From assembly GCA_944325945.1 (NCBI GenBank), contig CALVBW010000002.1:1-56993 (forward strand): 56,993 nt of DNA, read 5' to 3'. Position 1 is the first letter of the stretch. Each line of letters starts with the position of its first letter. Below the pieces are notes generated by a model. It made no database searches, was not told where the DNA came from, and saw only the letters and a program-made list of their open reading frames with translations. The stretch comes from Candidatus Gastranaerophilales bacterium (lineage in GTDB: Bacteria; Cyanobacteriota; Vampirovibrionia; Gastranaerophilales; Gastranaerophilaceae). Positions 1 to 56,993 of the stretch are shown here, piece after piece. The position numbers were made by a program, and so were the translations under genes.

Positions 1-61
1 CGGCTCCGCTATAGTCTCAAAGACACATTCCCCCTGCTCTCAATCATGTGACTTTTGGGAA

Positions 62-254
62 AAGATACTAAGATACTATGATACTAAGGCAGTAAGAAGT
101 AACAGAAAAGTAGGTCGGCATTACCAAACCGACAGAAAACATACCGTCGGGATAGTAAACCCGACCTACAAGAATTTCAAGAGATTCTTCACCGATGCTC
201 AGAATGACAAAAATACTTTCTTAGTGCCTTACTGTCTTAGTAACTTAGTATCTT
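62..254 (+). repeat. Foldback repeat cassette, copy 1
   Basis: A left arm of AAGATACTAAG-type repeats (62-98) is inverted at 220-254 as CTTAGTGCCTTACTGTCTTAG and onward. Between them, 110-169 starts GTAGGTCGG and ends CCGACCTAC and holds two smaller hairpins. This is followed by GAGATTCTTC...CTCAGAATGAC. The cassette runs into the pilin leader and has no stop codon in the pilin frame. Confidence 0.8.
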
Positions 255-913
255 CCAAAAAAGCCGCCTTTACCCTCGCTGAAGTCTTAATAACCCTCGG
301 CATAATTGGAATAGTAGCAGCAATGACAATTCCGACATTGATATCAGAGTATCAGGATAAACAGTTTAAAACAGCGTATAAGAAGGCATATTCGGATTTA
401 AACCAGGTGCTTATGTCCGCCTTAGCGTATAATGAGATGCCGTACCGTACCGGAGAGTATGATATCAATGCAACAACATCAGAATTTGCAATAATCAAAT
501 CCGGATTTAAAGTTTCTAAACAGTGTGACAAGAATACTTTTTACGAATGCTGGGCAAAAGGTGATACCTTATGCGGTGGTTCTTGTTCGGGTGGTGAAGG
601 TGTAGATCTGGATTCCGGTTTGCCGGTTCCTTCAAATAACGCTGACAATCCGTTTATAGATGTATCGGGCAGAAGCTGGGTGCCTTATTGGCCGTTTCAA
701 AATATTTATCTTGTTGATACGAACGGTTTGGCCGGACCTAATAGATTTGGAAAAGACAGATGGATATTTACTTTTAAGGATAAAGATAATGCGAGAGTAT
801 CAAAAGGTGTTCCTGTAAAAGTTAGTCCACTACTGGAAAGAGATATTGTTACTGTAGATTCCTTTTGTAAGCGACCGCCTTGTTATTATTATACATGGCT
901 TTATGAAAGATAA
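224..913 (+). CDS. Type IV prepilin-like protein, repeat-encoded leader
   Basis: Pilin or pseudopilin subunit made as a precursor and cut by prepilin peptidase. The cleavage block AAFTLAEVLITLGIIG has Phe at +1, Glu at +5 and a hydrophobic helix, followed by a globular domain with several Cys that could pair. The residue before the cut is Ala instead of the usual Gly. The GTG at 224 has no ribosome-binding site, and the same frame stays open upstream through a foldback repeat to base 2, so the true start is probably left of the window, as in the paralogues at 13366 and 31180. The 3' 66 bases and a 69-base block near the 5' end are identical to the gene at 16006, while the centre differs. No terminator is visible downstream. 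The family call is firm; the start is not. Confidence 0.8.
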   Translation: MPYCLSNLVSSKKAAFTLAEVLITLGIIGIVAAMTIPTLISEYQDKQFKTAYKKAYSDLNQVLMSALAYNEMPYRTGEYDINATTSEFAIIKSGFKVSKQCDKNTFYECWAKGDTLCGGSCSGGEGVDLDSGLPVPSNNADNPFIDVSGRSWVPYWPFQNIYLVDTNGLAGPNRFGKDRWIFTFKDKDNARVSKGVPVKVSPLLERDIVTVDSFCKRPPCYYYTWLYER

Positions 914-952
914 ATATTTATAAAGAAAAAATAAAGATTGTAAAAAATACAC

Positions 953-981
953 TTGCTTTTTTATTGTCATTGATTTATAAT
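953..981 (+). promoter_or_regulatory. Sigma-70 type promoter of adhE
   Basis: TTGCTT at 953-958 and TATAAT at 976-981 are separated by 17 bases. The predicted start is near 988, giving an untranslated leader of about 90 bases before adhE. Confidence 0.7.
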
Positions 982-985
982 GTAA

Positions 986-1003
986 TTGTGAAATAAATCA
1001 CGA
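986..1003 (+). promoter_or_regulatory. Rex-like or CRP/FNR-like operator at the adhE start
   Basis: The 18-base near-palindrome TTGTGAAATAAATCACGA lies just after the -10 box, where a bound repressor would block transcription. It resembles the Rex redox-repressor site known upstream of adhE in many fermenters, and it also fits the CRP form TGTGA-N6-TCACA. The sequence alone cannot decide between them. Confidence 0.5.
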
Positions 1004-1076
1004 TAAAATTGAAAAATTTTATGATAAAATTAATTACTCCAAAAGAGCTGAAGTAATAATCAAAAAGGAGATAAAT

Positions 1077-3749
1077 ATGACAACAAAAAGCAAAAAGACC
1101 GTTGAGAAGCTGGAAAAGACTTTAAATAAGTCTACAGTTGTCGACAACGCTGAACAATTGGAATTGCTTATCGAAAGAGTTAAAAAGGCTCAAAAGATTT
1201 ATGCAAATTACACACAGGAACAAGTTGATGCGATTTTTAAAGCTGCTGCAACAGCTGCTGACAAAGCGCGTATTCCTTTAGCCAGAATGGCTGTTGAAGA
1301 AACAGGAATGGGTGTTTTGGAAGATAAAATTATTAAAAATCACTTTGCATCAGAATACATTTACAACAAACACAAAAACGCAAAGACCTGCGGTATTATC
1401 AGTGAAGACAAAACCAACGGTATAAAAGTTTTTGCAGAACCTTTAGGCGTTATTGCAGGTATTGTACCTACAACAAACCCTACGTCAACTGCAATTTTTA
1501 AATCATTAATTGCATTGAAAACAAGAAACGCAATTATCTTTTCACCACACCCGAGAGCTACAAAATGTACAATTGCTGCTGCAAAATTAGTACTTGAAGC
1601 TGCAGTTAAGGCAGGTGCTCCGGAAGATATTATCGGCTGGATTGATGTTCCGTCAATTGAATTGTCAAATCAATTGATGAAACACGAATCAATTGCCTGC
1701 ATTCTGGCAACAGGCGGTCCCGGAATGGTTAAAGCAGCTTATTCATCAGGCAACCCTGCATTAGGCGTTGGACCGGGTAATGCATGCGCAGTTATTGATG
1801 AAACTGCTGATATTAAAATGGCTGTTTCATCAATTATTATGTCAAAAACATTTGATAACGGTATGATTTGTGCCTCAGAACAATCAGTTGTTGTTGTTGA
1901 TAAAGTATATGAAGAAGTTAAAAACGAATTCATTTATAGAGGCGCTCATCTTTTGAGTTCTTCAGACGAAAAGAAACTTATGGATTTGCCGTTTATTGAT
2001 CCGAAACGCGGAACAGCTCATCCGGCTATTGTCGGTCAAAGCGCACGTAAAATTGCCGAGCTTGCCGGATTTAAAGTCCCTGCAAATTCTAAGATTTTGC
2101 TTGCCGAAAGACCAAAAGTTGATTGGGAAGATCCGTTCTCAAGAGAAAAATTATCACCGATTTTGACTATGTATAAAGCAAAAGATTTTGAAGAAGCTGC
2201 AGAAATGGCATATGAGCTTGTTATTAAAGGCGGTGCAGGTCACTCTGCTGATCTTTATACAGATGCACGTCATCAGGAAAGAATTGACAAATACGCAGAA
2301 AAAATGCCTACCTGCCGTGTACTGATAAATTCACCTTCAGCACAGGGCGGTATCGGTGATTTGTATAACTTTAAACTTGAACCGTCACTTTCATTAGGCT
2401 GCGGTTCTTGGGGTAAAAACGCAGTATCAGGTAACATTGGTGTTGAACACTTATTAAACTACAAGACTGTTGCTGAAAGGAGAGAAAACATGTTATGGTT
2501 TAAAGTTCCGCCGAAAGTTTACTTCAAAAGAGGTGCCGTTGATCTGGCTCTCCGTGAACTTGAAGGCAAGAAACGCGCATTTATTGTAACTGACAGATTC
2601 TTATTCAATTCAGGCGCAGTTGATCAGATTGTTAATGTTTTGGATGAAATCGGTATTGATCATCAGATCTTCTTTGATGTTAAACCGGATCCGACATTAT
2701 CTACAATTAATCAGGCTTTGGACATCATCAGACCTTACGAACCCGATGTTATCATCGCGCTCGGCGGTGGTTCTCCTATGGATGCCGCTAAGATTATGTG
2801 GTTGATGTATGAACAGCCTGATACAGTGTTTGAAGATATTTCAATGAGATTTATGGATATCAGAAAAAGAATCTGCAGAATTCCTGACTTAGGCAAAAAA
2901 GCAACAATGGTTGCAATTCCGACAACATCAGGTACAGGTTCCGAAGTTACACCGTTTGCGATCATCACAGACGATGAAACCCACGTTAAATACGCAATCG
3001 CTGATTACGCATTAACACCTAATATGGCAATCATCGACCCGAACTTTGTTGACGGTATGCCGAAAGGTTTGACTGCTGCATCAGGTATTGACGCACTGGT
3101 TCACTCTATTGAAGCTTATGTTTCTTCCATGGCTACAAACTTCACTAATTCAAACGCTCTGGAAGCAACAAAATTAATCTTCAGATATCTTGAAAGATCT
3201 TATAACGAAGGTGCAAATGACCCGATTGCAAGAGAAAAAATGCATTATGCAGCAACAATTGCCGGTATGGCATTTGCAAACGCATTCCTGGGCTTGTGCC
3301 ACTCAATGGCTCACAAACTAGGTGCTATGTTTAACATACCTCACGGTGTTGCAAACGCATTATTGATTAATCAGGTAATCAAATATAACGCAACCGATTG
3401 CCCGAAAAAACAATGTACATTCCCGCAGTATAAGTTCCCGAACGCTAAGGCTAAATATGGTCAGATAGCTGACGAACTTAATCTCGGCGGTAAAACTGAT
3501 GCCGAAAAAGTTGAATTGCTTTTAGATGAAATTACAAGATTGAAAAATGCAATCAACTTGCCGAAATCTATCAGAGAGTTTGGCGTAAAAGAAAAAGACT
3601 TCTACGATAAACTTGATGAAATGGTTGAATTGGCATTCGACGATCAATGTACAGGTGCAAACCCTGCATATCCGTTGATGGAAGATATTAAGAAAATCTA
3701 CATTGACGCTTATGAAGGTGTTGTAAGAGATTACGAAAACGATAAATAA
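1077..3749 (+). CDS. adhE: Bifunctional acetaldehyde-CoA/alcohol dehydrogenase
   Basis: Reduces acetyl-CoA to acetaldehyde and then to ethanol, regenerating NAD+ during fermentation. The 890-residue length is typical. The N-terminal half is an aldehyde dehydrogenase with catalytic Cys265 in FDNGMICAS. The C-terminal half, from about residue 475, is an iron-dependent alcohol dehydrogenase with the GGGSPMDAAK nucleotide-binding loop (563-572) and His-rich metal-binding segments around HSIEAYVS and GLCHSMAHK...IPHGVANA. An AAGGAG ribosome-binding site near 1062 supports the ATG. The gene has its own promoter with a redox-type operator and ends at a strong hairpin terminator, so it is monocistronic. 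Confidence 0.97.
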   Translation: MTTKSKKTVEKLEKTLNKSTVVDNAEQLELLIERVKKAQKIYANYTQEQVDAIFKAAATAADKARIPLARMAVEETGMGVLEDKIIKNHFASEYIYNKHKNAKTCGIISEDKTNGIKVFAEPLGVIAGIVPTTNPTSTAIFKSLIALKTRNAIIFSPHPRATKCTIAAAKLVLEAAVKAGAPEDIIGWIDVPSIELSNQLMKHESIACILATGGPGMVKAAYSSGNPALGVGPGNACAVIDETADIKMAVSSIIMSKTFDNGMICASEQSVVVVDKVYEEVKNEFIYRGAHLLSSSDEKKLMDLPFIDPKRGTAHPAIVGQSARKIAELAGFKVPANSKILLAERPKVDWEDPFSREKLSPILTMYKAKDFEEAAEMAYELVIKGGAGHSADLYTDARHQERIDKYAEKMPTCRVLINSPSAQGGIGDLYNFKLEPSLSLGCGSWGKNAVSGNIGVEHLLNYKTVAERRENMLWFKVPPKVYFKRGAVDLALRELEGKKRAFIVTDRFLFNSGAVDQIVNVLDEIGIDHQIFFDVKPDPTLSTINQALDIIRPYEPDVIIALGGGSPMDAAKIMWLMYEQPDTVFEDISMRFMDIRKRICRIPDLGKKATMVAIPTTSGTGSEVTPFAIITDDETHVKYAIADYALTPNMAIIDPNFVDGMPKGLTAASGIDALVHSIEAYVSSMATNFTNSNALEATKLIFRYLERSYNEGANDPIAREKMHYAATIAGMAFANAFLGLCHSMAHKLGAMFNIPHGVANALLINQVIKYNATDCPKKQCTFPQYKFPNAKAKYGQIADELNLGGKTDAEKVELLLDEITRLKNAINLPKSIREFGVKEKDFYDKLDEMVELAFDDQCTGANPAYPLMEDIKKIYIDAYEGVVRDYENDK

Positions 3750-3765
3750 TTAAAATTAAATGGTT

Positions 3766-3805
3766 AAGGCGCCGGCAGGGAAAATACCCTGCCGGCGCCT
3801 TTTGT
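3766..3805. terminator. Bidirectional hairpin terminator after adhE
   Basis: A perfect 15-bp GC-rich stem (3766-3780 with 3787-3801) and a six-base loop are followed by T-rich sequence. It sits between adhE and the convergent prepilin gene and can serve both. Confidence 0.9.
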
Positions 3806-4531
3806 TATTTTTGGTTTAAAAAATCTGTCCAATAATTTCCGGCACCATCGGGATTTTTGTTTAGTAATGCATATTCAGTGCATCCGTATCCAAGATAGGG
3901 ATCTGTACTGTTTAAATCGGATAACGTACATGGACGTGTATCATGAGCCGGATTTGCAACAGGTAAAATACCATTATTTTCGGTTATTTTAAATGTGTGA
4001 AGATCATATCCTGCTTTATTAGGTTTATTTTGACCGTTTAGATCAATATAAATCCAGTGGTAAAAGCCAATCCACATAATCATATTATCCGGTAGTAAAA
4101 TTGAAGTTTTATTAGAGATTGCTCCTATATGCAAAGTCCCATTGCCTGCCAAATTTGTGTAATTACGTTTGCAATTATTGTCTTTTGTACTGTCACATAA
4201 TTTTGCACCATTTATTAATTCTGCCATGTCCTGTGCCTGTTTTTGTAATATATCAGCACCTTTTGTATTTTTATCGTAATCATAATATGGCGATATTCCC
4301 TTCGCTATAAGATAAGTATTTGCATTTTGTATAATTGAATATGCTTTTTTTAATTTTGTTTCATAAATTTTAGCCTGATATTTTGTCACAAGGGTGGGAA
4401 TAGTCATGGCTGCAACAATACCGATAATACCTAAAGTAATCAAAACCTCAGCAAGTGTAAAACCCTTGCTAAAAGCCGATTTCGGGGGGGGTGATTGTCT
4501 GAACCGCGGTCATGCCAAAACTTTTAGCCAT
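3805..4531 (-). CDS. Type IV prepilin, frame broken at a C8 tract (phase-variable candidate)
   Basis: Precursor of a pilin-like subunit, with motif KGFTLAEVLITLGIIG (Gly at -1, Glu at +5) and a C-terminal domain of about 190 residues containing Cys. The pilin frame itself has no credible start: the first start codon in frame, TTG at 4443, lies inside the helix. Upstream an ATG at 4531 has an AGGAGA site and encodes MAKSFGMTAVQTIT, then a run of eight C (plus-strand G at 4484-4491). With eight C that frame stops at a TAG 18 bases further on. With seven C it would read through PPKSAFSKG into FTLAEV, a normal-length leader. The gene as sequenced is therefore OFF. A fixed pseudogene or a sequencing error at the homopolymer are the alternatives. 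Confidence 0.75.
4484..4491 (-). repeat. Homopolymer tract (C8 on the coding strand) in a prepilin leader
   Basis: Eight consecutive G on the plus strand lie between the Shine-Dalgarno-linked ATG and the prepilin motif. Loss of one base restores one continuous frame, which suggests slipped-strand switching. Confidence 0.75.
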
Positions 4532-4654
4532 ATTAAATCTCCTTTTTTTTTTTATTAAACCTTATTTTTGATTTTTTGTCAATATTGATATTTTACAAAA
4601 CCGTAAAATATATTTTATGTTTCAGGATATAAAGGCGCTTTTTGATTTTTAACC

Positions 4655-4683
4655 TTGACAATCGCTTATGTCTTTTTTATTAT
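4655..4683 (+). promoter_or_regulatory. Promoter of tRNA-Cys
   Basis: TTGACA (4655-4660) and TATTAT (4678-4683) with a 17-base spacer, ending 13 bases before the tRNA. It is close to the sigma-70 consensus. Confidence 0.8.
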
Positions 4684-4696
4684 AAAGAAACGGTAA

Positions 4697-4767
4697 GGCG
4701 ACATGGCCAAGTGGTAAGGCAGAAGCCTGCAAAGCTTTTACCCCCGGTTCGAATCCGGGTGTCGCCT
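4697..4767 (+). tRNA. tRNA-Cys(GCA)
   Basis: Full cloverleaf: acceptor GGCGACA/TGTCGCC, a D-arm, anticodon loop CTGCAAA with anticodon GCA, and the T-arm loop GTTCGAATC. CCA is not encoded. A T-run follows directly and probably ends transcription. Confidence 0.95.
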
Positions 4768-4838
4768 TTTTTTAATTAATATTAAGTTGAAAGTTGCCAT
4801 TCAGGCAATTTTTTTATTGAATTTTTCTTTATAAAAAT

Positions 4839-5492
4839 ATGATAAAACCGGTTTGGTGCGTAGTAAAGAAAACAGGCTTTAAGTTGCCGCAGAAAATGCA
4901 GTTAAAAGATAATTTGACTGCTGATTTCGACGGTATGTTTAATATGATTTCTCTTGAAAGAGGTTCAAATAGTATCGGACGTGAAATATTTGGCAGAGAA
5001 AAAGATTTTCTTAAATGCATTGATATTGAAATAGAAAATAGTGCTGAAAAAAGAAAAGGATTTGGTTCACTTATTCATGCCTTATCAATTATGCTGATGA
5101 AGGAAAATAATGCGAAATACATTCATTTGAATTCTTTACCTCAGGCAATTAAATTCCATTATATGAACGGATTTAGAACGTCAAGTTCAGGTAATGAATC
5201 CGCAGCTGCCTGCATGCGTTCAATTATTAAATCAGACACTCCGTTTGCAAGATTAAAAGAACGCGCAAACGATTTATGGCTCAGATTATCCTTAAAAGAT
5301 CCTAAGGCAAGGCAAGAGGCGGACAAATTATACGATGAATATTTAGAAGCTGTTTTTAAAAACGGTATTTCAGACGAATGTGCGAATTTCCCGAGTACTG
5401 TTGATATGAGACTTACGTTAAAAGATGCTATGAAAAATAATACAAAGCACAACAGTATTTTACATAACTTCGGAATTGATTATGAAATATAA
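4839..5492 (+). CDS. GNAT-like N-acetyltransferase of unknown substrate
   Basis: 217 residues. The segment KRKGFGSLIHALSIML (about residues 71-86) looks like the acetyl-CoA pyrophosphate-binding loop of GNAT enzymes (R/Q-x-x-G-x-G/A), and AIKFHYMNGF further on resembles the family's conserved 'Y-x-x-x-GF' segment. The charged helical C-terminal half (from about residue 125) matches nothing I recognise. There is no clear ribosome-binding site, and a TATAAA lies only 9 bases before the ATG, so transcription may start almost at the gene. It lies between tRNA-Cys and the convergent tRNA-Val. The acetyltransferase call is moderate and the substrate cannot be guessed. Confidence 0.6.
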   Translation: MIKPVWCVVKKTGFKLPQKMQLKDNLTADFDGMFNMISLERGSNSIGREIFGREKDFLKCIDIEIENSAEKRKGFGSLIHALSIMLMKENNAKYIHLNSLPQAIKFHYMNGFRTSSSGNESAAACMRSIIKSDTPFARLKERANDLWLRLSLKDPKARQEADKLYDEYLEAVFKNGISDECANFPSTVDMRLTLKDAMKNNTKHNSILHNFGIDYEI

Positions 5493-5496
5493 AAAA

Positions 5497-5569
5497 TGGA
5501 CGATACAAGGCTCGAACTTGTGACCCCTTGAATGTCGTTCAAGTGCTCTACCAACTGAGCTAATCGTCC
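5497..5569 (-). tRNA. tRNA-Val(GAC), with C at position 33
   Basis: A 73-base cloverleaf: acceptor GGACGAT/ATCGTCC, standard D-arm, anticodon stem CTTGA/TCAAG with loop ACGACAT, and T-arm ACAAG-TTCGAGC-CTTGT. The anticodon reads GAC (Val). Position 33, almost always U, is C here. CCA is not encoded. A run of T follows the 3' end. Confidence 0.85.
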
Positions 5570-5580
5570 ATAAATAAATT

Positions 5581-6816
5581 CTACAAAGAACTTACGTACA
5601 AGTCAATATCATTGTCAGAAATCATTTCTGTTGCCGCGACAAGAATTTTATTGTCATCAAGTTTTAAACCGCCGATTATTCCTGCGGATTTTAATTTTGC
5701 AAGGGATGCGCCAGCATCTTTAATTTCTATAACAAATTCGTTAAAGAAATTTTTGTTTAAAGTTTTAATACCTTTTGCGGCAAGTTTTTCAGAAAGTTTG
5801 TGAGCTTGTTTTGCGGATAAATATCCTGCCTGTTTGAAACCTTTTTCACCCATAACGCTTAAATATAAAGTTGCGCAAAGTCCGATAAGTGCCTGATTTG
5901 AGCAGATATTACTTGTGGCTTTTTCGCGTTTAATATGCTGTTCGCGGGTTTGGATAGTTAATGTAAAAGCTTGATTTCCATCGGCGTCAACTGTTCTTCC
6001 TGCAAGACGTCCTGGGAGCTGACGCATGTATTTTTCTTTGCATGCCATAAATCCTGCGCCCGGTCCGCCAAAGTTTACCGGAATACCGAGTGTCTGAACG
6101 TCCCCGACCATAATATCGCATTCAACAGGTTTAAGGATTGATAATGTCGAAACATCCGTACAAACCACAAGCAGCGTATCAACCTGCGGCATCTCCAAAA
6201 TTTCGCCGTAAAAATTCGGTGTCTGGATTAAAACGCATGAATAATCCGCAGTATTTTCAGGGATATTGTCAAACCATTCAACATCAATTGAGTTTGCGTG
6301 TGTATAGGTTTTAATAACTTTTTTGTATTCAGGGTTTATAGAATTTGAAACCAGTACTTTATCAATTTTTTTGATACGTACAGCCATCAAGATGGCTTCT
6401 GCGCATGCTGTCGCTGCGTCATAGACCGTTGCGTTTGCGACATCCATATTGGTCAGCCGGCACATCATTGTTTGAAATTCATACATAACCTGCAGTGTGC
6501 CCTGAGAAATCTCCGGCTGGTAGGGGGTATATGCTGTATTAAATTCAAATCTCTGAGAAATTTGCGAAATGCAGGCTGGAATAAATTTGTTATAATATCC
6601 GGCACCCAAAAAGCTTATGTAATCAGTTTTATTCTTTTTTGCAAGAGATTTGACGCGTTTTTGAGTTTCCATTTCGCTTATTGCATCAGGAAGTTCAAGG
6701 TTTTGCATACGTGCTTTTTCGGGAATTTGTTTGAATAAATCGCGAACATCGGATACACCGATTTCATCGCACATTTTTTTTATAACGTCGTCATTATGTA
6801 CCAAAAAATTTTTCAT
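5581..6816 (-). CDS. gcvPA: Glycine dehydrogenase (decarboxylating) subunit 1
   Basis: N-terminal half of the split P-protein of the glycine cleavage system, which decarboxylates glycine using PLP and passes the aminomethyl group to lipoyl-GcvH. The sequence shows subunit-1 hallmarks (SFLGAGYYNKFIPACI, TPYQPEISQGTLQ, NFGGPGAGF). At 411 residues it is slightly short for the family. The PLP lysine belongs to subunit 2, which is not in this window. Its ATG overlaps the gcvH stop (TAATG), so the genes are translationally coupled in gcvT-gcvH-gcvPA. Downstream comes tRNA-Val, so gcvPB must be elsewhere or missing. Confidence 0.92.
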   Translation of the reverse strand: MKNFLVHNDDVIKKMCDEIGVSDVRDLFKQIPEKARMQNLELPDAISEMETQKRVKSLAKKNKTDYISFLGAGYYNKFIPACISQISQRFEFNTAYTPYQPEISQGTLQVMYEFQTMMCRLTNMDVANATVYDAATACAEAILMAVRIKKIDKVLVSNSINPEYKKVIKTYTHANSIDVEWFDNIPENTADYSCVLIQTPNFYGEILEMPQVDTLLVVCTDVSTLSILKPVECDIMVGDVQTLGIPVNFGGPGAGFMACKEKYMRQLPGRLAGRTVDADGNQAFTLTIQTREQHIKREKATSNICSNQALIGLCATLYLSVMGEKGFKQAGYLSAKQAHKLSEKLAAKGIKTLNKNFFNEFVIEIKDAGASLAKLKSAGIIGGLKLDDNKILVAATEMISDNDIDLYVSSL

Positions 6817-7196
6817 TATTCCAAGTCTTCTTTATAATCTTCGTATTCCAAAAGGTCAGCGAGTTCTGACTCGTCGCCTGTTTTTTCGATTTTTACAAGC
6901 CATCCTTTTTCATAGCAGTCCTCGTTTAAAATTTCCGGCGAATCTGCAATTGCGTCATTAACTTCAATAATTTTCCCGCTAACCGGCATGTAAATTTCAG
7001 ATGCTGCCTTAACCGATTCAATTGTTGCGAAAGTGTCGCCTTTTTTGTATTCGGAGCCAACTTCAGGCAATTCTACAAATACAATATCTCCCAATTGTTC
7101 AATCGCATAATCCGTCAAGCCGATTACGTAATTCCCGTTTTCTTCCAGCAAATATTCGTGGGATTTTGAACATAAAATTTTTTCAGTAATACTCAT
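6816..7196 (-). CDS. gcvH: Glycine cleavage system H protein
   Basis: Lipoyl carrier that shuttles the aminomethyl group between the P, T and L proteins. The 126-residue length is normal. The lipoylated residue is Lys63 in TIESVKAASEIY, followed by the family's PVSGKIIEVN. It starts one base after the gcvT stop and overlaps gcvPA by a base, the tight packing of a single operon. No regulatory element is visible within it. Confidence 0.95.
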   Translation of the reverse strand: MSITEKILCSKSHEYLLEENGNYVIGLTDYAIEQLGDIVFVELPEVGSEYKKGDTFATIESVKAASEIYMPVSGKIIEVNDAIADSPEILNEDCYEKGWLVKIEKTGDESELADLLEYEDYKEDLE

Positions 7197-7197
7197 T

Positions 7198-8304
7198 TTA
7201 GCTCCTTGTTACTTTATTTCTTTTTTTAATAAAAGGTCGTTTTACAACTTCCGCATCATGAAGTTTTTCTCTTATCATAACCTGAACAACCGTGCCTGCG
7301 CAAATTTCTTTAATATTTTTTACATAAGCCATTGCGATATTGGCATTTAACATCGGAGAAACCCCGCCGCTTGTTACAATACCGACTTTTTCTCCTTTGT
7401 AATAAACTTCATATTCATGGCGTGCTATTGATTTATCGAGCATTTTCAAACCTATAAGTTTTTTAGGTGCGCCGTGTTCAAGTTGTTCCATAATAGTTTT
7501 TTTGCCGTTGTAATCCTCAAATTTATCTTTCGGAATTGACCATGACAAACCTGCCTCAACAGGTGTGGTATTTTCGTCCAAATCATTCCCATATAAAGGT
7601 AATGCGGCTTCTAATCTTAATGTATCTCTGGCACCAAGTCCTATTGGTAATATGTTAAATTCTTTACCTTCTTCCAATAATTTGTCCCAGAGGTATTCTA
7701 CATATTCGTTTATAACAAGAAGTTCAAAGCCGTCCTCTCCAGTGTAGCCGGTTCTTGAAATATACATCGGAATATTCAATAATTTACCTTCAATTATCGT
7801 GAAGGAATCTTGATCTTCGGTATAGCCTAATTTATGCATCAAATCAATTGCTTTTGGTCCCTGAACGGCTAATAAAGATAAGTTGTGAGATTCATTGTCC
7901 AAATTAATGTTGTATCCTCTCTGGTTCAATGACATCCAGTTAATATCTTCGTCAACCCTTGATGCGTTGCAGACTATTAAATACGTATTGGTTTTAAGTT
8001 TATAGATTATTAAATCATCAATTAATCCGCCGTCTCTATTCGGAAGCTGGCAATAAACAGCTTTTCCGTCTGATAATTCGGAAATATCCTGCGGCACAAT
8101 TTTATTCAAGAATTCCTCCGCATCTTCACCTACAACAAAAATTTCTCCCATATGCGAAACATCAAACAGACCCACATTTTCACGAACATTTTTGTGTTCT
8201 TCAATAATTGACCTGTATTGTACAGGCATGTGCCAGCCTGCAAAGTCAACCATTTTCGCGCCAAGTTCAATGTGTTTTTCGTGTAAGTAAGTTTTTTTGA
8301 CCAT
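7198..8304 (-). CDS. gcvT: Aminomethyltransferase (glycine cleavage T protein)
   Basis: Transfers the methylene group from lipoyl-GcvH to tetrahydrofolate and releases ammonia. 368 residues with the expected N-terminal YLHEKHIELGAKMVDFAGWHMP, FDVSHMGE, and SRTGYTGEDGFELL regions. A GGGGGG Shine-Dalgarno precedes the ATG. Only 53 bases separate it from the end of the dnaJ-like gene upstream, too few for a glycine riboswitch, so it may be read through from there or from a promoter in that gene. Confidence 0.95.
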   Translation of the reverse strand: MVKKTYLHEKHIELGAKMVDFAGWHMPVQYRSIIEEHKNVRENVGLFDVSHMGEIFVVGEDAEEFLNKIVPQDISELSDGKAVYCQLPNRDGGLIDDLIIYKLKTNTYLIVCNASRVDEDINWMSLNQRGYNINLDNESHNLSLLAVQGPKAIDLMHKLGYTEDQDSFTIIEGKLLNIPMYISRTGYTGEDGFELLVINEYVEYLWDKLLEEGKEFNILPIGLGARDTLRLEAALPLYGNDLDENTTPVEAGLSWSIPKDKFEDYNGKKTIMEQLEHGAPKKLIGLKMLDKSIARHEYEVYYKGEKVGIVTSGGVSPMLNANIAMAYVKNIKEICAGTVVQVMIREKLHDAEVVKRPFIKKRNKVTRS

Positions 8305-8357
8305 GTTGCCCCCCTTAAAATTATTTTCTGATTTTTAAGGCTAATTGTCAAGAGGGT

Positions 8358-9395
8358 TTATTGAAGATCAAACAGTTTTTTATACAAATCTACTTCTTTT
8401 TCGGTAATATTTTTCGGGATAATAATTTTTACCCGTGCATTCAAATTGCCGTAACCGCCTTTTTTAGGTAATCCTAGCCCTTTAAGTCTAAGCATTTGAC
8501 CGGTAGATGTTTTGGGCGGAATTTTTATTCCGATTTTACCGTGTAATGTTTCAATATCCTTTTTACAGCCAAGAACTGCCTCAGGAGGGGTTATTTCAAT
8601 ATCTTTAGTTAAATCATTCCCGTCTATTTCATAATTGTTGTCTTTCATATGAATAACTAAATACAAATCGCCCTTTTGACCGTAATCGTCAGTTTTGCCT
8701 TCACCTTTGACACGGACTTTTTGACCTTCTTTTATTTCAGCCGGAAGTTTTACTTTAATGGATTTTTGTTCTGATTTTATGCCCGTACCTCCGCAGGCAG
8801 CACAAAATCCTCCGCCGGGCGGACATTGACGACATTTTTCCATTTGATTAAATCGTACGGTTATTGGTTTTTGATCAAACAAGTCTTTTGCCGTGACGTT
8901 TAAAGTCATTGTAACATCAAGATTTTCGGGTTTTGATTGACGGCGTGAACGTGTGCTTTGCTGTTGTCCGCCAAAGTCAAATCCGCCAAAATCCATACGG
9001 CTTTTTCTTCCGCCGGATTGAGCTTGTCCCATCATCATATCACCGAATAGGGAGCTGAAAAAGTCAGAAAATCCGCCTAAATCCTGTCCGTTAAAGTTAA
9101 AAGTCTGATATCCGCCCTGACCTCCGCCAAAGCCGAATTGTTCAAATCCCGGCGGCGGGGTGTATTCAGCTCCGCCCTGCCAGTTTGAACCTAAGCTGTC
9201 ATATCTCTGGCGTTTTTGTTTATCTCCCAGAACTTCATAGGCTTCATTTATATCTTTAAATTTTGCTTCGGCTTCTTTTGTTTTATTTACATCAGGGTGA
9301 TATTTACGCGCAAGTTTTCGGTATGCAGATTTGATTTCTGCTTCCGTTGCTCCGCGTTTTACTCCCAATATTTCATAATAATCTTTATACTGCAT
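8358..9395 (-). CDS. DnaJ/CbpA-like Hsp40 co-chaperone with a half zinc finger
   Basis: Stimulates DnaK ATPase and delivers substrates. The N-terminal J domain has the HPD motif in ARKYHPDVN (about residues 30-38). A Gly/Phe/Gln-rich linker follows (about 75-150), then only two CxxC motifs (CRQC and CAAC) where classical DnaJ has four CxxCxGxG repeats, then the C-terminal substrate-binding domains. The length of 345 residues lies between CbpA (about 306) and DnaJ (about 375). An AGGAGA site supports the start. It may bind a single zinc. A full dnaJ may exist elsewhere, so I give no symbol. Confidence 0.85.
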
Positions 9396-9472
9396 ATTTA
9401 TCTCCTATTATTATGATAATATAAAATTTTACGAATCCTCAATTTATTAATTATTTTTTAACAGTAATACCC

Positions 9473-9497
9473 GTGCTATTACCATACGTAATAGCAC
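9473..9497. other. Perfect 9-bp hairpin without a U tract
   Basis: GTGCTATTA and TAATAGCAC pair around a seven-base loop, in the gap between the dnaJ-like gene and the 85-residue gene. Neither strand has a following T-run, so it may be a processing site, weak terminator or protein target. Confidence 0.5.
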
Positions 9498-9517
9498 ATG
9501 ATTATTGCATGTAAACA

Positions 9518-9769
9518 TTAATCCATTGAGATTTTGGAAGAAATTTCAGCTAAAATACGTGCAACATCACTGCCGCCTATGCAAACTTCAAGAATTAACG
9601 GGCTGTGGATAAGAACAGTCTCACTGTATTCCATAGTATCGACGTCAATTACGTCAAATTCAACAAAATCGTCACCGGCATAGGTAAGCTTTCCGTACTC
9701 TCCTCCTGTTGCCCATCTGATAAACATATATTGATTTTCAAACTCTTTTAATTTTTCTATTAAACGCAT
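9518..9769 (-). CDS. Small conserved-looking protein, unknown function
   Basis: 83 residues from the ATG at 9769; a GTG at 9775 is the alternative. I do not recognise the family. It is soluble, acidic and predicted mostly beta: 'FIRWATGGEYGKLTYAGDDFVEF' in its middle looks like short alternating strands of the small-barrel (SH3/Sm-like) type, but that is only an impression. It ends with a short helix. The AGGTG site sits close to the start. It lies downstream of the 214-residue gene on the same strand. Confidence 0.6.
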   Translation of the reverse strand: MRLIEKLKEFENQYMFIRWATGGEYGKLTYAGDDFVEFDVIDVDTMEYSETVLIHSPLILEVCIGGSDVARILAEISSKISMD

Positions 9770-9837
9770 ATACACCTACAAAATATATATTAGTCATTTT
9801 TATCTAAATGTCAATAAGTTACAATATTAAAATTCGG

Positions 9838-10482
9838 TTAAATATTGAACTGTTTTCTTATGCCCTCTTCATGGTAGAATCCGCCGCCGCAGATGGTTTC
9901 AACAACTTTTAAAACGAATTCACGCGGAGCGTCAAGCTGGTTTAAGTAAAATTCTCTGTTAGATAAATGTTTTATTTTTAAAATTGTATTCTGATTGGTT
10001 TCAGCCGGAACAAATAAAGAGGCTACTTCATGTTCCAGCAGTCTGCCCATTTCGTCATCATGGTTTTTTACACCTTGCATAATTTCGTTGTAATTGCCTT
10101 TTACGGCCATAATACGACCGGAGAAAAGGTGTTCGCCGTTTTCTCTGTATAGAGCTTGCGGCTGGTAGTTACAGCGGGTTGTAAAGCTTATTTTATGCCA
10201 CAAAATATTTATGATTGCTACTGACTTTTGGGGATCGGTATCTACATAAATATTCTGGGTAGTTATTCCCCGTGAAGAAAAGGCCTGTTTTAATGTTTCC
10301 GATACCGCCTGAAGGTTATCGATCATTCTGATAAAAATTTCGTTTGTATTAACAGTTGCATGCTGGTAGTCCAAAAATTGCTTGTACATATGTGTTGATA
10401 CAAGACCTACTCTTTCTTGAATCAGGGAGGACTTTCTTGCGGAAGTCTCAGAATTATCAAAATTTTCGAAATTGTTTAGCAA
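9838..10482 (-). CDS. Uncharacterised 214-residue protein
   Basis: Not recognised. The start is TTG, supported by an AGAAGGG Shine-Dalgarno nine bases before it. The first 110 residues look helical (SLIQERVGLVSTHMYKQFL and following), and the remainder mixes strands and helices, with no signal peptide, membrane segment or clear catalytic motif. A short GGGFYHEEG segment lies near the C-terminus. It could be co-transcribed with the small gene at 9518 about 70 bases downstream. Confidence 0.6.
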   Translation of the reverse strand: MLNNFENFDNSETSARKSSLIQERVGLVSTHMYKQFLDYQHATVNTNEIFIRMIDNLQAVSETLKQAFSSRGITTQNIYVDTDPQKSVAIINILWHKISFTTRCNYQPQALYRENGEHLFSGRIMAVKGNYNEIMQGVKNHDDEMGRLLEHEVASLFVPAETNQNTILKIKHLSNREFYLNQLDAPREFVLKVVETICGGGFYHEEGIRKQFNI

Positions 10483-10594
10483 TACAGAATTCCCTTCTAT
10501 AACCTATTTTAATAATAAACATGTTTTTATGTAAAGATTATAATATTTTTTTTTACAAATTGGAATACATGTATGGATGTATTTCTGAAAATTA

Positions 10595-11341
10595 TTATTT
10601 TAAGTTGGATTTTAGTTTTGCAATGATAATTATTGGGTTATAGGTCAAGTGTGCGCTGTCATATTGTTTAAGGAATTCTTCGCAAAAGTTTTTTATGTCT
10701 TTTATTGTCCAGATATTAGCGGCAAGAGAGTTTACGCCTGTGTTTTTCATATGAGTTAAAAGTGCCAGAGGACTTTCAAAATCAAGGATTTGCGTGTATT
10801 CATCCGTATATAATATTTCAAAATCAGGCTCTAAAATCCGTATAATCTCGTCTTTTGAAAGGTAATTAAGGGTTAAGCCGGAGATTTCTTTGAGTTCGTT
10901 GAAATTTTCTTTGCCAAAAGTAGAAAATGCAAGAATGCCGTCATTATTAAGAAATTTTTTGTAGTAGTTAATCACGTCAGACAGATTGTAAAACCACTGG
11001 AACATTGCGTTTGATATGATTAAATCGGTATTTGCAGGCGGTTTAATTCTGGAGGCGTTACCGGGGATGAAATTTGCGTCGGGTATTATTTTATGCACAT
11101 AATTTTTGGACTTTTCCGTAAGGTCGTTTGCATAAAATTTTTGAAAAGCCAGATGAGATTTTATTTGTTTTGTCAAAATTCCGGTACCTGCACCGAGTTC
11201 CAGAATTACAGGAAAATCTTTGCGGATTTTTACGGTTTCATTTGCAAGTTTTTGTGCCAAATCCTTTTGAATAATAGCATTTTTATCATATTTATCCAGA
11301 CTTTTTTCAAATTGTTTTTTTATTGATTTGCTGTTTTGCAT
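10595..11341 (-). CDS. bioC: Malonyl-[acyl-carrier protein] O-methyltransferase
   Basis: SAM-dependent methyltransferase that methylates malonyl-ACP so that fatty-acid synthesis can build pimeloyl-ACP methyl ester for biotin. 248 residues with the BioC N-terminus (KKQFEKSLDKYDKNA) and the SAM-binding motif ILELGAGTGILT at about residues 43-54, then DLIISNAMFQWF. The start overlaps the end of bioG by 22 bases. BioC and BioG as neighbours fit the known pathway logic: BioG removes the methyl group that BioC adds. Confidence 0.88.
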   Translation of the reverse strand: MQNSKSIKKQFEKSLDKYDKNAIIQKDLAQKLANETVKIRKDFPVILELGAGTGILTKQIKSHLAFQKFYANDLTEKSKNYVHKIIPDANFIPGNASRIKPPANTDLIISNAMFQWFYNLSDVINYYKKFLNNDGILAFSTFGKENFNELKEISGLTLNYLSKDEIIRILEPDFEILYTDEYTQILDFESPLALLTHMKNTGVNSLAANIWTIKDIKNFCEEFLKQYDSAHLTYNPIIIIAKLKSNLK

Positions 11342-11979
11342 ATTTCGTCCCAGTATTCAAAATTATAGAACGGAAAATGTCCGCAATCAAGAACTTTTGC
11401 ATTGTTTCCCCACATATTAATCTGATTTTTGGTCGGAATAATTTTGTCAAAATTTCCGACAATTGCTAAATCGTAAAAATGTCCGTCATATGAAATTTTT
11501 GCGTTTTTAATAAGTTTATCCAGTGTAATTAACTCATTTACGCGGTTTTCGATTGATCTTTGAACCGGATTTTGCAGATATTTTTCAAGTAATTTGGCAT
11601 CCGAAAAAACATTTTCGTAAAATTTGCCTCTCAGACCCGTTTCCGCGTATTTTAAGGTCAAATCAAAAGTCCTTATCGGAATTCCGTACTCATTATCAAC
11701 AGGGTATGGAGTTCCGTTTACTGCAATTTTTTTGTTAAACTCAGGCAGCTTATCTTTTAGATAATACGCAATAAAAACCCCCATAGACCAGGCTATAAGA
11801 TTTTTTTTGTTATAGTTGTCGGGTATTTCGGGCAGATTTAAATCGCTGTAATCATAAAACATCAGAACGTCGAAGTCTTTTGTTCTCAGACATTTAAACG
11901 GTTGTCCGTCAAAGCTCCAGCCCCCGAAAAATACGATTAAATTGTCGTTATTTTGTTTGTTAATCCAATCAAATTGCAT
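11320..11979 (-). CDS. bioG: Pimeloyl-ACP methyl ester esterase, BioG (DUF452) type
   Basis: Alpha/beta hydrolase that frees pimeloyl-ACP from its methyl ester, ending the disguised chain elongation. The 219-residue protein has the BioG FFGGWSFDGQPF oxyanion region and nucleophile Ser65 in AWSMGVF. The catalytic His is likely in CGHFPFYNF near the C-terminus. It overlaps bioF by 43 bases and bioC by 22 bases. BioG replaces the better-known BioH. Confidence 0.9.
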   Translation of the reverse strand: MQFDWINKQNNDNLIVFFGGWSFDGQPFKCLRTKDFDVLMFYDYSDLNLPEIPDNYNKKNLIAWSMGVFIAYYLKDKLPEFNKKIAVNGTPYPVDNEYGIPIRTFDLTLKYAETGLRGKFYENVFSDAKLLEKYLQNPVQRSIENRVNELITLDKLIKNAKISYDGHFYDLAIVGNFDKIIPTKNQINMWGNNAKVLDCGHFPFYNFEYWDEICKTANQ

Positions 11980-13076
11980 AATTTTTCTAAGTCTTTTTCT
12001 GTGATTTCAGTTGTAAGTGAAAATCTTATTCGAGATGTCCCTTCCTGTACGGTAGGCGGTCTTATTGGAAGTGTAAAATAACCGTTTTGATAAAGAATTT
12101 CGCACATTTCAACGGTTTTTTGATTATCGCCTATAATATACGGGATGATATGGCTTGGACTCCCCATTTTTTGCGCCAATTCAAGCATATTCCGTCTTTT
12201 TTCATAAGTGTTCGGCAATTTATTTTCAATAATCCATTTTGTAAATGCGACATTTATCGGCGGAAGTGCGGTTGAGAATATAAATGAGCGGGATTTGTTA
12301 ATTAAAAAGTCAATAAGAGTTTTATCTCCGACAACAAACGCGCCCATTGAACCTATTGCTTTGCCGAAGGTTCCGATTAAAAGGTCAATATCATCAATTA
12401 CGCCTAAAGTTTCCGCAACCCCCAGACCTTTTTCGCCAAATACTCCGAAAGCGTGCGCTTCATCTATAATCAGCATGCAGTTATATTTTTTCTTCAGCTC
12501 AATAATCCTTTTTAAATCCGCAATATCTCCGTCCATGCTGAATACACTTTCAGTGATTATGATTGCATTTTTAAAATTTTTACGTTCACGCGCAAGCAGA
12601 ATTTCAAGGCTGTCTGTATTGTTATGCTGATAGCGGAAAAATTTGCCTTTAGATAATTGCATTCCGTCAATTATGCTGGCATGGTTGAGTTTGTCCGAAA
12701 AGATTGCATCTTCTTTTTGTGCTATTGCGCTTGAAATTCCGACATTGGCATGGTATCCGCTGTTAAATAAAAGTGCAGCTTCTTTGTCGTATAAATTTGC
12801 CAAGAGGTTTTCCAAATCTTTATAAACAGGCAAATTCCCCGTTAAAAGCCTTGCAGAGGCGCTTCCGAAAGAATATTTGCCGCCGACGGTTTTCATAAAT
12901 TCTTCCGTAATCCTTCTGTTATCGGCAAATCCGAGATAATTGTTTGACGAAAGATTTAGGAGCCTTTTTTCTCCGAAATAAACGTATTTTTCATCTTTTT
13001 TTGAAAAATTTTTTATTGTGCGGAAATGTGAATGCTCCTCAAGTGTCTTTAAAATATCTGCGTAAGTTTCGTACAT
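11937..13076 (-). CDS. bioF: 8-amino-7-oxononanoate synthase
   Basis: PLP enzyme that condenses pimeloyl-ACP with L-alanine, the first ring-forming step of biotin synthesis. The PLP lysine is Lys239 in GTFGKAIGSMGAF, with SSNNYLGF, SGYHAN and DEAHAFGVFG also typical. 379 residues is normal. It leads the bioF-bioG-bioC operon. There is no Shine-Dalgarno before the ATG; a TACAAT hexamer begins 12 bases upstream, pointing to a leaderless mRNA. bioA, bioD and bioB are not in the window. Confidence 0.95.
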   Translation of the reverse strand: MYETYADILKTLEEHSHFRTIKNFSKKDEKYVYFGEKRLLNLSSNNYLGFADNRRITEEFMKTVGGKYSFGSASARLLTGNLPVYKDLENLLANLYDKEAALLFNSGYHANVGISSAIAQKEDAIFSDKLNHASIIDGMQLSKGKFFRYQHNNTDSLEILLARERKNFKNAIIITESVFSMDGDIADLKRIIELKKKYNCMLIIDEAHAFGVFGEKGLGVAETLGVIDDIDLLIGTFGKAIGSMGAFVVGDKTLIDFLINKSRSFIFSTALPPINVAFTKWIIENKLPNTYEKRRNMLELAQKMGSPSHIIPYIIGDNQKTVEMCEILYQNGYFTLPIRPPTVQEGTSRIRFSLTTEITEKDLEKLCNLIGLTNKITTI

Positions 13077-13082
13077 AATAAA

Positions 13083-13088
13083 ATTGTA
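13083..13088 (-). promoter_or_regulatory. -10 box of bioF, leaderless layout
   Basis: TACAAT on the minus strand begins 12 bases before the bioF ATG, so transcription is expected to start at the ATG. No Shine-Dalgarno is present. Confidence 0.55.
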
Positions 13089-13114
13089 TTACAAAAATAA
13101 ATATGACAAAATAT

Positions 13115-13143
13115 TTGACTAAAATATTAAAAAAGTTTATAAT
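13115..13143 (+). promoter_or_regulatory. Promoter of the prepilin locus at 13.2 kb
   Basis: TTGACT (13115-13120) and TATAAT (13138-13143) are 17 bases apart. An AAGGAGG site follows at 13157-13163. This fixes where the gene should start: far upstream of the pilin motif. Confidence 0.8.
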
Positions 13144-13168
13144 AAACCTAAAAATAAGGAGGAAAGCC

Positions 13169-13204
13169 ATAAGAAACAAAGAGTTAAAAAATGTCGGGGG
13201 GGGG
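13169..13204 (+). other. Broken leader of the prepilin at 13366: ATA start and G9 tract
   Basis: Compared with the leaders at 15800 and 30869, the ATG is replaced by ATA (13169-13171), eight bases or fewer after AAGGAGG. The coding text RNKELKNV is followed by nine G (13196-13204). In this frame a TAG is reached four codons after the run. With ten G the frame would continue without a stop through the whole repeat into the pilin. Confidence 0.7.
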
Positions 13205-13254
13205 CGACTCTCCTAGATAGACAGGACAAGGGTTTTGGCGGTATACGTTGGGAA

Positions 13255-13453
13255 AAGTTACTAAGATACTATGGCACTAAGATACTAAGAAGTAACGGTC
13301 GGCATTACTATGCGGACAGAAAATATATCGTCGGGTTAGTAAACCCGACCTATAAGAAACTTCCTTTGTTCCTCAAGGGCGAGAGAGAAAAATCTGTGAG
13401 CGAAGCTCACAGAAAATTCTTAGTGTCTTACTGTCTTAGTAACTTAGTATCTT
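13255..13453 (+). repeat. Foldback repeat cassette, copy 2
   Basis: The arms AAGTTACTAAG... and ...CTTAGTATCTT are inverted. The inner double-hairpin unit at 13297-13343 is somewhat degraded. Instead of the GAGATTCTTC block this copy carries TTTGTTCCTCAAGGGCGAGAG and the palindrome GTGAGCGAAGCTCAC, both also found in copy 4. It is open in the pilin frame. Confidence 0.75.
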
Positions 13454-14127
13454 CCAAAAAAGCCGCCTTTACCCTCGCTGAAGTCTTGATAACCCTCGGC
13501 ATAATCGGAATAGTAGCTGCAATGACAATCCCGACACTTATTACAAATCATAGAAACAAACAACTTCAAGTTGGGCTTAAAAAAGCATATTCTGAACTCC
13601 AACAGGCTTTACTTATGTATCAGGCAGAAAATGGTTTTCCATTAAGCAGGTTTGATGCCGATAAAGAAACATTAATGAAATATTTTAAAGTCGCTCAGGA
13701 TTGCGGTTTGGGTTATTCTGACAGAAATACTGCTTGTGTTCCGAATGATCCGAATAGACCTGATACGCGGATTTATAAAAATTTTAATGGTACAAATTAT
13801 GTAAATATGGAATGTTTTGATGACGGTCAGTTCGTTTTGGCAGATGGCGCCTTGATTATGATAAATACTGTTGGGGCATGTCCGAAATCTATAAATATTG
13901 ATGTGAACGGATATAAAAAAGGTCCAAATAGGCTAGGGCAGGATTTATTTGTTTTTTTGTGGAATGTTGTTGATAATCCCGTAGAAGTGTACCCTGCCGG
14001 AGCTCACCCTGATTGGGGTTGGAATGACAGTCCATGTAATAAAACTTCAAAGGATTCTTTTAATGGTTTGACATGTACTGTAAAGGCTCTTAATGATAAA
14101 GACTTTTTTAATAATTTGCCTAAATAA
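13366..14127 (+). CDS. Type IV prepilin-like protein (probably OFF)
   Basis: Pilin-like precursor with KAAFTLAEVLITLGIIG (Ala at -1, Glu at +5) followed by a domain of about 200 residues with paired Cys, including CNKTSKDSFNGLTC near the end. The TTG at 13366 lies within a repeat and has no ribosome-binding site. The pilin frame is open much further upstream, to the G9 tract at 13196-13204, where a promoter and Shine-Dalgarno are found. As sequenced, translation from the upstream ATA would be in the wrong frame, and ATA is itself a poor start, so this copy may be doubly silenced. It ends before a shared terminator with lysS. Confidence 0.75.
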   Translation: MFLKGEREKSVSEAHRKFLVSYCLSNLVSSKKAAFTLAEVLITLGIIGIVAAMTIPTLITNHRNKQLQVGLKKAYSELQQALLMYQAENGFPLSRFDADKETLMKYFKVAQDCGLGYSDRNTACVPNDPNRPDTRIYKNFNGTNYVNMECFDDGQFVLADGALIMINTVGACPKSINIDVNGYKKGPNRLGQDLFVFLWNVVDNPVEVYPAGAHPDWGWNDSPCNKTSKDSFNGLTCTVKALNDKDFFNNLPK

Positions 14128-14152
14128 TTTTGATTTACTGGTTTTTAACCGC

Positions 14153-14185
14153 AAAAAAAAAGACGTCCCTAAGGACGTCTTTTTT
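14153..14185. terminator. Bidirectional terminator between prepilin and lysS
   Basis: AGACGTCC (14161-14168) pairs with GGACGTCT (14173-14180) around CTAA. It is flanked by A8 on one side and T on the other, so the stem can extend and works on both strands. Confidence 0.9.
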
Positions 14186-15683
14186 AATTATCTTTTTTCT
14201 TCAGGGTCGGGAATGCTATTACATCACGTATGGAAGGTGAATTGGTCAAAAGCATTATCAGTCTGTCAATACCGATTCCCAAACCGCCCATAGGAGGCAC
14301 GCCGTGTTCAAGTGCGCAGATGTAATCTTCGTCAATCGGCATGGCTTCTTCATCACCTGCCGCTTTTGCCTGCATTTGAGCTTCAAATCTCATTCTCTGA
14401 TCTATAGGATCCGTAAGTTCGGAAAATGCATTTGCTACTTCCCAGCCGTTAATTCTTGTCTCAAAACGCTCTGTCAGTCTGTCATTATCTCTGTGAACTT
14501 TTGCGAGCGGTGATATATCACGCGGATAATCAATTATGTGAACAGGCTGTATTAGACCGGGTTCGATTTTTTCTTCAAAAACACGTTCAACAACCTGACC
14601 CCAGTTGTCACAGTCGTCAGCATTAACATTGATTGTTTTGGCTTTTGCTTTTGCATCTTCAACCGTAAATATTGTGTTAAAATCTACACCTGTGGCTTCT
14701 TTGATTGATCCGAGCATGGTTTTTCTGTCCCATGGCGGTGTAAGGTCGATTTCGTTATCGCCGTATTGGATTTTCATTGTTCCGAGAACTTCCTGCGCGA
14801 TTGTTGAAACCAAATTTTCGGTCAAAACCATCATTTCGTTATAATCAACATATGCCTGATACAATTCCATCATTGTAAATTCAGGGTTGTGGCGGGTGTC
14901 GATGCCTTCGTTTCTGAAACTTCTGTTAATTTCAAAGATTTTTTCGGAAAGTCCGCCTACCATAAGTCTTTTCAGGTAAAGTTCAGGTGCAATTCTTAAA
15001 TACATGTCCATATCAAGTGTATTATGGTGTGTAATAAAAGGTCTTGCGTTAGCTCCGCCTGCCTGCGGGTGAAGCATAGGTGTTTCAACCTCTAAAAATC
15101 CCTGATTTGTTAAATATTCTCTGATTTTTTGGATTATCAAACTTCTTGTTCTGAATGTTTTTCTGACGTCTTCATTGATAATCATATCAACGTATCTTTG
15201 TCTGTATCTTGTTTCGACGTCGGTAAGCCCGTGGAATTTTTCAGGAAGCGGCAATAAGGATTTGGATAACAATTTAAGTTTTGTTGATTTAATTGAAAGT
15301 TCGCCTCGCGGAGTCCTTCTTATTGAACCGTAAAACCCTACGATATCACCGATATCAAGAAGTTTTAATATTTTCATCTGATCTTCGGAAAGATTTTCTT
15401 TATGTGAAAATACTTGAATTTTGCCTGACGAATCCATCAGGTCAATAAACATACCTGTGTTACGGATTGCCATAACGCGTCCTGCAACGGCATAGAAATC
15501 TTCTGTTTCTTCGCCTGCAGGCAGGTCTTTATATTTTTCCTGTAAATCTGCGGCATTTGCATCTTTATCAAATACATACGGATACGGATTTACGCCTTTG
15601 TCTGCTAAGTCCGTAAGTTTTTGTATTCGTGTCTGTCTTATTTGTGCACCCGGAGAAAGGGTTTCTTGAGTTTGTTGTGTCAT
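14184..15683 (-). CDS. lysS: Lysyl-tRNA synthetase, class II
   Basis: Charges tRNA-Lys. 499 residues. The N-terminal OB-fold anticodon-binding domain (about 55-155) contains GRVMAIRNTGMFIDL. The class II catalytic core shows motif 2 in FRNEGIDTRHNPEFTMMELYQAY and motif 3 in GLGIGIDRLIMLL at the C-terminus. A GAGGG site precedes the ATG. It shares a terminator with the convergent prepilin. Confidence 0.97.
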   Translation of the reverse strand: MTQQTQETLSPGAQIRQTRIQKLTDLADKGVNPYPYVFDKDANAADLQEKYKDLPAGEETEDFYAVAGRVMAIRNTGMFIDLMDSSGKIQVFSHKENLSEDQMKILKLLDIGDIVGFYGSIRRTPRGELSIKSTKLKLLSKSLLPLPEKFHGLTDVETRYRQRYVDMIINEDVRKTFRTRSLIIQKIREYLTNQGFLEVETPMLHPQAGGANARPFITHHNTLDMDMYLRIAPELYLKRLMVGGLSEKIFEINRSFRNEGIDTRHNPEFTMMELYQAYVDYNEMMVLTENLVSTIAQEVLGTMKIQYGDNEIDLTPPWDRKTMLGSIKEATGVDFNTIFTVEDAKAKAKTINVNADDCDNWGQVVERVFEEKIEPGLIQPVHIIDYPRDISPLAKVHRDNDRLTERFETRINGWEVANAFSELTDPIDQRMRFEAQMQAKAAGDEEAMPIDEDYICALEHGVPPMGGLGIGIDRLIMLLTNSPSIRDVIAFPTLKKKDN

Positions 15684-15745
15684 AATTTCCCTCTTTATAT
15701 AATACTTCTGATAAAATTATAACATGAAAAAATGTGTTTTAAAAC

Positions 15746-15774
15746 TTTACAGTGAATTAAAAATTTGTTATAAT
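15746..15774 (+). promoter_or_regulatory. Promoter of the prepilin locus at 15.8 kb
   Basis: TTTACA (15746-15751) and TATAAT (15769-15774) with a 17-base spacer. The bases from -10 through the AAGGAGG site match those at the 13.1 kb locus closely, so the control region was duplicated with the gene. Confidence 0.75.
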
Positions 15775-15799
15775 AAACCTAAAAATAAGGAGGAAAGCC

Positions 15800-15835
15800 A
15801 TGAGAAATAAAGAGTTTAAGAATGTCGGGGGGGGG
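15800..15835 (+). other. Leader ORF start and G9 tract of the prepilin at 16006
   Basis: AAGGAGG at 15788-15794 precedes ATG (15800) and the text MRNKEFKNV, then nine G (15827-15835). The frame ends at a TAG four codons after the run. Ten G would move it into the pilin frame, but this copy then meets TAA at 15901 inside the repeat. Confidence 0.75.
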
Positions 15836-15885
15836 CGACTCCTCTAGGTAGACAGGACAAGGATTTTGGCGGTATTGGTTTAGTA

Positions 15886-16036
15886 AAGATACTAAGATAC
15901 TAAGTTACTAAGGCAGTAAGAGGTAACTGTCGATTAGTAAACCCGACCTACAAGAAACTCAAGAGATTCTTCGTCGGTGCACAGAATGACAAAAATACTT
16001 TCTTAGTGCCTTACTGCCTTAGTAACTTAGTATCTT
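15886..16036 (+). repeat. Foldback repeat cassette, copy 3 (shortened)
   Basis: Inverted arms as in the other copies, but the inner unit is truncated to its right half (15929-15951). GAGATTCTTC...CAGAATGAC is retained. A TAA in the pilin frame at 15901-15903 interrupts this copy. Confidence 0.75.
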
Positions 16037-16710
16037 CTAAAAAAATCGCCTTTACCCTCGCTGAAGTCCTGATAACCCTCGGCATAATCGGTGTTGTCGC
16101 TGCAATGACGATTCCGACATTGATATCAGAGTATCAGGATAAACAGTTTAAAACAGCGTATAAGAAGGCATATTCGGATCTTAATCAAGTTCTTTTGCAG
16201 TCATTAGCATATAATGAAATGCCATATCGATCAAGCAAACATGATACAGCGGCAATCAAAGCCGAATTTGCAATAATAAAATCGGGTCTAAAAATAACTA
16301 AACAATGTGATGAAGATAGTTTTTATTCATGCTGGGCAAAAGGTGATACATTATGTGGAGGCGCATGCACAAGCGGCAATGTAGATGATGGTATAGATAT
16401 GGAAAATGGTGGACCACGCCCGGAAAGGTTAGAAGCAAATCAATTTCCATTTATAGACAGCTCCGGACGAAGCTGGTCCCCATATGTAACGGATGAAAAT
16501 ATATTTGTTGTTGATACGAACGGATTGGCCGGACCTAACAGATTTGGAAAAGACAGATGGATATTTACTTTCGCAAATCAGGATGGGACAAGAACTTCCA
16601 GCGGTTATCCTGTAAAAGTCAGACCGTACTACTCTAAAGATTTTCTTACTGTAGATTCCTTTTGTAAGCGACCGCCTTGTTATTATTATACATGGCTTTA
16701 TGAAAGATAA
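16006..16710 (+). CDS. Type IV prepilin-like protein, paralogue of the gene at 224
   Basis: Pilin-like precursor with KIAFTLAEVLITLGIIG and a C-terminal domain ending CKRPPCYYYTWLYER, like the gene at 224. A 69-base block (16111-16179) and the last 66 bases (16646-16711) are identical to that gene, while the central region differs in about every third codon, a mosaic that suggests gene conversion. The GTG at 16006 has no ribosome-binding site. Translation from the upstream ATG at 15800 is blocked by the tract frame and by a TAA at 15901, so this copy looks silent, possibly a donor. It converges with pilT. Confidence 0.75.
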   Translation: MPYCLSNLVSSKKIAFTLAEVLITLGIIGVVAAMTIPTLISEYQDKQFKTAYKKAYSDLNQVLLQSLAYNEMPYRSSKHDTAAIKAEFAIIKSGLKITKQCDEDSFYSCWAKGDTLCGGACTSGNVDDGIDMENGGPRPERLEANQFPFIDSSGRSWSPYVTDENIFVVDTNGLAGPNRFGKDRWIFTFANQDGTRTSSGYPVKVRPYYSKDFLTVDSFCKRPPCYYYTWLYER

Positions 16711-16717
16711 AAATCTT

Positions 16718-17788
16718 TTATGTGCCTTGAATTTGTCTTTTAAGTTCATCAGGTCTTGATGAACGTGCAAGGGCATCTTCAATAGTGATTAATTTATTTT
16801 TGTATAATTTAGCAAGAGACATTTCAAGGGTTTCCATGCCTACGCCCTGACTGGTTTGTATGGTTGAATATATTTGTGCTGCTTTGGCTTCTCGGATAAG
16901 GTTTGCAATAGCAGGTGTGACAATCATTATTTCCTGAGCCATAACACGACCTTTTTTAGTGCCGTCAGGTTGCAATTTTTGTAGAAGTGTTTGAGAGAAT
17001 ACAGCTACAAGAGAGTTTGCAAGCTGTACACGAATTTGTTGCTGCTGACCTTCCGGGAATACGTCAATAATACGGTCAATAGTTTGAGATGCAGAAGATG
17101 TGTGCAATGTCCCGAAAACTAAGTGACCTGTTTCTGCAGCGGTAAGAGCAAGAGCTATTGTTTCGTGGTCTCTCATCTCACCTACCAGAATAATATCAGG
17201 GTCTTCACGAAGAGCTGCTCTCAGTGCATTTGCAAAAGATCTTGTGTCGGCACCGAGTTCTCTCTGGTGTATGATACTTTTTTTAGATGTGTGGACAAAT
17301 TCAATAGGGTCTTCAATTGTAAGAATATGTTCTGCACGTGTTCTATTGATATAGTCAACCATTGCAGCAAGTGTCGTTGATTTACCTGAACCTGTAGGAC
17401 CTGTTACAAGAACCAGTCCGCGGGGTCTTTCAGCTGTCTTTTTTACAATATCCGGCAGTCCAAGATCTTCAAGTTTTGGTGCAACTGCGCTGATTGTTCT
17501 GAATGCTGCAGCATAGCAGCCTTTATCTTTGTAGAAATTGACCCTGAATCGGCCTACATTATCAATACCGTATGAAAAGTCTAATTCCCAATCCTGTTCA
17601 AGACGCCTTCTTTGTTCATTTGACAGCATAGGAAATAATAAAGCTTCCACATCTTCAGGGGTCAGCGGGTTTGACTCATATCGTACAAGCTGTCCGTCTA
17701 TACGTGCAACAGGCGGCAATGCATTTGAGATATGCAAGTCACTTCCGCCTTCTTTTACTAATCTTTCTAACAATTCTTCTATAATCAT
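16718..17788 (-). CDS. pilT: Type IV pilus retraction ATPase PilT
   Basis: Hexameric ATPase at the pilus base that drives retraction and twitching. 356 residues with Walker A GPTGSGKST at 130-138, Walker B DIILVGEMRD, and the His box GHLVFGTLHT. The C-terminal AIRNLIRE-like PilT motif appears as AIANLIREAKAAQI. It follows a small gene by 12 bases and has an AAGGTGAAG site. It is the only pilus motor gene here, and no pilB, pilC or pilD is present. Confidence 0.95.
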   Translation of the reverse strand: MIIEELLERLVKEGGSDLHISNALPPVARIDGQLVRYESNPLTPEDVEALLFPMLSNEQRRRLEQDWELDFSYGIDNVGRFRVNFYKDKGCYAAAFRTISAVAPKLEDLGLPDIVKKTAERPRGLVLVTGPTGSGKSTTLAAMVDYINRTRAEHILTIEDPIEFVHTSKKSIIHQRELGADTRSFANALRAALREDPDIILVGEMRDHETIALALTAAETGHLVFGTLHTSSASQTIDRIIDVFPEGQQQQIRVQLANSLVAVFSQTLLQKLQPDGTKKGRVMAQEIMIVTPAIANLIREAKAAQIYSTIQTSQGVGMETLEMSLAKLYKNKLITIEDALARSSRPDELKRQIQGT

Positions 17789-17799
17789 ACTTCTTCACC

Positions 17800-18051
17800 T
17801 TATTCTACAAAGTTCATTAGTGCATCATTTTCTTTTGCCGCCATTTCAATTAAGTGATATGTCATATAAGCTCCTAATGCAACGGCTTTTGGATCCAGAT
17901 CCGTTTTGTTTGCTGCTTCAATAATTGCAGTATTGACTTCAGGATTTTCTTCTTTTAGATAATGAATCATCTGTTTTCGCCATGCAGGCATATCTTTAAA
18001 TATTTCATTAAATGCCTGTGTAGCTATTTCTTCTGAGATTATTGGCAGCAT
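17800..18051 (-). CDS. Small helical protein upstream of pilT, unknown
   Basis: 83 residues, acidic and helical throughout by eye, without signal peptide or membrane segment. I do not recognise it. An AAGGA site precedes the ATG and a TATAAT-like element lies just upstream. It ends 12 bases before pilT, so the two are probably one transcript and a pilus-related role is possible. Confidence 0.6.
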   Translation of the reverse strand: MLPIISEEIATQAFNEIFKDMPAWRKQMIHYLKEENPEVNTAIIEAANKTDLDPKAVALGAYMTYHLIEMAAKENDALMNFVE

Positions 18052-18135
18052 TATTTTTTCCTTATTTTTATAATATTATTATATACGAAATTTTAACAAT
18101 AGTCTATACTTAACACAGAAATACAGTATTTGTAG

Positions 18136-18141
18136 TATAAT
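18136..18141 (+). promoter_or_regulatory. -10 box of recF, leaderless layout
   Basis: TATAAT starts exactly 12 bases before the recF ATG, with only T between them and no Shine-Dalgarno. Confidence 0.6.
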
Positions 18142-18147
18142 TTTTTT

Positions 18148-19254
18148 ATGAAACTTGCAGGTCTGGAGTTAAAAAATTACAGAAATTGTACGGATTTGAA
18201 GCTTGATTTGAATTCGGCAAAAATTCTTATTATAGGAAAAAATGCTCAGGGGAAAACTAATATTCTTGAGAGTATTTATTTTTTGTCTGCATTGAAAAGT
18301 CCGAGAACTGCAAATAACGTTGAACTTATTAATTTTTTGGCAGAAAAATTTGTAATTGATGCAGAAATTGTTAAATCAGATACTGATATTACGTTATCTT
18401 ATTCTTATGACAGAGAAAAATCACGCGAGATTAAGATAAACGGGGTAAAATCCCGTCCTAAAGATTTTAAACAGGTCTTGAAAACGGTTTTGTTCTCTAC
18501 GGCTGATTTAATGCTGTTGCGCGGTAATCCTCAGGACAGGCGTGATTGGCTTGACAGGGCAATTTCTCAAATCTATCCTGCCTACGATGAAAGACTTTCT
18601 AAATATGACAAAATCCGCGTGCAGAAGAATAATTTGTTAAAAGAGTCTGCCAAAAACGGAAACCTTAACGAAACCTTGCTGGATGTGTATAATGAGCAGC
18701 TTGTTATAACCGGCAGCAATATAATTTATCTCAGAAAGAAATTTTTAAAAGAAATTGAGAAAATTGCCATTGAAAAACATCGTACTATCAGCGAAACAGA
18801 AGATTTGAAAATCGATTATGACTGTTCGTTTTTAACCGGTGAAGAAACTGAAATTGATGAAATTGCGGAAAAGTTTAAGCTTACGCTTGAGGAGAGAAAG
18901 CTTGAAGAATCACGACGTTGTCAGGCATGCGTCGGACCGCACAGAGATGATATTATATTCTATATAAACGGAAATGAGGCGGTAAAATTTGCGTCACAAG
19001 GTCAGCAAAGAACTATTGTTCTGGCTCTTAAATTATCCGAATTGGAGATTATAACCGGAAAAACCGGTGATGAACCGATATTGCTTCTGGATGATGTTTT
19101 GGCGGAACTTGATGATATCAGACAGAATTATCTTTTAAAATCCATAAGTCCAAATACTCAGACGGTTATAACCTCTGTTGATACTGTTCTTTTTGAAGAA
19201 GAGTTTTTGAAAGATGTAAAAATTTACAAAATTGAAAATGGTGAAATAATATAA
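18148..19254 (+). CDS. recF: DNA replication and repair protein RecF
   Basis: SMC-like ATPase that loads RecA at gaps with RecO and RecR. 368 residues with the N-terminal LELKNYRNC, Walker A IIGKNAQGKTN (about 28-38), signature FASQGQQRT, and Walker B LLLDDVLAELD. It stands alone, not beside dnaN or gyrB as in many bacteria. It converges on yraN six bases away. It has no Shine-Dalgarno. Confidence 0.96.
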   Translation: MKLAGLELKNYRNCTDLKLDLNSAKILIIGKNAQGKTNILESIYFLSALKSPRTANNVELINFLAEKFVIDAEIVKSDTDITLSYSYDREKSREIKINGVKSRPKDFKQVLKTVLFSTADLMLLRGNPQDRRDWLDRAISQIYPAYDERLSKYDKIRVQKNNLLKESAKNGNLNETLLDVYNEQLVITGSNIIYLRKKFLKEIEKIAIEKHRTISETEDLKIDYDCSFLTGEETEIDEIAEKFKLTLEERKLEESRRCQACVGPHRDDIIFYINGNEAVKFASQGQQRTIVLALKLSELEIITGKTGDEPILLLDDVLAELDDIRQNYLLKSISPNTQTVITSVDTVLFEEEFLKDVKIYKIENGEII

Positions 19255-19260
19255 GATTGG

Positions 19261-19602
19261 TTAAATGTTCTGTAAGTGTTCAATTTTTAATTCCGGTTTC
19301 AGTGTAATTCCGATAACGTCTATTCTGTAACTTTTATAATTATGTTCCGATAAATAATTCAGGGCGCCTTTTTTAATATTTTCGTATTTAGTTTTCGTAA
19401 TCGCTTCAAAAGGTGTGCCGAAGGTGTCAGTTTTTCGGGTTTTGACTTCTACAAACACAAGAGTATTTTTTTGTTTTGCAACAATATCAAGCTCGCAAAA
19501 TCTTGAATAATGAACATTGCGGTCAAGAATTTCATAGCCGTTGTCTTTCAGGTATTTCGCGGCAATTTCTTCTCCCATATCTCCGAATTGACGGTTGTTC
19601 AT
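19261..19602 (-). CDS. yraN: YraN/UPF0102 family endonuclease-like protein
   Basis: 113 residues of the UPF0102 family, which has a restriction-endonuclease-like fold. The catalytic-type residues are visible in CELDIVAKQKNTLVFVEVKTRK (D...E-x-K) and the N-terminal GEEIAAKYLKDNGYEILDRN is typical. The biological role is uncertain in all bacteria. It overlaps the 3' end of queF by four bases. Confidence 0.9.
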   Translation of the reverse strand: MNNRQFGDMGEEIAAKYLKDNGYEILDRNVHYSRFCELDIVAKQKNTLVFVEVKTRKTDTFGTPFEAITKTKYENIKKGALNYLSEHNYKSYRIDVIGITLKPELKIEHLQNI

Positions 19603-20486
19603 TGTTTTACCCCGTATCGTGCAAGCTGTGTAATGTCGAGTAAGGCGTCTGCGTCTTTAATTTTGCAATTATATCTTACCGGACAAATATCAATGCCTCC
19701 GCGGCGTGTGTACAGGGCGCATACAAAAAGTTCATCCCCTTTATTCAACAAATCAAGAAGTCTTTTGAAAATCATTTCGCAGCATTCTTCGTGAAAATGG
19801 TATTCCGAGCGGAATGAACAAAGATATTTGACGAGGCTTGTTTCTTTAATATGCTTTTTGGATTTGTAGTAAATAAATACGTCGCCAAAATCCGGCTGGT
19901 GTGTTACGCGGCAATTTGAACGCAATGAATCAAAAGTTAAATAGTGTTCGGTTTGGGTCTCGACCTGTTCAGTTTCCAAAACTTGCGGATTTTCATTGAA
20001 AGTTTCTATTTTTAATTCATTTTCGTCTAAAAATTGCATAATATTGGTAAATTTTTGAAAAATTTCGACTTTTTTTGCATTATTTGGAAGAAAATGTACT
20101 GAGACCTCAGTTCCAAGTTTTTTACTCAAATCATTCTCTATAATTTTTTTACATATATCAAGGCAAACACCGGTGTTTGTACCGTATTTGGTCATGTTGA
20201 AAGAATTTAAATAGAGTTTTAAAGATTTTGATTCAATAATAAACGGGCTTTTACTGCTGTATTTCAATTTTAAGAGTCTTGTGACGGGCATGCCGTTCTC
20301 AGTGAGGCACGAAAATTCATAGGCGTGCCAGATATCAAAACCCTCAAACGGTAAATTATTTTCGTCAATTCCGTATTGTCTGCGGTTTTCATATCTCGGA
20401 ACCGCAACTAAAAGAGTCGGGTCATAGTTTAAGCTTCCCTCAATTTTTTTGCCTAAAAATTTTGATGCTATTTTATCAGTATTCAT
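19599..20486 (-). CDS. queF: NADPH-dependent 7-cyano-7-deazaguanine reductase, bimodular
   Basis: Reduces preQ0 to preQ1 in queuosine synthesis. The 295-residue length and two T-fold halves fit the long E. coli type. Catalytic Cys192 lies in RSNCRVTHQPDFGDV with Asp199, and the substrate-binding Glu is in YHFHEECCE. Translation may be coupled to the symporter gene upstream, whose stop is two bases before this ATG. The other queuosine genes are not here. Confidence 0.93.
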   Translation of the reverse strand: MNTDKIASKFLGKKIEGSLNYDPTLLVAVPRYENRRQYGIDENNLPFEGFDIWHAYEFSCLTENGMPVTRLLKLKYSSKSPFIIESKSLKLYLNSFNMTKYGTNTGVCLDICKKIIENDLSKKLGTEVSVHFLPNNAKKVEIFQKFTNIMQFLDENELKIETFNENPQVLETEQVETQTEHYLTFDSLRSNCRVTHQPDFGDVFIYYKSKKHIKETSLVKYLCSFRSEYHFHEECCEMIFKRLLDLLNKGDELFVCALYTRRGGIDICPVRYNCKIKDADALLDITQLARYGVKQ

Positions 20487-20488
20487 GG

Positions 20489-21811
20489 TTAGGCTATTTC
20501 TTCATATGCTGCAGGATTGTTTAACAAATCATAATTGATTTCGTTTTCATTATCTGCGATTGCGGCAGTTACAACAGCGTCAGAAGTTACGTTGAGGAGA
20601 GTTCTGAACATATCCGTAATTCTTTCAATCGTGAACAAGAATGCAAAGCCTGCAACGAGTTGTTCAGGACTCAATCCCATGCCGTTAAGGATTAATGCAA
20701 TAGTTATCAAACCTGCACCAGGAATCCCTGCACATGTGCTGGAGGCAATAATTGCCAGAAGTCCGATTTGGATTACCAAAAACGGAGTGAGGACAACGCC
20801 GTAGGCTTGCGCAAGGAAGATTACGGCAACAGTTTGTAATAAAGCTGTTCCGTCAAAGTTCAATGTTGCACCCAGAGGCAGTACAAAGCTTGAAATTTTA
20901 TGAGAAATTCCGCGTTTTTCGCAGCATGCAATGGTTAAAGGTAATGTAGCAGATGAACTTGCAGTTCCGAAAGCTACCATCATAGCTTCTGCAATCGCAG
21001 AAAACAGCATAGCCGCTGAAACTTTTGAGAAGAATTTTAAAAACAGCGGATATACAATAAACATTTGTATTGCAAAACCGATTAACAATACTCCCAAATA
21101 TTTTGAAATACTCATAAATATATCAATACCAAAGCTTGAAACAGCGGATGCGGTTAAGGCAAATACACCTGGAGCGGCAAAAAACATAATCCAGTCGGTA
21201 ATTTTCATGGTGGCTGCAAAAACAGATTCAAAGAATGAAACAATCGGTCTGTTTACGTCGCCAACCCGTGCGAGTGCGATAGCAAAGATTACGACAAAAA
21301 CAATAATAGGTACCATATCACCTGCAGCAAATGATTGGAGCGGGTTGCTCGGTATAAAACCAAGGAAAAGATTTAAAATATTACCTTGTTGCTGAGTCAT
21401 TGCAGTTTGCACAGATGCCTGAACTGATGCGGCAGTGTGTTCGGTTATATAATGTGCAGCTCCGAGACCGGGTTTTATAAGTAAAGCCAGAGCTCCGCCG
21501 ATTACTACGGCAATGGTTGTAATAATTCCGTAATACAATACCATTTTTGTACCGAATTTGCCGAGCTGTTTATTGTCACCTATACTTGTAATCCCGATAA
21601 TAATTGCGGAAACCACAAGAGGTATAACTACCATTTGAATTAATCTTATAAATACTTGCCCTACAAAGGTTAAAAGATTAGCAATTAAAGTATTGTAATG
21701 TCCGTGCAGATATATCCCTACAAGAATACCGGCTATAATACCAAAAAAGATGTGCCAGTTACGTTTAATACCTAATCCGAGCGCAATTAATATCTGCATA
21801 TGTACTTTCAT
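20489..21811 (-). CDS. Dicarboxylate/amino acid:cation symporter (DAACS family)
   Basis: Inner-membrane Na+ or H+ coupled carrier for C4-dicarboxylates or glutamate. 440 residues with many hydrophobic helices and the family's Ser-rich hairpin AFGTASSSATLPL, followed by the conserved NFDGTALLQ and ITIALILNGMGL-type segments. It has a near-consensus promoter and an AGAGGT site. It lies directly upstream of queF on the same strand. The substrate cannot be fixed from sequence alone (GltP or DctA). Confidence 0.9.
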   Translation of the reverse strand: MKVHMQILIALGLGIKRNWHIFFGIIAGILVGIYLHGHYNTLIANLLTFVGQVFIRLIQMVVIPLVVSAIIIGITSIGDNKQLGKFGTKMVLYYGIITTIAVVIGGALALLIKPGLGAAHYITEHTAASVQASVQTAMTQQQGNILNLFLGFIPSNPLQSFAAGDMVPIIVFVVIFAIALARVGDVNRPIVSFFESVFAATMKITDWIMFFAAPGVFALTASAVSSFGIDIFMSISKYLGVLLIGFAIQMFIVYPLFLKFFSKVSAAMLFSAIAEAMMVAFGTASSSATLPLTIACCEKRGISHKISSFVLPLGATLNFDGTALLQTVAVIFLAQAYGVVLTPFLVIQIGLLAIIASSTCAGIPGAGLITIALILNGMGLSPEQLVAGFAFLFTIERITDMFRTLLNVTSDAVVTAAIADNENEINYDLLNNPAAYEEIA

Positions 21812-21847
21812 AAAATCATTAACCTCTTAATTCTGATTGACTTGATT

Positions 21848-21876
21848 ATTATACAATCTTTTAAAAAAAAATTCAA
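21848..21876 (-). promoter_or_regulatory. Promoter of the symporter-queF-yraN unit
   Basis: On the minus strand, TTGAAT (21876-21871) and TATAAT (21853-21848) are separated by 17 bases, about 37 bases before the symporter ATG. Confidence 0.75.
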
Positions 21877-22070
21877 TTAATTAATAAAAATATCATTTTT
21901 TTACTTGATATAAATAATGGTTTGTAATAGAATAAATTTTGCGGAAAGCTTGTAAATTGAAAATTGAATAATCAAGGTCTGATTTAACAAAAAATCGGTT
22001 TTGTAAAACTTTTTTTACAAAAAATCGAAAAAGGTAACGAATAACCAATATGTTATTGTGCCTTTGGCAC

Positions 22071-22147
22071 CGGGATGTAGCGCAGCTTGGTAGCGCACCA
22101 CGTTCGGGACGTGGGGGCCGCAGGTTCAAATCCTGTCATCCCGACCA
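22071..22147 (+). tRNA. tRNA-Pro(CGG)
   Basis: Acceptor CGGGATG/CATCCCG, anticodon loop TTCGGGA (anticodon CGG), T-arm GCAGG-TTCAAAT-CCTGT, with CCA encoded. It is 77 bases long. Confidence 0.95.
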
Positions 22148-22544
22148 TTTTTAAAAACGGGCAGAAGAACACTTCAAGAATGAAAGTCGTCATCCAGAAT
22201 TCGGGATCTGAAAATGAGATTCCGAAACGAGTTCGGAATGACAGATTATATCAGGTCAGTTCTTTATAATTATGAGAATAGTTTTGTGAGAGGTGGTAGC
22301 GTGCCACCAAATTGACAATTAAATAATAATTGATGCGAATATCCAATATGATATCGTGCCGTTTGAAAACCGAATAGGTTCACAAAAAACCAGAAGGTTA
22401 CAGTTTTTTGTAAAACTTTTTTACAAAAATCATAAAAGGTAACGAATATTCAGAATGATATCGTGCCGTTTGAAAACCGAATAGGTTCACCAAAACCAGA
22501 AGGTTACAGTTTTTTTGTAAAACTTTTTTTCCAAAAAAAGTTTT
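22148..22544. repeat. Repeat-rich spacer between two tRNA-Pro genes
   Basis: No gene is seen. At 22175-22245 there is a dispersed-repeat-like segment (CGGGATCTGAAAATGAGATTC...GAGTTCGGAATGAC). From about 22334, a unit of 107 bases is repeated in tandem (22334-22440 and 22441-22530), sharing GATATCGTGCCGTTTG and GGTTACAGTTTTTT. A related block lies before the first tRNA at 21985-22070. The second unit ends at the second tRNA, so unequal recombination probably amplified the tRNA flanks. Confidence 0.7.
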
Positions 22545-22621
22545 CGGGACGTGGCGCAGCTTGGTAGCGTGCTACCTTGGGGTGGTAGAGGTCGCAGGTT
22601 CAAATCCTGTCGTTCCGACCA
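22545..22621 (+). tRNA. tRNA-Pro(GGG)
   Basis: Acceptor CGGGACG/CGTTCCG (one G-U), anticodon loop TTGGGGT (anticodon GGG), the same T-arm as the neighbouring tRNA-Pro, with CCA encoded. It is 77 bases long and followed by a terminator. Confidence 0.93.
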
Positions 22622-22630
22622 TTTAAAAAA

Positions 22631-22656
22631 GCGGGGAAGAAATTCCCCGCTTTTTT
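22631..22656. terminator. Terminator after tRNA-Pro(GGG)
   Basis: GCGGGGAA (22631-22638) pairs with TTCCCCGC (22643-22650), followed by T6 and preceded by A6. It can also serve the convergent prepilin gene. Confidence 0.9.
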
Positions 22657-22678
22657 GTTAATGCTCTACGAGCTTTAT

Positions 22679-23812
22679 CTAATCACAGGAATGTTTTCCA
22701 TCCCAGCTTAAATCATCACAGTGCAGGTAATCCATATTTTCATTATAAATTACCCAGGCAGTGCAAGCTTCGCAATACTGTTTACAGTCTTTTCTGTTGC
22801 AATTTGTCATAGGGTCTTCTACCCGTATATCATTTCCTTCTTCATCCTGTGAAATATAAAGTCTGTCAGGCATTCCGTTTGGTTTAATACCGTTGTTAGT
22901 AAATATAAAAGAAAATGTGTCTTTGCCGTTGACATTCGGGCCTTTTGTACCGTTTATATCAATAACAATTGCGCCAAAAACAGGATTATCCGCAGGGAAG
23001 CCGTATTTTGTGCTTTTTGTTTTGTATGTGTTTCCATAATTATAGAATAAAACGCTTGTTCCGTCTGATAATACAAATTTTGCATGCCGTGTTTCCGTAT
23101 AAAAGTTATAATGATTTTTGCCGCTAAGAGTTGTATACATTGCGTTAGCAAAACATCCTTCAGCATCAAGACATTTTTCAGTGACCTTTAAGTAAGGCTC
23201 AAATTTTTCAAACGTAAGAATATCAGTTTGCGTGGTTTCAGGCATTGAAGCAGTTTCCCATTTGGTGCCAACGTCGTTTTCAATAGTTGCCATTGTGTAG
23301 GCTTGATTAAGTGTTGAATAAACTTTTTTTAATTTAGTAACGGTTTGTTTTTCGTTATAATTACTTATCAACGTCGGAATAGTCATAGCAGCAACAACGC
23401 CGATTATGCCGAGGGTGATTAGCACCTCAGCGAGGGTAAATGCGGCTTTTTTAGAAGATACTAAGTTACTAAGGCAGTAAGGCACTAAGAATTTACTGTG
23501 AGCTTCGCTCACTAATTCTTCCCTCCCGCCCTTGAGGAACAAAGGGAGCCAACGAGGTACGAGTTGTGCGACCCTGTTTCCGGAACGTAGTGAAGGTGGG
23601 AGGGTTAGGGTGGGGGGAATTTTTTTGAGATGCTGAAACAAGTTCAGCATCTCATTAACTTTTTGCGATTCTTCGGCTAACGCCTCAGGATGACCTGTAA
23701 AATTCCACAATAATCCAATATGTTGTTGTGCCGTCGGCACCTCAGCCTGACCGGAGGTTAAGCTACTGCCCCCCTTGCTTGAAAAGTAGTCGTAGTGCTT
23801 GTTTGCGTCCAT
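22679..23812 (-). CDS. Type IV prepilin with a 124-residue leader (in frame, ON)
   Basis: Pilin-like precursor in which the whole frame is open from a good start: GGAGG then ATG at 23812, reading MDANKHYDYFSSKGG through a six-G run. The text derived from dispersed repeats continues to KKAAFTLAEVLITLGIIGVV. Cleavage after Ala124 would release a leader about ten times the usual length. The mature domain is about 250 residues with a Cys-rich tail and the ending YLHCDDLSWDGKHSCD, shared with the protein at 31180. Its leader start is homologous to that of the gene at 52694. It is the in-frame reference for the other, out-of-frame copies. Confidence 0.85.
   Translation of the reverse strand: MDANKHYDYFSSKGGSSLTSGQAEVPTAQQHIGLLWNFTGHPEALAEESQKVNEMLNLFQHLKKIPPTLTLPPSLRSGNRVAQLVPRWLPLFLKGGREELVSEAHSKFLVPYCLSNLVSSKKAAFTLAEVLITLGIIGVVAAMTIPTLISNYNEKQTVTKLKKVYSTLNQAYTMATIENDVGTKWETASMPETTQTDILTFEKFEPYLKVTEKCLDAEGCFANAMYTTLSGKNHYNFYTETRHAKFVLSDGTSVLFYNYGNTYKTKSTKYGFPADNPVFGAIVIDINGTKGPNVNGKDTFSFIFTNNGIKPNGMPDRLYISQDEEGNDIRVEDPMTNCNRKDCKQYCEACTAWVIYNENMDYLHCDDLSWDGKHSCD
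23454..23520 (-). repeat. Foldback cassette half, copy 4
   Basis: On the minus strand, CTTAGTGCCTTACTGCCTTAG and following (arm only) precede the prepilin motif, with GTGAGCGAAGCTCAC in front. The opposing arm and the inner double hairpin are absent. Confidence 0.7.
23770..23775 (-). repeat. G6 run in the ON prepilin leader
   Basis: Six G on the coding strand at the same place in a homologous leader where the gene at 52694 has eleven. Here the frame is continuous. Confidence 0.6.
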
Positions 23813-23949
23813 TTATTTAACCTCCAAAATTTTATACGTATTTATTATATCAAATCGTCTTAATTGTGTCCAGAAATTTTTACCCTTATGTCGGTATTGA
23901 GTTTTTGGGGAATTTATTGTATTCTTATTATAAAAAAAGGGGAGAGCAA

Positions 23950-25224
23950 ATGTCAGAAGAATTACAAGAGATTAATGATGTCGTTAAAGATATAGCAATG
24001 TTTATTCAGGAGAATGAATATGTAAAGCCTGATTTTGAAGAGTATTTAAAAACTGTCAGCGGGGCTATGAACCTTCAGGCAGCATATTTCAATTATATTT
24101 TTGAGCGTAATCTTGAGGAGAAAAGTATCCCTGAATTATATATTGAAAATTCCAAAAAACTTTCAGCGTCTTATAAAAAAATTGCTGAGGCATTGAAAAA
24201 ATCCGTATCATCGGTTTTTGAAGTTAAAAAGGTCTTGAAAAACGGATTTGAGCTTTATAATGTAATTAACGAACGTATCTATAATGTTACCTCTCTTGTT
24301 AAAATGACATCTTTCCGCGGTGTTGGCGGGGGTCAATTTGTAATTGCGCGAATTTTTGAGTATAAAAAGGTTTATTATTTGCTGGAAATTTCAGGAGTTC
24401 TTTCTGCCAGCAGAAAAGACGATGCCCTGAGGTTTGCGGTTGCTAAAATTATAGAAAATCCCGAGCTTGTTTATGAGGATAATCCTGAAAAATTAAAAGA
24501 AATCGAAAAGGATATCAAAAAGGTGCATAAAAGCTTTTTGGAATATTTTGGCACGGATGAAGTAGTTACGACCAACAAATACGCCGATGATTTAATCGGA
24601 ATGTTTAATGATTATGCGGAAGACGGTGAAAAAACCGATTGGCAGGATAAGGTTAAGCTGCCTGAAGAGTATAAATTTTTTAATGTTAGTGAATTTCAAA
24701 ATTCCTACGAGAATTTTTTGGAAAATTCACTCGGCGGTTTTTCTTCTCACAGTGAGGAATACGATGTTGGTATAATATTTGATGAAGAATTAGGTATGTA
24801 TGCAATTCCGTTTTACGGAACATTTAACAAGATTTTTGAGGCAAAAGATTATACAAAAATCGTTAATTTTGACAAATGTATTGAATATTTTCTGAATAAT
24901 GATAAATTTTCTGCAAATTTGATTAAAAAAGTGGCTGATAAACACAGGAATTTTGTCAAAGTGGTTAATGCAGTTCTCGGAACTGATTTGACGCTTGACG
25001 AAATTCTTAAAAAATATAAGTCCCGTTATTTGGAGAAAAAAATAATATCCTCAACAACGGTTCTTTATCGTTCAAAAGCTTTTTCAAATACGCTTGGAAT
25101 TATTGAGGAAGAAGAAAATAAACCCAAAATTGAAATTGATCATAAAATCGGAAGAAATGATCCGTGCCCTTGCGGAAGCGGTAAAAAATATAAAAAATGC
25201 TGCGGGTGTCTGACTAATGTATAA
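23950..25224 (+). CDS. SEC-C motif protein, otherwise unknown
   Basis: 424 residues from the ATG at 23950, chosen because GGGGAG lies seven bases before it; an upstream GTG at 23866 in the same frame has none. The C-terminus is a complete SEC-C zinc motif, [19 protein letters not shown], as found at the end of SecA and of many unrelated proteins. The preceding 400 residues are acidic and helical with no motif I know. Function unknown; SEC-C only suggests metal binding and a protein or ribosome contact. It overlaps the 3' end of maf by 11 bases. Confidence 0.8.
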
Positions 25225-25777
25225 ATTCAGCCAGCAGTGAGGCAAATGATTTTGATGATATTCCTATAATGTTTTCAAAATCTCCTTCTACTGACTTGAT
25301 GTAACCGTCAGGCATTTCCTGAATACCATAGGCGCCTGCTTTGTCAAGCGGTTTGTATTTTTCAATGTAATATTTTATCATTTCGTCCGTTAAATTCTCA
25401 AAAGTCACGCTGCTTGTGGTTGAATTTTTGCGGCAAATACCGGTTTTGGTGTCAATTATTACAATTGAAGTGACGACTTTATGAGTTTTTCCTGACAGTT
25501 TTTTGAGCATAAGAAAGGCATCTCGTTCATCTTTCGGCTTTTCAAGAATTTCATCACCCAAAACAACAACCGTATCTGCACCTATTACAAGTGCCGGCTC
25601 ATACATTTCGTCGGCAACGGCTTTTGCTTTGTTGTAGGCTAAATTTTCTACATAATCATAAGAAAAAGCCGCCTTCGAGTGGTTTTCCACATACGGAGAC
25701 GGAATGATTTCCAATTTGTAATCCTTTAAAATTGCGGCTCTTCTGGGAGATGAAGATGCCAGGATCATTTTTCCCAT
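25214..25777 (-). CDS. maf: Maf-like nucleoside triphosphate pyrophosphatase
   Basis: House-cleaning enzyme that hydrolyses noncanonical or excess dNTP/UTP-type nucleotides. It has [14 protein letters not shown] at the start, [16 protein letters not shown], and the C-terminal [11 protein letters not shown] and [10 protein letters not shown]. The start at 25777 (MGKMILAS) follows AAGGAACAGGG; the frame is open further, to an ATG at 25837, which would add 20 residues unlike the family. Probably in an operon with the small gene at 25865. Confidence 0.93.
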
Positions 25778-25864
25778 TCCCTGTTCCTTTTTGTCGTTAT
25801 GTTTTTGTAAAATGTCTGCAGTCATTTCCAAAAACATTTTATCACAAAATGAACAAAAAACTTT

Positions 25865-26110
25865 TTATTGATATTGTTGTACTGATGTTTTATTATACCT
25901 TGCTGATCGTGCGTTGATTGCATAGCATGCAATATTCAGACGTTGTTTTAGAAGCATCATGTTTTTGTGCATGCTCGCATAATCATTCATCGCCCCGAGC
26001 ATCTTTTGCGGGTCAATCATTGATTCAATGTTATCATGGTTGTCTACTTTTTCATCAGCATACTTTTTGACCAATAATTGGTCAATGTAATCTTCAGCAC
26101 CTATTGCCAT
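25865..26110 (-). CDS. Small helical protein, unknown
   Basis: 81 residues with a clear GGGAGG ribosome-binding site. It is predicted helical, polar and Met-rich in the middle, with no membrane segment. Not recognised. It lies 27 bases upstream of the longest possible maf start and may be co-transcribed with it. Confidence 0.65.
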   Translation of the reverse strand: MAIGAEDYIDQLLVKKYADEKVDNHDNIESMIDPQKMLGAMNDYASMHKNMMLLKQRLNIACYAINARSARYNKTSVQQYQ

Positions 26111-26245
26111 AAGATCCTCCCTATTTAGTTGTCCTTTTCCTAAGAAAAATAATCCTTAATATTCCTTATATATATACTAAGTATATCTTTCCCTAAAAAT
26201 TGCTTAATTTTTCATTTTATCTTTACATTTGTTAATAAAAAAGCA

Positions 26246-26254
26246 TGTTATAAT
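26246..26254 (+). promoter_or_regulatory. Extended -10 of the U32-like gene, leaderless layout
   Basis: TGTTATAAT (extended -10 form) has its hexamer starting 12 bases before the ATG at 26261. No Shine-Dalgarno is present. Confidence 0.6.
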
Positions 26255-26260
26255 AAATTT

Positions 26261-27901
26261 ATGAAAGAGATTGTAATTACTGCACCGGTCAAAAAGCCTG
26301 AAGATATTGAGCTTTTCGGTAGTCAAACAAATTGTCGGGATTATTACGTTTATTACAAAAAATTTTTGGATAATAATTTCGAGTATGTAAAAGAGTTTGT
26401 TGACACTGCGAAAAGATGCAAATGTAATATATATATAAATTTTAAGCATGATATAACGGAAGAAAATTTGCCGGAGATTAAAAAAATGCTTAAATTTTTA
26501 AAAACAGCCGGAATTGACGGGATTTTTATAAATAGCTTTGCAATACTGGAAGCCATAAAAGTTTTTAAACTTCCGTTTAAAGTTATTGTTGATTCGTATT
26601 TTGATATACATAATCTTGCAGGAATTGATTTTATAAACAGTTTCCATAAAGTTGACGGCATAATTATTACGGAAGAAATTTATATGAAAAATATTGCAAA
26701 GATTAAAAAATATACAAAACTTCCGTTAGCGATAGATTCGGATAATCTTCCCTGGTGTGCGGAAGATATTAAAAGGACAAAGGCAATTGATAATGTTGTT
26801 ATAAAAGGTAAGTTCGCAAATTCCGAAGAAATTCTTGAAGGAATTCAGCTTGTTGAAAAAATTCTTGAAAAACCTAAATTGTTTAAAAATCAAAAGCTGC
26901 CGTTTAAGCATGTAAGAAAAAGTATTTATCAAACAAATCATTTTTCAGGAGAAATGATCTGTGCCGAAGGCAAGGATTTTAAATTCAGCAGGAATATTCA
27001 GAATTTTGAGTGGGATGTAAAAAGAACTAAGACTCCAAAAAATTTAACCTATGAAAATGATTATCGGTTGAATCTGCGTTTGTCAGCACTGGCACAGGTT
27101 AATGAGCTGGAAAAATATATTAAAAAAATCGGTACAAATCCGGTTTATTCAATTGAGTATGGAGAAATACTTTCAACGTGTGATCTCGTGAACAGCAGTT
27201 TTAGTGAACTCATTACAAAAGTAAGGAAATTTTGTTATAAAAAGGATATAAAGTTCCAGCTTTCCACACCTAAAATTCTTATAGAACGTGATTTTGACAG
27301 GGTTTATGAATATGTTAAGCAGCTGTTGCTGGCTGAACCTGCGCCTGATTCTTTAATAATTAATAATATAGGGTATTTCTGGGCATTTATAAATGATTCA
27401 GATATAAATCATATTCCGTTGGAAATCGGACAGGGCATAAATTTGTTAAATAGTCTTTCTATTAAATGTCTGAATAATCTTGCACCTATTGACACGATTG
27501 ATTTTACTTCCTTTAAAGATATGGAGAGTGCTGTAAAAACAATTAAAAAGATAAAAAATGACATTCCTAATCGTAAATATACTATTGCAGGGAATAAAAA
27601 AGTTCCGAGTATGGGGCTTTGTCCTTTGAACAATGATAGTGCCATAATTTCCAGATTGTCGTGTAAAGCGCCGTGTCATAAAGGCGGGTTCGCGTTAAAA
27701 GACCCGTCATTAAAAAAGGTTTTTCCGTTCACATGCGACGGCTTTTGCAGGATGCATATGTATGAAGATACTGTAATGCAGGATTTTTCCTGTATAAAAG
27801 AGCTTGCCGATGCAGGCGTAAATGAATTTGTTTTTGATTTCAGCGCTTTGGATGCAAGATATTTGCCGATTCTTTTAAATGAATATTTTCAAAATTTATA
27901 A
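26261..27901 (+). CDS. Peptidase U32-like protein
   Basis: 546 residues. The N-terminal half looks like the TIM-barrel-like U32 fold: DGIFINSFAILEAIKVF followed by PFKVIVDSYFDIHN and DGIIITEE resemble the repeated strand-helix units of YdcP/UbiU-type proteins. A cluster of Cys near the end (GLCPLN, LSCKAPCHKGG, FTCDGFCRMH) could bind an iron-sulfur cluster, as U32 members UbiU/V do. U32 proteins act in tRNA or rRNA hydroxylation, quinone synthesis or proteolysis, so the substrate is open. The classic U32 signature is not obvious to me, so the call is moderate. No ribosome-binding site. Confidence 0.55.
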   Translation: MKEIVITAPVKKPEDIELFGSQTNCRDYYVYYKKFLDNNFEYVKEFVDTAKRCKCNIYINFKHDITEENLPEIKKMLKFLKTAGIDGIFINSFAILEAIKVFKLPFKVIVDSYFDIHNLAGIDFINSFHKVDGIIITEEIYMKNIAKIKKYTKLPLAIDSDNLPWCAEDIKRTKAIDNVVIKGKFANSEEILEGIQLVEKILEKPKLFKNQKLPFKHVRKSIYQTNHFSGEMICAEGKDFKFSRNIQNFEWDVKRTKTPKNLTYENDYRLNLRLSALAQVNELEKYIKKIGTNPVYSIEYGEILSTCDLVNSSFSELITKVRKFCYKKDIKFQLSTPKILIERDFDRVYEYVKQLLLAEPAPDSLIINNIGYFWAFINDSDINHIPLEIGQGINLLNSLSIKCLNNLAPIDTIDFTSFKDMESAVKTIKKIKNDIPNRKYTIAGNKKVPSMGLCPLNNDSAIISRLSCKAPCHKGGFALKDPSLKKVFPFTCDGFCRMHMYEDTVMQDFSCIKELADAGVNEFVFDFSALDARYLPILLNEYFQNL

Positions 27902-27917
27902 TTTTGTTAATGTGTGC

Positions 27918-27947
27918 TTGATTATTAAACAGGTTTGTGATTATATA
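27918..27947 (+). promoter_or_regulatory. Promoter of rpsP
   Basis: TTGATT (27918-27923) and TATATA (27942-27947) with an 18-base spacer. It leaves a leader of about 95 bases that holds GC-richer text (27994-28016) but no structure I recognise. Confidence 0.5.
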
Positions 27948-28046
27948 AACTTGGAATGGGTGATTCCTCTTAACCTTATTCCTGGAATACAACAAGCGGC
28001 GGTTGCGTTCCGACCAGTGTTAAATCTAATAAGAAGGAATATTTAA

Positions 28047-28472
28047 ATGTTAAAAATCAGACTTAAAAGATTGGGTGCTAAGAAAAACCCTACATACAGA
28101 ATTATCGTTATTAATTCAACTACAAAACGTGAAGGTAAACCGATTCAGGAACTCGGTTACTATAATCCGAAAACTAAAGTTATGCAGTTAGACAAAGCAT
28201 CTGCTGAAAGCTGGATTAAAAAAGGTGCACAGCCTACTGAAACTGTTGCTTATTTAATCAAAAATTGTAATGCTGACGGCACTTTGAATTATAAGAAAAA
28301 AGAAACTGTTAAACTTTCTAAGAAAGCTCAGGCAAAAGCAGCTGCAGAAGCAGAGGCTAAGGCTCAGGCTGAAGCAGAAGCTAAGGCTGCTAAAGAAGCA
28401 GAAGAAGCTGCAGCCAATGAAGCTGCTGAAACTCCGGCAGAAGCAGCAGAAGAAACAACTGCTGAAGCGTAA
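28047..28472 (+). CDS. rpsP: 30S ribosomal protein S16 with Ala/Glu/Lys-rich tail
   Basis: Small-subunit protein that binds 16S rRNA and helps assembly. Residues 1-80 are canonical (MLKIRLKRLGAKKNPTYRI, GYYNPKT). The C-terminus continues for about 55 residues rich in Ala, Glu and Lys, probably a charged helix, making it 141 residues against about 80-90 normally. An AGAAGGA site precedes the ATG. A hairpin terminator follows, so rpsP stands apart from rimM and trmD, its usual partners. Confidence 0.96.
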   Translation: MLKIRLKRLGAKKNPTYRIIVINSTTKREGKPIQELGYYNPKTKVMQLDKASAESWIKKGAQPTETVAYLIKNCNADGTLNYKKKETVKLSKKAQAKAAAEAEAKAQAEAEAKAAKEAEEAAANEAAETPAEAAEETTAEA

Positions 28473-28484
28473 GTATAATTATTG

Positions 28485-28518
28485 TAAAAAAAGGCAGCCT
28501 TTATGGCTGTCTTTTTTT
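28485..28518. terminator. Terminator after rpsP
   Basis: AGGCAGCC (28492-28499) and GGCTGTCT (28505-28512, one G-T pair) enclose TTTAT, with an A-run before and a T-run after. Usable on both strands. Confidence 0.85.
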
Positions 28519-28849
28519 ATTTTGTAATTTTTTGAGTAATAGTTTTTATTACAGCTTTTGCATAGTCCATCATTGTGAAATCTTCGGATTTTTTTGGATT
28601 TTTGAAAATTTTGGACATATCTTGTGCAATAGCTGTTTGTTTTTCTGGCTTTAATTTGCCTGATTTGGTAAAAGTATCTTTTGGATACATATTTTTAATC
28701 ACATCTCTGGCAGTAATTTTTTCGGAAAGATTTAATTGTCCGGTCAAAACTTGTGCGGTTTTCTTTGATTCTTTCATTGCATAATTTAATGCGCGTGCCA
28801 TATCTCTTGCCGTAGCATCCGCAAGTTTAATTTCGCTTAGTTTAGCCAT
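28517..28849 (-). CDS. Small basic protein downstream of a response regulator
   Basis: 110 residues, Lys-rich and helical, with a strong AGGAGGT ribosome-binding site. No known motif, signal or membrane segment. It follows the response regulator gene by nine bases on the same strand and so is likely co-transcribed. It has no kinase or receiver features. Confidence 0.65.
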   Translation of the reverse strand: MAKLSEIKLADATARDMARALNYAMKESKKTAQVLTGQLNLSEKITARDVIKNMYPKDTFTKSGKLKPEKQTAIAQDMSKIFKNPKKSEDFTMMDYAKAVIKTITQKITK

Positions 28850-28858
28850 TTTACCTCC

Positions 28859-29554
28859 TTACAAAACTAATTTATAGCCGCCGCCGTAAATAGTTTCTAT
28901 GTACTTTTTACCATCTGAAATTTTGTCTAGTTTAGCTCTCAAATGTCTTATATGTACACGGATAGTTTCAATATCGTCATCAGGTGAATAGCCCCATATG
29001 TCTTTTAATAATTGAGCTGAAGAAACCATATTGCCATGGTTTTGGAATAGCAGATTAAAAATATCAAATTCAATCGGGGTTAATTTTGCTGTTTTGTCTT
29101 TAATTTTTACAGAATAATTTTCCGGAAGTAGTGTAATATCTCCGAGAGTCAATAATTCTCTTGTTGATGCAGACTGCGGAATTTGATGGCTGCGTTTTAA
29201 AAGCGCGCGAATTCTTACCTGCAATTCTTCCATCTCAAACGGTTTTACCAGATAATCATCAACTCCGATATTAAAGCCGTTTACTTTGTCATTGAGCTGA
29301 GAAAGCGCTGTCAGCATAATTATAGGAATATTTTTTGTCGAGTCATTTTTACGAATTCTTTGCGCTACCGTGAATCCGTCAACCTCCGGCATCATAACAT
29401 CAAGTATTACTACAGACGGCAATTCCTGCTTGCAAAGAGCAAATCCGGTTGTTCCGTCAAATGCCTGAATGACTTTGTATCCCGCAAGTTCCAGATTGAC
29501 TTTGATAAGTTCGTTTATTGCTAAATCGTCATCTACTACCAGAATTTTATTCAT
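28859..29554 (-). CDS. OmpR/PhoB-family response regulator
   Basis: Two-component transcription factor. The receiver domain (1-120) has acidic residues DDD at 8-10, phospho-acceptor Asp52 in VVILDVMMP, and the conserved Thr and Lys in MLTA and LVKPF. The C-terminal winged helix (about 130-230) ends GGGYKLVL. No sensor kinase is adjacent; the only kinase-like gene, at 54787, is 25 kb away and lacks its His. No Shine-Dalgarno; TAAAAT starts 12 bases before the ATG. Confidence 0.93.
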   Translation of the reverse strand: MNKILVVDDDLAINELIKVNLELAGYKVIQAFDGTTGFALCKQELPSVVILDVMMPEVDGFTVAQRIRKNDSTKNIPIIMLTALSQLNDKVNGFNIGVDDYLVKPFEMEELQVRIRALLKRSHQIPQSASTRELLTLGDITLLPENYSVKIKDKTAKLTPIEFDIFNLLFQNHGNMVSSAQLLKDIWGYSPDDDIETIRVHIRHLRAKLDKISDGKKYIETIYGGGYKLVL

Positions 29555-29560
29555 AAATTA

Positions 29561-29566
29561 ATTTTA
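29561..29566 (-). promoter_or_regulatory. -10-like box of the response regulator gene, leaderless layout
   Basis: TAAAAT on the minus strand begins 12 bases before the ATG. A TATAAA two bases further out, preceded by TGT, is an alternative. Confidence 0.45.
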
Positions 29567-29783
29567 TAACAAAAGTTAATTTTTTACTGTTATAAGGTTA
29601 ATAATTCTTAACAAAAATAGTACATCTGAACGGTACAATATTTGTGGATTTCGGGTATATTTTTTTGTATAAAAAAATAAAATTTCAAAAAAAAAGTGTA
29701 AAAATTACAAATTTAGGAATTTTTATTGTAATATGTTATAGCAAAGTTGTTAGTAAATATACATTTATAAGGAGGCACATGAA

Positions 29784-30239
29784 TTGGCAATAACTTCACC
29801 TTTTACAGCGTTCAACGAAAGCGGAATTGAAGAAATCCACTTAGGACAGCATGTTTTAGCAGAATTTTTTGAATGTGATCCGAACATTCTCAATAGTTTA
29901 GACAAAGTAGAAAAATATATGGTGGATGCCGCGCTTGAATGTGGTGCAACTATTGTCCAAAAATGTTTCCATATGTTCAACCCGTACGGAGTATCAGGTG
30001 TTGTAATTATATCAGAAAGCCATCTGGCTATTCATACCTGGCCGGAATTGGGTTATGCTGCAGTTGATTTGTTTACTTGCGGCGACAAATGTGATCCGAA
30101 AGTTTCTTATGAATTCTTGAAAAAAATGTTTAATTCCAAAAAAGCTACTTTTACGGAATTGAAAAGAGGAATTATTGACCGCGAAACAATGAAAGTTGCT
30201 GAAAAACCTTTTGAAATTATGCAGCAGATGGAAAATTAA
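29784..30239 (+). CDS. speD: S-adenosylmethionine decarboxylase proenzyme
   Basis: Makes decarboxylated SAM, the aminopropyl donor for spermidine. The proenzyme cleaves itself between Glu78 and Ser79 in SESHLAIHTWPE to give the pyruvoyl group; Cys99 in FTCGDKC is the catalytic acid. The start is TTG at 29784: GGAGG ends eight bases before it. An ATG at 29779 has only three bases of spacing and reads MNWQ then stop, overlapping the real gene. The N-terminus is about 15 residues longer than in T. maritima. speE is not in the window. Confidence 0.94.
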   Translation: MAITSPFTAFNESGIEEIHLGQHVLAEFFECDPNILNSLDKVEKYMVDAALECGATIVQKCFHMFNPYGVSGVVIISESHLAIHTWPELGYAAVDLFTCGDKCDPKVSYEFLKKMFNSKKATFTELKRGIIDRETMKVAEKPFEIMQQMEN

Positions 30240-30255
30240 GTTTTAAAAAATAATA

Positions 30256-30284
30256 AAAAGAGCCGGATTTAGTCCGGCTTTTTT
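30256..30284. terminator. Terminator after speD
   Basis: AGCCGGA (30261-30267) pairs with TCCGGCT (30273-30279) around TTTAG, followed by T6. Confidence 0.88.
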
Positions 30285-30359
30285 AATTTATGTAAAAATA
30301 ATTTAAACATACCATGACAAATTAAATATGTTATTCTATTATCAACATGCGGAGGTCGA

Positions 30360-30833
30360 ATGCTGGAAAACATTCTTGACAAAAAATCTAATTTTGACTT
30401 AACTTCAAAAAGTACGTTTTCAAATGAATCCGACATATTTACGTCGCGTTCTTATGCTGCACTTCTTGCACGTAACAGTATTCCGTATTTCCATAGAAAA
30501 CTTGCTGATAATTATGTGATTATTAAAAAAGTTTTTAAATTTCAAGCTGTTATGAGCAGAATTTCTAATGTAGAAAAGGCTTTGTTGAAAAAATATGACT
30601 TTAATACTCTTGAATTCACAACTATGAAACAGATGTATGAAGAATTGACATTATTACAAAAATGGTCTGTTGATCCGAAATTGAAAGATGATGCGGAAAA
30701 GTTATTGGAAATCAGGGTAAAAGAGTTGAAATTTTTGGATGCAAGCCGTTATGCAAGTATTTCTAATGAAATTTATAACGGATATATGGCACTTGAACAT
30801 TATCTTCAAGAAATTAGCCGTTTCCCGAATTAA
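30360..30833 (+). CDS. Uncharacterised helical protein
   Basis: 157 residues after a GGAGG site. By eye nearly all-helical and soluble, with many Lys, Glu and Leu, and no motif I recognise. It stands between the speD terminator and the prepilin locus; only 35 bases separate its stop from the prepilin ATG at 30869, and no clear promoter lies between, so the prepilin may be read through from this gene. Confidence 0.65.
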   Translation: MLENILDKKSNFDLTSKSTFSNESDIFTSRSYAALLARNSIPYFHRKLADNYVIIKKVFKFQAVMSRISNVEKALLKKYDFNTLEFTTMKQMYEELTLLQKWSVDPKLKDDAEKLLEIRVKELKFLDASRYASISNEIYNGYMALEHYLQEISRFPN

Positions 30834-30868
30834 TTTTTAAAATTTATCTGTAGAAAAGGAGAAAAATA

Positions 30869-30904
30869 ATGAAAAATAGAGAGTTTAAAAATATCGGGGG
30901 GGGG
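30869..30904 (+). other. Leader ORF start and G9 tract of the prepilin at 31180
   Basis: AAGGAG at 30856-30861 precedes ATG (30869) and MKNREFKNI, then nine G (30896-30904). In this frame the TAG is four codons further. With ten G the frame would be open for about 90 codons through the repeat to the pilin motif, with no stop. Confidence 0.8.
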
Positions 30905-31008
30905 CGACTCCTCTAGGCCAGCGTGCCGCTGGACCCGCCCAACAGGAAGTTGGAGAAAATTTAACTGTTCATGAAATTAACAAGGGTTCTGGCGATATAT
31001 GTTGGAAA

Positions 31009-31210
31009 AAGATACTAAGATACTATGGCACTAAGATACTAAGAAGGAACATTTATAACATAAATGTAGGTCGGCATTACTATGCCGACAGAAAACATAC
31101 CGTCGGGTTAGTAAACCCGACCTACAAGAAACTCAAGAGATTCTTCGCCGGAGCTCAGAATGACAAAAATACTTTCTTAGTGCCTTACTGTCTTAGTAAC
31201 TTAGTATCTT
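31009..31210 (+). repeat. Foldback repeat cassette, copy 5 (most complete)
   Basis: The left arm (31009-31044) and right arm (31176-31210) are inverted. The inner unit at 31066-31125 begins GTAGGTCGG and ends CCGACCTAC, and holds hairpins GTCGGCATTACTATGCCGAC and GTCGGGTTAGTAAACCCGAC. Then comes GAGATTCTTC...CTCAGAATGAC. All of it is open in the pilin frame. Confidence 0.85.
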
Positions 31211-31947
31211 CCCAAAAAGCCGCCTTCACCCTCGCTGAAGTCTTAATAACCCTCGGCATAATCGGTATTGTAGCTGCAATGACCATTCCGACGCTTGTTC
31301 AAAACTATAAAGAGCGCGTAACTGTAACTAAAGTGAAAAAAACTTACGCAGTATTGACAAACGCACTTCAATTAGCAATATTAGAAAACGGAACAGTTGA
31401 TACCTGGGGATTGTCAGGTATATATAAAGATGAAGAGGATAATGATCAGATTTCACAAGAAGGTTCAGCAAAGTTTGCTCAAATCTTTTCAAAATATCTG
31501 AGAAAGAGTAAAATTTGCGAAGGTAATATTGATTGTACCGGCGGGTACGAACATTTATTATTGAATGGTGATGAATATACGGTGAGGGCTGAGGGTTCAT
31601 CATCAATAATCTTACCTGACGGGACGGGAATATGGTTTACGCCATGGACGGATAATTGTCATGGTACAAATGCATGCGGTTCAATGACTATAAATTTGGA
31701 TTTGGATAAGAAAAGACATTACGGAGTAAATACATTTACTCTGTATGTATATAAAGACAGATTTGTGCCATGGGGCAGCAGTTCAATTTTATCAGATACA
31801 AACAATGCTTTTTCTAAGAAATGTATATATAACGGAGGCAATTTTGAAAACGGTCTGGCATGTACCGGCTGGGTGTTAGAAGTAGGTAATATGGATTATC
31901 TTCATTGTGACGGATTATCATGGGATGGTAAGCATTCTTGTGATTAA
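31180..31947 (+). CDS. Type IV prepilin-like protein (OFF by one G)
   Basis: Pilin-like precursor with QKAAFTLAEVLITLGIIG, Ala at -1 and Glu at +5, and a mature domain of about 230 residues. It ends NMDYLHCDGLSWDGKHSCD, nearly the same as the prepilin at 22679. The GTG at 31180 lies in the repeat arm without a ribosome-binding site. The frame is open upstream to the G9 tract, where the Shine-Dalgarno-linked ATG at 30869 is out of frame by one base. One extra G would give a precursor of about 360 residues with a leader of about 115. It converges with era. Confidence 0.8.
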   Translation: MPYCLSNLVSSQKAAFTLAEVLITLGIIGIVAAMTIPTLVQNYKERVTVTKVKKTYAVLTNALQLAILENGTVDTWGLSGIYKDEEDNDQISQEGSAKFAQIFSKYLRKSKICEGNIDCTGGYEHLLLNGDEYTVRAEGSSSIILPDGTGIWFTPWTDNCHGTNACGSMTINLDLDKKRHYGVNTFTLYVYKDRFVPWGSSSILSDTNNAFSKKCIYNGGNFENGLACTGWVLEVGNMDYLHCDGLSWDGKHSCD

Positions 31948-31960
31948 ATGTGAGGCAGGT

Positions 31961-32848
31961 TTACAATTGCTCATAACCTAAGCTTTTAAGCGCGGATTGT
32001 TTTTTACGCCAGTCCTTTTCTATTTTTACATTTAATTCAAGGTAAACTTTTTTTTCTGTAATTTGTTCAAGTTCAAGCCTTGCTTCCGTACCGATTTTTT
32101 TGAGCATGGATCCGCCTTTGCCAATTAAGATACCCTTTTGACTTTTTGTTTCGCAGAAAATTGAAGCGTAAATTTTATCTATAGTTTCTTGTTCAAAATA
32201 ATTCTCAACCTTGACGGCAACTGAATGCGGAATTTCATCTGATGTATTAAGAAGAATTTTTTCCCGTATTATTTCTTCTGCAACGTCACGCATGGTTTCT
32301 TCCGTTACAATATCTTCAGGGTAAAGCGGCTCTCCTTCGGGAAGTTTTTTGAAAATATTTTTTATCAATGTATCAATATTCCTTCCTGTTTTGGCGGAGA
32401 TTCTTACTATCGGAAGATTTTTTTCAAATAAAGTTTTATAACTGAGTAAATTTTCTTCAATTTTGGCAGGGTTTTTAATTTTATCAACTTTATTCATGAC
32501 TATAATTATTGGAATTTCTGTTTGCAAAAGATTTTGAGCAATCCATTTGTCACCTTTGCCGGCAGGTTCGGAACCGTCGACGAGAAACAGAATTAAATCG
32601 GCATCAGGAATTGAGATTTTAGCTTCATCAAGTAAAAATTCGCCGAGTTTATTTAATGGTTTATGTACACCGGGAGTGTCTGTAAACACAATCTGTCCTT
32701 CACCGGTTGTTAGTATCCCTTTAATTCTTTTTCTGGTAGTTTGTGCTTTGTTTGTTGTAATTACAATTTTTTGTCCCAAAATTTGGTTTAAAAGAGTTGA
32801 TTTCCCGACATTGGGACGACCTATTATACTTGTAAATCCGCTTTTCAT
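31961..32848 (-). CDS. era: GTPase Era
   Basis: Essential GTPase that binds 16S rRNA and matures the 30S subunit. 295 residues with G1 GRPNVGKST (10-18), G3 DTPG, G4 NKVD, and a C-terminal KH domain containing KGILIGKGGSMLKKIGTEAR. No Shine-Dalgarno; an extended -10 TGATATAAT places its hexamer 12 bases before the ATG. Transcribed toward the prepilin at 31180. Confidence 0.97.
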   Translation of the reverse strand: MKSGFTSIIGRPNVGKSTLLNQILGQKIVITTNKAQTTRKRIKGILTTGEGQIVFTDTPGVHKPLNKLGEFLLDEAKISIPDADLILFLVDGSEPAGKGDKWIAQNLLQTEIPIIIVMNKVDKIKNPAKIEENLLSYKTLFEKNLPIVRISAKTGRNIDTLIKNIFKKLPEGEPLYPEDIVTEETMRDVAEEIIREKILLNTSDEIPHSVAVKVENYFEQETIDKIYASIFCETKSQKGILIGKGGSMLKKIGTEARLELEQITEKKVYLELNVKIEKDWRKKQSALKSLGYEQL

Positions 32849-32854
32849 AAAAAA

Positions 32855-32863
32855 ATTATATCA
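32855..32863 (-). promoter_or_regulatory. Extended -10 of era, leaderless layout
   Basis: On the minus strand, TGATATAAT has its hexamer starting 12 bases before the era ATG at 32848. Only T separates it from the start. Confidence 0.6.
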
Positions 32864-32954
32864 TAAAAGGTATCAAATTATTAAGAAACTAGCAAATTTT
32901 TTTTCCCTGCGGTATTATATTGTTATAGGTGTAGTGTAACTTAACGGAAGCGTA

Positions 32955-34796
32955 ATGATAAATAAAAAAAATATACTGGCAATTGCGACATTAATCTGTT
33001 TGACATTTGTTCCTGCAGATGCTTCCAGTCTTGTTCAGATGGATATTAAAAAGACTTCTGATAATGCAGTTGATGTTACGTTTTATGCTACAGGCGTAAA
33101 CGGCAACCCTATTGTTACACGCAAATCTAATAATAAATACGTTGTGCTTATGCCGAATATAGCAAGCGGAAGCGTATCGACACCCGATTTGAGTTCCGTT
33201 AAAGATTTGATTTCTGACGTCAATGTGAAAAATGTTGATGATGGTATGAGCGGTTATACAAAAGTTACATTTATTACGACAAAACCTGTTAATATAAAAA
33301 CATATATGCAAAAGGCTGCACCTTTAACACAAGAAGAAAAAGAAGCAAAATCTCTTATTGCACAGGTAAAAACGCATCCTAAACAAACAGTTGCACCTGA
33401 AGCACCTAAAAAAGAAACTCCGGTAACAAAAGTTACTTCCAGTACCGGTGCACCTAAAATACAAGCTCCTGTTCAAAAGGTTTCCAAACCGGCACCTGAA
33501 AAAGTTGAGCCTATAGTTCAAGTAAAACAAACGGTTAAGGAGCTTCCTAAAAATAGTGTCCAAACAGAACCCGAGAAGCCTCTTTTATCCGAAACTTCCA
33601 AAACACAAGTGGAAAATAAGTTTGATATAAAAGAAGTCGAAAAAATTGAAAAGACTGTTCAATCCAAAATGCCTAAACAATCATCTAATGCAGGATGGAT
33701 GGTTGTTGTGTTACCTTTACTCGCTCTGTATTTGTTGTTCCGTATGATAAGAAATTCTGTTCAAAAGTCAAATGCACTTAAAGCGTCTTTTGCGGAAAAT
33801 CTTGCGGAAAAACCATATATTAAAGAAAATTATGACGATATTATAAATAACAGTGAATTAAACTGGCAGGAAAGATACCAAAAGTTTGTACAAGAATCAA
33901 ACGGTAACATTAAAAATCGTAAATATAATTTTATAAAAACAGATGATGCGTTAAATGAAATTGACAAAAAACGGCTTGAACTGGAAAACACTCTTTCAAA
34001 AACACCGGATATATATGAACATCATGAAATAGATATATCTGATGAACCAACCCCGGAAGTTCAGTCCGAAGATGATGTTATTCAAAAAGATTTTAGAGAA
34101 ATTAAATTAAAAGCTTTTGCAAAACCCGTTTCTTTACATACAACTCATAGGAACATGGCGAAGAAGGCTTTGCCGAAAATGCCGCGTATGAAAGAAGGGA
34201 AATTTGTAAAACTTGAAAACAATGCATTAAATGCAACTAAAAGAAGATTTAGTAACGCAAATTTAAATGTTTCCGATTTAATCAAAACAGGAAGCCAATA
34301 TATCCCTGAAGGTTCTCAGGATATTAATATGATAGAAAATGAGCAAAATTATATAATGTCATCTTTAGACGAATATTTTGCGCTTTTGGATAAAGAGCAG
34401 ACAAAAAATGTTACCAGACCGGACAATGATTTGTCAAAAAGGGTGGCAGCAAGTCTTGCTCAGGTAAAACCTTCAATGAAAATGCGAAAGACGCATTCAA
34501 ATGTCTCATCTAATCCTATTGAAAAGAAAAATGAGGATTATTTAAACGGTCTTATTGTTAAGTCCGGCTATAATATTGACGAAAACAGAGGTTTTTATCT
34601 TGTAAGCCTTGATGGGGTAACCGCACTTGTCGGACGGGTTAAGGAAGAAATTTTTGTACTCAAAAAATTTGATGAAAACGTTGATAGATTGCAGGTAAGA
34701 CTTGATAGTGAGAATGTCTATATGGTTAAAGCCGGTGACTTCAAGTCTTTAGTCGATGTCGATGAAGAAAAAATGGGCGTTTTAATTGAGCTTTAG
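32955..34796 (+). CDS. Membrane protein with AMIN-like N-terminal domain
   Basis: 613 residues. An N-terminal hydrophobic segment ending ADA looks like a signal peptide. Residues about 26-115 resemble the beta-rich AMIN domain found in PilQ and AmiC, which bind the envelope. A Pro/Lys-rich linker follows (about 135-235), then one membrane helix (about 247-263, WMVVVLPLLALYLLFRMI) and a long charged, probably cytoplasmic region. The last 80 residues look folded (GFYLVSLDGVTALVG). The AMIN call is from pattern only. A link to the pilus or envelope machinery is possible but unproven. Confidence 0.55.
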   Translation: MINKKNILAIATLICLTFVPADASSLVQMDIKKTSDNAVDVTFYATGVNGNPIVTRKSNNKYVVLMPNIASGSVSTPDLSSVKDLISDVNVKNVDDGMSGYTKVTFITTKPVNIKTYMQKAAPLTQEEKEAKSLIAQVKTHPKQTVAPEAPKKETPVTKVTSSTGAPKIQAPVQKVSKPAPEKVEPIVQVKQTVKELPKNSVQTEPEKPLLSETSKTQVENKFDIKEVEKIEKTVQSKMPKQSSNAGWMVVVLPLLALYLLFRMIRNSVQKSNALKASFAENLAEKPYIKENYDDIINNSELNWQERYQKFVQESNGNIKNRKYNFIKTDDALNEIDKKRLELENTLSKTPDIYEHHEIDISDEPTPEVQSEDDVIQKDFREIKLKAFAKPVSLHTTHRNMAKKALPKMPRMKEGKFVKLENNALNATKRRFSNANLNVSDLIKTGSQYIPEGSQDINMIENEQNYIMSSLDEYFALLDKEQTKNVTRPDNDLSKRVAASLAQVKPSMKMRKTHSNVSSNPIEKKNEDYLNGLIVKSGYNIDENRGFYLVSLDGVTALVGRVKEEIFVLKKFDENVDRLQVRLDSENVYMVKAGDFKSLVDVDEEKMGVLIEL

Positions 34797-34818
34797 AGAT
34801 TTTTTGGGGTTCATATAA

Positions 34819-35976
34819 ATGTTAAAGAGAATTTTTATAATTTTAGGGATATTAGGAGTTTTTGTTCTGTGTGTCTCGGGCTTATTTTTGACCAAAGACT
34901 TTGATAAGCGTGTTGTAATTCAGTTCGCAAGCTGGGGTTCTAAATCCGAGATTGATATTTTAAAGCCTATTTTGAAAGAATTTGAAAATGAAAATCCGGA
35001 TATAAAAGTGGATTTTATGCATATTCCGCAGAATTATTTTCAAAAAATTCATCTGCTTTTCGCGTCAAACACAGCACCGGATGTTATTTTTATTAATAAT
35101 CATTATTTGCCTATGTATGCAAATGCGGGTTTGTTAGAGCCTTTGCAGGCCGATAAAAATTTTTATAAAAAATCATTGGAATCTTTATCCTGGGGAAACA
35201 CTCTATATGCTATACCAAGAGATATTTCCAATCTTGTAATTTTTTATAATAAAGATATTTTTGATAAAAATAATGTTCCGTATCCGAAAGATGGCTGGAC
35301 ATTTAATGAGTTTTTGCAAATTTCACAACGCTTGACGGGTGACGGGATTTTCGGCATAAGTTTTGAAGAAGATATCTTGTTTTATCTGCCTTATTTAATG
35401 AGTGAAGGGGGCGGAATTCTTTCGGATGATCTTTCAAGATTAATTATTGACGATAAAAAAAGTCAAAAAGGTTTGAATTTTTATGCTGATTTAAGAAAAA
35501 AATATCATGTGGCGCCAAAAAAAGAGGAAAGTGCAAGTGCGACTATGGCACAAATGTTTTTGCAGGGTAAACTTGCAATGCATCTTTCCGGACGCTGGCT
35601 GGTGCCTAAGTATCGTGAAGAAGCTAAATTCGATTGGGATATTGTGTTGTTTCCCGAAGGTGATGCCGGTAGTATTGTGCCTCTGGATTCTTCCGGCTGG
35701 GCAATTTCCAAATCTTCAAAGCATAAGATTGAGGCACGTAAGCTGGTAGATTTTTTGGCATCAAAAGAAAGCAGTCAAAAGTTTACACAAAGCGGTTTGA
35801 TTGTGCCTGCAAGACGAGATGTTGCGGAAAGCCCGTATTTTTTGGATAATAAAAAACCCTTGAATTCACGCGTGTTTCTCGAGGTTATTGAAACCTCCAA
35901 GCCGACACCTGTTTCTGTGGATTACAAAGAAATTTTGGATAATTTAAAAGGCAGATTTGAAAAATTGTTTAATTAA
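34819..35976 (+). CDS. ABC transporter solute-binding protein, family 1 (sugar type)
   Basis: 385 residues, 22 bases after the preceding gene. An N-terminal hydrophobic anchor with a Cys (LCVSG) is only a weak lipobox. The body matches the MalE/UgpB class: FASWGSKSEIDILKPILKEFENENPDIKV, FASNTAPDVIFIN, and the later MFLQGKLAMHLSGRWLVPKY. It would capture a sugar or glycerol phosphate in the periplasm. No permease genes are near; an ATPase of the matching MsmK/UgpC type is at 53808. Confidence 0.88.
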   Translation: MLKRIFIILGILGVFVLCVSGLFLTKDFDKRVVIQFASWGSKSEIDILKPILKEFENENPDIKVDFMHIPQNYFQKIHLLFASNTAPDVIFINNHYLPMYANAGLLEPLQADKNFYKKSLESLSWGNTLYAIPRDISNLVIFYNKDIFDKNNVPYPKDGWTFNEFLQISQRLTGDGIFGISFEEDILFYLPYLMSEGGGILSDDLSRLIIDDKKSQKGLNFYADLRKKYHVAPKKEESASATMAQMFLQGKLAMHLSGRWLVPKYREEAKFDWDIVLFPEGDAGSIVPLDSSGWAISKSSKHKIEARKLVDFLASKESSQKFTQSGLIVPARRDVAESPYFLDNKKPLNSRVFLEVIETSKPTPVSVDYKEILDNLKGRFEKLFN

Positions 35977-36199
35977 AAGCCTGCCGGTCAAATAATTTTT
36001 CAAAATCAATATCAAGGGCGTTCATGATTGCAACTATTGTGGTAAGACTTGTATTAACTTCCCCGCGTTCTATTGTTCCGATTACCTGACCATATGATAA
36101 GCCTATTTTTTCGGCAAGTTTTTCCTGAGAAAGCCCTGCCCGATTACGTTCGGCTTTTAAATTTCTGCCAAATTCACGAAGAATGCTGTCTTTTTCCAT
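35969..36199 (-). CDS. XRE-family helix-turn-helix regulator
   Basis: 76 residues, almost entirely a Cro/CI-type DNA-binding domain: RNRAGLSQEKLAEKIGLSYG...IERGEVNTSLTTIV. No second domain. It is divergent from the prepilin at 36305 across 105 bases that hold a consensus promoter and a palindrome, so it may control that gene and itself. No Shine-Dalgarno; TACAAT begins 12 bases before its ATG. Confidence 0.88.
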   Translation of the reverse strand: MEKDSILREFGRNLKAERNRAGLSQEKLAEKIGLSYGQVIGTIERGEVNTSLTTIVAIMNALDIDFEKLFDRQAFN

Positions 36200-36205
36200 A
36201 TGCTA

Positions 36206-36211
36206 ATTGTA
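36206..36211 (-). promoter_or_regulatory. -10 box of the XRE gene, leaderless layout
   Basis: TACAAT on the minus strand begins 12 bases before the XRE ATG at 36199. Confidence 0.55.
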
Positions 36212-36216
36212 GTCAG

Positions 36217-36245
36217 TTGACAAAAAACATTCTACAATATATAAT
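36217..36245 (+). promoter_or_regulatory. Consensus promoter of the prepilin at 36305
   Basis: TTGACA (36217-36222) and TATAAT (36240-36245) match the sigma-70 consensus perfectly at 17-base spacing. Transcription should start near 36252. Confidence 0.88.
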
Positions 36246-36254
36246 TTGTTAAAA

Positions 36255-36270
36255 ACAATAAATATATTGT
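36255..36270. promoter_or_regulatory. Palindrome at the prepilin transcription start, candidate operator
   Basis: ACAATA-AATA-TATTGT lies just past the predicted start site. A repressor bound here would block the strong promoter; the adjacent XRE gene is the obvious candidate. Chance is possible in AT-rich DNA. Confidence 0.4.
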
Positions 36271-36304
36271 CAAATGCAATTTATTTGATTGAAAGGCGGT
36301 ATAG

Positions 36305-36970
36305 ATGAAACGAGGTTTTACATTAGCTGAGGTTTTGATAACTTTAGGTATCATTGGTGTGGTTGCAGCAATGACAATACCGACTTTAGTACAAAATTAT
36401 AAGAAAAAACAGGCAAGTGTTAAACTTAAACGATTTTATAGTATGATGCTTCAGGCTATACAATTGTCAGAAGTGGATAACGGTTCTGCTTTATATTGGG
36501 ATAAAGAGAGTATAGCGCGTAATGAAGATGGTGAAATAGATAATACGGAACAAAAGGCACGTGTCGAAAGATTTTATACAAAATATCTGGCATCATATTT
36601 AAAGTCTGTAAAAATAACATCCAGTCAGTTTCATGAAAATCGTTTGAGGTTTTATTTTCAAGATGGTAGCGTCACAGATATTAATAACGGAGACTGTATT
36701 CATTTTATATATGACATTAATGGGGATAGTTCTCCTAACGTACCAGGTCGTGATCAATTCGGTTTTTTGCTTTGTAACAGTCAATACAATTCCAGTTATC
36801 ATATGTTTTATCCGAATAGAGCGTTCGGTTCTTACAAGCAAGATGAAAAAGATGTTTCTGATCGCGAAAAAGCTTTGCAGGCTTGTAAAGAATTCGCATC
36901 ATATTGTACATTTTTATTAGAACACTACGATAATTGGGAATTTAAAGAAGATTATCCTTACAAGTTGTAA
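36305..36970 (+). CDS. Type IV prepilin-like protein with a normal short leader
   Basis: 221 residues. It starts MKRGFTLAEVLITLGIIGVV, a three-residue MKR before Gly, so this is the only prepilin here with the classic short leader, no homopolymer and no repeat cassette. GGCGG lies upstream of the ATG. The mature domain contains a Cys pair and the DINGDSSPNVPGRDQFGF segment common to these proteins. It has its own consensus promoter and probably an XRE repressor. Expression looks constitutive or repressor-controlled, unlike its tract-containing relatives. Confidence 0.88.
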   Translation: MKRGFTLAEVLITLGIIGVVAAMTIPTLVQNYKKKQASVKLKRFYSMMLQAIQLSEVDNGSALYWDKESIARNEDGEIDNTEQKARVERFYTKYLASYLKSVKITSSQFHENRLRFYFQDGSVTDINNGDCIHFIYDINGDSSPNVPGRDQFGFLLCNSQYNSSYHMFYPNRAFGSYKQDEKDVSDREKALQACKEFASYCTFLLEHYDNWEFKEDYPYKL

Positions 36971-36976
36971 TATTTG

Positions 36977-36985
36977 TGCTAAAAT
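36977..36985 (+). promoter_or_regulatory. Extended -10 of rsmI, leaderless layout
   Basis: TGCTAAAAT has its hexamer starting 12 bases before the rsmI ATG at 36992. No Shine-Dalgarno. Confidence 0.55.
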
Positions 36986-36991
36986 TTTTCT

Positions 36992-37804
36992 ATGAAAGAG
37001 TACGATTTTTATATAGTTCCTACACCTATCGGAAATTTGGGTGATATTACATTACGTGCAATCGAGGTTTTAAGATCTGTCGATGTTATTGCTTGCGAAG
37101 ACAGCAGGGTAACCCAAAAACTTCTTAACCATTTTGATATAAAAACTAAATGTATTTCTTATCATAAATTTAACGAAAAAGAACGTATTGATAAGTTTTT
37201 TGAACTTTTGAACGATGGCAAAAAGATTGCACTTGTATCCGATGCGGGAACCCCTTTGATTTGTGACCCGGGGGCTGTTATTATTGATGAATTAAGAAAA
37301 TCAGGTTTTAGAATTACTGCTTTGCCCGGGGCAAATGCTGTTGTTACATTCCTGTCACAAATTCCCAGAGCGGATGAAAAATTTACATTTGTCGGCTTTT
37401 TACCAAAAACGCAATCTCAAATTGAAGGAATTGTTAATAAATATAAATATTCCGATATTGTTTTTTATGAATCGCCAAATAGAATTATGAAAACATTAGA
37501 ATTTATAAAAGGAGTGCGTCCGGATTGTCATGTCGCTATTGGACGTGAATTGACTAAAGTTTTTGAAGAGATTGTCACGGATGAAATTTCAAAAATTATT
37601 GAATATTTTAATTCCGGTATGATAAAAGGTGAGATAGTCGGCATGGTTTATAGAAAACAAGCTGAAAACACGCTCATTGACCTCGATGACAAAATAAAAA
37701 CTCTGCAGGATAAAAATTTTAAAGCAAAAGATATTTCAATAATTTTGTCCTCACTTTTTGATATTAATAAAAATGATGTCTATAAGCGGGTTTTGGAACT
37801 TTAA
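36992..37804 (+). CDS. rsmI: 16S rRNA (cytidine-2'-O)-methyltransferase
   Basis: SAM-dependent enzyme that 2'-O-methylates C1402 in the 30S decoding centre. 270 residues of the tetrapyrrole-methylase fold, with PTPIGNLGDITLRAIEVL, ACEDSRVTQKLL, SDAGTPLICDPG and GFLPKT in order, as in all RsmI. No ribosome-binding site. Downstream is bamA, which has its own promoter. Confidence 0.96.
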   Translation: MKEYDFYIVPTPIGNLGDITLRAIEVLRSVDVIACEDSRVTQKLLNHFDIKTKCISYHKFNEKERIDKFFELLNDGKKIALVSDAGTPLICDPGAVIIDELRKSGFRITALPGANAVVTFLSQIPRADEKFTFVGFLPKTQSQIEGIVNKYKYSDIVFYESPNRIMKTLEFIKGVRPDCHVAIGRELTKVFEEIVTDEISKIIEYFNSGMIKGEIVGMVYRKQAENTLIDLDDKIKTLQDKNFKAKDISIILSSLFDINKNDVYKRVLEL

Positions 37805-37850
37805 AAAAAGCAATCTAAATGTATGATTTTTCTTTGTTTTTTTAGGGATT

Positions 37851-37861
37851 TGTGATATAAT
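37851..37861 (+). promoter_or_regulatory. Extended -10 of bamA
   Basis: TGTGATATAAT carries an extended -10 (TGaTATAAT, hexamer 37856-37861). The -35 region is poor (TTTGTT). The start is about 30 bases before the TTG. Confidence 0.55.
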
Positions 37862-37900
37862 TTTGTTAAGGATAGTAGAAGTTTTAAGGAATCCGGATTC

Positions 37901-39892
37901 TTGATTTTCCAGAAAAAAATTTATAAATTAATAGTAACCCTATTTTTGCTTTTGGCATTCCCCCTTAATGCTTTTGCGTTTGGTGATTTTTGGGGTAAAA
38001 AAAGTATAGATCCGGATGTTCAGGAAAAACAAGAAATAGAGCAGCAAAGTGAACAGAAAAGTGATGAGGTGAAAAGAGAAACTGAGTCTACCGAGTTACA
38101 CTCTGAATCTGATGCGGAGCAGGCTGTTAATAAAGAAGAAAAAATTATAAAAGATATTGAATTGTATGGTCTGAATGCATTGAGTCCCGAAGATATACTG
38201 GCAAAGATGACTTTACAAAAAGGTTCTGCATATAAAAGAGATATTGTTCAAACGGATTTAAGAACAATCTATCAGCTCGGTTATTTTTCCGAAAATATGA
38301 AGGCTATCCCTGTTAATAATCCTGATGGCACAGTTACTTTAAAAATTATCCTTGAAGAAAATCTTCCGGTTAAAGATTTCACAATCGAAGGAAATACTGT
38401 TGTTGCAACAGAGGAAATTTTAAATTGTCTTTTGCCTATGAAAGGTAAGCCCCAGAATATTGCTCAGATTAATCAGGCAATATATGATATTCAGCAGGTA
38501 TATTCAAATAAAGGCTATATTCTTGCCAGAGTCGAATCAGTAACGGATGACCCCGATGGAACCATCAATATCGCAATAAAAGAAGGTACAATTAATAAAA
38601 TTTTGATTCAAGGGAATGAAAAAACAAAAGACTATGTTATTGAACGTAATGTTTTGACAGAACCCGGCATGATTTATAATGAAAATCTTATAAAAGAAGA
38701 TCTTGTAAGATTATATGCATCTCAGGCATTTAAAGACGTGACAAGAGAGATTGAGCCGACGGTTGAGGATCCGGATTCATATGATGTAACAATAAAAGTT
38801 GAAGAACAGAGAACTGCAAGTATATCTGTCGGCGGCGGTCTTGATACTGTAACAGGTCTTTTCGGATCATTGGGAATTGCAGATAACAACTTCAGAGGCA
38901 GAAATCAGCGATTAGCTTTGAACGGTTTGGTCGGTACAGGTGTAATCTTAAATGACGCATCTGTTAAAGACCATATGAATATTCAGGCGGAATTGAGTTT
39001 CTTTGAACCTTATTTCATTAATTCGGATAATTCTTTGATGACAAAGATATTCTTTAGGGATTTCGGCAGCTATCAGGTACCGCTTGCTATTGAACAAAGA
39101 ATTGGTGCCGAAGCTACTGTTGCACACAGGATAAAAAGTAACAAGCATACAACTGCCACTTTCTCTCTCGGAGTTGAAAATGTAGATGTTCGTGAAGGTG
39201 ATTTTAATAAGATTTCCAGACTTTACAACAAATATAATATTCCGATAAGCGAACGTGCAAACCAGCTTGAAGGCGGATTATTCCTGTCATTGAGTCCGGC
39301 ATTGATTTATGACACACGTGATTCGGCGACCGTCACAAGACGTGGTACACTTGCCAGCATTAGATTTGATGAAGCAATAGGGCTTGACGGATTTGATAAA
39401 ACTCATGGTAAATTAACAGGTATGGTTAAACAGTATATACCTGTAGGTAAAAAATCATCTCTGTCATTTACTGCAAAAGCCGGCGGCAGAATACATGGTG
39501 ATGATATGCCTGAAGTTATGGCATACCGTTTAGGCGGACCTTATACAATAAGAGGTTTTAAAATGAGCGGTGTCGGTACCGGTAATGCTTTTGTAATGGG
39601 GTCTGCGGAATTTGCAACTCCGATACCTTTTGTTGACAGAACAAGAATCAAGTTTCTTAATAATATAAGATTAACGGCATTTGTAGATGCAGGTAAAGTA
39701 TTTGACGGAACTGTTTCCGATACATTATATGACAGACCTATGTATGCTATATCAGCAGGTGTGGGCGTCAAATTATATATTCCGGGAATGGGACCGCTGT
39801 CAGTTGATTATGGTATTCCGCTTACCAATCCGGGCGCCAACGGTTCTGAAAACGGATACTTTACATTTGGTGTAGGCGATTTAATGTATTAA
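37901..39892 (+). CDS. bamA: Outer-membrane assembly protein BamA (Omp85 family)
   Basis: Inserts beta-barrel proteins into the outer membrane. 663 residues. The start is TTG, with AAGGA ten bases before it; no in-frame ATG comes earlier than the mature part. The signal peptide ends near ...NAFAFG. An acidic linker follows (about 35-80), then three POTRA-like units (about 80-310: IKDIELYGLNALSPEDI, VKDFTIEGNTVVATEEI, INKILIQGNEKTKDYV), fewer than the five of E. coli. The barrel has the conserved YRLGGPYTIRGF loop. It leads an operon with the Skp-like gene. TamA is less likely given that neighbour. Confidence 0.92.
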   Translation: MIFQKKIYKLIVTLFLLLAFPLNAFAFGDFWGKKSIDPDVQEKQEIEQQSEQKSDEVKRETESTELHSESDAEQAVNKEEKIIKDIELYGLNALSPEDILAKMTLQKGSAYKRDIVQTDLRTIYQLGYFSENMKAIPVNNPDGTVTLKIILEENLPVKDFTIEGNTVVATEEILNCLLPMKGKPQNIAQINQAIYDIQQVYSNKGYILARVESVTDDPDGTINIAIKEGTINKILIQGNEKTKDYVIERNVLTEPGMIYNENLIKEDLVRLYASQAFKDVTREIEPTVEDPDSYDVTIKVEEQRTASISVGGGLDTVTGLFGSLGIADNNFRGRNQRLALNGLVGTGVILNDASVKDHMNIQAELSFFEPYFINSDNSLMTKIFFRDFGSYQVPLAIEQRIGAEATVAHRIKSNKHTTATFSLGVENVDVREGDFNKISRLYNKYNIPISERANQLEGGLFLSLSPALIYDTRDSATVTRRGTLASIRFDEAIGLDGFDKTHGKLTGMVKQYIPVGKKSSLSFTAKAGGRIHGDDMPEVMAYRLGGPYTIRGFKMSGVGTGNAFVMGSAEFATPIPFVDRTRIKFLNNIRLTAFVDAGKVFDGTVSDTLYDRPMYAISAGVGVKLYIPGMGPLSVDYGIPLTNPGANGSENGYFTFGVGDLMY

Positions 39893-39908
39893 TATGGAGG
39901 ATTATAAC

Positions 39909-40367
39909 ATGAAAAAATTGAAATTAGCGACGTTGACGGCACTTTTAGCTGTGTTTGCCGCATTAACAATGAAGGCGGAAGCTGCAGGTATTGGTTTTAT
40001 TGATTACCAGAAAGTGCAGGAAAATTATTCTTTTGCAATTCAAGCTGTTAAAGAAGTTGAGGCAAAAGGTCTTGAACTCCAGCAGTATATGCTTGATAAA
40101 GACAAGCAGTACAAATCTTTAGATACTCCTATTAAAAGACAAAATTTTGAGGACTCAACTAAGAAAGAATTCAAAGCAAAAGAAGAAGCTTTCTTAAAAT
40201 TAAAAATGTCTAAAGAAGAACAGATTTACAAAAAAATACAGGCTGCAACAAAAGATGTTATGGTAGAACAAAAGCTTGATGCAATTGTAGACTTTAGAGT
40301 AATGTTTGTAGGCGGTCTGGATGTTACTGATCTTGTTATCCAAAAACTTAAAAACGGCAAATACTAA
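39909..40367 (+). CDS. Skp/OmpH-family periplasmic chaperone
   Basis: Holds unfolded outer-membrane proteins on the way to BamA. The ATG at 39909 is chosen because GGAGG lies eight bases before it; an ATG at 39894 in frame contains that site. 152 residues: a signal peptide ending AEAAG, then GIGFIDYQKVQENY and a long charged coiled-coil region, ending AIVDFRVMFVGGLDVTDLVIQKL as in OmpH. It follows bamA by 16 bases. Confidence 0.9.
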   Translation: MKKLKLATLTALLAVFAALTMKAEAAGIGFIDYQKVQENYSFAIQAVKEVEAKGLELQQYMLDKDKQYKSLDTPIKRQNFEDSTKKEFKAKEEAFLKLKMSKEEQIYKKIQAATKDVMVEQKLDAIVDFRVMFVGGLDVTDLVIQKLKNGKY

Positions 40368-40381
40368 TTTAAGGAGCAGAT

Positions 40382-41158
40382 ATGAATTATTCCCAAAACG
40401 GTGAACAGTATCATATAGGATTAAAAGAAGGCGATGTCGGCAAATATGTAATTTTGCCGGGTGACCCGAAACGCTGCAAAAAAATTGCAGAATATTTTGA
40501 TGATGCAAAACTTGTCGCCGATAGAAGGGAATATACTACATATACCGGTTTTTTAAACGGAGAAAAGGTCAGCGTAACATCTACCGGTATAGGCGGACCT
40601 TCAGCTGCAATTGCTATGCAGGAACTGGTGAACATCGGCGCAGATACATTTATCAGAGTCGGTACCTGCGGAGGTATTGATGTTGACGTAAAGGGTGGTG
40701 ATGTGGTTATTGCAACGGGTGCTGTTCGTATGGAAGGCACAAGCAAAGAATATGCACCCGTTGAATTTCCGGCGGTGGCGAATTTAGAGGTTACAAATTC
40801 GCTTGTGAATGCCGCAAAAAACTTAAGATATACTATCCATACAGGAGTTGTTCAGTGTAAAGATTCTTTTTACGGTCAGCATAATCCGGATGTTATGCCT
40901 GTAAGTTATGAACTTAACAATAAATGGGAAGCCTGGAAACGTCTCGGGTGTCTCGCATCTGAAATGGAATCCGCGGCACTTTTTGTTGTTGCAAGTTTTT
41001 TAAAAGTTAAAGCAGGGTCTGTATTTTTGACCGTTGCAAATCAGGAAAGAGAAAAATTAAAACTGGAAAATCCGGTTGTTCATGATACCGAAAAAGCTAT
41101 TAAAACGGCTGTTGAAGCATTAAAAATTCTTATTGCAAGTGATAAAAATAAGGAATAA
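40382..41158 (+). CDS. udp: Uridine/purine nucleoside phosphorylase
   Basis: Splits nucleosides with phosphate for salvage. 258 residues of the NP-I family: [38 protein letters not shown], and the substrate-binding EMESAALF. The overall pattern is closest to uridine phosphorylase. TAAGGAG precedes the ATG. It follows the Skp-like gene by 14 bases and may share its transcript. Confidence 0.9.
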
Positions 41159-41163
41159 AAATT

Positions 41164-42636
41164 ATGTTTAACAAAAATAAAATGCAGTATGTTGTAAAAA
41201 CTTGTTCAGGTGAAAATGTTCAAGATTTACAAAATTTATTAAATGAAATGTCTATGAACGGCTGGGAATTGTACAGTATGCAAGAAGTCGAGTCTGATGA
41301 AGGATTTGTTTACAACTGCATTTTTATGACAGAAGCAAAATCTTCCGGCGATAGTGATAATGCGGATGTAATTAATATATCTACATTTAAAAGCCAGATG
41401 GAAAAGATGCTTTCCCCGAAACTTACTCCTTATGAAACATGTCTTGAAATTCAATCAAAAATTCGTCATCAAAAAGATAAAATAGCTAAAATTAAGCTCG
41501 AATTGGACGGTGCGGATCCTTCAAGCAGAAAGAAACTTAATGATAAGATATCCGGCGGTTTGAAAGAACTTGAAGATTTAAAATTGAAGCTTGCAAAAGC
41601 AATTTCACCGGATGTTATGTTCTCTAAACTCGGAGAAGAAAAACTTTCTATAAATTTAAGCGAAGAACTTTTGGGCTATGTTGATGAAGACAGAGATTCA
41701 CAGGAAGAAGAACTTATTGCTGAAACAGTGAAATCAAGATTGAAATTAACCGAAGAAATCGGATATGTTATCCCGAAAATTATTTTTAAAGATGATGAAA
41801 CACTTAATCCTTTTGAATTTTGTATAAAAGTACGGGGGATGGATGTATTTAAAGCTATGATTTATCCTGATCATTTAATGTTTTTCAGTGATGAATTAAA
41901 GCTCGAAAAGAAAATTAAAAATTCAATATTTGATATAGATAAAATTACAGGCAGAAAAATTGTCTGGCTGCCTAAAGATAAGACAAAAGATTTTTGGTAT
42001 CACGGGCTCATGGGATCCGAATATATTGCCAGAGCACTTGAATATGTCGCTGTAAAATACGTTGATGAACTTTTGGATTATGAAGATTTAGATAAATATC
42101 TGGGAATAGTAAATAATTTCAATCCATTTTTGGTAGAAAATGTTGTGCCTGATTTTATATCACTAGCTGATTTAAGGTTTATACTGACAAGTTTAATAAG
42201 AGAAAGAGTTTCTATAAAAGATATAATTTATATTTTTGAAAAAATTAATGATTATGCAGAAGACAGTATGAAATCAGATTTGTTGAAAAAGATTAGACTT
42301 TCGCTTGCAAATAAGATTTGCAAAAAATATGAAAACCCGGATGGCTCAATAAGTGTTTTTGAATTGTCAGACAAAACGTATGAAGAAATTCTTATGAATT
42401 TTGAAGACGGTGAGGATGCCGTTGTTAAGATTGATGGTGAATTCGCAGAAAATCTGGCTGATAAAATTATAAAAAAATCAAAAAAACTCGGTATTGATAC
42501 ACCGAAACTTATTGTTCCAATGGACTACAGACAGTTGTTTTTCGGGCTTTTATCTTTGTATATAAATAATATTGTGGTTCTTGCAAACGAAGAAATCGGA
42601 TGTAATTATAAACTGGAAATTTTGGGAGAAATTTAG
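41164..42636 (+). CDS. DUF4177-like protein with a large unknown C-terminal region
   Basis: 490 residues, five bases after udp, with AAGGA before the ATG. The first 60 residues (YVVKTCSGENVQDLQNLLNE...GWELYSMQEVE) resemble DUF4177, a small domain of unknown function. A charged helical stretch follows (about 80-145). The remainder (from about 165) has conserved-looking blocks such as GRKIVWLPKD and LVENVVPDFISLADLRFIL. The latter recalls FlhA/type III export gate C-terminal text (VVPDLVSLSDIQRVLQNLLREGVSI), so an FlhA-C-like fold is possible. Soluble; no membrane segment. Confidence 0.6.
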   Translation: MFNKNKMQYVVKTCSGENVQDLQNLLNEMSMNGWELYSMQEVESDEGFVYNCIFMTEAKSSGDSDNADVINISTFKSQMEKMLSPKLTPYETCLEIQSKIRHQKDKIAKIKLELDGADPSSRKKLNDKISGGLKELEDLKLKLAKAISPDVMFSKLGEEKLSINLSEELLGYVDEDRDSQEEELIAETVKSRLKLTEEIGYVIPKIIFKDDETLNPFEFCIKVRGMDVFKAMIYPDHLMFFSDELKLEKKIKNSIFDIDKITGRKIVWLPKDKTKDFWYHGLMGSEYIARALEYVAVKYVDELLDYEDLDKYLGIVNNFNPFLVENVVPDFISLADLRFILTSLIRERVSIKDIIYIFEKINDYAEDSMKSDLLKKIRLSLANKICKKYENPDGSISVFELSDKTYEEILMNFEDGEDAVVKIDGEFAENLADKIIKKSKKLGIDTPKLIVPMDYRQLFFGLLSLYINNIVVLANEEIGCNYKLEILGEI

Positions 42637-42668
42637 CAAAAAAAATTGTTTTTGAATTTTAAAATAGT

Positions 42669-44672
42669 ATGCGAATTGTTGGGGTAAATAGTGTAATAAA
42701 TTTTCAAAGGAGACCGACCAAAAAAGAAGAGCCTGATTTGAAAGAAACTATAAATGAGGCGTATGATTTGATCGGGGTAAAAGAACGTGCCGTTATAACG
42801 CACGGGTCATGTTTTCCTGCGTATATAAGGGATTTTTACATTGGTTCTCCATACGGCAAAGCAGCAAAAGAATATAATAAATTCGTAGCATTGTACGGGT
42901 TTAATTCAAATCAATTAGGTCCGGGCGGTGAATTGCAAAAAGGGTCAACTTCTCCCTATAACGCATCGGCTTTTGCACATAATCGATTTTTTATAGATTT
43001 AGCTGCTTTAAATTCGGAAAAATACGGGAAATTGCTTTCTGATGAGACTTATGAAAAGATTACATCTGGTCCTGAAATTAGTGATAAAAATTATACCTTG
43101 ACAGATTTTGAAAAGGCACAAAAAACTTATGATACGGCATTACATGAAGCATATTATAATTTCAAATTTAACTTGATAAACTATAATCCTCAGGCGATCG
43201 CATTAAACAAAGAATATCAGAGATTTTTGCGAAAAAATAATCTTCGTTTGACTGAAGAAGGTATATTCAAAGTGTTGTCAAATAAATATGGTACGGATGA
43301 CTATTCTGTATGGTCTGAGCCTCAGGACAGAACTTTAATTACTGATATTAAAAAAGGCGATTCTTCGGCGATTAAACATTTTAATAGAATTTATGATGAT
43401 AATTATAATGATGTAGAGCAGTATAAATTTGAACAGTTTATTATAACAAAACAAATTAAAGAACATAAAAAGTGGCGTGATGAAAATAATTTTAAATATA
43501 TAAATGACCTTTTGGTCGGTTGTTCCAAAATGGACGCCTGGCGGTATGAAGATGTGTTTTTAGATGACTGGGAAATGGGAGCTTATGAAGGCGGAGGTCC
43601 TTCTCAAAGGTGGCATATTCCGGTTATTGACCCTAAAAAAATATTTTTAAACGCAGATTATGACCTTAACGACGGCGGAAAATTTTTAAAAGAAAAAATT
43701 GACGCGGCTCTGCAATATTGTGAAAATTTAAGAATTGATCATGTCATGGGGCTTGTTGAGCCGTATTTGCTGGCAAAAAATGCTGACGATGAAGATTTTA
43801 TTACAAATCCTTCACATTTAAAAAATAAAAATAATGAAAAATATATTTCAGAGCTAAAAGATCCTGAAAATTCCGATATTGAGTATGACAGATACTGGGA
43901 TTATACAAAAATTATTGAACATCTTGTTCTGCCTGCATTCAAAGAACACGGATTGGATAAAAATGATGCTGTCTGGGAAGATATATGTTCATGGCCTGAT
44001 AGATACAAGCAAGTTTATAAAGAACAGGATTTGCCTGCAATAACAAATCTTGACTGGGCAAGAGCGGAAATTACGACAAAAGAATTTCCAGAGAACTGGT
44101 TTATTTTAGGTAACCATGACAGTCCGCCGGTTATGACATATTTACGTCGTACGGCAAAACTTAATGATGGCCGCGAGGTTGAATATACGAGAAAACAATC
44201 TGCCTGGTCTCCTGAATATCTTGCCGGATATTTGAATATGGATGATTCCCGTGAAAATATTCAGGAAATTCGTAATAAACTAATTGAATTGTATAAAAAT
44301 GATGATAAAGCTATTGTTTTTGCTAAATTTGCGGAATTGATGACTACTCCGAAATTTCAAATATCATTTGACGATTTGTTAGGAATTACGGATATTGTTT
44401 ATAATTCACCCGGTACGGCTGATGATATAAATTGGAAAGCCAGAATTGTGGCGGATTACCAGGATAAATATTATGATAATTTATCAAGTGATAATCCGAC
44501 GGCATTAAATATACCTGAATTGCTGCATCAGGCTTTGCAGGCTAAGATTGATATGGAAGTTAAAGCTCATAATTATGATGCAGGATTTAAAAAATCAATT
44601 TATGAAAAAGCACAGCCGGTTTTGGATAAATTGCAATATTATGCAGACATTTTGAAAGAAAAAGAGAATTAA
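42669..44672 (+). CDS. malQ: 4-alpha-glucanotransferase (GH77), divergent
   Basis: Transfers alpha-1,4-glucan segments in maltodextrin or glycogen turnover. 667 residues. GH77 features: SPYNASAFAHNRFFIDL, DAWRYEDVFLDDWEMGAY...GGPSQRWH, nucleophile Asp357 in RIDHVMGL, acid/base Glu in WEDICSWP, and Asp484 in LGNHDSPP. The N-terminal 20 residues (GVNSVINFQRRPTKKEE) lie outside the fold and resemble the N-termini of two unrelated proteins in the window. No strong ribosome-binding site. Its end overlaps the convergent gene at 44669 by four bases. Confidence 0.85.
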   Translation: MRIVGVNSVINFQRRPTKKEEPDLKETINEAYDLIGVKERAVITHGSCFPAYIRDFYIGSPYGKAAKEYNKFVALYGFNSNQLGPGGELQKGSTSPYNASAFAHNRFFIDLAALNSEKYGKLLSDETYEKITSGPEISDKNYTLTDFEKAQKTYDTALHEAYYNFKFNLINYNPQAIALNKEYQRFLRKNNLRLTEEGIFKVLSNKYGTDDYSVWSEPQDRTLITDIKKGDSSAIKHFNRIYDDNYNDVEQYKFEQFIITKQIKEHKKWRDENNFKYINDLLVGCSKMDAWRYEDVFLDDWEMGAYEGGGPSQRWHIPVIDPKKIFLNADYDLNDGGKFLKEKIDAALQYCENLRIDHVMGLVEPYLLAKNADDEDFITNPSHLKNKNNEKYISELKDPENSDIEYDRYWDYTKIIEHLVLPAFKEHGLDKNDAVWEDICSWPDRYKQVYKEQDLPAITNLDWARAEITTKEFPENWFILGNHDSPPVMTYLRRTAKLNDGREVEYTRKQSAWSPEYLAGYLNMDDSRENIQEIRNKLIELYKNDDKAIVFAKFAELMTTPKFQISFDDLLGITDIVYNSPGTADDINWKARIVADYQDKYYDNLSSDNPTALNIPELLHQALQAKIDMEVKAHNYDAGFKKSIYEKAQPVLDKLQYYADILKEKEN

Positions 44673-45493
44673 ACTTCTTCTTGAGCTTTGCCTACCTGAT
44701 ATCCCGGAACTGATAAAAATAACGGTACGGTTCTCGTAATTATACTTGCAACAGGTGAATCTTTTGCTCCCATAAGTGTTACTGCAAGACAAAGATCATC
44801 TACATGCGGCGCAAAATCCGTTGATTTGATTTCTCTTTCTTTTTTCTGTCCGAAAAATTTTTCATTTATAAAGTTGGTAACTTTACTTCCGGTAAAGATA
44901 CCTGCAACCAGTGCCCCTGCGGTAATTCCTATAGCAGGAATATTTCTAATAAATTTATTAACAAATTTTATAACGTTATTGTTGTCTAATCCTATTTGAG
45001 GCATGATATTTTTAATTTGATTTTCGTAGTTTTTGTAAATTCTGGATGCCCCGCCGACAAAACCGACAGGAATTAAAACGTTGCCAACTATTTGAGTTAA
45101 GGCTTCTCTACCTTTTGCTTTCATATTTTTCCTGTCAAAAACAGCTCCGCCTATAAGTCCGCCTGTGACTGAACCTGCGGCAAGTGAAATGATTTCTTTT
45201 TCTTCAATTTCCAGTAATTTTCTATCGGGTTCGCCTTTTTTAGCAATTTTGAAGAAAGCCCAATCTTTTAGGGGAATATTTTTTAATATTTTAGGATTTA
45301 TAGGAAATCCCTGTTTTTTGGCGATAAGTGTAAGTACAGTTCCTGTTCCGATTAAAGAACTTAGTGCTGCACCGGCTTTAACATTCGGTGATGCTTCTTT
45401 TTTTTGTCCTGCAAATTGCATATTATAGTGTGCCATATTGGTAAATTGGCTGAATCTTTGGGGACGATTTAAGTCTACTGTATTTATATTCAT
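44669..45493 (-). CDS. Glycine-zipper-rich membrane-associated protein, unknown
   Basis: 274 residues with an AAGGTG site. Three segments are rich in Gly/Ala and hydrophobic residues (GAALSSLIGTGTVLTLIA, LAAGSVTGGLIGGAVF, AIGITAGALVAGIFTGSKV), likely membrane hairpins. The N-terminus contains NMQFAGQKKEAS, similar to NINFQGLPAVKK of the gene at 56108. Not recognised. Divergent from the 542-residue gene at 45697. Confidence 0.6.
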   Translation of the reverse strand: MNINTVDLNRPQRFSQFTNMAHYNMQFAGQKKEASPNVKAGAALSSLIGTGTVLTLIAKKQGFPINPKILKNIPLKDWAFFKIAKKGEPDRKLLEIEEKEIISLAAGSVTGGLIGGAVFDRKNMKAKGREALTQIVGNVLIPVGFVGGASRIYKNYENQIKNIMPQIGLDNNNVIKFVNKFIRNIPAIGITAGALVAGIFTGSKVTNFINEKFFGQKKEREIKSTDFAPHVDDLCLAVTLMGAKDSPVASIITRTVPLFLSVPGYQVGKAQEEV

Positions 45494-45696
45494 AAAAACA
45501 CACCTTCACTTTTCACTATATCAAAAACATGTAAAAAAAACTATTGCCTTTACATTTGAAATATTTAGTTTATTTTTAACATATATTAATAATTGTTTAT
45601 GGTACACTACATGTGTAACAATTTATTAACTGATATGTGTAAAATAAGCAAAAAACATGTTTGACAGTCATTAAATGTGATGTCAGGTTAGTGTAT

Positions 45697-47325
45697 ATGA
45701 GTATTTCGCCAATAAATATAAATTTAAAACCCCAGACAATTAAGAATTTCTCCGTATTACAAAGATTTGTGAGAGGGATGGAATCCAGAGGGCTTGCGCC
45801 TTTAATTATGTTGGAATGCTGTGTTACGGGCGGCAGAACTTTTCAAGCTTTTAAAAGGGGTGGATTCGATGAAGGCAGAGAGCGTCTGACTGAAGAAACT
45901 ATCGGTGCTGCATTCTGGTTCGCCGGTGTAAAGGTGTTTAATAAAATTAATGATTTTATTTTGAAACATCTTATGGGCTTTAAAAATACTAATTTTGATG
46001 CGCAGGGTGATGCTATTCGTAAGCCTCTTCAAAATTATATGAAATGGGCAAAAGATAACGGGCAGAATATTCCTTTATCAAAAATTGCGGCATTTAAATT
46101 TACTAAAATCGCTGCAAGTATTATACTTGCAAACGGCCTTGTCGGTTTTGTGGTACCAAAGATGAATCAGGCAATCACAAGATCTTTCCATAAAAATGAT
46201 TCCAAAAATCCGTCTCAAAATAATTCCGAAAAACTTCAAATGACGGAGACTAATTCCAGATTTAGTATGGAGCAATTTATAAATGATGCGGAATCATCAG
46301 ATGATAAAGAAAAAAATCAGAAAATCACATTTGGTAACGGGGCACAAACATTATTAACGCTTGCGCATAAATTTGAAAATGATACTATATATCAACTTCT
46401 GTCAACTGATGTGGGCATCTCCGGCGGACGTGCAATTAGTGCAAGAAATAATCATGAACGTATCGAAATATTGTGGCGTGATATTTCTTCAATATTCTTC
46501 TACATGTTCAGCATGCCGTTAATCAGTAAATTTATGAATAAAATAGAACACGGTAATCCGTTAAGATTGAACCCTGTTGGCGCAAGACAGGTTACTGATT
46601 ATATGAAATACGCACTTGAACTTTCCGGTCATCATGATAAAAATGCGGGTAAATTATCAATTAAACCTGATGAATTTGCTCAATTGATGTTGGGCGAGTC
46701 TGATATTACAGCTAAGATGAATAAAGTTAAAGCAGGATTTAAAGATGGTGCTATAAATCTTGATAAGTTTATTGAACTTTTACAAAAACAATTCAGTCCT
46801 GAAGATGCAGAAAAATATTCAGACCTCGCAAAACGTATGTCTAAATTGCAGCCTCAGGTTGAGGGAGCTTCTGTTCTCGCGGAAAGTCAGGCTGAGGCTA
46901 TATTTAAAGGCGGTGCATTGAATAATCCGGAATTCTGGGATAATGTGTTCACTGTTGAAAAAGGTGTTGAAAAAGAAGTTAAAGTTATAAACGGTGTCAG
47001 AACAACAATTGAAACTGCAAATCATAAAAATCCGTTCAAGTTTGTGGCTCAAAGTGATTTGGATGACATTATAAATAACATCAGAACTTATGTAAAAAGT
47101 ATCGTTAAAAAGGCTAAAGATGCTAATGTTGATATTAATTTAAGCATGCTTGAAAAAGCTTATAAAAAGAATATTTTCTTAAATACTCTTAACTGGGGTA
47201 CTGGTTTTGTAATATCAGCACTGTTCCTGTCTACAATTATTCCAAAAATACAATACCTGATTACAAGATTAACTACGGGTTCAAATTCTTTCCCCGGAAC
47301 TGCTGAATATAATGATAAAAAATAA
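45697..47325 (+). CDS. Large membrane-associated protein, unknown
   Basis: 542 residues from the ATG at 45697; a TTG at 45661 in the same frame would add 12 residues but has no ribosome-binding site. Hydrophobic segments appear near residues 140-165 (IAASIILANGLVGFVV), 270-290 (ISSIFFYMFSMPLI) and the C-terminus (TGFVISALFLSTIIPKI), separated by charged helical regions. No family recognised. It is divergent from a second membrane-associated unknown and ends two bases before the convergent AsmA/TamB-like gene. Confidence 0.65.
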   Translation: MSISPININLKPQTIKNFSVLQRFVRGMESRGLAPLIMLECCVTGGRTFQAFKRGGFDEGRERLTEETIGAAFWFAGVKVFNKINDFILKHLMGFKNTNFDAQGDAIRKPLQNYMKWAKDNGQNIPLSKIAAFKFTKIAASIILANGLVGFVVPKMNQAITRSFHKNDSKNPSQNNSEKLQMTETNSRFSMEQFINDAESSDDKEKNQKITFGNGAQTLLTLAHKFENDTIYQLLSTDVGISGGRAISARNNHERIEILWRDISSIFFYMFSMPLISKFMNKIEHGNPLRLNPVGARQVTDYMKYALELSGHHDKNAGKLSIKPDEFAQLMLGESDITAKMNKVKAGFKDGAINLDKFIELLQKQFSPEDAEKYSDLAKRMSKLQPQVEGASVLAESQAEAIFKGGALNNPEFWDNVFTVEKGVEKEVKVINGVRTTIETANHKNPFKFVAQSDLDDIINNIRTYVKSIVKKAKDANVDINLSMLEKAYKKNIFLNTLNWGTGFVISALFLSTIIPKIQYLITRLTTGSNSFPGTAEYNDKK

Positions 47326-47327
47326 AT

Positions 47328-50300
47328 TTATTTCAGCCATTTGAAGCTTCTGACGTAATCATCTCCGTTAATGTCCCCGTAAATATCTACGGTAAACATT
47401 CTTGCTGTATTATTTTCGGTATTCGGAATTTTTTTGATGTCTTCTGTAATAACTGATGGTGCTTCCGAAACATTGATTCCTGGAATTGTATTGAATAAGG
47501 TATTTAATGATGCATTACCTATTTTTCCGAATAAGGTTGAAAAGTTTTTGGTTAAAGCACCGAATATCTGCATATCAGCCATCAGGTTTGTAAAATTATA
47601 TGAGCCTTTCATATACATATTTAAAACTTTGCCTGATGAGAATATTTGTATGTTATCCGCAATACCGTTTGTTATATGTATATTACCGTTAATACTGTCA
47701 AAATTACCAGTTTTATACGGTGTAATCAAATCAATAATTCCGTTAATCGAAAGTCCCGTAAGCCCGCCTTTAATTAAGTTTCCTGCCTTTAACAGATATT
47801 CAAGAGACCCCAGTTTTGGCATTCTGCCGTCAGTGACATTGAATTCAGTATAACCGTTAAGTGTGCTTACGCAAGAATCATGTGATTGCCCGTTGCAGGA
47901 AAGGTTGGTTTTACCGGTTATGGTACCAAATACCTGTCCTTTTAAATCAAATAGGGTTTCTGATATTATCTGTGCATTAGCCTTGTTTATGTCAGTGATT
48001 ATATTAACAAGATTGTTATTAAAATCGTATTTTAATTGACCTTTTACCGTGCCTTCTGCCATTATAAATTTGAAATCTTTAACTTCAAATACACCTTTAT
48101 CATCCAGTGACATTTTGGAAATAAAATTTGTTGCATTGAGATTTTTAATTTTTATATTTTGAGCCAGCAATTCGGCTTTTTTGATAATAACCTGAGTTAT
48201 ATCCGGTATTTGTGAGTTGACGCCGGATGTGAGATTTCTTGAATTTTCGGCTTCATATTCTTGGAATGTTGATATGATTTTATTCAAGTCAAGGTTTTCA
48301 AGATTAATTTTTATATCTTCAGCTATATACGGAGGATTTGCTTTATTTCTAATTACTGCTGCGATATTCAAATTATTGGTTAAAACGCTTCCTTTTGAGG
48401 TGAGGTAAATAAAATCCTTTTTAAAATTTACGTCAATATCCTTTATTGTTGCGTCAAATAACGGCATATCTATACTGGTTATATTTAATTTACCTAATAT
48501 CAAAGGGCGTGTTGCCGTTCCGTTAATTGTTATATCAGATGTAAAAATACCCTGTTTCATAAGCGGTTTTCTGAATAATATATTAAAAATTTTGGCATCA
48601 GTCGGCTGTTGTGTTTTTACTCTGAAATTAGTAAATTTAATATCGTTGTCTGGTAAGAAACCGATATTACCTGAGGCGTTTAATTGCGTTTTTGTATAGA
48701 TTTTATTATTTTGAGACGGTATTAATTGGTCATATTGAAGGTTGGTTATTTTAATTCCTGACGGGTAAATTGTGTTATCAATAGATATATTAACGGCATT
48801 GGAATCCTGTGTCTCAACAGGACTGCTGCTGCCTAGCGTTGCACCCATATAATAAATACTCGCATTTTCGGCTAATTTAATTTGTGTTTTATTTCTGAGA
48901 GCATTTAACGGGCCTGAAATAGTTGAGCCGAAGTTAATATCTCCTTTTAATTTTATAGGATAAACTGATCTTTTGTTGAAAAATTCTTCTATAAATTCTT
49001 GAGTTGGTTTTGCATTTATATACAAGTTCAGAATCGGATTTTTATCTATATTATAAATTTTTCCGCTGGCAAAAACAGGCATTTCTCCGAGTTTTGAACT
49101 TATATTATTTAAGGTTAGTATGTCTTTTTGAAGTTGAAGTTTCCCGCTCAAAATATTCATTTGGATGTTTGCGGGAATATAGATGAAGTTTATATTATTT
49201 AGTGTAGTGTCTGCATAAATATTATTATTTTTTATCTGCCCTTTGAGGTCTACAGTACCCGTAATGTTTGTAATTTCGTTAATATTTAAATATTTTTTTA
49301 ATTCATTAATATCCGCCAGATTAAATTTAGGGAAATTGAAATTACCGTTTATGGATTGTTTGTCGGATAAGAATTTAGATGCATTTATGTCCAGCATAAA
49401 GGGGTTGCCTTTAAAGCTCCCTTTTATTGGTGACACGCGTAAATTTGAATTACGAAGTTCAAAATTTGTATTTTCTATGGTAATATCTTTTCCTTTATGC
49501 GTGTATATTTTGCCGCGGATATCAAGTTTTTCAGGTTGAATTTTTTCAGTTGAACCGGTATAGTTTGCGGAAAAACTTGTATGAATTTTGCCGATATCAT
49601 TTTTATATGGGATATCAAGATTTAAGAGTTTTATTCCGTCGTTGACAATAAATTTATCAGATACCACTTTAATACTGGCATTTTTATCATTTAGATTACC
49701 GTTTATTTTTATTTTTGATTCATCAAGGTTAGAGCTCAAATCAATATCTGTATCAAGGTTATTAAAATTTATTTTTCCGGATATATTAGATAATGGCAGC
49801 CCTTGTGCAATGATTGTATTTGAATATAAATCAACGGTTCCTTTTGCAAAAATATTTTTATTGAATACAACATCATTTACATCCGTAACAGTACCTGTTA
49901 AGTTAATCTTAATGTCGGAATTGCCTTTTGCGGAACTTATCGGTTGGATAAGTTTTTGAATATCTTTGAGCATAGGTGAAGTTTTAATTACGGTTATAAG
50001 ATGTTCAAGATTTTGTTGTTTTGCTTCAACGTTAAAGTTTAAGACACCTTTTAAAGTGCATGTGCCGCTTACTGTAACAGGTTTACCGTTTAATGCTGCC
50101 GAGTGAGTGTCAAATCTTGTGTTCTGGTCATTAAATACCAATTTACCAGAACCGTTTTTCAAAACAAGGTTATGAATATCTAAAAAAGAGGCGGTTGTGT
50201 TGTTAAAATTAAATACTCCCCAGCCATGAGGGTTCTTTCTTGTTCCGATAACATGAAGATCAATATTCCCTTTCCCGTTTATGTCCATAATCGGTACAGG

Positions 50301-51752
50301 ACCCAGATCAAATTTTAAAATTTCGTGTAAGGGGTTTAAAACTGTTTGCGCAATTTTTAAATCAACATTTTTTGTGCTTTTTATGTATAAATCGGCATTT
50401 TTGTTGTTATATAATTCGACGTCACCTTTTATAAAGACAGTTTCGGTTAATGATGCCGGAACTTTTGCATCCATAACCATTTTTTGTCCGTTAAATGAGA
50501 GTTTAATAACTGCTTTTTCCGTATTATTAGGAAGTGGTTTATTTAAATATCCTTCTGTAACAAGAATTTTTCCGGTGACATCAGCCGTATCAGCTTTGCC
50601 TTTAATGTTTAAGTTGCCGGTTATATCTCCATAAAACGGATTTTTCTTTAAGGCGTAAAAGTTGATTTCTTCAAGAAGATTTTCTTCCCCGGGCATAAGA
50701 GGGATGAAATTTTCCGTACGCGACTTATTTATTGCAACATCCATATCAAGATAAGGTATTTTAGCGTCCAGTCGGGTTATGCGTCCACGTGTATTAATGT
50801 CAATGCCGTCAGAGAGAATTTTCATATTTTTAATATTGATACCATTTTTTATTGTATCAATATCTGTTCGTATATTGATTTTATTATTACAGTATATGGA
50901 ACGGGCTTTTTCTTTTTGTATAATTCCAAGATTTTCTATTGATAGTTTTGCAAATATATTTTTATGTTTATCCGGTTTTGAATTTGTATCCGCAATCAGA
51001 TTAATTATGCCTGATAGAGTTTCAATTTTGCTGTTAGGAATAACAGTTGCGTATTCAGAAAAATCTGCAAGATTAAGATTCGTTATGCGTCCTTTTACTT
51101 TAAATTGATCTTCCGTGATTTTGTTAATCGGAAGCTTTATATCTACGTCAGCCATTATTTCAGAGATTTTTTTATCTACGGAAAGGTTGGCGGATGTGGA
51201 TAATTTAATTTTTTTGTTATTTTTAAATTCATCTACGGTTAAATAGGTTCCGTCCAGAAGAATTTTTTTATTTTGTTTTAAATCATTAAGACTGATTTTG
51301 TAATTTCCAAGGCGGATATATGCCTTAGTTAGTTCCATTTTTGATTGTGGCAGTTTTTCAAGCTTATATTGTCCGAGTTTAAGTTCGGAATTTTTTGTAT
51401 AGAATAAATTCGCAGTTATGCTATCGGATGAAAAATTTCCAATTTGAATTTTGCCTGCCAAAAGCGGTAAAAGGTAAATTTTTATCGCGGAATGCTGCAT
51501 GTTAAAAGCCTGTGTACCGTCATTATTCAAAAGCGAAATATCTTCAGCCATAAACCAGATTGCGGGGGTATGTCCCATTTTTACATAAGGACTTTTTACG
51601 GACAATTTGTAGCCGGTTTTTGCCTGAATTTGTTTTTCAATAACGGGCATTCTGTTTTCAATATTTATAAGTGCAGGAATTCCCCAGTAATAAAGTCCGT
51701 AAAAGAACGTTAAAACAGTTATAAATATTAAAGATTTTCTTACCTTATCCAT
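47328..51752 (-). CDS. AsmA/TamB-like envelope protein
   Basis: 1474 residues. An N-terminal membrane anchor (about 8-25, IFITVLTFFYGLYYWGIPAL) is followed by about 1400 residues of repeating short beta-strands, typical of the bridge-like AsmA-like proteins that span the periplasm and carry phospholipids to the outer membrane. The segment near residues 1350-1440 (LKAGNLIKGGLTGLSINGIIDLI...GNIHITNGIADNIQIF) matches the AsmA C-terminal region. It stands alone and not next to tamA. Transcribed from close to a TATAAT 14 bases before the ATG. Confidence 0.82.
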   Translation of the reverse strand: MDKVRKSLIFITVLTFFYGLYYWGIPALINIENRMPVIEKQIQAKTGYKLSVKSPYVKMGHTPAIWFMAEDISLLNNDGTQAFNMQHSAIKIYLLPLLAGKIQIGNFSSDSITANLFYTKNSELKLGQYKLEKLPQSKMELTKAYIRLGNYKISLNDLKQNKKILLDGTYLTVDEFKNNKKIKLSTSANLSVDKKISEIMADVDIKLPINKITEDQFKVKGRITNLNLADFSEYATVIPNSKIETLSGIINLIADTNSKPDKHKNIFAKLSIENLGIIQKEKARSIYCNNKINIRTDIDTIKNGINIKNMKILSDGIDINTRGRITRLDAKIPYLDMDVAINKSRTENFIPLMPGEENLLEEINFYALKKNPFYGDITGNLNIKGKADTADVTGKILVTEGYLNKPLPNNTEKAVIKLSFNGQKMVMDAKVPASLTETVFIKGDVELYNNKNADLYIKSTKNVDLKIAQTVLNPLHEILKFDLGPVPIMDINGKGNIDLHVIGTRKNPHGWGVFNFNNTTASFLDIHNLVLKNGSGKLVFNDQNTRFDTHSAALNGKPVTVSGTCTLKGVLNFNVEAKQQNLEHLITVIKTSPMLKDIQKLIQPISSAKGNSDIKINLTGTVTDVNDVVFNKNIFAKGTVDLYSNTIIAQGLPLSNISGKINFNNLDTDIDLSSNLDESKIKINGNLNDKNASIKVVSDKFIVNDGIKLLNLDIPYKNDIGKIHTSFSANYTGSTEKIQPEKLDIRGKIYTHKGKDITIENTNFELRNSNLRVSPIKGSFKGNPFMLDINASKFLSDKQSINGNFNFPKFNLADINELKKYLNINEITNITGTVDLKGQIKNNNIYADTTLNNINFIYIPANIQMNILSGKLQLQKDILTLNNISSKLGEMPVFASGKIYNIDKNPILNLYINAKPTQEFIEEFFNKRSVYPIKLKGDINFGSTISGPLNALRNKTQIKLAENASIYYMGATLGSSSPVETQDSNAVNISIDNTIYPSGIKITNLQYDQLIPSQNNKIYTKTQLNASGNIGFLPDNDIKFTNFRVKTQQPTDAKIFNILFRKPLMKQGIFTSDITINGTATRPLILGKLNITSIDMPLFDATIKDIDVNFKKDFIYLTSKGSVLTNNLNIAAVIRNKANPPYIAEDIKINLENLDLNKIISTFQEYEAENSRNLTSGVNSQIPDITQVIIKKAELLAQNIKIKNLNATNFISKMSLDDKGVFEVKDFKFIMAEGTVKGQLKYDFNNNLVNIITDINKANAQIISETLFDLKGQVFGTITGKTNLSCNGQSHDSCVSTLNGYTEFNVTDGRMPKLGSLEYLLKAGNLIKGGLTGLSINGIIDLITPYKTGNFDSINGNIHITNGIADNIQIFSSGKVLNMYMKGSYNFTNLMADMQIFGALTKNFSTLFGKIGNASLNTLFNTIPGINVSEAPSVITEDIKKIPNTENNTARMFTVDIYGDINGDDYVRSFKWLK

Positions 51753-51789
51753 TCTTTTATATTATATAAAACAAGCATGGATATGGCAA

Positions 51790-52362
51790 CTAGTAATTTT
51801 CGCTGAAAATTTGAAAATATGCCTGCGGATGATGACAATTAGGACATTTTTGCGGTGCGGATTTACCTTTGTGTAAATATCCGCATTCTCTGCACATCCA
51901 GATAACTTCTGTTGATTTTTTAAATACGGTATCATTTTTTATATTGTCAAGAAGTTTTTTATAGCGGTTGTAGTGGTGTTGTTCTGAATTAATAACGTGG
52001 TGAAAAGTTTCCGCAATTTCGTCAAATCCTTCTTCGCGTGCAGTTTTTTCTCCTTCAGCATAAAGAATTGACCACTCTTCGTGTTCGCCGTTTATTGCGC
52101 TTTCAAGATTTTCTTCCGTTGTTCCGAGTTCAAAGGGATAATCAGCATTTACATGTCCTATGGTGTTGCCAATATGTTCATAAAAAAGTTTGGCGTGTTC
52201 TTTTTCGTTTCCCGCGGTTTCCAGAAATATTGCGGCAATTTGTTCATAGCCTTCTTCCTTTGCGGCTTTTGCGTAAAATGTATATCTGTTTCTCGCCTGT
52301 GATTCTCCGGCAAATGCGTTTATAAGATTTTGTTCGGTTTTAGTCCCTTTTAATTTTTTCAT
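51790..52362 (-). CDS. rbr: Rubrerythrin
   Basis: Reduces hydrogen peroxide in anaerobes, drawing electrons through its rubredoxin-like end. 190 residues. The ferritin-like diiron domain has NAFAGESQARNRY, NEKEHAKLFYEH and EEGFDEIAETFHHVINSEQHH; the C-terminal rubredoxin fold has CRECG and CPNC. AAGGAG precedes the ATG and it has its own promoter. Its presence supports an anaerobic, aerotolerant life. Confidence 0.96.
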   Translation of the reverse strand: MKKLKGTKTEQNLINAFAGESQARNRYTFYAKAAKEEGYEQIAAIFLETAGNEKEHAKLFYEHIGNTIGHVNADYPFELGTTEENLESAINGEHEEWSILYAEGEKTAREEGFDEIAETFHHVINSEQHHYNRYKKLLDNIKNDTVFKKSTEVIWMCRECGYLHKGKSAPQKCPNCHHPQAYFQIFSENY

Positions 52363-52382
52363 GGCAAATCTCCTTTTTAAAA

Positions 52383-52411
52383 AGAATAATTTTTTCAGAT
52401 AAATTTTACAA
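52383..52411 (-). promoter_or_regulatory. Promoter of rubrerythrin
   Basis: On the minus strand, TTGTAA (52411-52406) and TATTCT (52388-52383) with a 17-base spacer, about 20 bases before the ATG. Confidence 0.6.
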
Positions 52412-52530
52412 TCGGAAAACAGTATTAGCCGTGCAGGCTATTAAGCATAAAAAAATCAGTACTTTATGGGGATTAATCAATTCGGGTAAGCACTCATAAT
52501 ATGATTATGTAATAGTTAGGAAAATGAATT

Positions 52531-52683
52531 ATGAATTTATTTGCTTATACAAAAAAATTAGCAGAACAAATAGCGTATTACGATGCGCTGGCAAAGCGAG
52601 ATTGGGTTAATCCGAATTTTACAAACCCGTTCACCCAGCCTGTTAATATAACAATTATCTGGGTTGATGAAAAAGATGAATAA
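52531..52683 (+). CDS. Possible 50-residue protein
   Basis: An ATG with TTAGG ten bases upstream opens a frame of 50 codons, MNLFAYTKKLAEQ... to ...WVDEKDE. The text is protein-like: an amphipathic helix, then PNFTNPFTQP and a strand. It fills a gap of about 330 bases between rubrerythrin and the convergent prepilin. No family known; it could be chance. Confidence 0.4.
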   Translation: MNLFAYTKKLAEQIAYYDALAKRDWVNPNFTNPFTQPVNITIIWVDEKDE

Positions 52684-52693
52684 AATATTGTCA

Positions 52694-53755
52694 TTAATCT
52701 TTTACACAAATTGACCAGGGGCTGCCAAATCTGTTTGTTCCATATATTGAGCAGGTACCATTTGTAATATTACATAGTGCGCTGCTAACTTGTTTCGGGT
52801 TACTGCTGGATGCCTCATACCAGACGGGTGCAAGGCCTGACATGACGTTAAAACCAAGTTCGGGTAAATATCTGGCAAGTGATTGTACTTCTCCCATAGT
52901 TGGCAATCTGCCACCAATATCTTTACATGTTTTTACTGCTCCGAAATAGCTGTCCCCTCCGTTTGCGTCACAAGTGTCACAACAACTTTCTATATCATAA
53001 TCATCTTTAGTTTTCTCGCATTCCGAAAATGATATTGCAGGTGGATCAAATGCGTCATTTAAAAAACATACGCCGTTGACTTTTTTGTAACAGCTGCTTC
53101 CCAGACTTGCGACATTATCATTTTGGCGTACATCTTTGCTGCTTGTATTAGGATTTCTAAATCCATCTGTATCATATAATATAGCAAGACAATTCATAAC
53201 ATCAACTCTGTTAGAATAAGGATTCTGGCTGCAATTTGGATTATATGCTATTAATGCAGTAACTCCATTAGCAAACATGGTACCAATAATCTCTGTACCC
53301 CAGTCATCTTGTCCGAAATTCTCGGCACTCGTTATTTCAGACATATCAATTTCTTCTTTATCAGTGCCCCAGTATATTTTATCCTCAAAACATGAAAGAA
53401 TATCATTATTATTACATATTTTATTGGTTTTAAAATGTTTTGAAAGTTCATTGACAAAAGCTGCTGTATTTCGGTGTCCGGCAAGCGTCTGCTGGGTATT
53501 CATGCTTTTTAAAGATTCTTCTAATTTTCTTTCAAAAACTTCCGCTGATGTATCCCAAACTATTTTTTTGTAGTTTTGTACTATAGTTGGTATTGTCATA
53601 ACAGCAACAATACCGATGATACCTAGAGTAATCAAGACTTCAGCTAACGTAAAAGCAGAAGAATTTATGCAAGACCTGGTATGACGTCCAGCCTCAGGAT
53701 GACTTGAGGTTAAGTTAGTGCCCCCCCCCCCTCCTGAGAGAAATATAGTGTTCAT
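52694..53755 (-). CDS. Type IV prepilin-like protein with a long C-terminal domain (OFF at G11)
   Basis: Pilin-like precursor with SSAFTLAEVLITLGIIGIV and a mature domain of about 320 residues, the longest here, with several Cys and a C-terminal region (GRLPTMGEVQSLARYLPELGF...WSICVKD) resembling the C-terminal domain of large pseudopilin-like proteins. The ATG at 53755 has no ribosome-binding site. Sixteen bases upstream, ATG at 53771 is preceded by GGAGG and reads MGANTHEHYISLRRGGG to a stop after eleven G. With ten G it would join the pilin frame. The leader matches that of the prepilin at 22679. Confidence 0.8.
   Translation of the reverse strand: MNTIFLSGGGGGTNLTSSHPEAGRHTRSCINSSAFTLAEVLITLGIIGIVAVMTIPTIVQNYKKIVWDTSAEVFERKLEESLKSMNTQQTLAGHRNTAAFVNELSKHFKTNKICNNNDILSCFEDKIYWGTDKEEIDMSEITSAENFGQDDWGTEIIGTMFANGVTALIAYNPNCSQNPYSNRVDVMNCLAILYDTDGFRNPNTSSKDVRQNDNVASLGSSCYKKVNGVCFLNDAFDPPAISFSECEKTKDDYDIESCCDTCDANGGDSYFGAVKTCKDIGGRLPTMGEVQSLARYLPELGFNVMSGLAPVWYEASSSNPKQVSSALCNITNGTCSIYGTNRFGSPWSICVKD
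53721..53731 (-). repeat. G11 tract in a prepilin leader
   Basis: Eleven C on the plus strand, between the Shine-Dalgarno-linked ATG (53771) and the prepilin motif. Ten or thirteen bases would make one continuous frame. Confidence 0.8.
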
Positions 53756-53807
53756 GCGTATTTGCGCCCATTTCTAGCCTCCAATAAATATGTCTACAAT
53801 GCCAATA

Positions 53808-54794
53808 TTATATTCTTTTTCCGGTTTTGTCAAATTTGTACATATCATTTTCGTGGATGCTCAATTCAAGAGTTTTATTAAAATTGTAATCTGCCGGAAG
53901 CTTTGCACTGCATTTTTTGTCGCCGATATTGAAATAAACAATTTTTTCGCTGCCTAAAAGCTCCGTAATCTCAATGTCGACTGTTTTTTTGATTTCCCCG
54001 CCGCAAATCATTTTTTCCGGTCTTATTCCGTATAAAATATTTTCGTCAAGCCCTAAATCTTTTCCTTCAATAAAATTCATTTGCGGTGAGCCGATAAACC
54101 CTGCGACAAAAGTGTTTGAGGGATTGTTATAAATTTCTTCCGGCGTATCAAATTGCTGGATTACGCCTTTATCAAGAACTACAATCCTGTCGCCCATAGT
54201 GAGTGCCTCTGTTTGGTCATGGGTTACGTAAATAAATGTTGTCTGCAATTTTTCGTGTAATTTTTTAATCTCAGAGCGCATTTGAACACGTAATTTTGCG
54301 TCTAAATTTGACAGCGGCTCATCCATTAAAAATACTTTCGGATTTCTGACGATTGCACGCCCTAAAGCTACACGCTGTCTTTGTCCGCCGGATAATTGTT
54401 TTGGCTTTCTGTCTAAATATTCCGTTAAATCAAGAATCTCAGCGGCTTCATTGACTTTTTGTTCAATAATTTTTTTATCAACTTTCCGCATTTTTAATCC
54501 GAATGCGATATTCTCCCTGACCGTCATATGCGGATATAGAGCGTAACTCTGGAAAACAAATGCAATATCTCTGTCTTTTGGCGGAATATCATTTACTTTT
54601 TTGTCGCCGATAAGAATTTCACCGGAGGTAATTTCTTCCAGTCCTGCTATCATCCTTAAAATTGTTGATTTGCCGCAGCCTGATGCCCCGACAAGTACTA
54701 CAAATTCTTTGTCTTTTATCTCTAAGTTTATGTTGTTAATTACAACATTTTTATCGTATTTTTTTATTACGTTTTTTAAAACAACATTACTCAT
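53808..54794 (-). CDS. Carbohydrate ABC transporter ATP-binding protein (MsmK/UgpC type)
   Basis: Energises sugar or glycerol-phosphate import from the cytoplasmic face. Walker A GASGCGKST, Q-loop FVFQSYALYPHM, signature LSGGQRQRVALGRAI, Walker B VFLMDEPLSNLDAKL, and a C-terminal MOB-type regulatory domain with GIRPEKM. The ATG at 54794 (MSNVVLK) is preferred over a TTG at 54809; it overlaps the stop of the upstream kinase gene by eight bases. Such ATPases often serve several transporters, including possibly the binding protein at 34819. Confidence 0.93.
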   Translation of the reverse strand: MSNVVLKNVIKKYDKNVVINNINLEIKDKEFVVLVGASGCGKSTILRMIAGLEEITSGEILIGDKKVNDIPPKDRDIAFVFQSYALYPHMTVRENIAFGLKMRKVDKKIIEQKVNEAAEILDLTEYLDRKPKQLSGGQRQRVALGRAIVRNPKVFLMDEPLSNLDAKLRVQMRSEIKKLHEKLQTTFIYVTHDQTEALTMGDRIVVLDKGVIQQFDTPEEIYNNPSNTFVAGFIGSPQMNFIEGKDLGLDENILYGIRPEKMICGGEIKKTVDIEITELLGSEKIVYFNIGDKKCSAKLPADYNFNKTLELSIHENDMYKFDKTGKRI

Positions 54795-55953
54795 GAAAAT
54801 TCTTTTCAATCGGAATTATAATATTAAAAGTAGTACCCTTCATAACTTCGGATTCTGCCCAAACAATACCATTCAGACGTCTTGCAAGAATGTTAGCTGT
54901 ACCGAGACTTATTGAGCGAACAATATTCTTTTTATTTGTTTTATCCAGCTGGTTGTACGGTTCAAATAAGCCGTCCAGCTCGGTTTCCTGAAGCCCTATA
55001 CCTGTATCGGTTATGCTTATTTGCATTAGAGAATTTTCTTTGTAGCCTTCAAAAATTTTCATTCCTTTTATCATTTCCAAGTCCGGATAGAATATTTTGA
55101 ATGAAATAGAGCCTGTATCAGTTAATTTGATTGATGTTTCAAAAAGGTTTTGAATAATTGTTTTTAAAGTTTTTTCGTCAGAGAATATTGCACGTTTTGC
55201 AACTTCTTCATAATCAAAGTTTACGGTCAGACCTTTGTTAGAAACAGCTAAATCATTTGCTCTTATTATATTTTGAACTGCGTTGATTATGTCAAATGTT
55301 TGAAAATCATATTCGTATAAGGTTGATTCAGCATATGAAAATTCTATAAATTTATCTATGAAATGTAACAAATCATTAGAATTTTTATTAATTATTCTGA
55401 CATATTTATCTTGTTTTTCTGTAATTTCTCCGCCAAGACCGTCCAGAAGTGCTTGAGAAAATCCGACAATTGAAGTGAGCGGTGATTTAATTTCATTTGA
55501 AAGTTTTACAATCATCGCATTTTTTTCTTTGTTAAACTGGCTGGTTTGTTCAGCATTGCTTAAAACATTCGTCATGGCAGTGATATCACGTATTGTTACA
55601 ATATAGCGGCCATGACAAATTTTAGCATTTAGTTCAATAAAAAATTCCTTAGCTGTCGGTGTGAACGCTCCTGCAATAATAGGAGTTCTTGTAGCTATTG
55701 ATTTTTCTATTTGTTCTCTGCCTTTATCAACTAAATCATCAAAGTGGTAGCTTTTTAATAGTCTTTTTCCTGCTTCAAAAATTGTTGTTGCTTTATCGTT
55801 TATCCAGGAAATTCTTCCGTCGGTTTCGACTATTAAAACCGCGTCAGGAAGGTTTTTTACAACCTTTTTAAAATTTAATCCATATAAAAAATCTCTAAAT
55901 ACATTACCTAAGTTCATAATTTGCAATAGTTCCTTTATTATTATATAATTCAT
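54787..55953 (-). CDS. Degenerate PAS-histidine kinase lacking the phospho-accepting His
   Basis: 388 residues from 55953; the ATG at 55917 (MNLGNVFRD), with AAGGA upstream, is a likely alternative. A PAS domain (about 30-130, LPDAVLIVETDGRISWIND) precedes a dimerisation domain whose H-box reads LSNEIKSPLTSI, with Asn where SHELRTPL has His. The ATPase region keeps DTGIGLQETELDGLFEPY but its N-box (QNLFETSIKLTD) is altered. It probably cannot autophosphorylate on His and may act as a sensor or scaffold. It overlaps the ABC ATPase gene. No membrane segment. Confidence 0.85.
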   Translation of the reverse strand: MNYIIIKELLQIMNLGNVFRDFLYGLNFKKVVKNLPDAVLIVETDGRISWINDKATTIFEAGKRLLKSYHFDDLVDKGREQIEKSIATRTPIIAGAFTPTAKEFFIELNAKICHGRYIVTIRDITAMTNVLSNAEQTSQFNKEKNAMIVKLSNEIKSPLTSIVGFSQALLDGLGGEITEKQDKYVRIINKNSNDLLHFIDKFIEFSYAESTLYEYDFQTFDIINAVQNIIRANDLAVSNKGLTVNFDYEEVAKRAIFSDEKTLKTIIQNLFETSIKLTDTGSISFKIFYPDLEMIKGMKIFEGYKENSLMQISITDTGIGLQETELDGLFEPYNQLDKTNKKNIVRSISLGTANILARRLNGIVWAESEVMKGTTFNIIIPIEKNFHE

Positions 55954-56107
55954 AATAGCATAAAAAAATATTACGAATATTTAATAATATAATTTATTAA
56001 TTTTTGTAATTTTTTTTTGTGTAAAGTAGCAAAAAAATATTTCTAAGTGTTTTAGAATAAAAGATATGCGAGATTTCAGATTAACTCAGAAACGGCAGGT
56101 GATATTT

Positions 56108-56431
56108 ATGAGAGAAGTAAATAACAACACAACAAATTCCGGTAATATTAATTTTCAGGGTTTACCGGCAGTAAAAAAGGATATCAATGCACAGGAGATT
56201 ATCCCTGCCGAGAGCTTGGAAGTAACTGATTTAGGCAAAATGCCGTCCGAGGTTATAGGCAGATCACAGGTTCCAAAAACTGCCGCAGAAAAAGATTTAG
56301 GAATGTTATTCAAAGATCCGGAAGTTGTAAAGAAATCTCTTGAATTTTTTGCGCTTTGTGAAGCTTATGGCAAAACTCCTGTTGAAGCTGCCGAGCTTAT
56401 GGGTGCATTTGCTGACGAATTTTACGTCTAA
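56108..56431 (+). CDS. Small acidic protein, unknown
   Basis: 107 residues from the ATG at 56108, chosen for the AGGTGA site seven bases upstream; an ATG at 56066 in the same frame is the alternative. The N-terminus is disordered, polar and Asn/Thr-rich, with NINFQGLPAVKK; the last 45 residues look helical (FKDPEVVKKSLEFFALCEAYGKTPVEAAELMGAF). Not recognised. It overlaps the end of aroQ by four bases. Confidence 0.6.
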   Translation: MREVNNNTTNSGNINFQGLPAVKKDINAQEIIPAESLEVTDLGKMPSEVIGRSQVPKTAAEKDLGMLFKDPEVVKKSLEFFALCEAYGKTPVEAAELMGAFADEFYV

Positions 56432-56883
56432 TTTTCGTTATTGGATAAATAATTAACGAGAGCTTTTAGTCCGAGTTTGTAGCTGTCAGCTTTAAATCCG
56501 GCGATTTGCCCTATGCATACCGGTGCAATTACTGAATCATGCCGAAAATCTTCTCTTTTATAAATATTTGACATGTGTATTTCGACCACCGGCATGTCTG
56601 CAATAATAATAGCATCACGGATAGCAATACTTGTGTGCGTATATGCACCTGCGTTTAAAATAATTCCGTCAAAGTGTTCTCTTGCCTGTTGAATTCTTTC
56701 AACAATAGCGCCTTCAATGTTACTTTGAAACGTTTCTATATCAATTCCGAGACCAAATGAAAAGGCATGAAGTTCCTTTTCAAGTTCTTTGAGTGTAATA
56801 CTACCGTATTGTTCGGGTTCTCTAAATCCGAGCATATTGAGGTTTACACCGTTAATTATTAAAATTCGCATGCTTTTTCTCAT
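56428..56883 (-). CDS. aroQ: 3-dehydroquinate dehydratase, type II
   Basis: Dehydrates 3-dehydroquinate in the shikimate pathway. It has ILIINGVNLNMLGFREPEQYG with the catalytic Tyr, NAGAYTHTSIAIRDA, and EIHMSNIYKREDFRHDS with the catalytic His. The ATG at 56883 is chosen because TATAAT starts 12 bases before it, as at other genes here; ATG at 56871 is possible. The length, about 151 residues, is normal. Confidence 0.95.
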   Translation of the reverse strand: MRKSMRILIINGVNLNMLGFREPEQYGSITLKELEKELHAFSFGLGIDIETFQSNIEGAIVERIQQAREHFDGIILNAGAYTHTSIAIRDAIIIADMPVVEIHMSNIYKREDFRHDSVIAPVCIGQIAGFKADSYKLGLKALVNYLSNNEN

Positions 56884-56889
56884 GCATAT

Positions 56890-56895
56890 ATTATA
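56890..56895 (-). promoter_or_regulatory. -10 box of aroQ, leaderless layout
   Basis: TATAAT on the minus strand begins 12 bases before the ATG at 56883. Confidence 0.55.
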
Positions 56896-56993
56896 ATACA
56901 AAATCAAGTAAATGTAAAGATTTATTAATTTTTATTCTACACATGTAACAAATTTGGCATGCTTGCATTATCATGCATGTACAACTATCCCCA

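Follow-up and report, generated by a model that had tools for sequence, protein, structure and literature searches.

A foldback repeat lies between the Shine-Dalgarno (SD)-led ATG and the conserved motif of a type IV pilin-like gene at positions 30857–31947 (+) of the window analysed here, a stretch of 56,993 nucleotides that forms part of a 1.63 Mb Gastranaerophilales genome of 32 contigs. The locus raises the question of why this repeat has remained free of stops in the pilin frame, and how a leader lying out of frame with its own start codon might come to be translated.

The focal locus and the genes that share its plan

The gene begins with a Shine-Dalgarno AGGAG (30857–30861), followed by an ATG and its pre-tract codons, nine in all (MKNREFKNI, 30869–30895), and by a run of nine G (30896–30904) which we propose to be an ON/OFF switch, OFF with nine G and ON with ten. 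At G9, translation from the ATG reaches a TAG at 30914–30916 after a 15-residue product, and a +1 change, in DNA or RNA, would be needed for the leader to be read. This leader (30905–31224) is a mosaic of repeat modules, among them the left (31009–31054) and right (31165–31210) arms of the foldback, which are 78% complementary and fold strongly as RNA (z = −6.9), and an inner hairpin at 31065–31126 with arms at 31065–31089 and 31102–31126. Cleavage is expected after KAA at 31224, releasing a mature type IV pilin-like protein of 240 residues (FTLAEVLITLG..., 31225–31947). The preliminary description had reported a frame without stops from the G9 run to the pilin motif, and the same in two further copies. 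This was confirmed for the 106 codons between the tract and 31225, for 87 codons of the copy at 13204–13453 and for 89 codons of the copy at 2–254, where the contig starts inside the leader. The long leader that it predicted from the ATG at 30869 with ten G also stands, although its length is 119 residues (357 nt from the ATG to residue F1) instead of about 115.

The identity of the product as a pilin-like protein is supported by sequence and by genome content. All five window pilins tested, the focal one included, scored above the PF07963 cut-off, and F1, E5 and most of the hydrophobic segment are invariant among 33 paralogues. The model of the mature focal pilin (pLDDT 86) displays an N-terminal helix of 53 residues (3–55) and a beta-rich domain with strands. 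Its structural similarity to pilins is weak (FimA as best match, Z 4.7, rmsd 4.5, 129 aligned; other pilins at Z 3.3–3.9) and does not stand out clearly from that to unrelated folds at Z 4.4, and a Foldseek search with the mature focal pilin returned nothing significant. One prepilin peptidase (PF01478) and four T2SSE-type ATPases (PF00437) were found above cut-off in the genome. Class III (type IV prepilin) leaders have been reported to span 6–26 residues and to end in Gly (PMC4471445), a usual rather than absolute trait, and the focal leader, with its approximately 119 residues and Ala at −1, falls outside this norm.

Besides the focal gene and the two copies already mentioned, the window harbours four more tract pilins that the preliminary description had overlooked. 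The gene truncated by the contig start (2–913, +; PF07963) retains an open leader (2–268) and a mature part at 269–910. The locus at 13157–14127 (+; PF07963) comprises an SD (13157–13162), a G9 tract (13196–13204), a leader (13205–13467) and a mature part (13468–14124), and it carries ATA at 13169–13171 where sibling loci have ATG, so that it may be silent at any tract length. Among the overlooked genes, that at 15800–16710 (+) has an ATG at 15800, G9 at 15827–15835 and a mature part from 16051, and is the sole member of a set of 40 leaders with a stop in the pilin frame (15901–15903); a T2SSE/PilT-type ATPase gene (16928–17785, −) adjoins it. The locus at 22679–23812 (−) is in frame, that is ON, with an ATG at 23812, a G6 tract (23774–23769), a 124-residue leader and a mature part from 23440 within an ORF of 377 residues. 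The remaining two are start regions in OFF state, one with a C8 tract (4461–4531, −; ATG 4531, tract 4491–4484, motif from 4461) and one with a G11 tract (53653–53771, −; ATG 53771, tract 53731–53721, motif from 53653), the latter OFF from its own ATG. A pilin without tract (36305–36967, +; PF07963), whose leader MKRG has the usual short length, provides an internal contrast.

The same arrangement extends throughout the genome, where the window repeat used as query matched 116 places and a search for pilin heads gave 84, of which 80 distinct motifs were taken into the analysis. At least 54 of these 80 share the plan of an SD, an ATG, 7–13 codons, a G or C homopolymer and an open leader, the leaders being mosaics of palindromic repeats, mostly of 50–200 codons, that are open in the pilin frame. 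In 53 of the 54 tract loci the ATG is preceded by an SD of five bases or more, a figure not independent of their selection, since SD presence was used for picking them. Three start types were distinguished: type A (ATG + 27 nt + G9 + CGACTC..., G9 being the commonest tract), type B (ATG + 40 nt + C9) and type C (ATG + 37 nt + G10/G11). The 20 tractless pilins, on the contrary, bear ordinary short leaders (MKRG, MKKG), often ending in Gly, directly 5' of FTLAEV, and the open codons upstream of the motif reach a median of 107 in the 54 tract pilins versus 13 in the 20 tractless ones (Mann-Whitney, 8e-10). Several type A tracts appeared with no paired pilin near contig ends, where assembly breaks in repeats.

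Across the family, the AGGAG-ATG-G9+ layout was detected in 24 of 60 genomes (16 of 41 genera), with tracts of up to G14, and was absent in the rest; the presence in only 16 of the 41 genera suggests that the start-tract system comes and goes. In one genome (G024), five starts (L358–L362) show the SD-ATG arrangement with G11 to G13 and no pilin motif within 1 kb, and other genes than pilins may use the same switch. In the metagenome-assembled genome BRZ_E bin153, six loci (L116, L117, L122, L124, L130 and L140) carry G9–G11 tracts 500–750 nt 5' of a pilin motif; these tracts apparently do not lie between start codon and pilin, and could possibly act as a promoter-type switch.

State of the tracts and the proposed switch

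We favour, with a probability of about 0.68, the interpretation that these genes encode phase-variable type IV pilins switched by slipped-strand mispairing, with a leader that is removed by the peptidase and hence tolerates mobile repeats inserted in frame. Translation would start at the SD-led ATG 5' of the homopolymer, usually G9 but C9 or G10/G11 in the two other start types, and slippage of the tract at DNA replication would couple the pilin frame to the ATG or uncouple it. A locus in the OFF state would be translated no further than a few codons past the tract, while one in the ON state would give a prepilin whose leader measures up to about 200 residues. As prepilin peptidase is known to remove the hydrophilic leader of prepilins, which stays cytoplasmic (PMC4471445), the long leader would likewise remain on the cytoplasmic side and be cut off before the conserved Phe. 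Palindromic repeats inserted in the leader would persist where they kept the frame and added no stop, and the leader would grow as an in-frame mosaic; long leaders would be tolerated because they are discarded, and repeats would accumulate there because an insertion that keeps the frame costs little. Leaders would also be swapped between pilins by recombination within their common 5' part. The anatomy, the open frames, the selection against stops at no constraint on amino acids, the alleles in ON and OFF state and the recent mobility of the repeats are, as far as sequence comparison can tell, properties of these loci; change of the tract in DNA within a population, cleavage of the long leader and display of the pilus as the switched trait would be what the interpretation adds to them. 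Cleavage of a 119-residue leader, against the reported range of 6–26, is the weakest step.

The state of each locus was called from the distance between ATG and motif, in frame or out of frame. With homopolymer lengths read from draft assemblies and one genome per species, so that the variation seen is that between loci and between species, in-frame loci numbered 5 of 55 in this genome (including 22679–23812), 5 of 25 in G010, 3 of 30 in G012 and 1 of 13 in G001. In G052, which belongs to another genus, 4 of 31 loci were ON, with G11 as the ON and G10 as the OFF length. This common OFF length of 10 weakens the idea that nine G is a plain mutational resting length.

The predominance of the OFF state could also be accounted for if the tract in DNA were meant to be one base off, with slippage of RNA polymerase or the ribosome ensuring a low constant level of every pilin. 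Within a genus, tracts hardly differ in length (G9 in genus g1, G10 in G052), and the base missing at OFF loci of type A, type B and G052 is almost always +1: nearly all class A loci of g1 are G9 and need exactly one more base, as do the 26 of 31 loci with G10 in G052. The close stop behind the tract, where out-of-frame translation ends within 12 nt in 48 of 50 loci, would also suit such programmed slippage. However, loci of the C8 and G10/G11 classes would be restored by −1 or +2 instead, alleles in frame occur in most genomes, and tract length differs between genera, other genera having tracts of G9 to G14. Moreover, homologous genes are found in different states, as in the pair formed by L046 (G9, OFF) and L253 of G010 (G10, ON), and among homologous pilins of sister species both the state and even the start type can differ. 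Hence we regard programmed slippage as unlikely, and slipped-strand switching at the level of DNA as the better account of these alleles.

The leader frame and its selection

The preliminary description further proposed that the repeat is maintained as coding sequence, and our comparisons with all copies, with the other frames and with copies away from pilins uphold this as regards openness only. Over the collected leaders the pilin frame held far fewer stops than the other two frames (1/4116 codons versus 378/4076 and 423/4076), a difference beyond chance. The contrast persisted when only unique 21-nt contexts of the 40 leaders were counted (1/2403 versus 195/2383 and 221/2375) and when all tract loci were included (2 stops in 4682 codons versus 426 and 485). 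Leaders of relatives were similarly clean in the pilin frame, with 0/2160 stops in G010, 4/1573 in G012 and 0/807 in G052, where the other frames contained 60 and 67. Since leader copies are related by descent and these counts are not independent, the argument rests on the size of the contrast and not on exact p values.

Isolated substitutions between leaders (n=334) created no stop versus 14.6 expected, whereas the synonymous ones amounted to 80 versus 86.3 expected under neutral placement, indicating that openness is selected and the peptide is not. In agreement with this, mismatches are spread over codon positions in leaders (33/30/37%) but concentrated at the third position in the mature pilin head (16/3/81%), and the observed/expected N/S ratio is 1.23 in leaders and 0.30 in mature pilins. 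The leader reading frame is, on this comparison of sequences, protected by selection, while its amino-acid content is not. Of 2178 cases of leader 15-mers shared between loci, 2129 (97.7%) keep to a single phase. An exception is L038, where a common palindrome is read as CHPELDSGS instead of the VILNLIQDL of the others, both phases being open. An initial stop-avoidance test on best alignments, which gave 20 apparent single-step stops, was replaced by the isolated-change test; because the leaders themselves are without stops, those 20 must be codons with multiple changes. Gaps between leaders did not fall neatly into multiples of three (79 of 154 gapped alignments by net gap length), a pattern that we think arises where local alignments pass over unrelated modules and short internal repeats, and this test was kept out of the evidence.

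A conserved RNA or DNA hairpin was also considered as the functional part and rejected, for the fold is strong but the left arm is present in only 22 of the 40 leaders and thus missing in 18, the right arm being found in 34 of 40. An Rfam search of the window returned tRNAs only. In nine loci (L094, L123, L139, L140, L142, L058, L080, L280 and L281) a second AFTLAE precedes the true motif and is separated from it by an insert, as if insertions had duplicated the pilin motif as their target site.

Copies of the module at eight loci away from pilins allowed us to ask how much of the openness belongs to the repeat itself, given that an open frame elsewhere would make it a mere property of the repeat. 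This holds in part: these copies are mostly open in the homologous frame (5 stops in 462 codons versus about 10% in other frames), which implies that the module brings some of its openness with it, yet they do bear stops and also several frame-breaking gaps of 1, 2, 4 or 5 bases. The repeats could accordingly have been open in one frame by chance and have been recombined between pilin genes with little or no later selection, as the modules shared among leaders, apparently swapped between pilins, would allow. Nevertheless, the lack of stops among the 334 isolated changes argues against inherited openness as the whole explanation. So do the significantly cleaner frame of the pilin leaders relative to the non-pilin copies (2/4682 versus 5/462, Fisher p = 1e-4), the openness of leaders with different inserts in other genera, and the module that is open in two different phases. 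We consider this explanation very unlikely, and selection for an open leader the more satisfactory one.

One of these loci (G000:C18:9112–9705; L288 621–1817; L331, L332, L333) contains repeat units in frame inside an iron-sulfur gene labelled GlcF-like from its sequence alone. The gene has no unit in G009 and G010, one in G012 and three in this genome, each step comprising whole codons; such stepwise growth indicates that the repeats were recently mobile and are able to settle in frame outside pilins. With respect to exchange between pilin genes, L044/L264 and L058/L271 are pairs of similar mature pilins of sister species with different start types and leaders, which suggests swapping of the 5' part of the pilin gene.

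Finally, initiation at GTG codons near the motif, which would yield ordinary short leaders and make the upstream frame irrelevant, appears highly improbable: GTG 31180 would give a 15-residue leader, in some leaders an SD-like GTG is located about 72 nt 5' of the motif and the 5 strong SD-start pairs are all in the pilin frame, but GTG 31180 lacks an SD, pilin-frame SD-start pairs are present in only 13 of 40 leaders, and the 100–200 stop-free upstream codons and the SD-ATG-tract arrangement would be left unexplained.

Parallels in known systems and significance

The closest parallel of the proposed switch is found in Bifidobacterium breve, where replication slippage at a G tract switches sortase-dependent pili, the tract differing in length between laboratory cultures and gut populations and the in-frame length being enriched in mice (PMC9187656). 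Both cases concern gut commensals, a G tract that separates the start and secretion signal from the pilin body, an OFF state determined by frame, and a downstream frame without SD. Unlike the two B. breve loci, which encode sortase pili and have no repeat-built leader, the genome studied here holds about 55 type IV pilin-like genes with leaders of up to 200 codons. By analogy, mostly-OFF slipped-strand switching would fit here as it does in B. breve. Poly-G contingency loci of Campylobacter and Neisseria, with tracts of more than 7 G (PMC4235727), also resemble the present ones in their homopolymers above that threshold within a reading frame, in the control of ON/OFF state by frame and in the many loci per genome. 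In contrast to them, the present loci belong to one pilin family, most are OFF by the same base, and the mismatch repair genes MutS and MutL are present in the genome.

As for the repeats, Rickettsia palindromic elements (RPEs) are mobile palindromes that lie in frame in ORFs and are translated (reviewed in PMC10969869). The leader repeats share with them their palindromic nature, mobility, in-frame position and translation, in one case here within a metabolic gene. However, RPEs reside in many unrelated genes with a conserved peptide, whereas here several short modules with no relation to each other accumulate in a single, probably cleaved leader under no peptide constraint. Since no peptide conservation was found, the leader repeats are not classed as RPEs. 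Like class III signal peptides, the pilins possess a hydrophobic segment with Glu5 (FTLAEV...) and the genome encodes a prepilin peptidase; unlike those 6–26-residue leaders ending in Gly, the leaders described here reach about 200 residues and often end in Ala. Our literature search, which covered few subscription journals, found no paper on pilin switching in Gastranaerophilales. The G-tract pilus switch and the in-frame palindromic repeats each have a known counterpart; their combination, in a cleaved leader and at this scale, appears undescribed, and no account of repeats restricted to a cleaved leader was found either.

A wider view, to which we give even odds, is that the leader constitutes a safe harbour for in-frame repeats selected for openness alone, behind some 55 independently switching and mostly OFF pilins. 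Each cell would then expose a small random subset of them, and the repeats of the leaders would supply the homology by which starts and pilin bodies are shuffled.

These observations have a practical consequence for gene callers, to which most such pilins resemble short genes with a false downstream start, as the GTG at 31180 exemplifies. If the proposed reading is true, coding repeats would have a third outcome beside gene damage and peptide domestication, namely tolerance in a discarded part of a protein. Likewise, an uncultured gut lineage would gain a system of surface variation with about 55 switchable pilins, whose states could be read from tract lengths in metagenomes.
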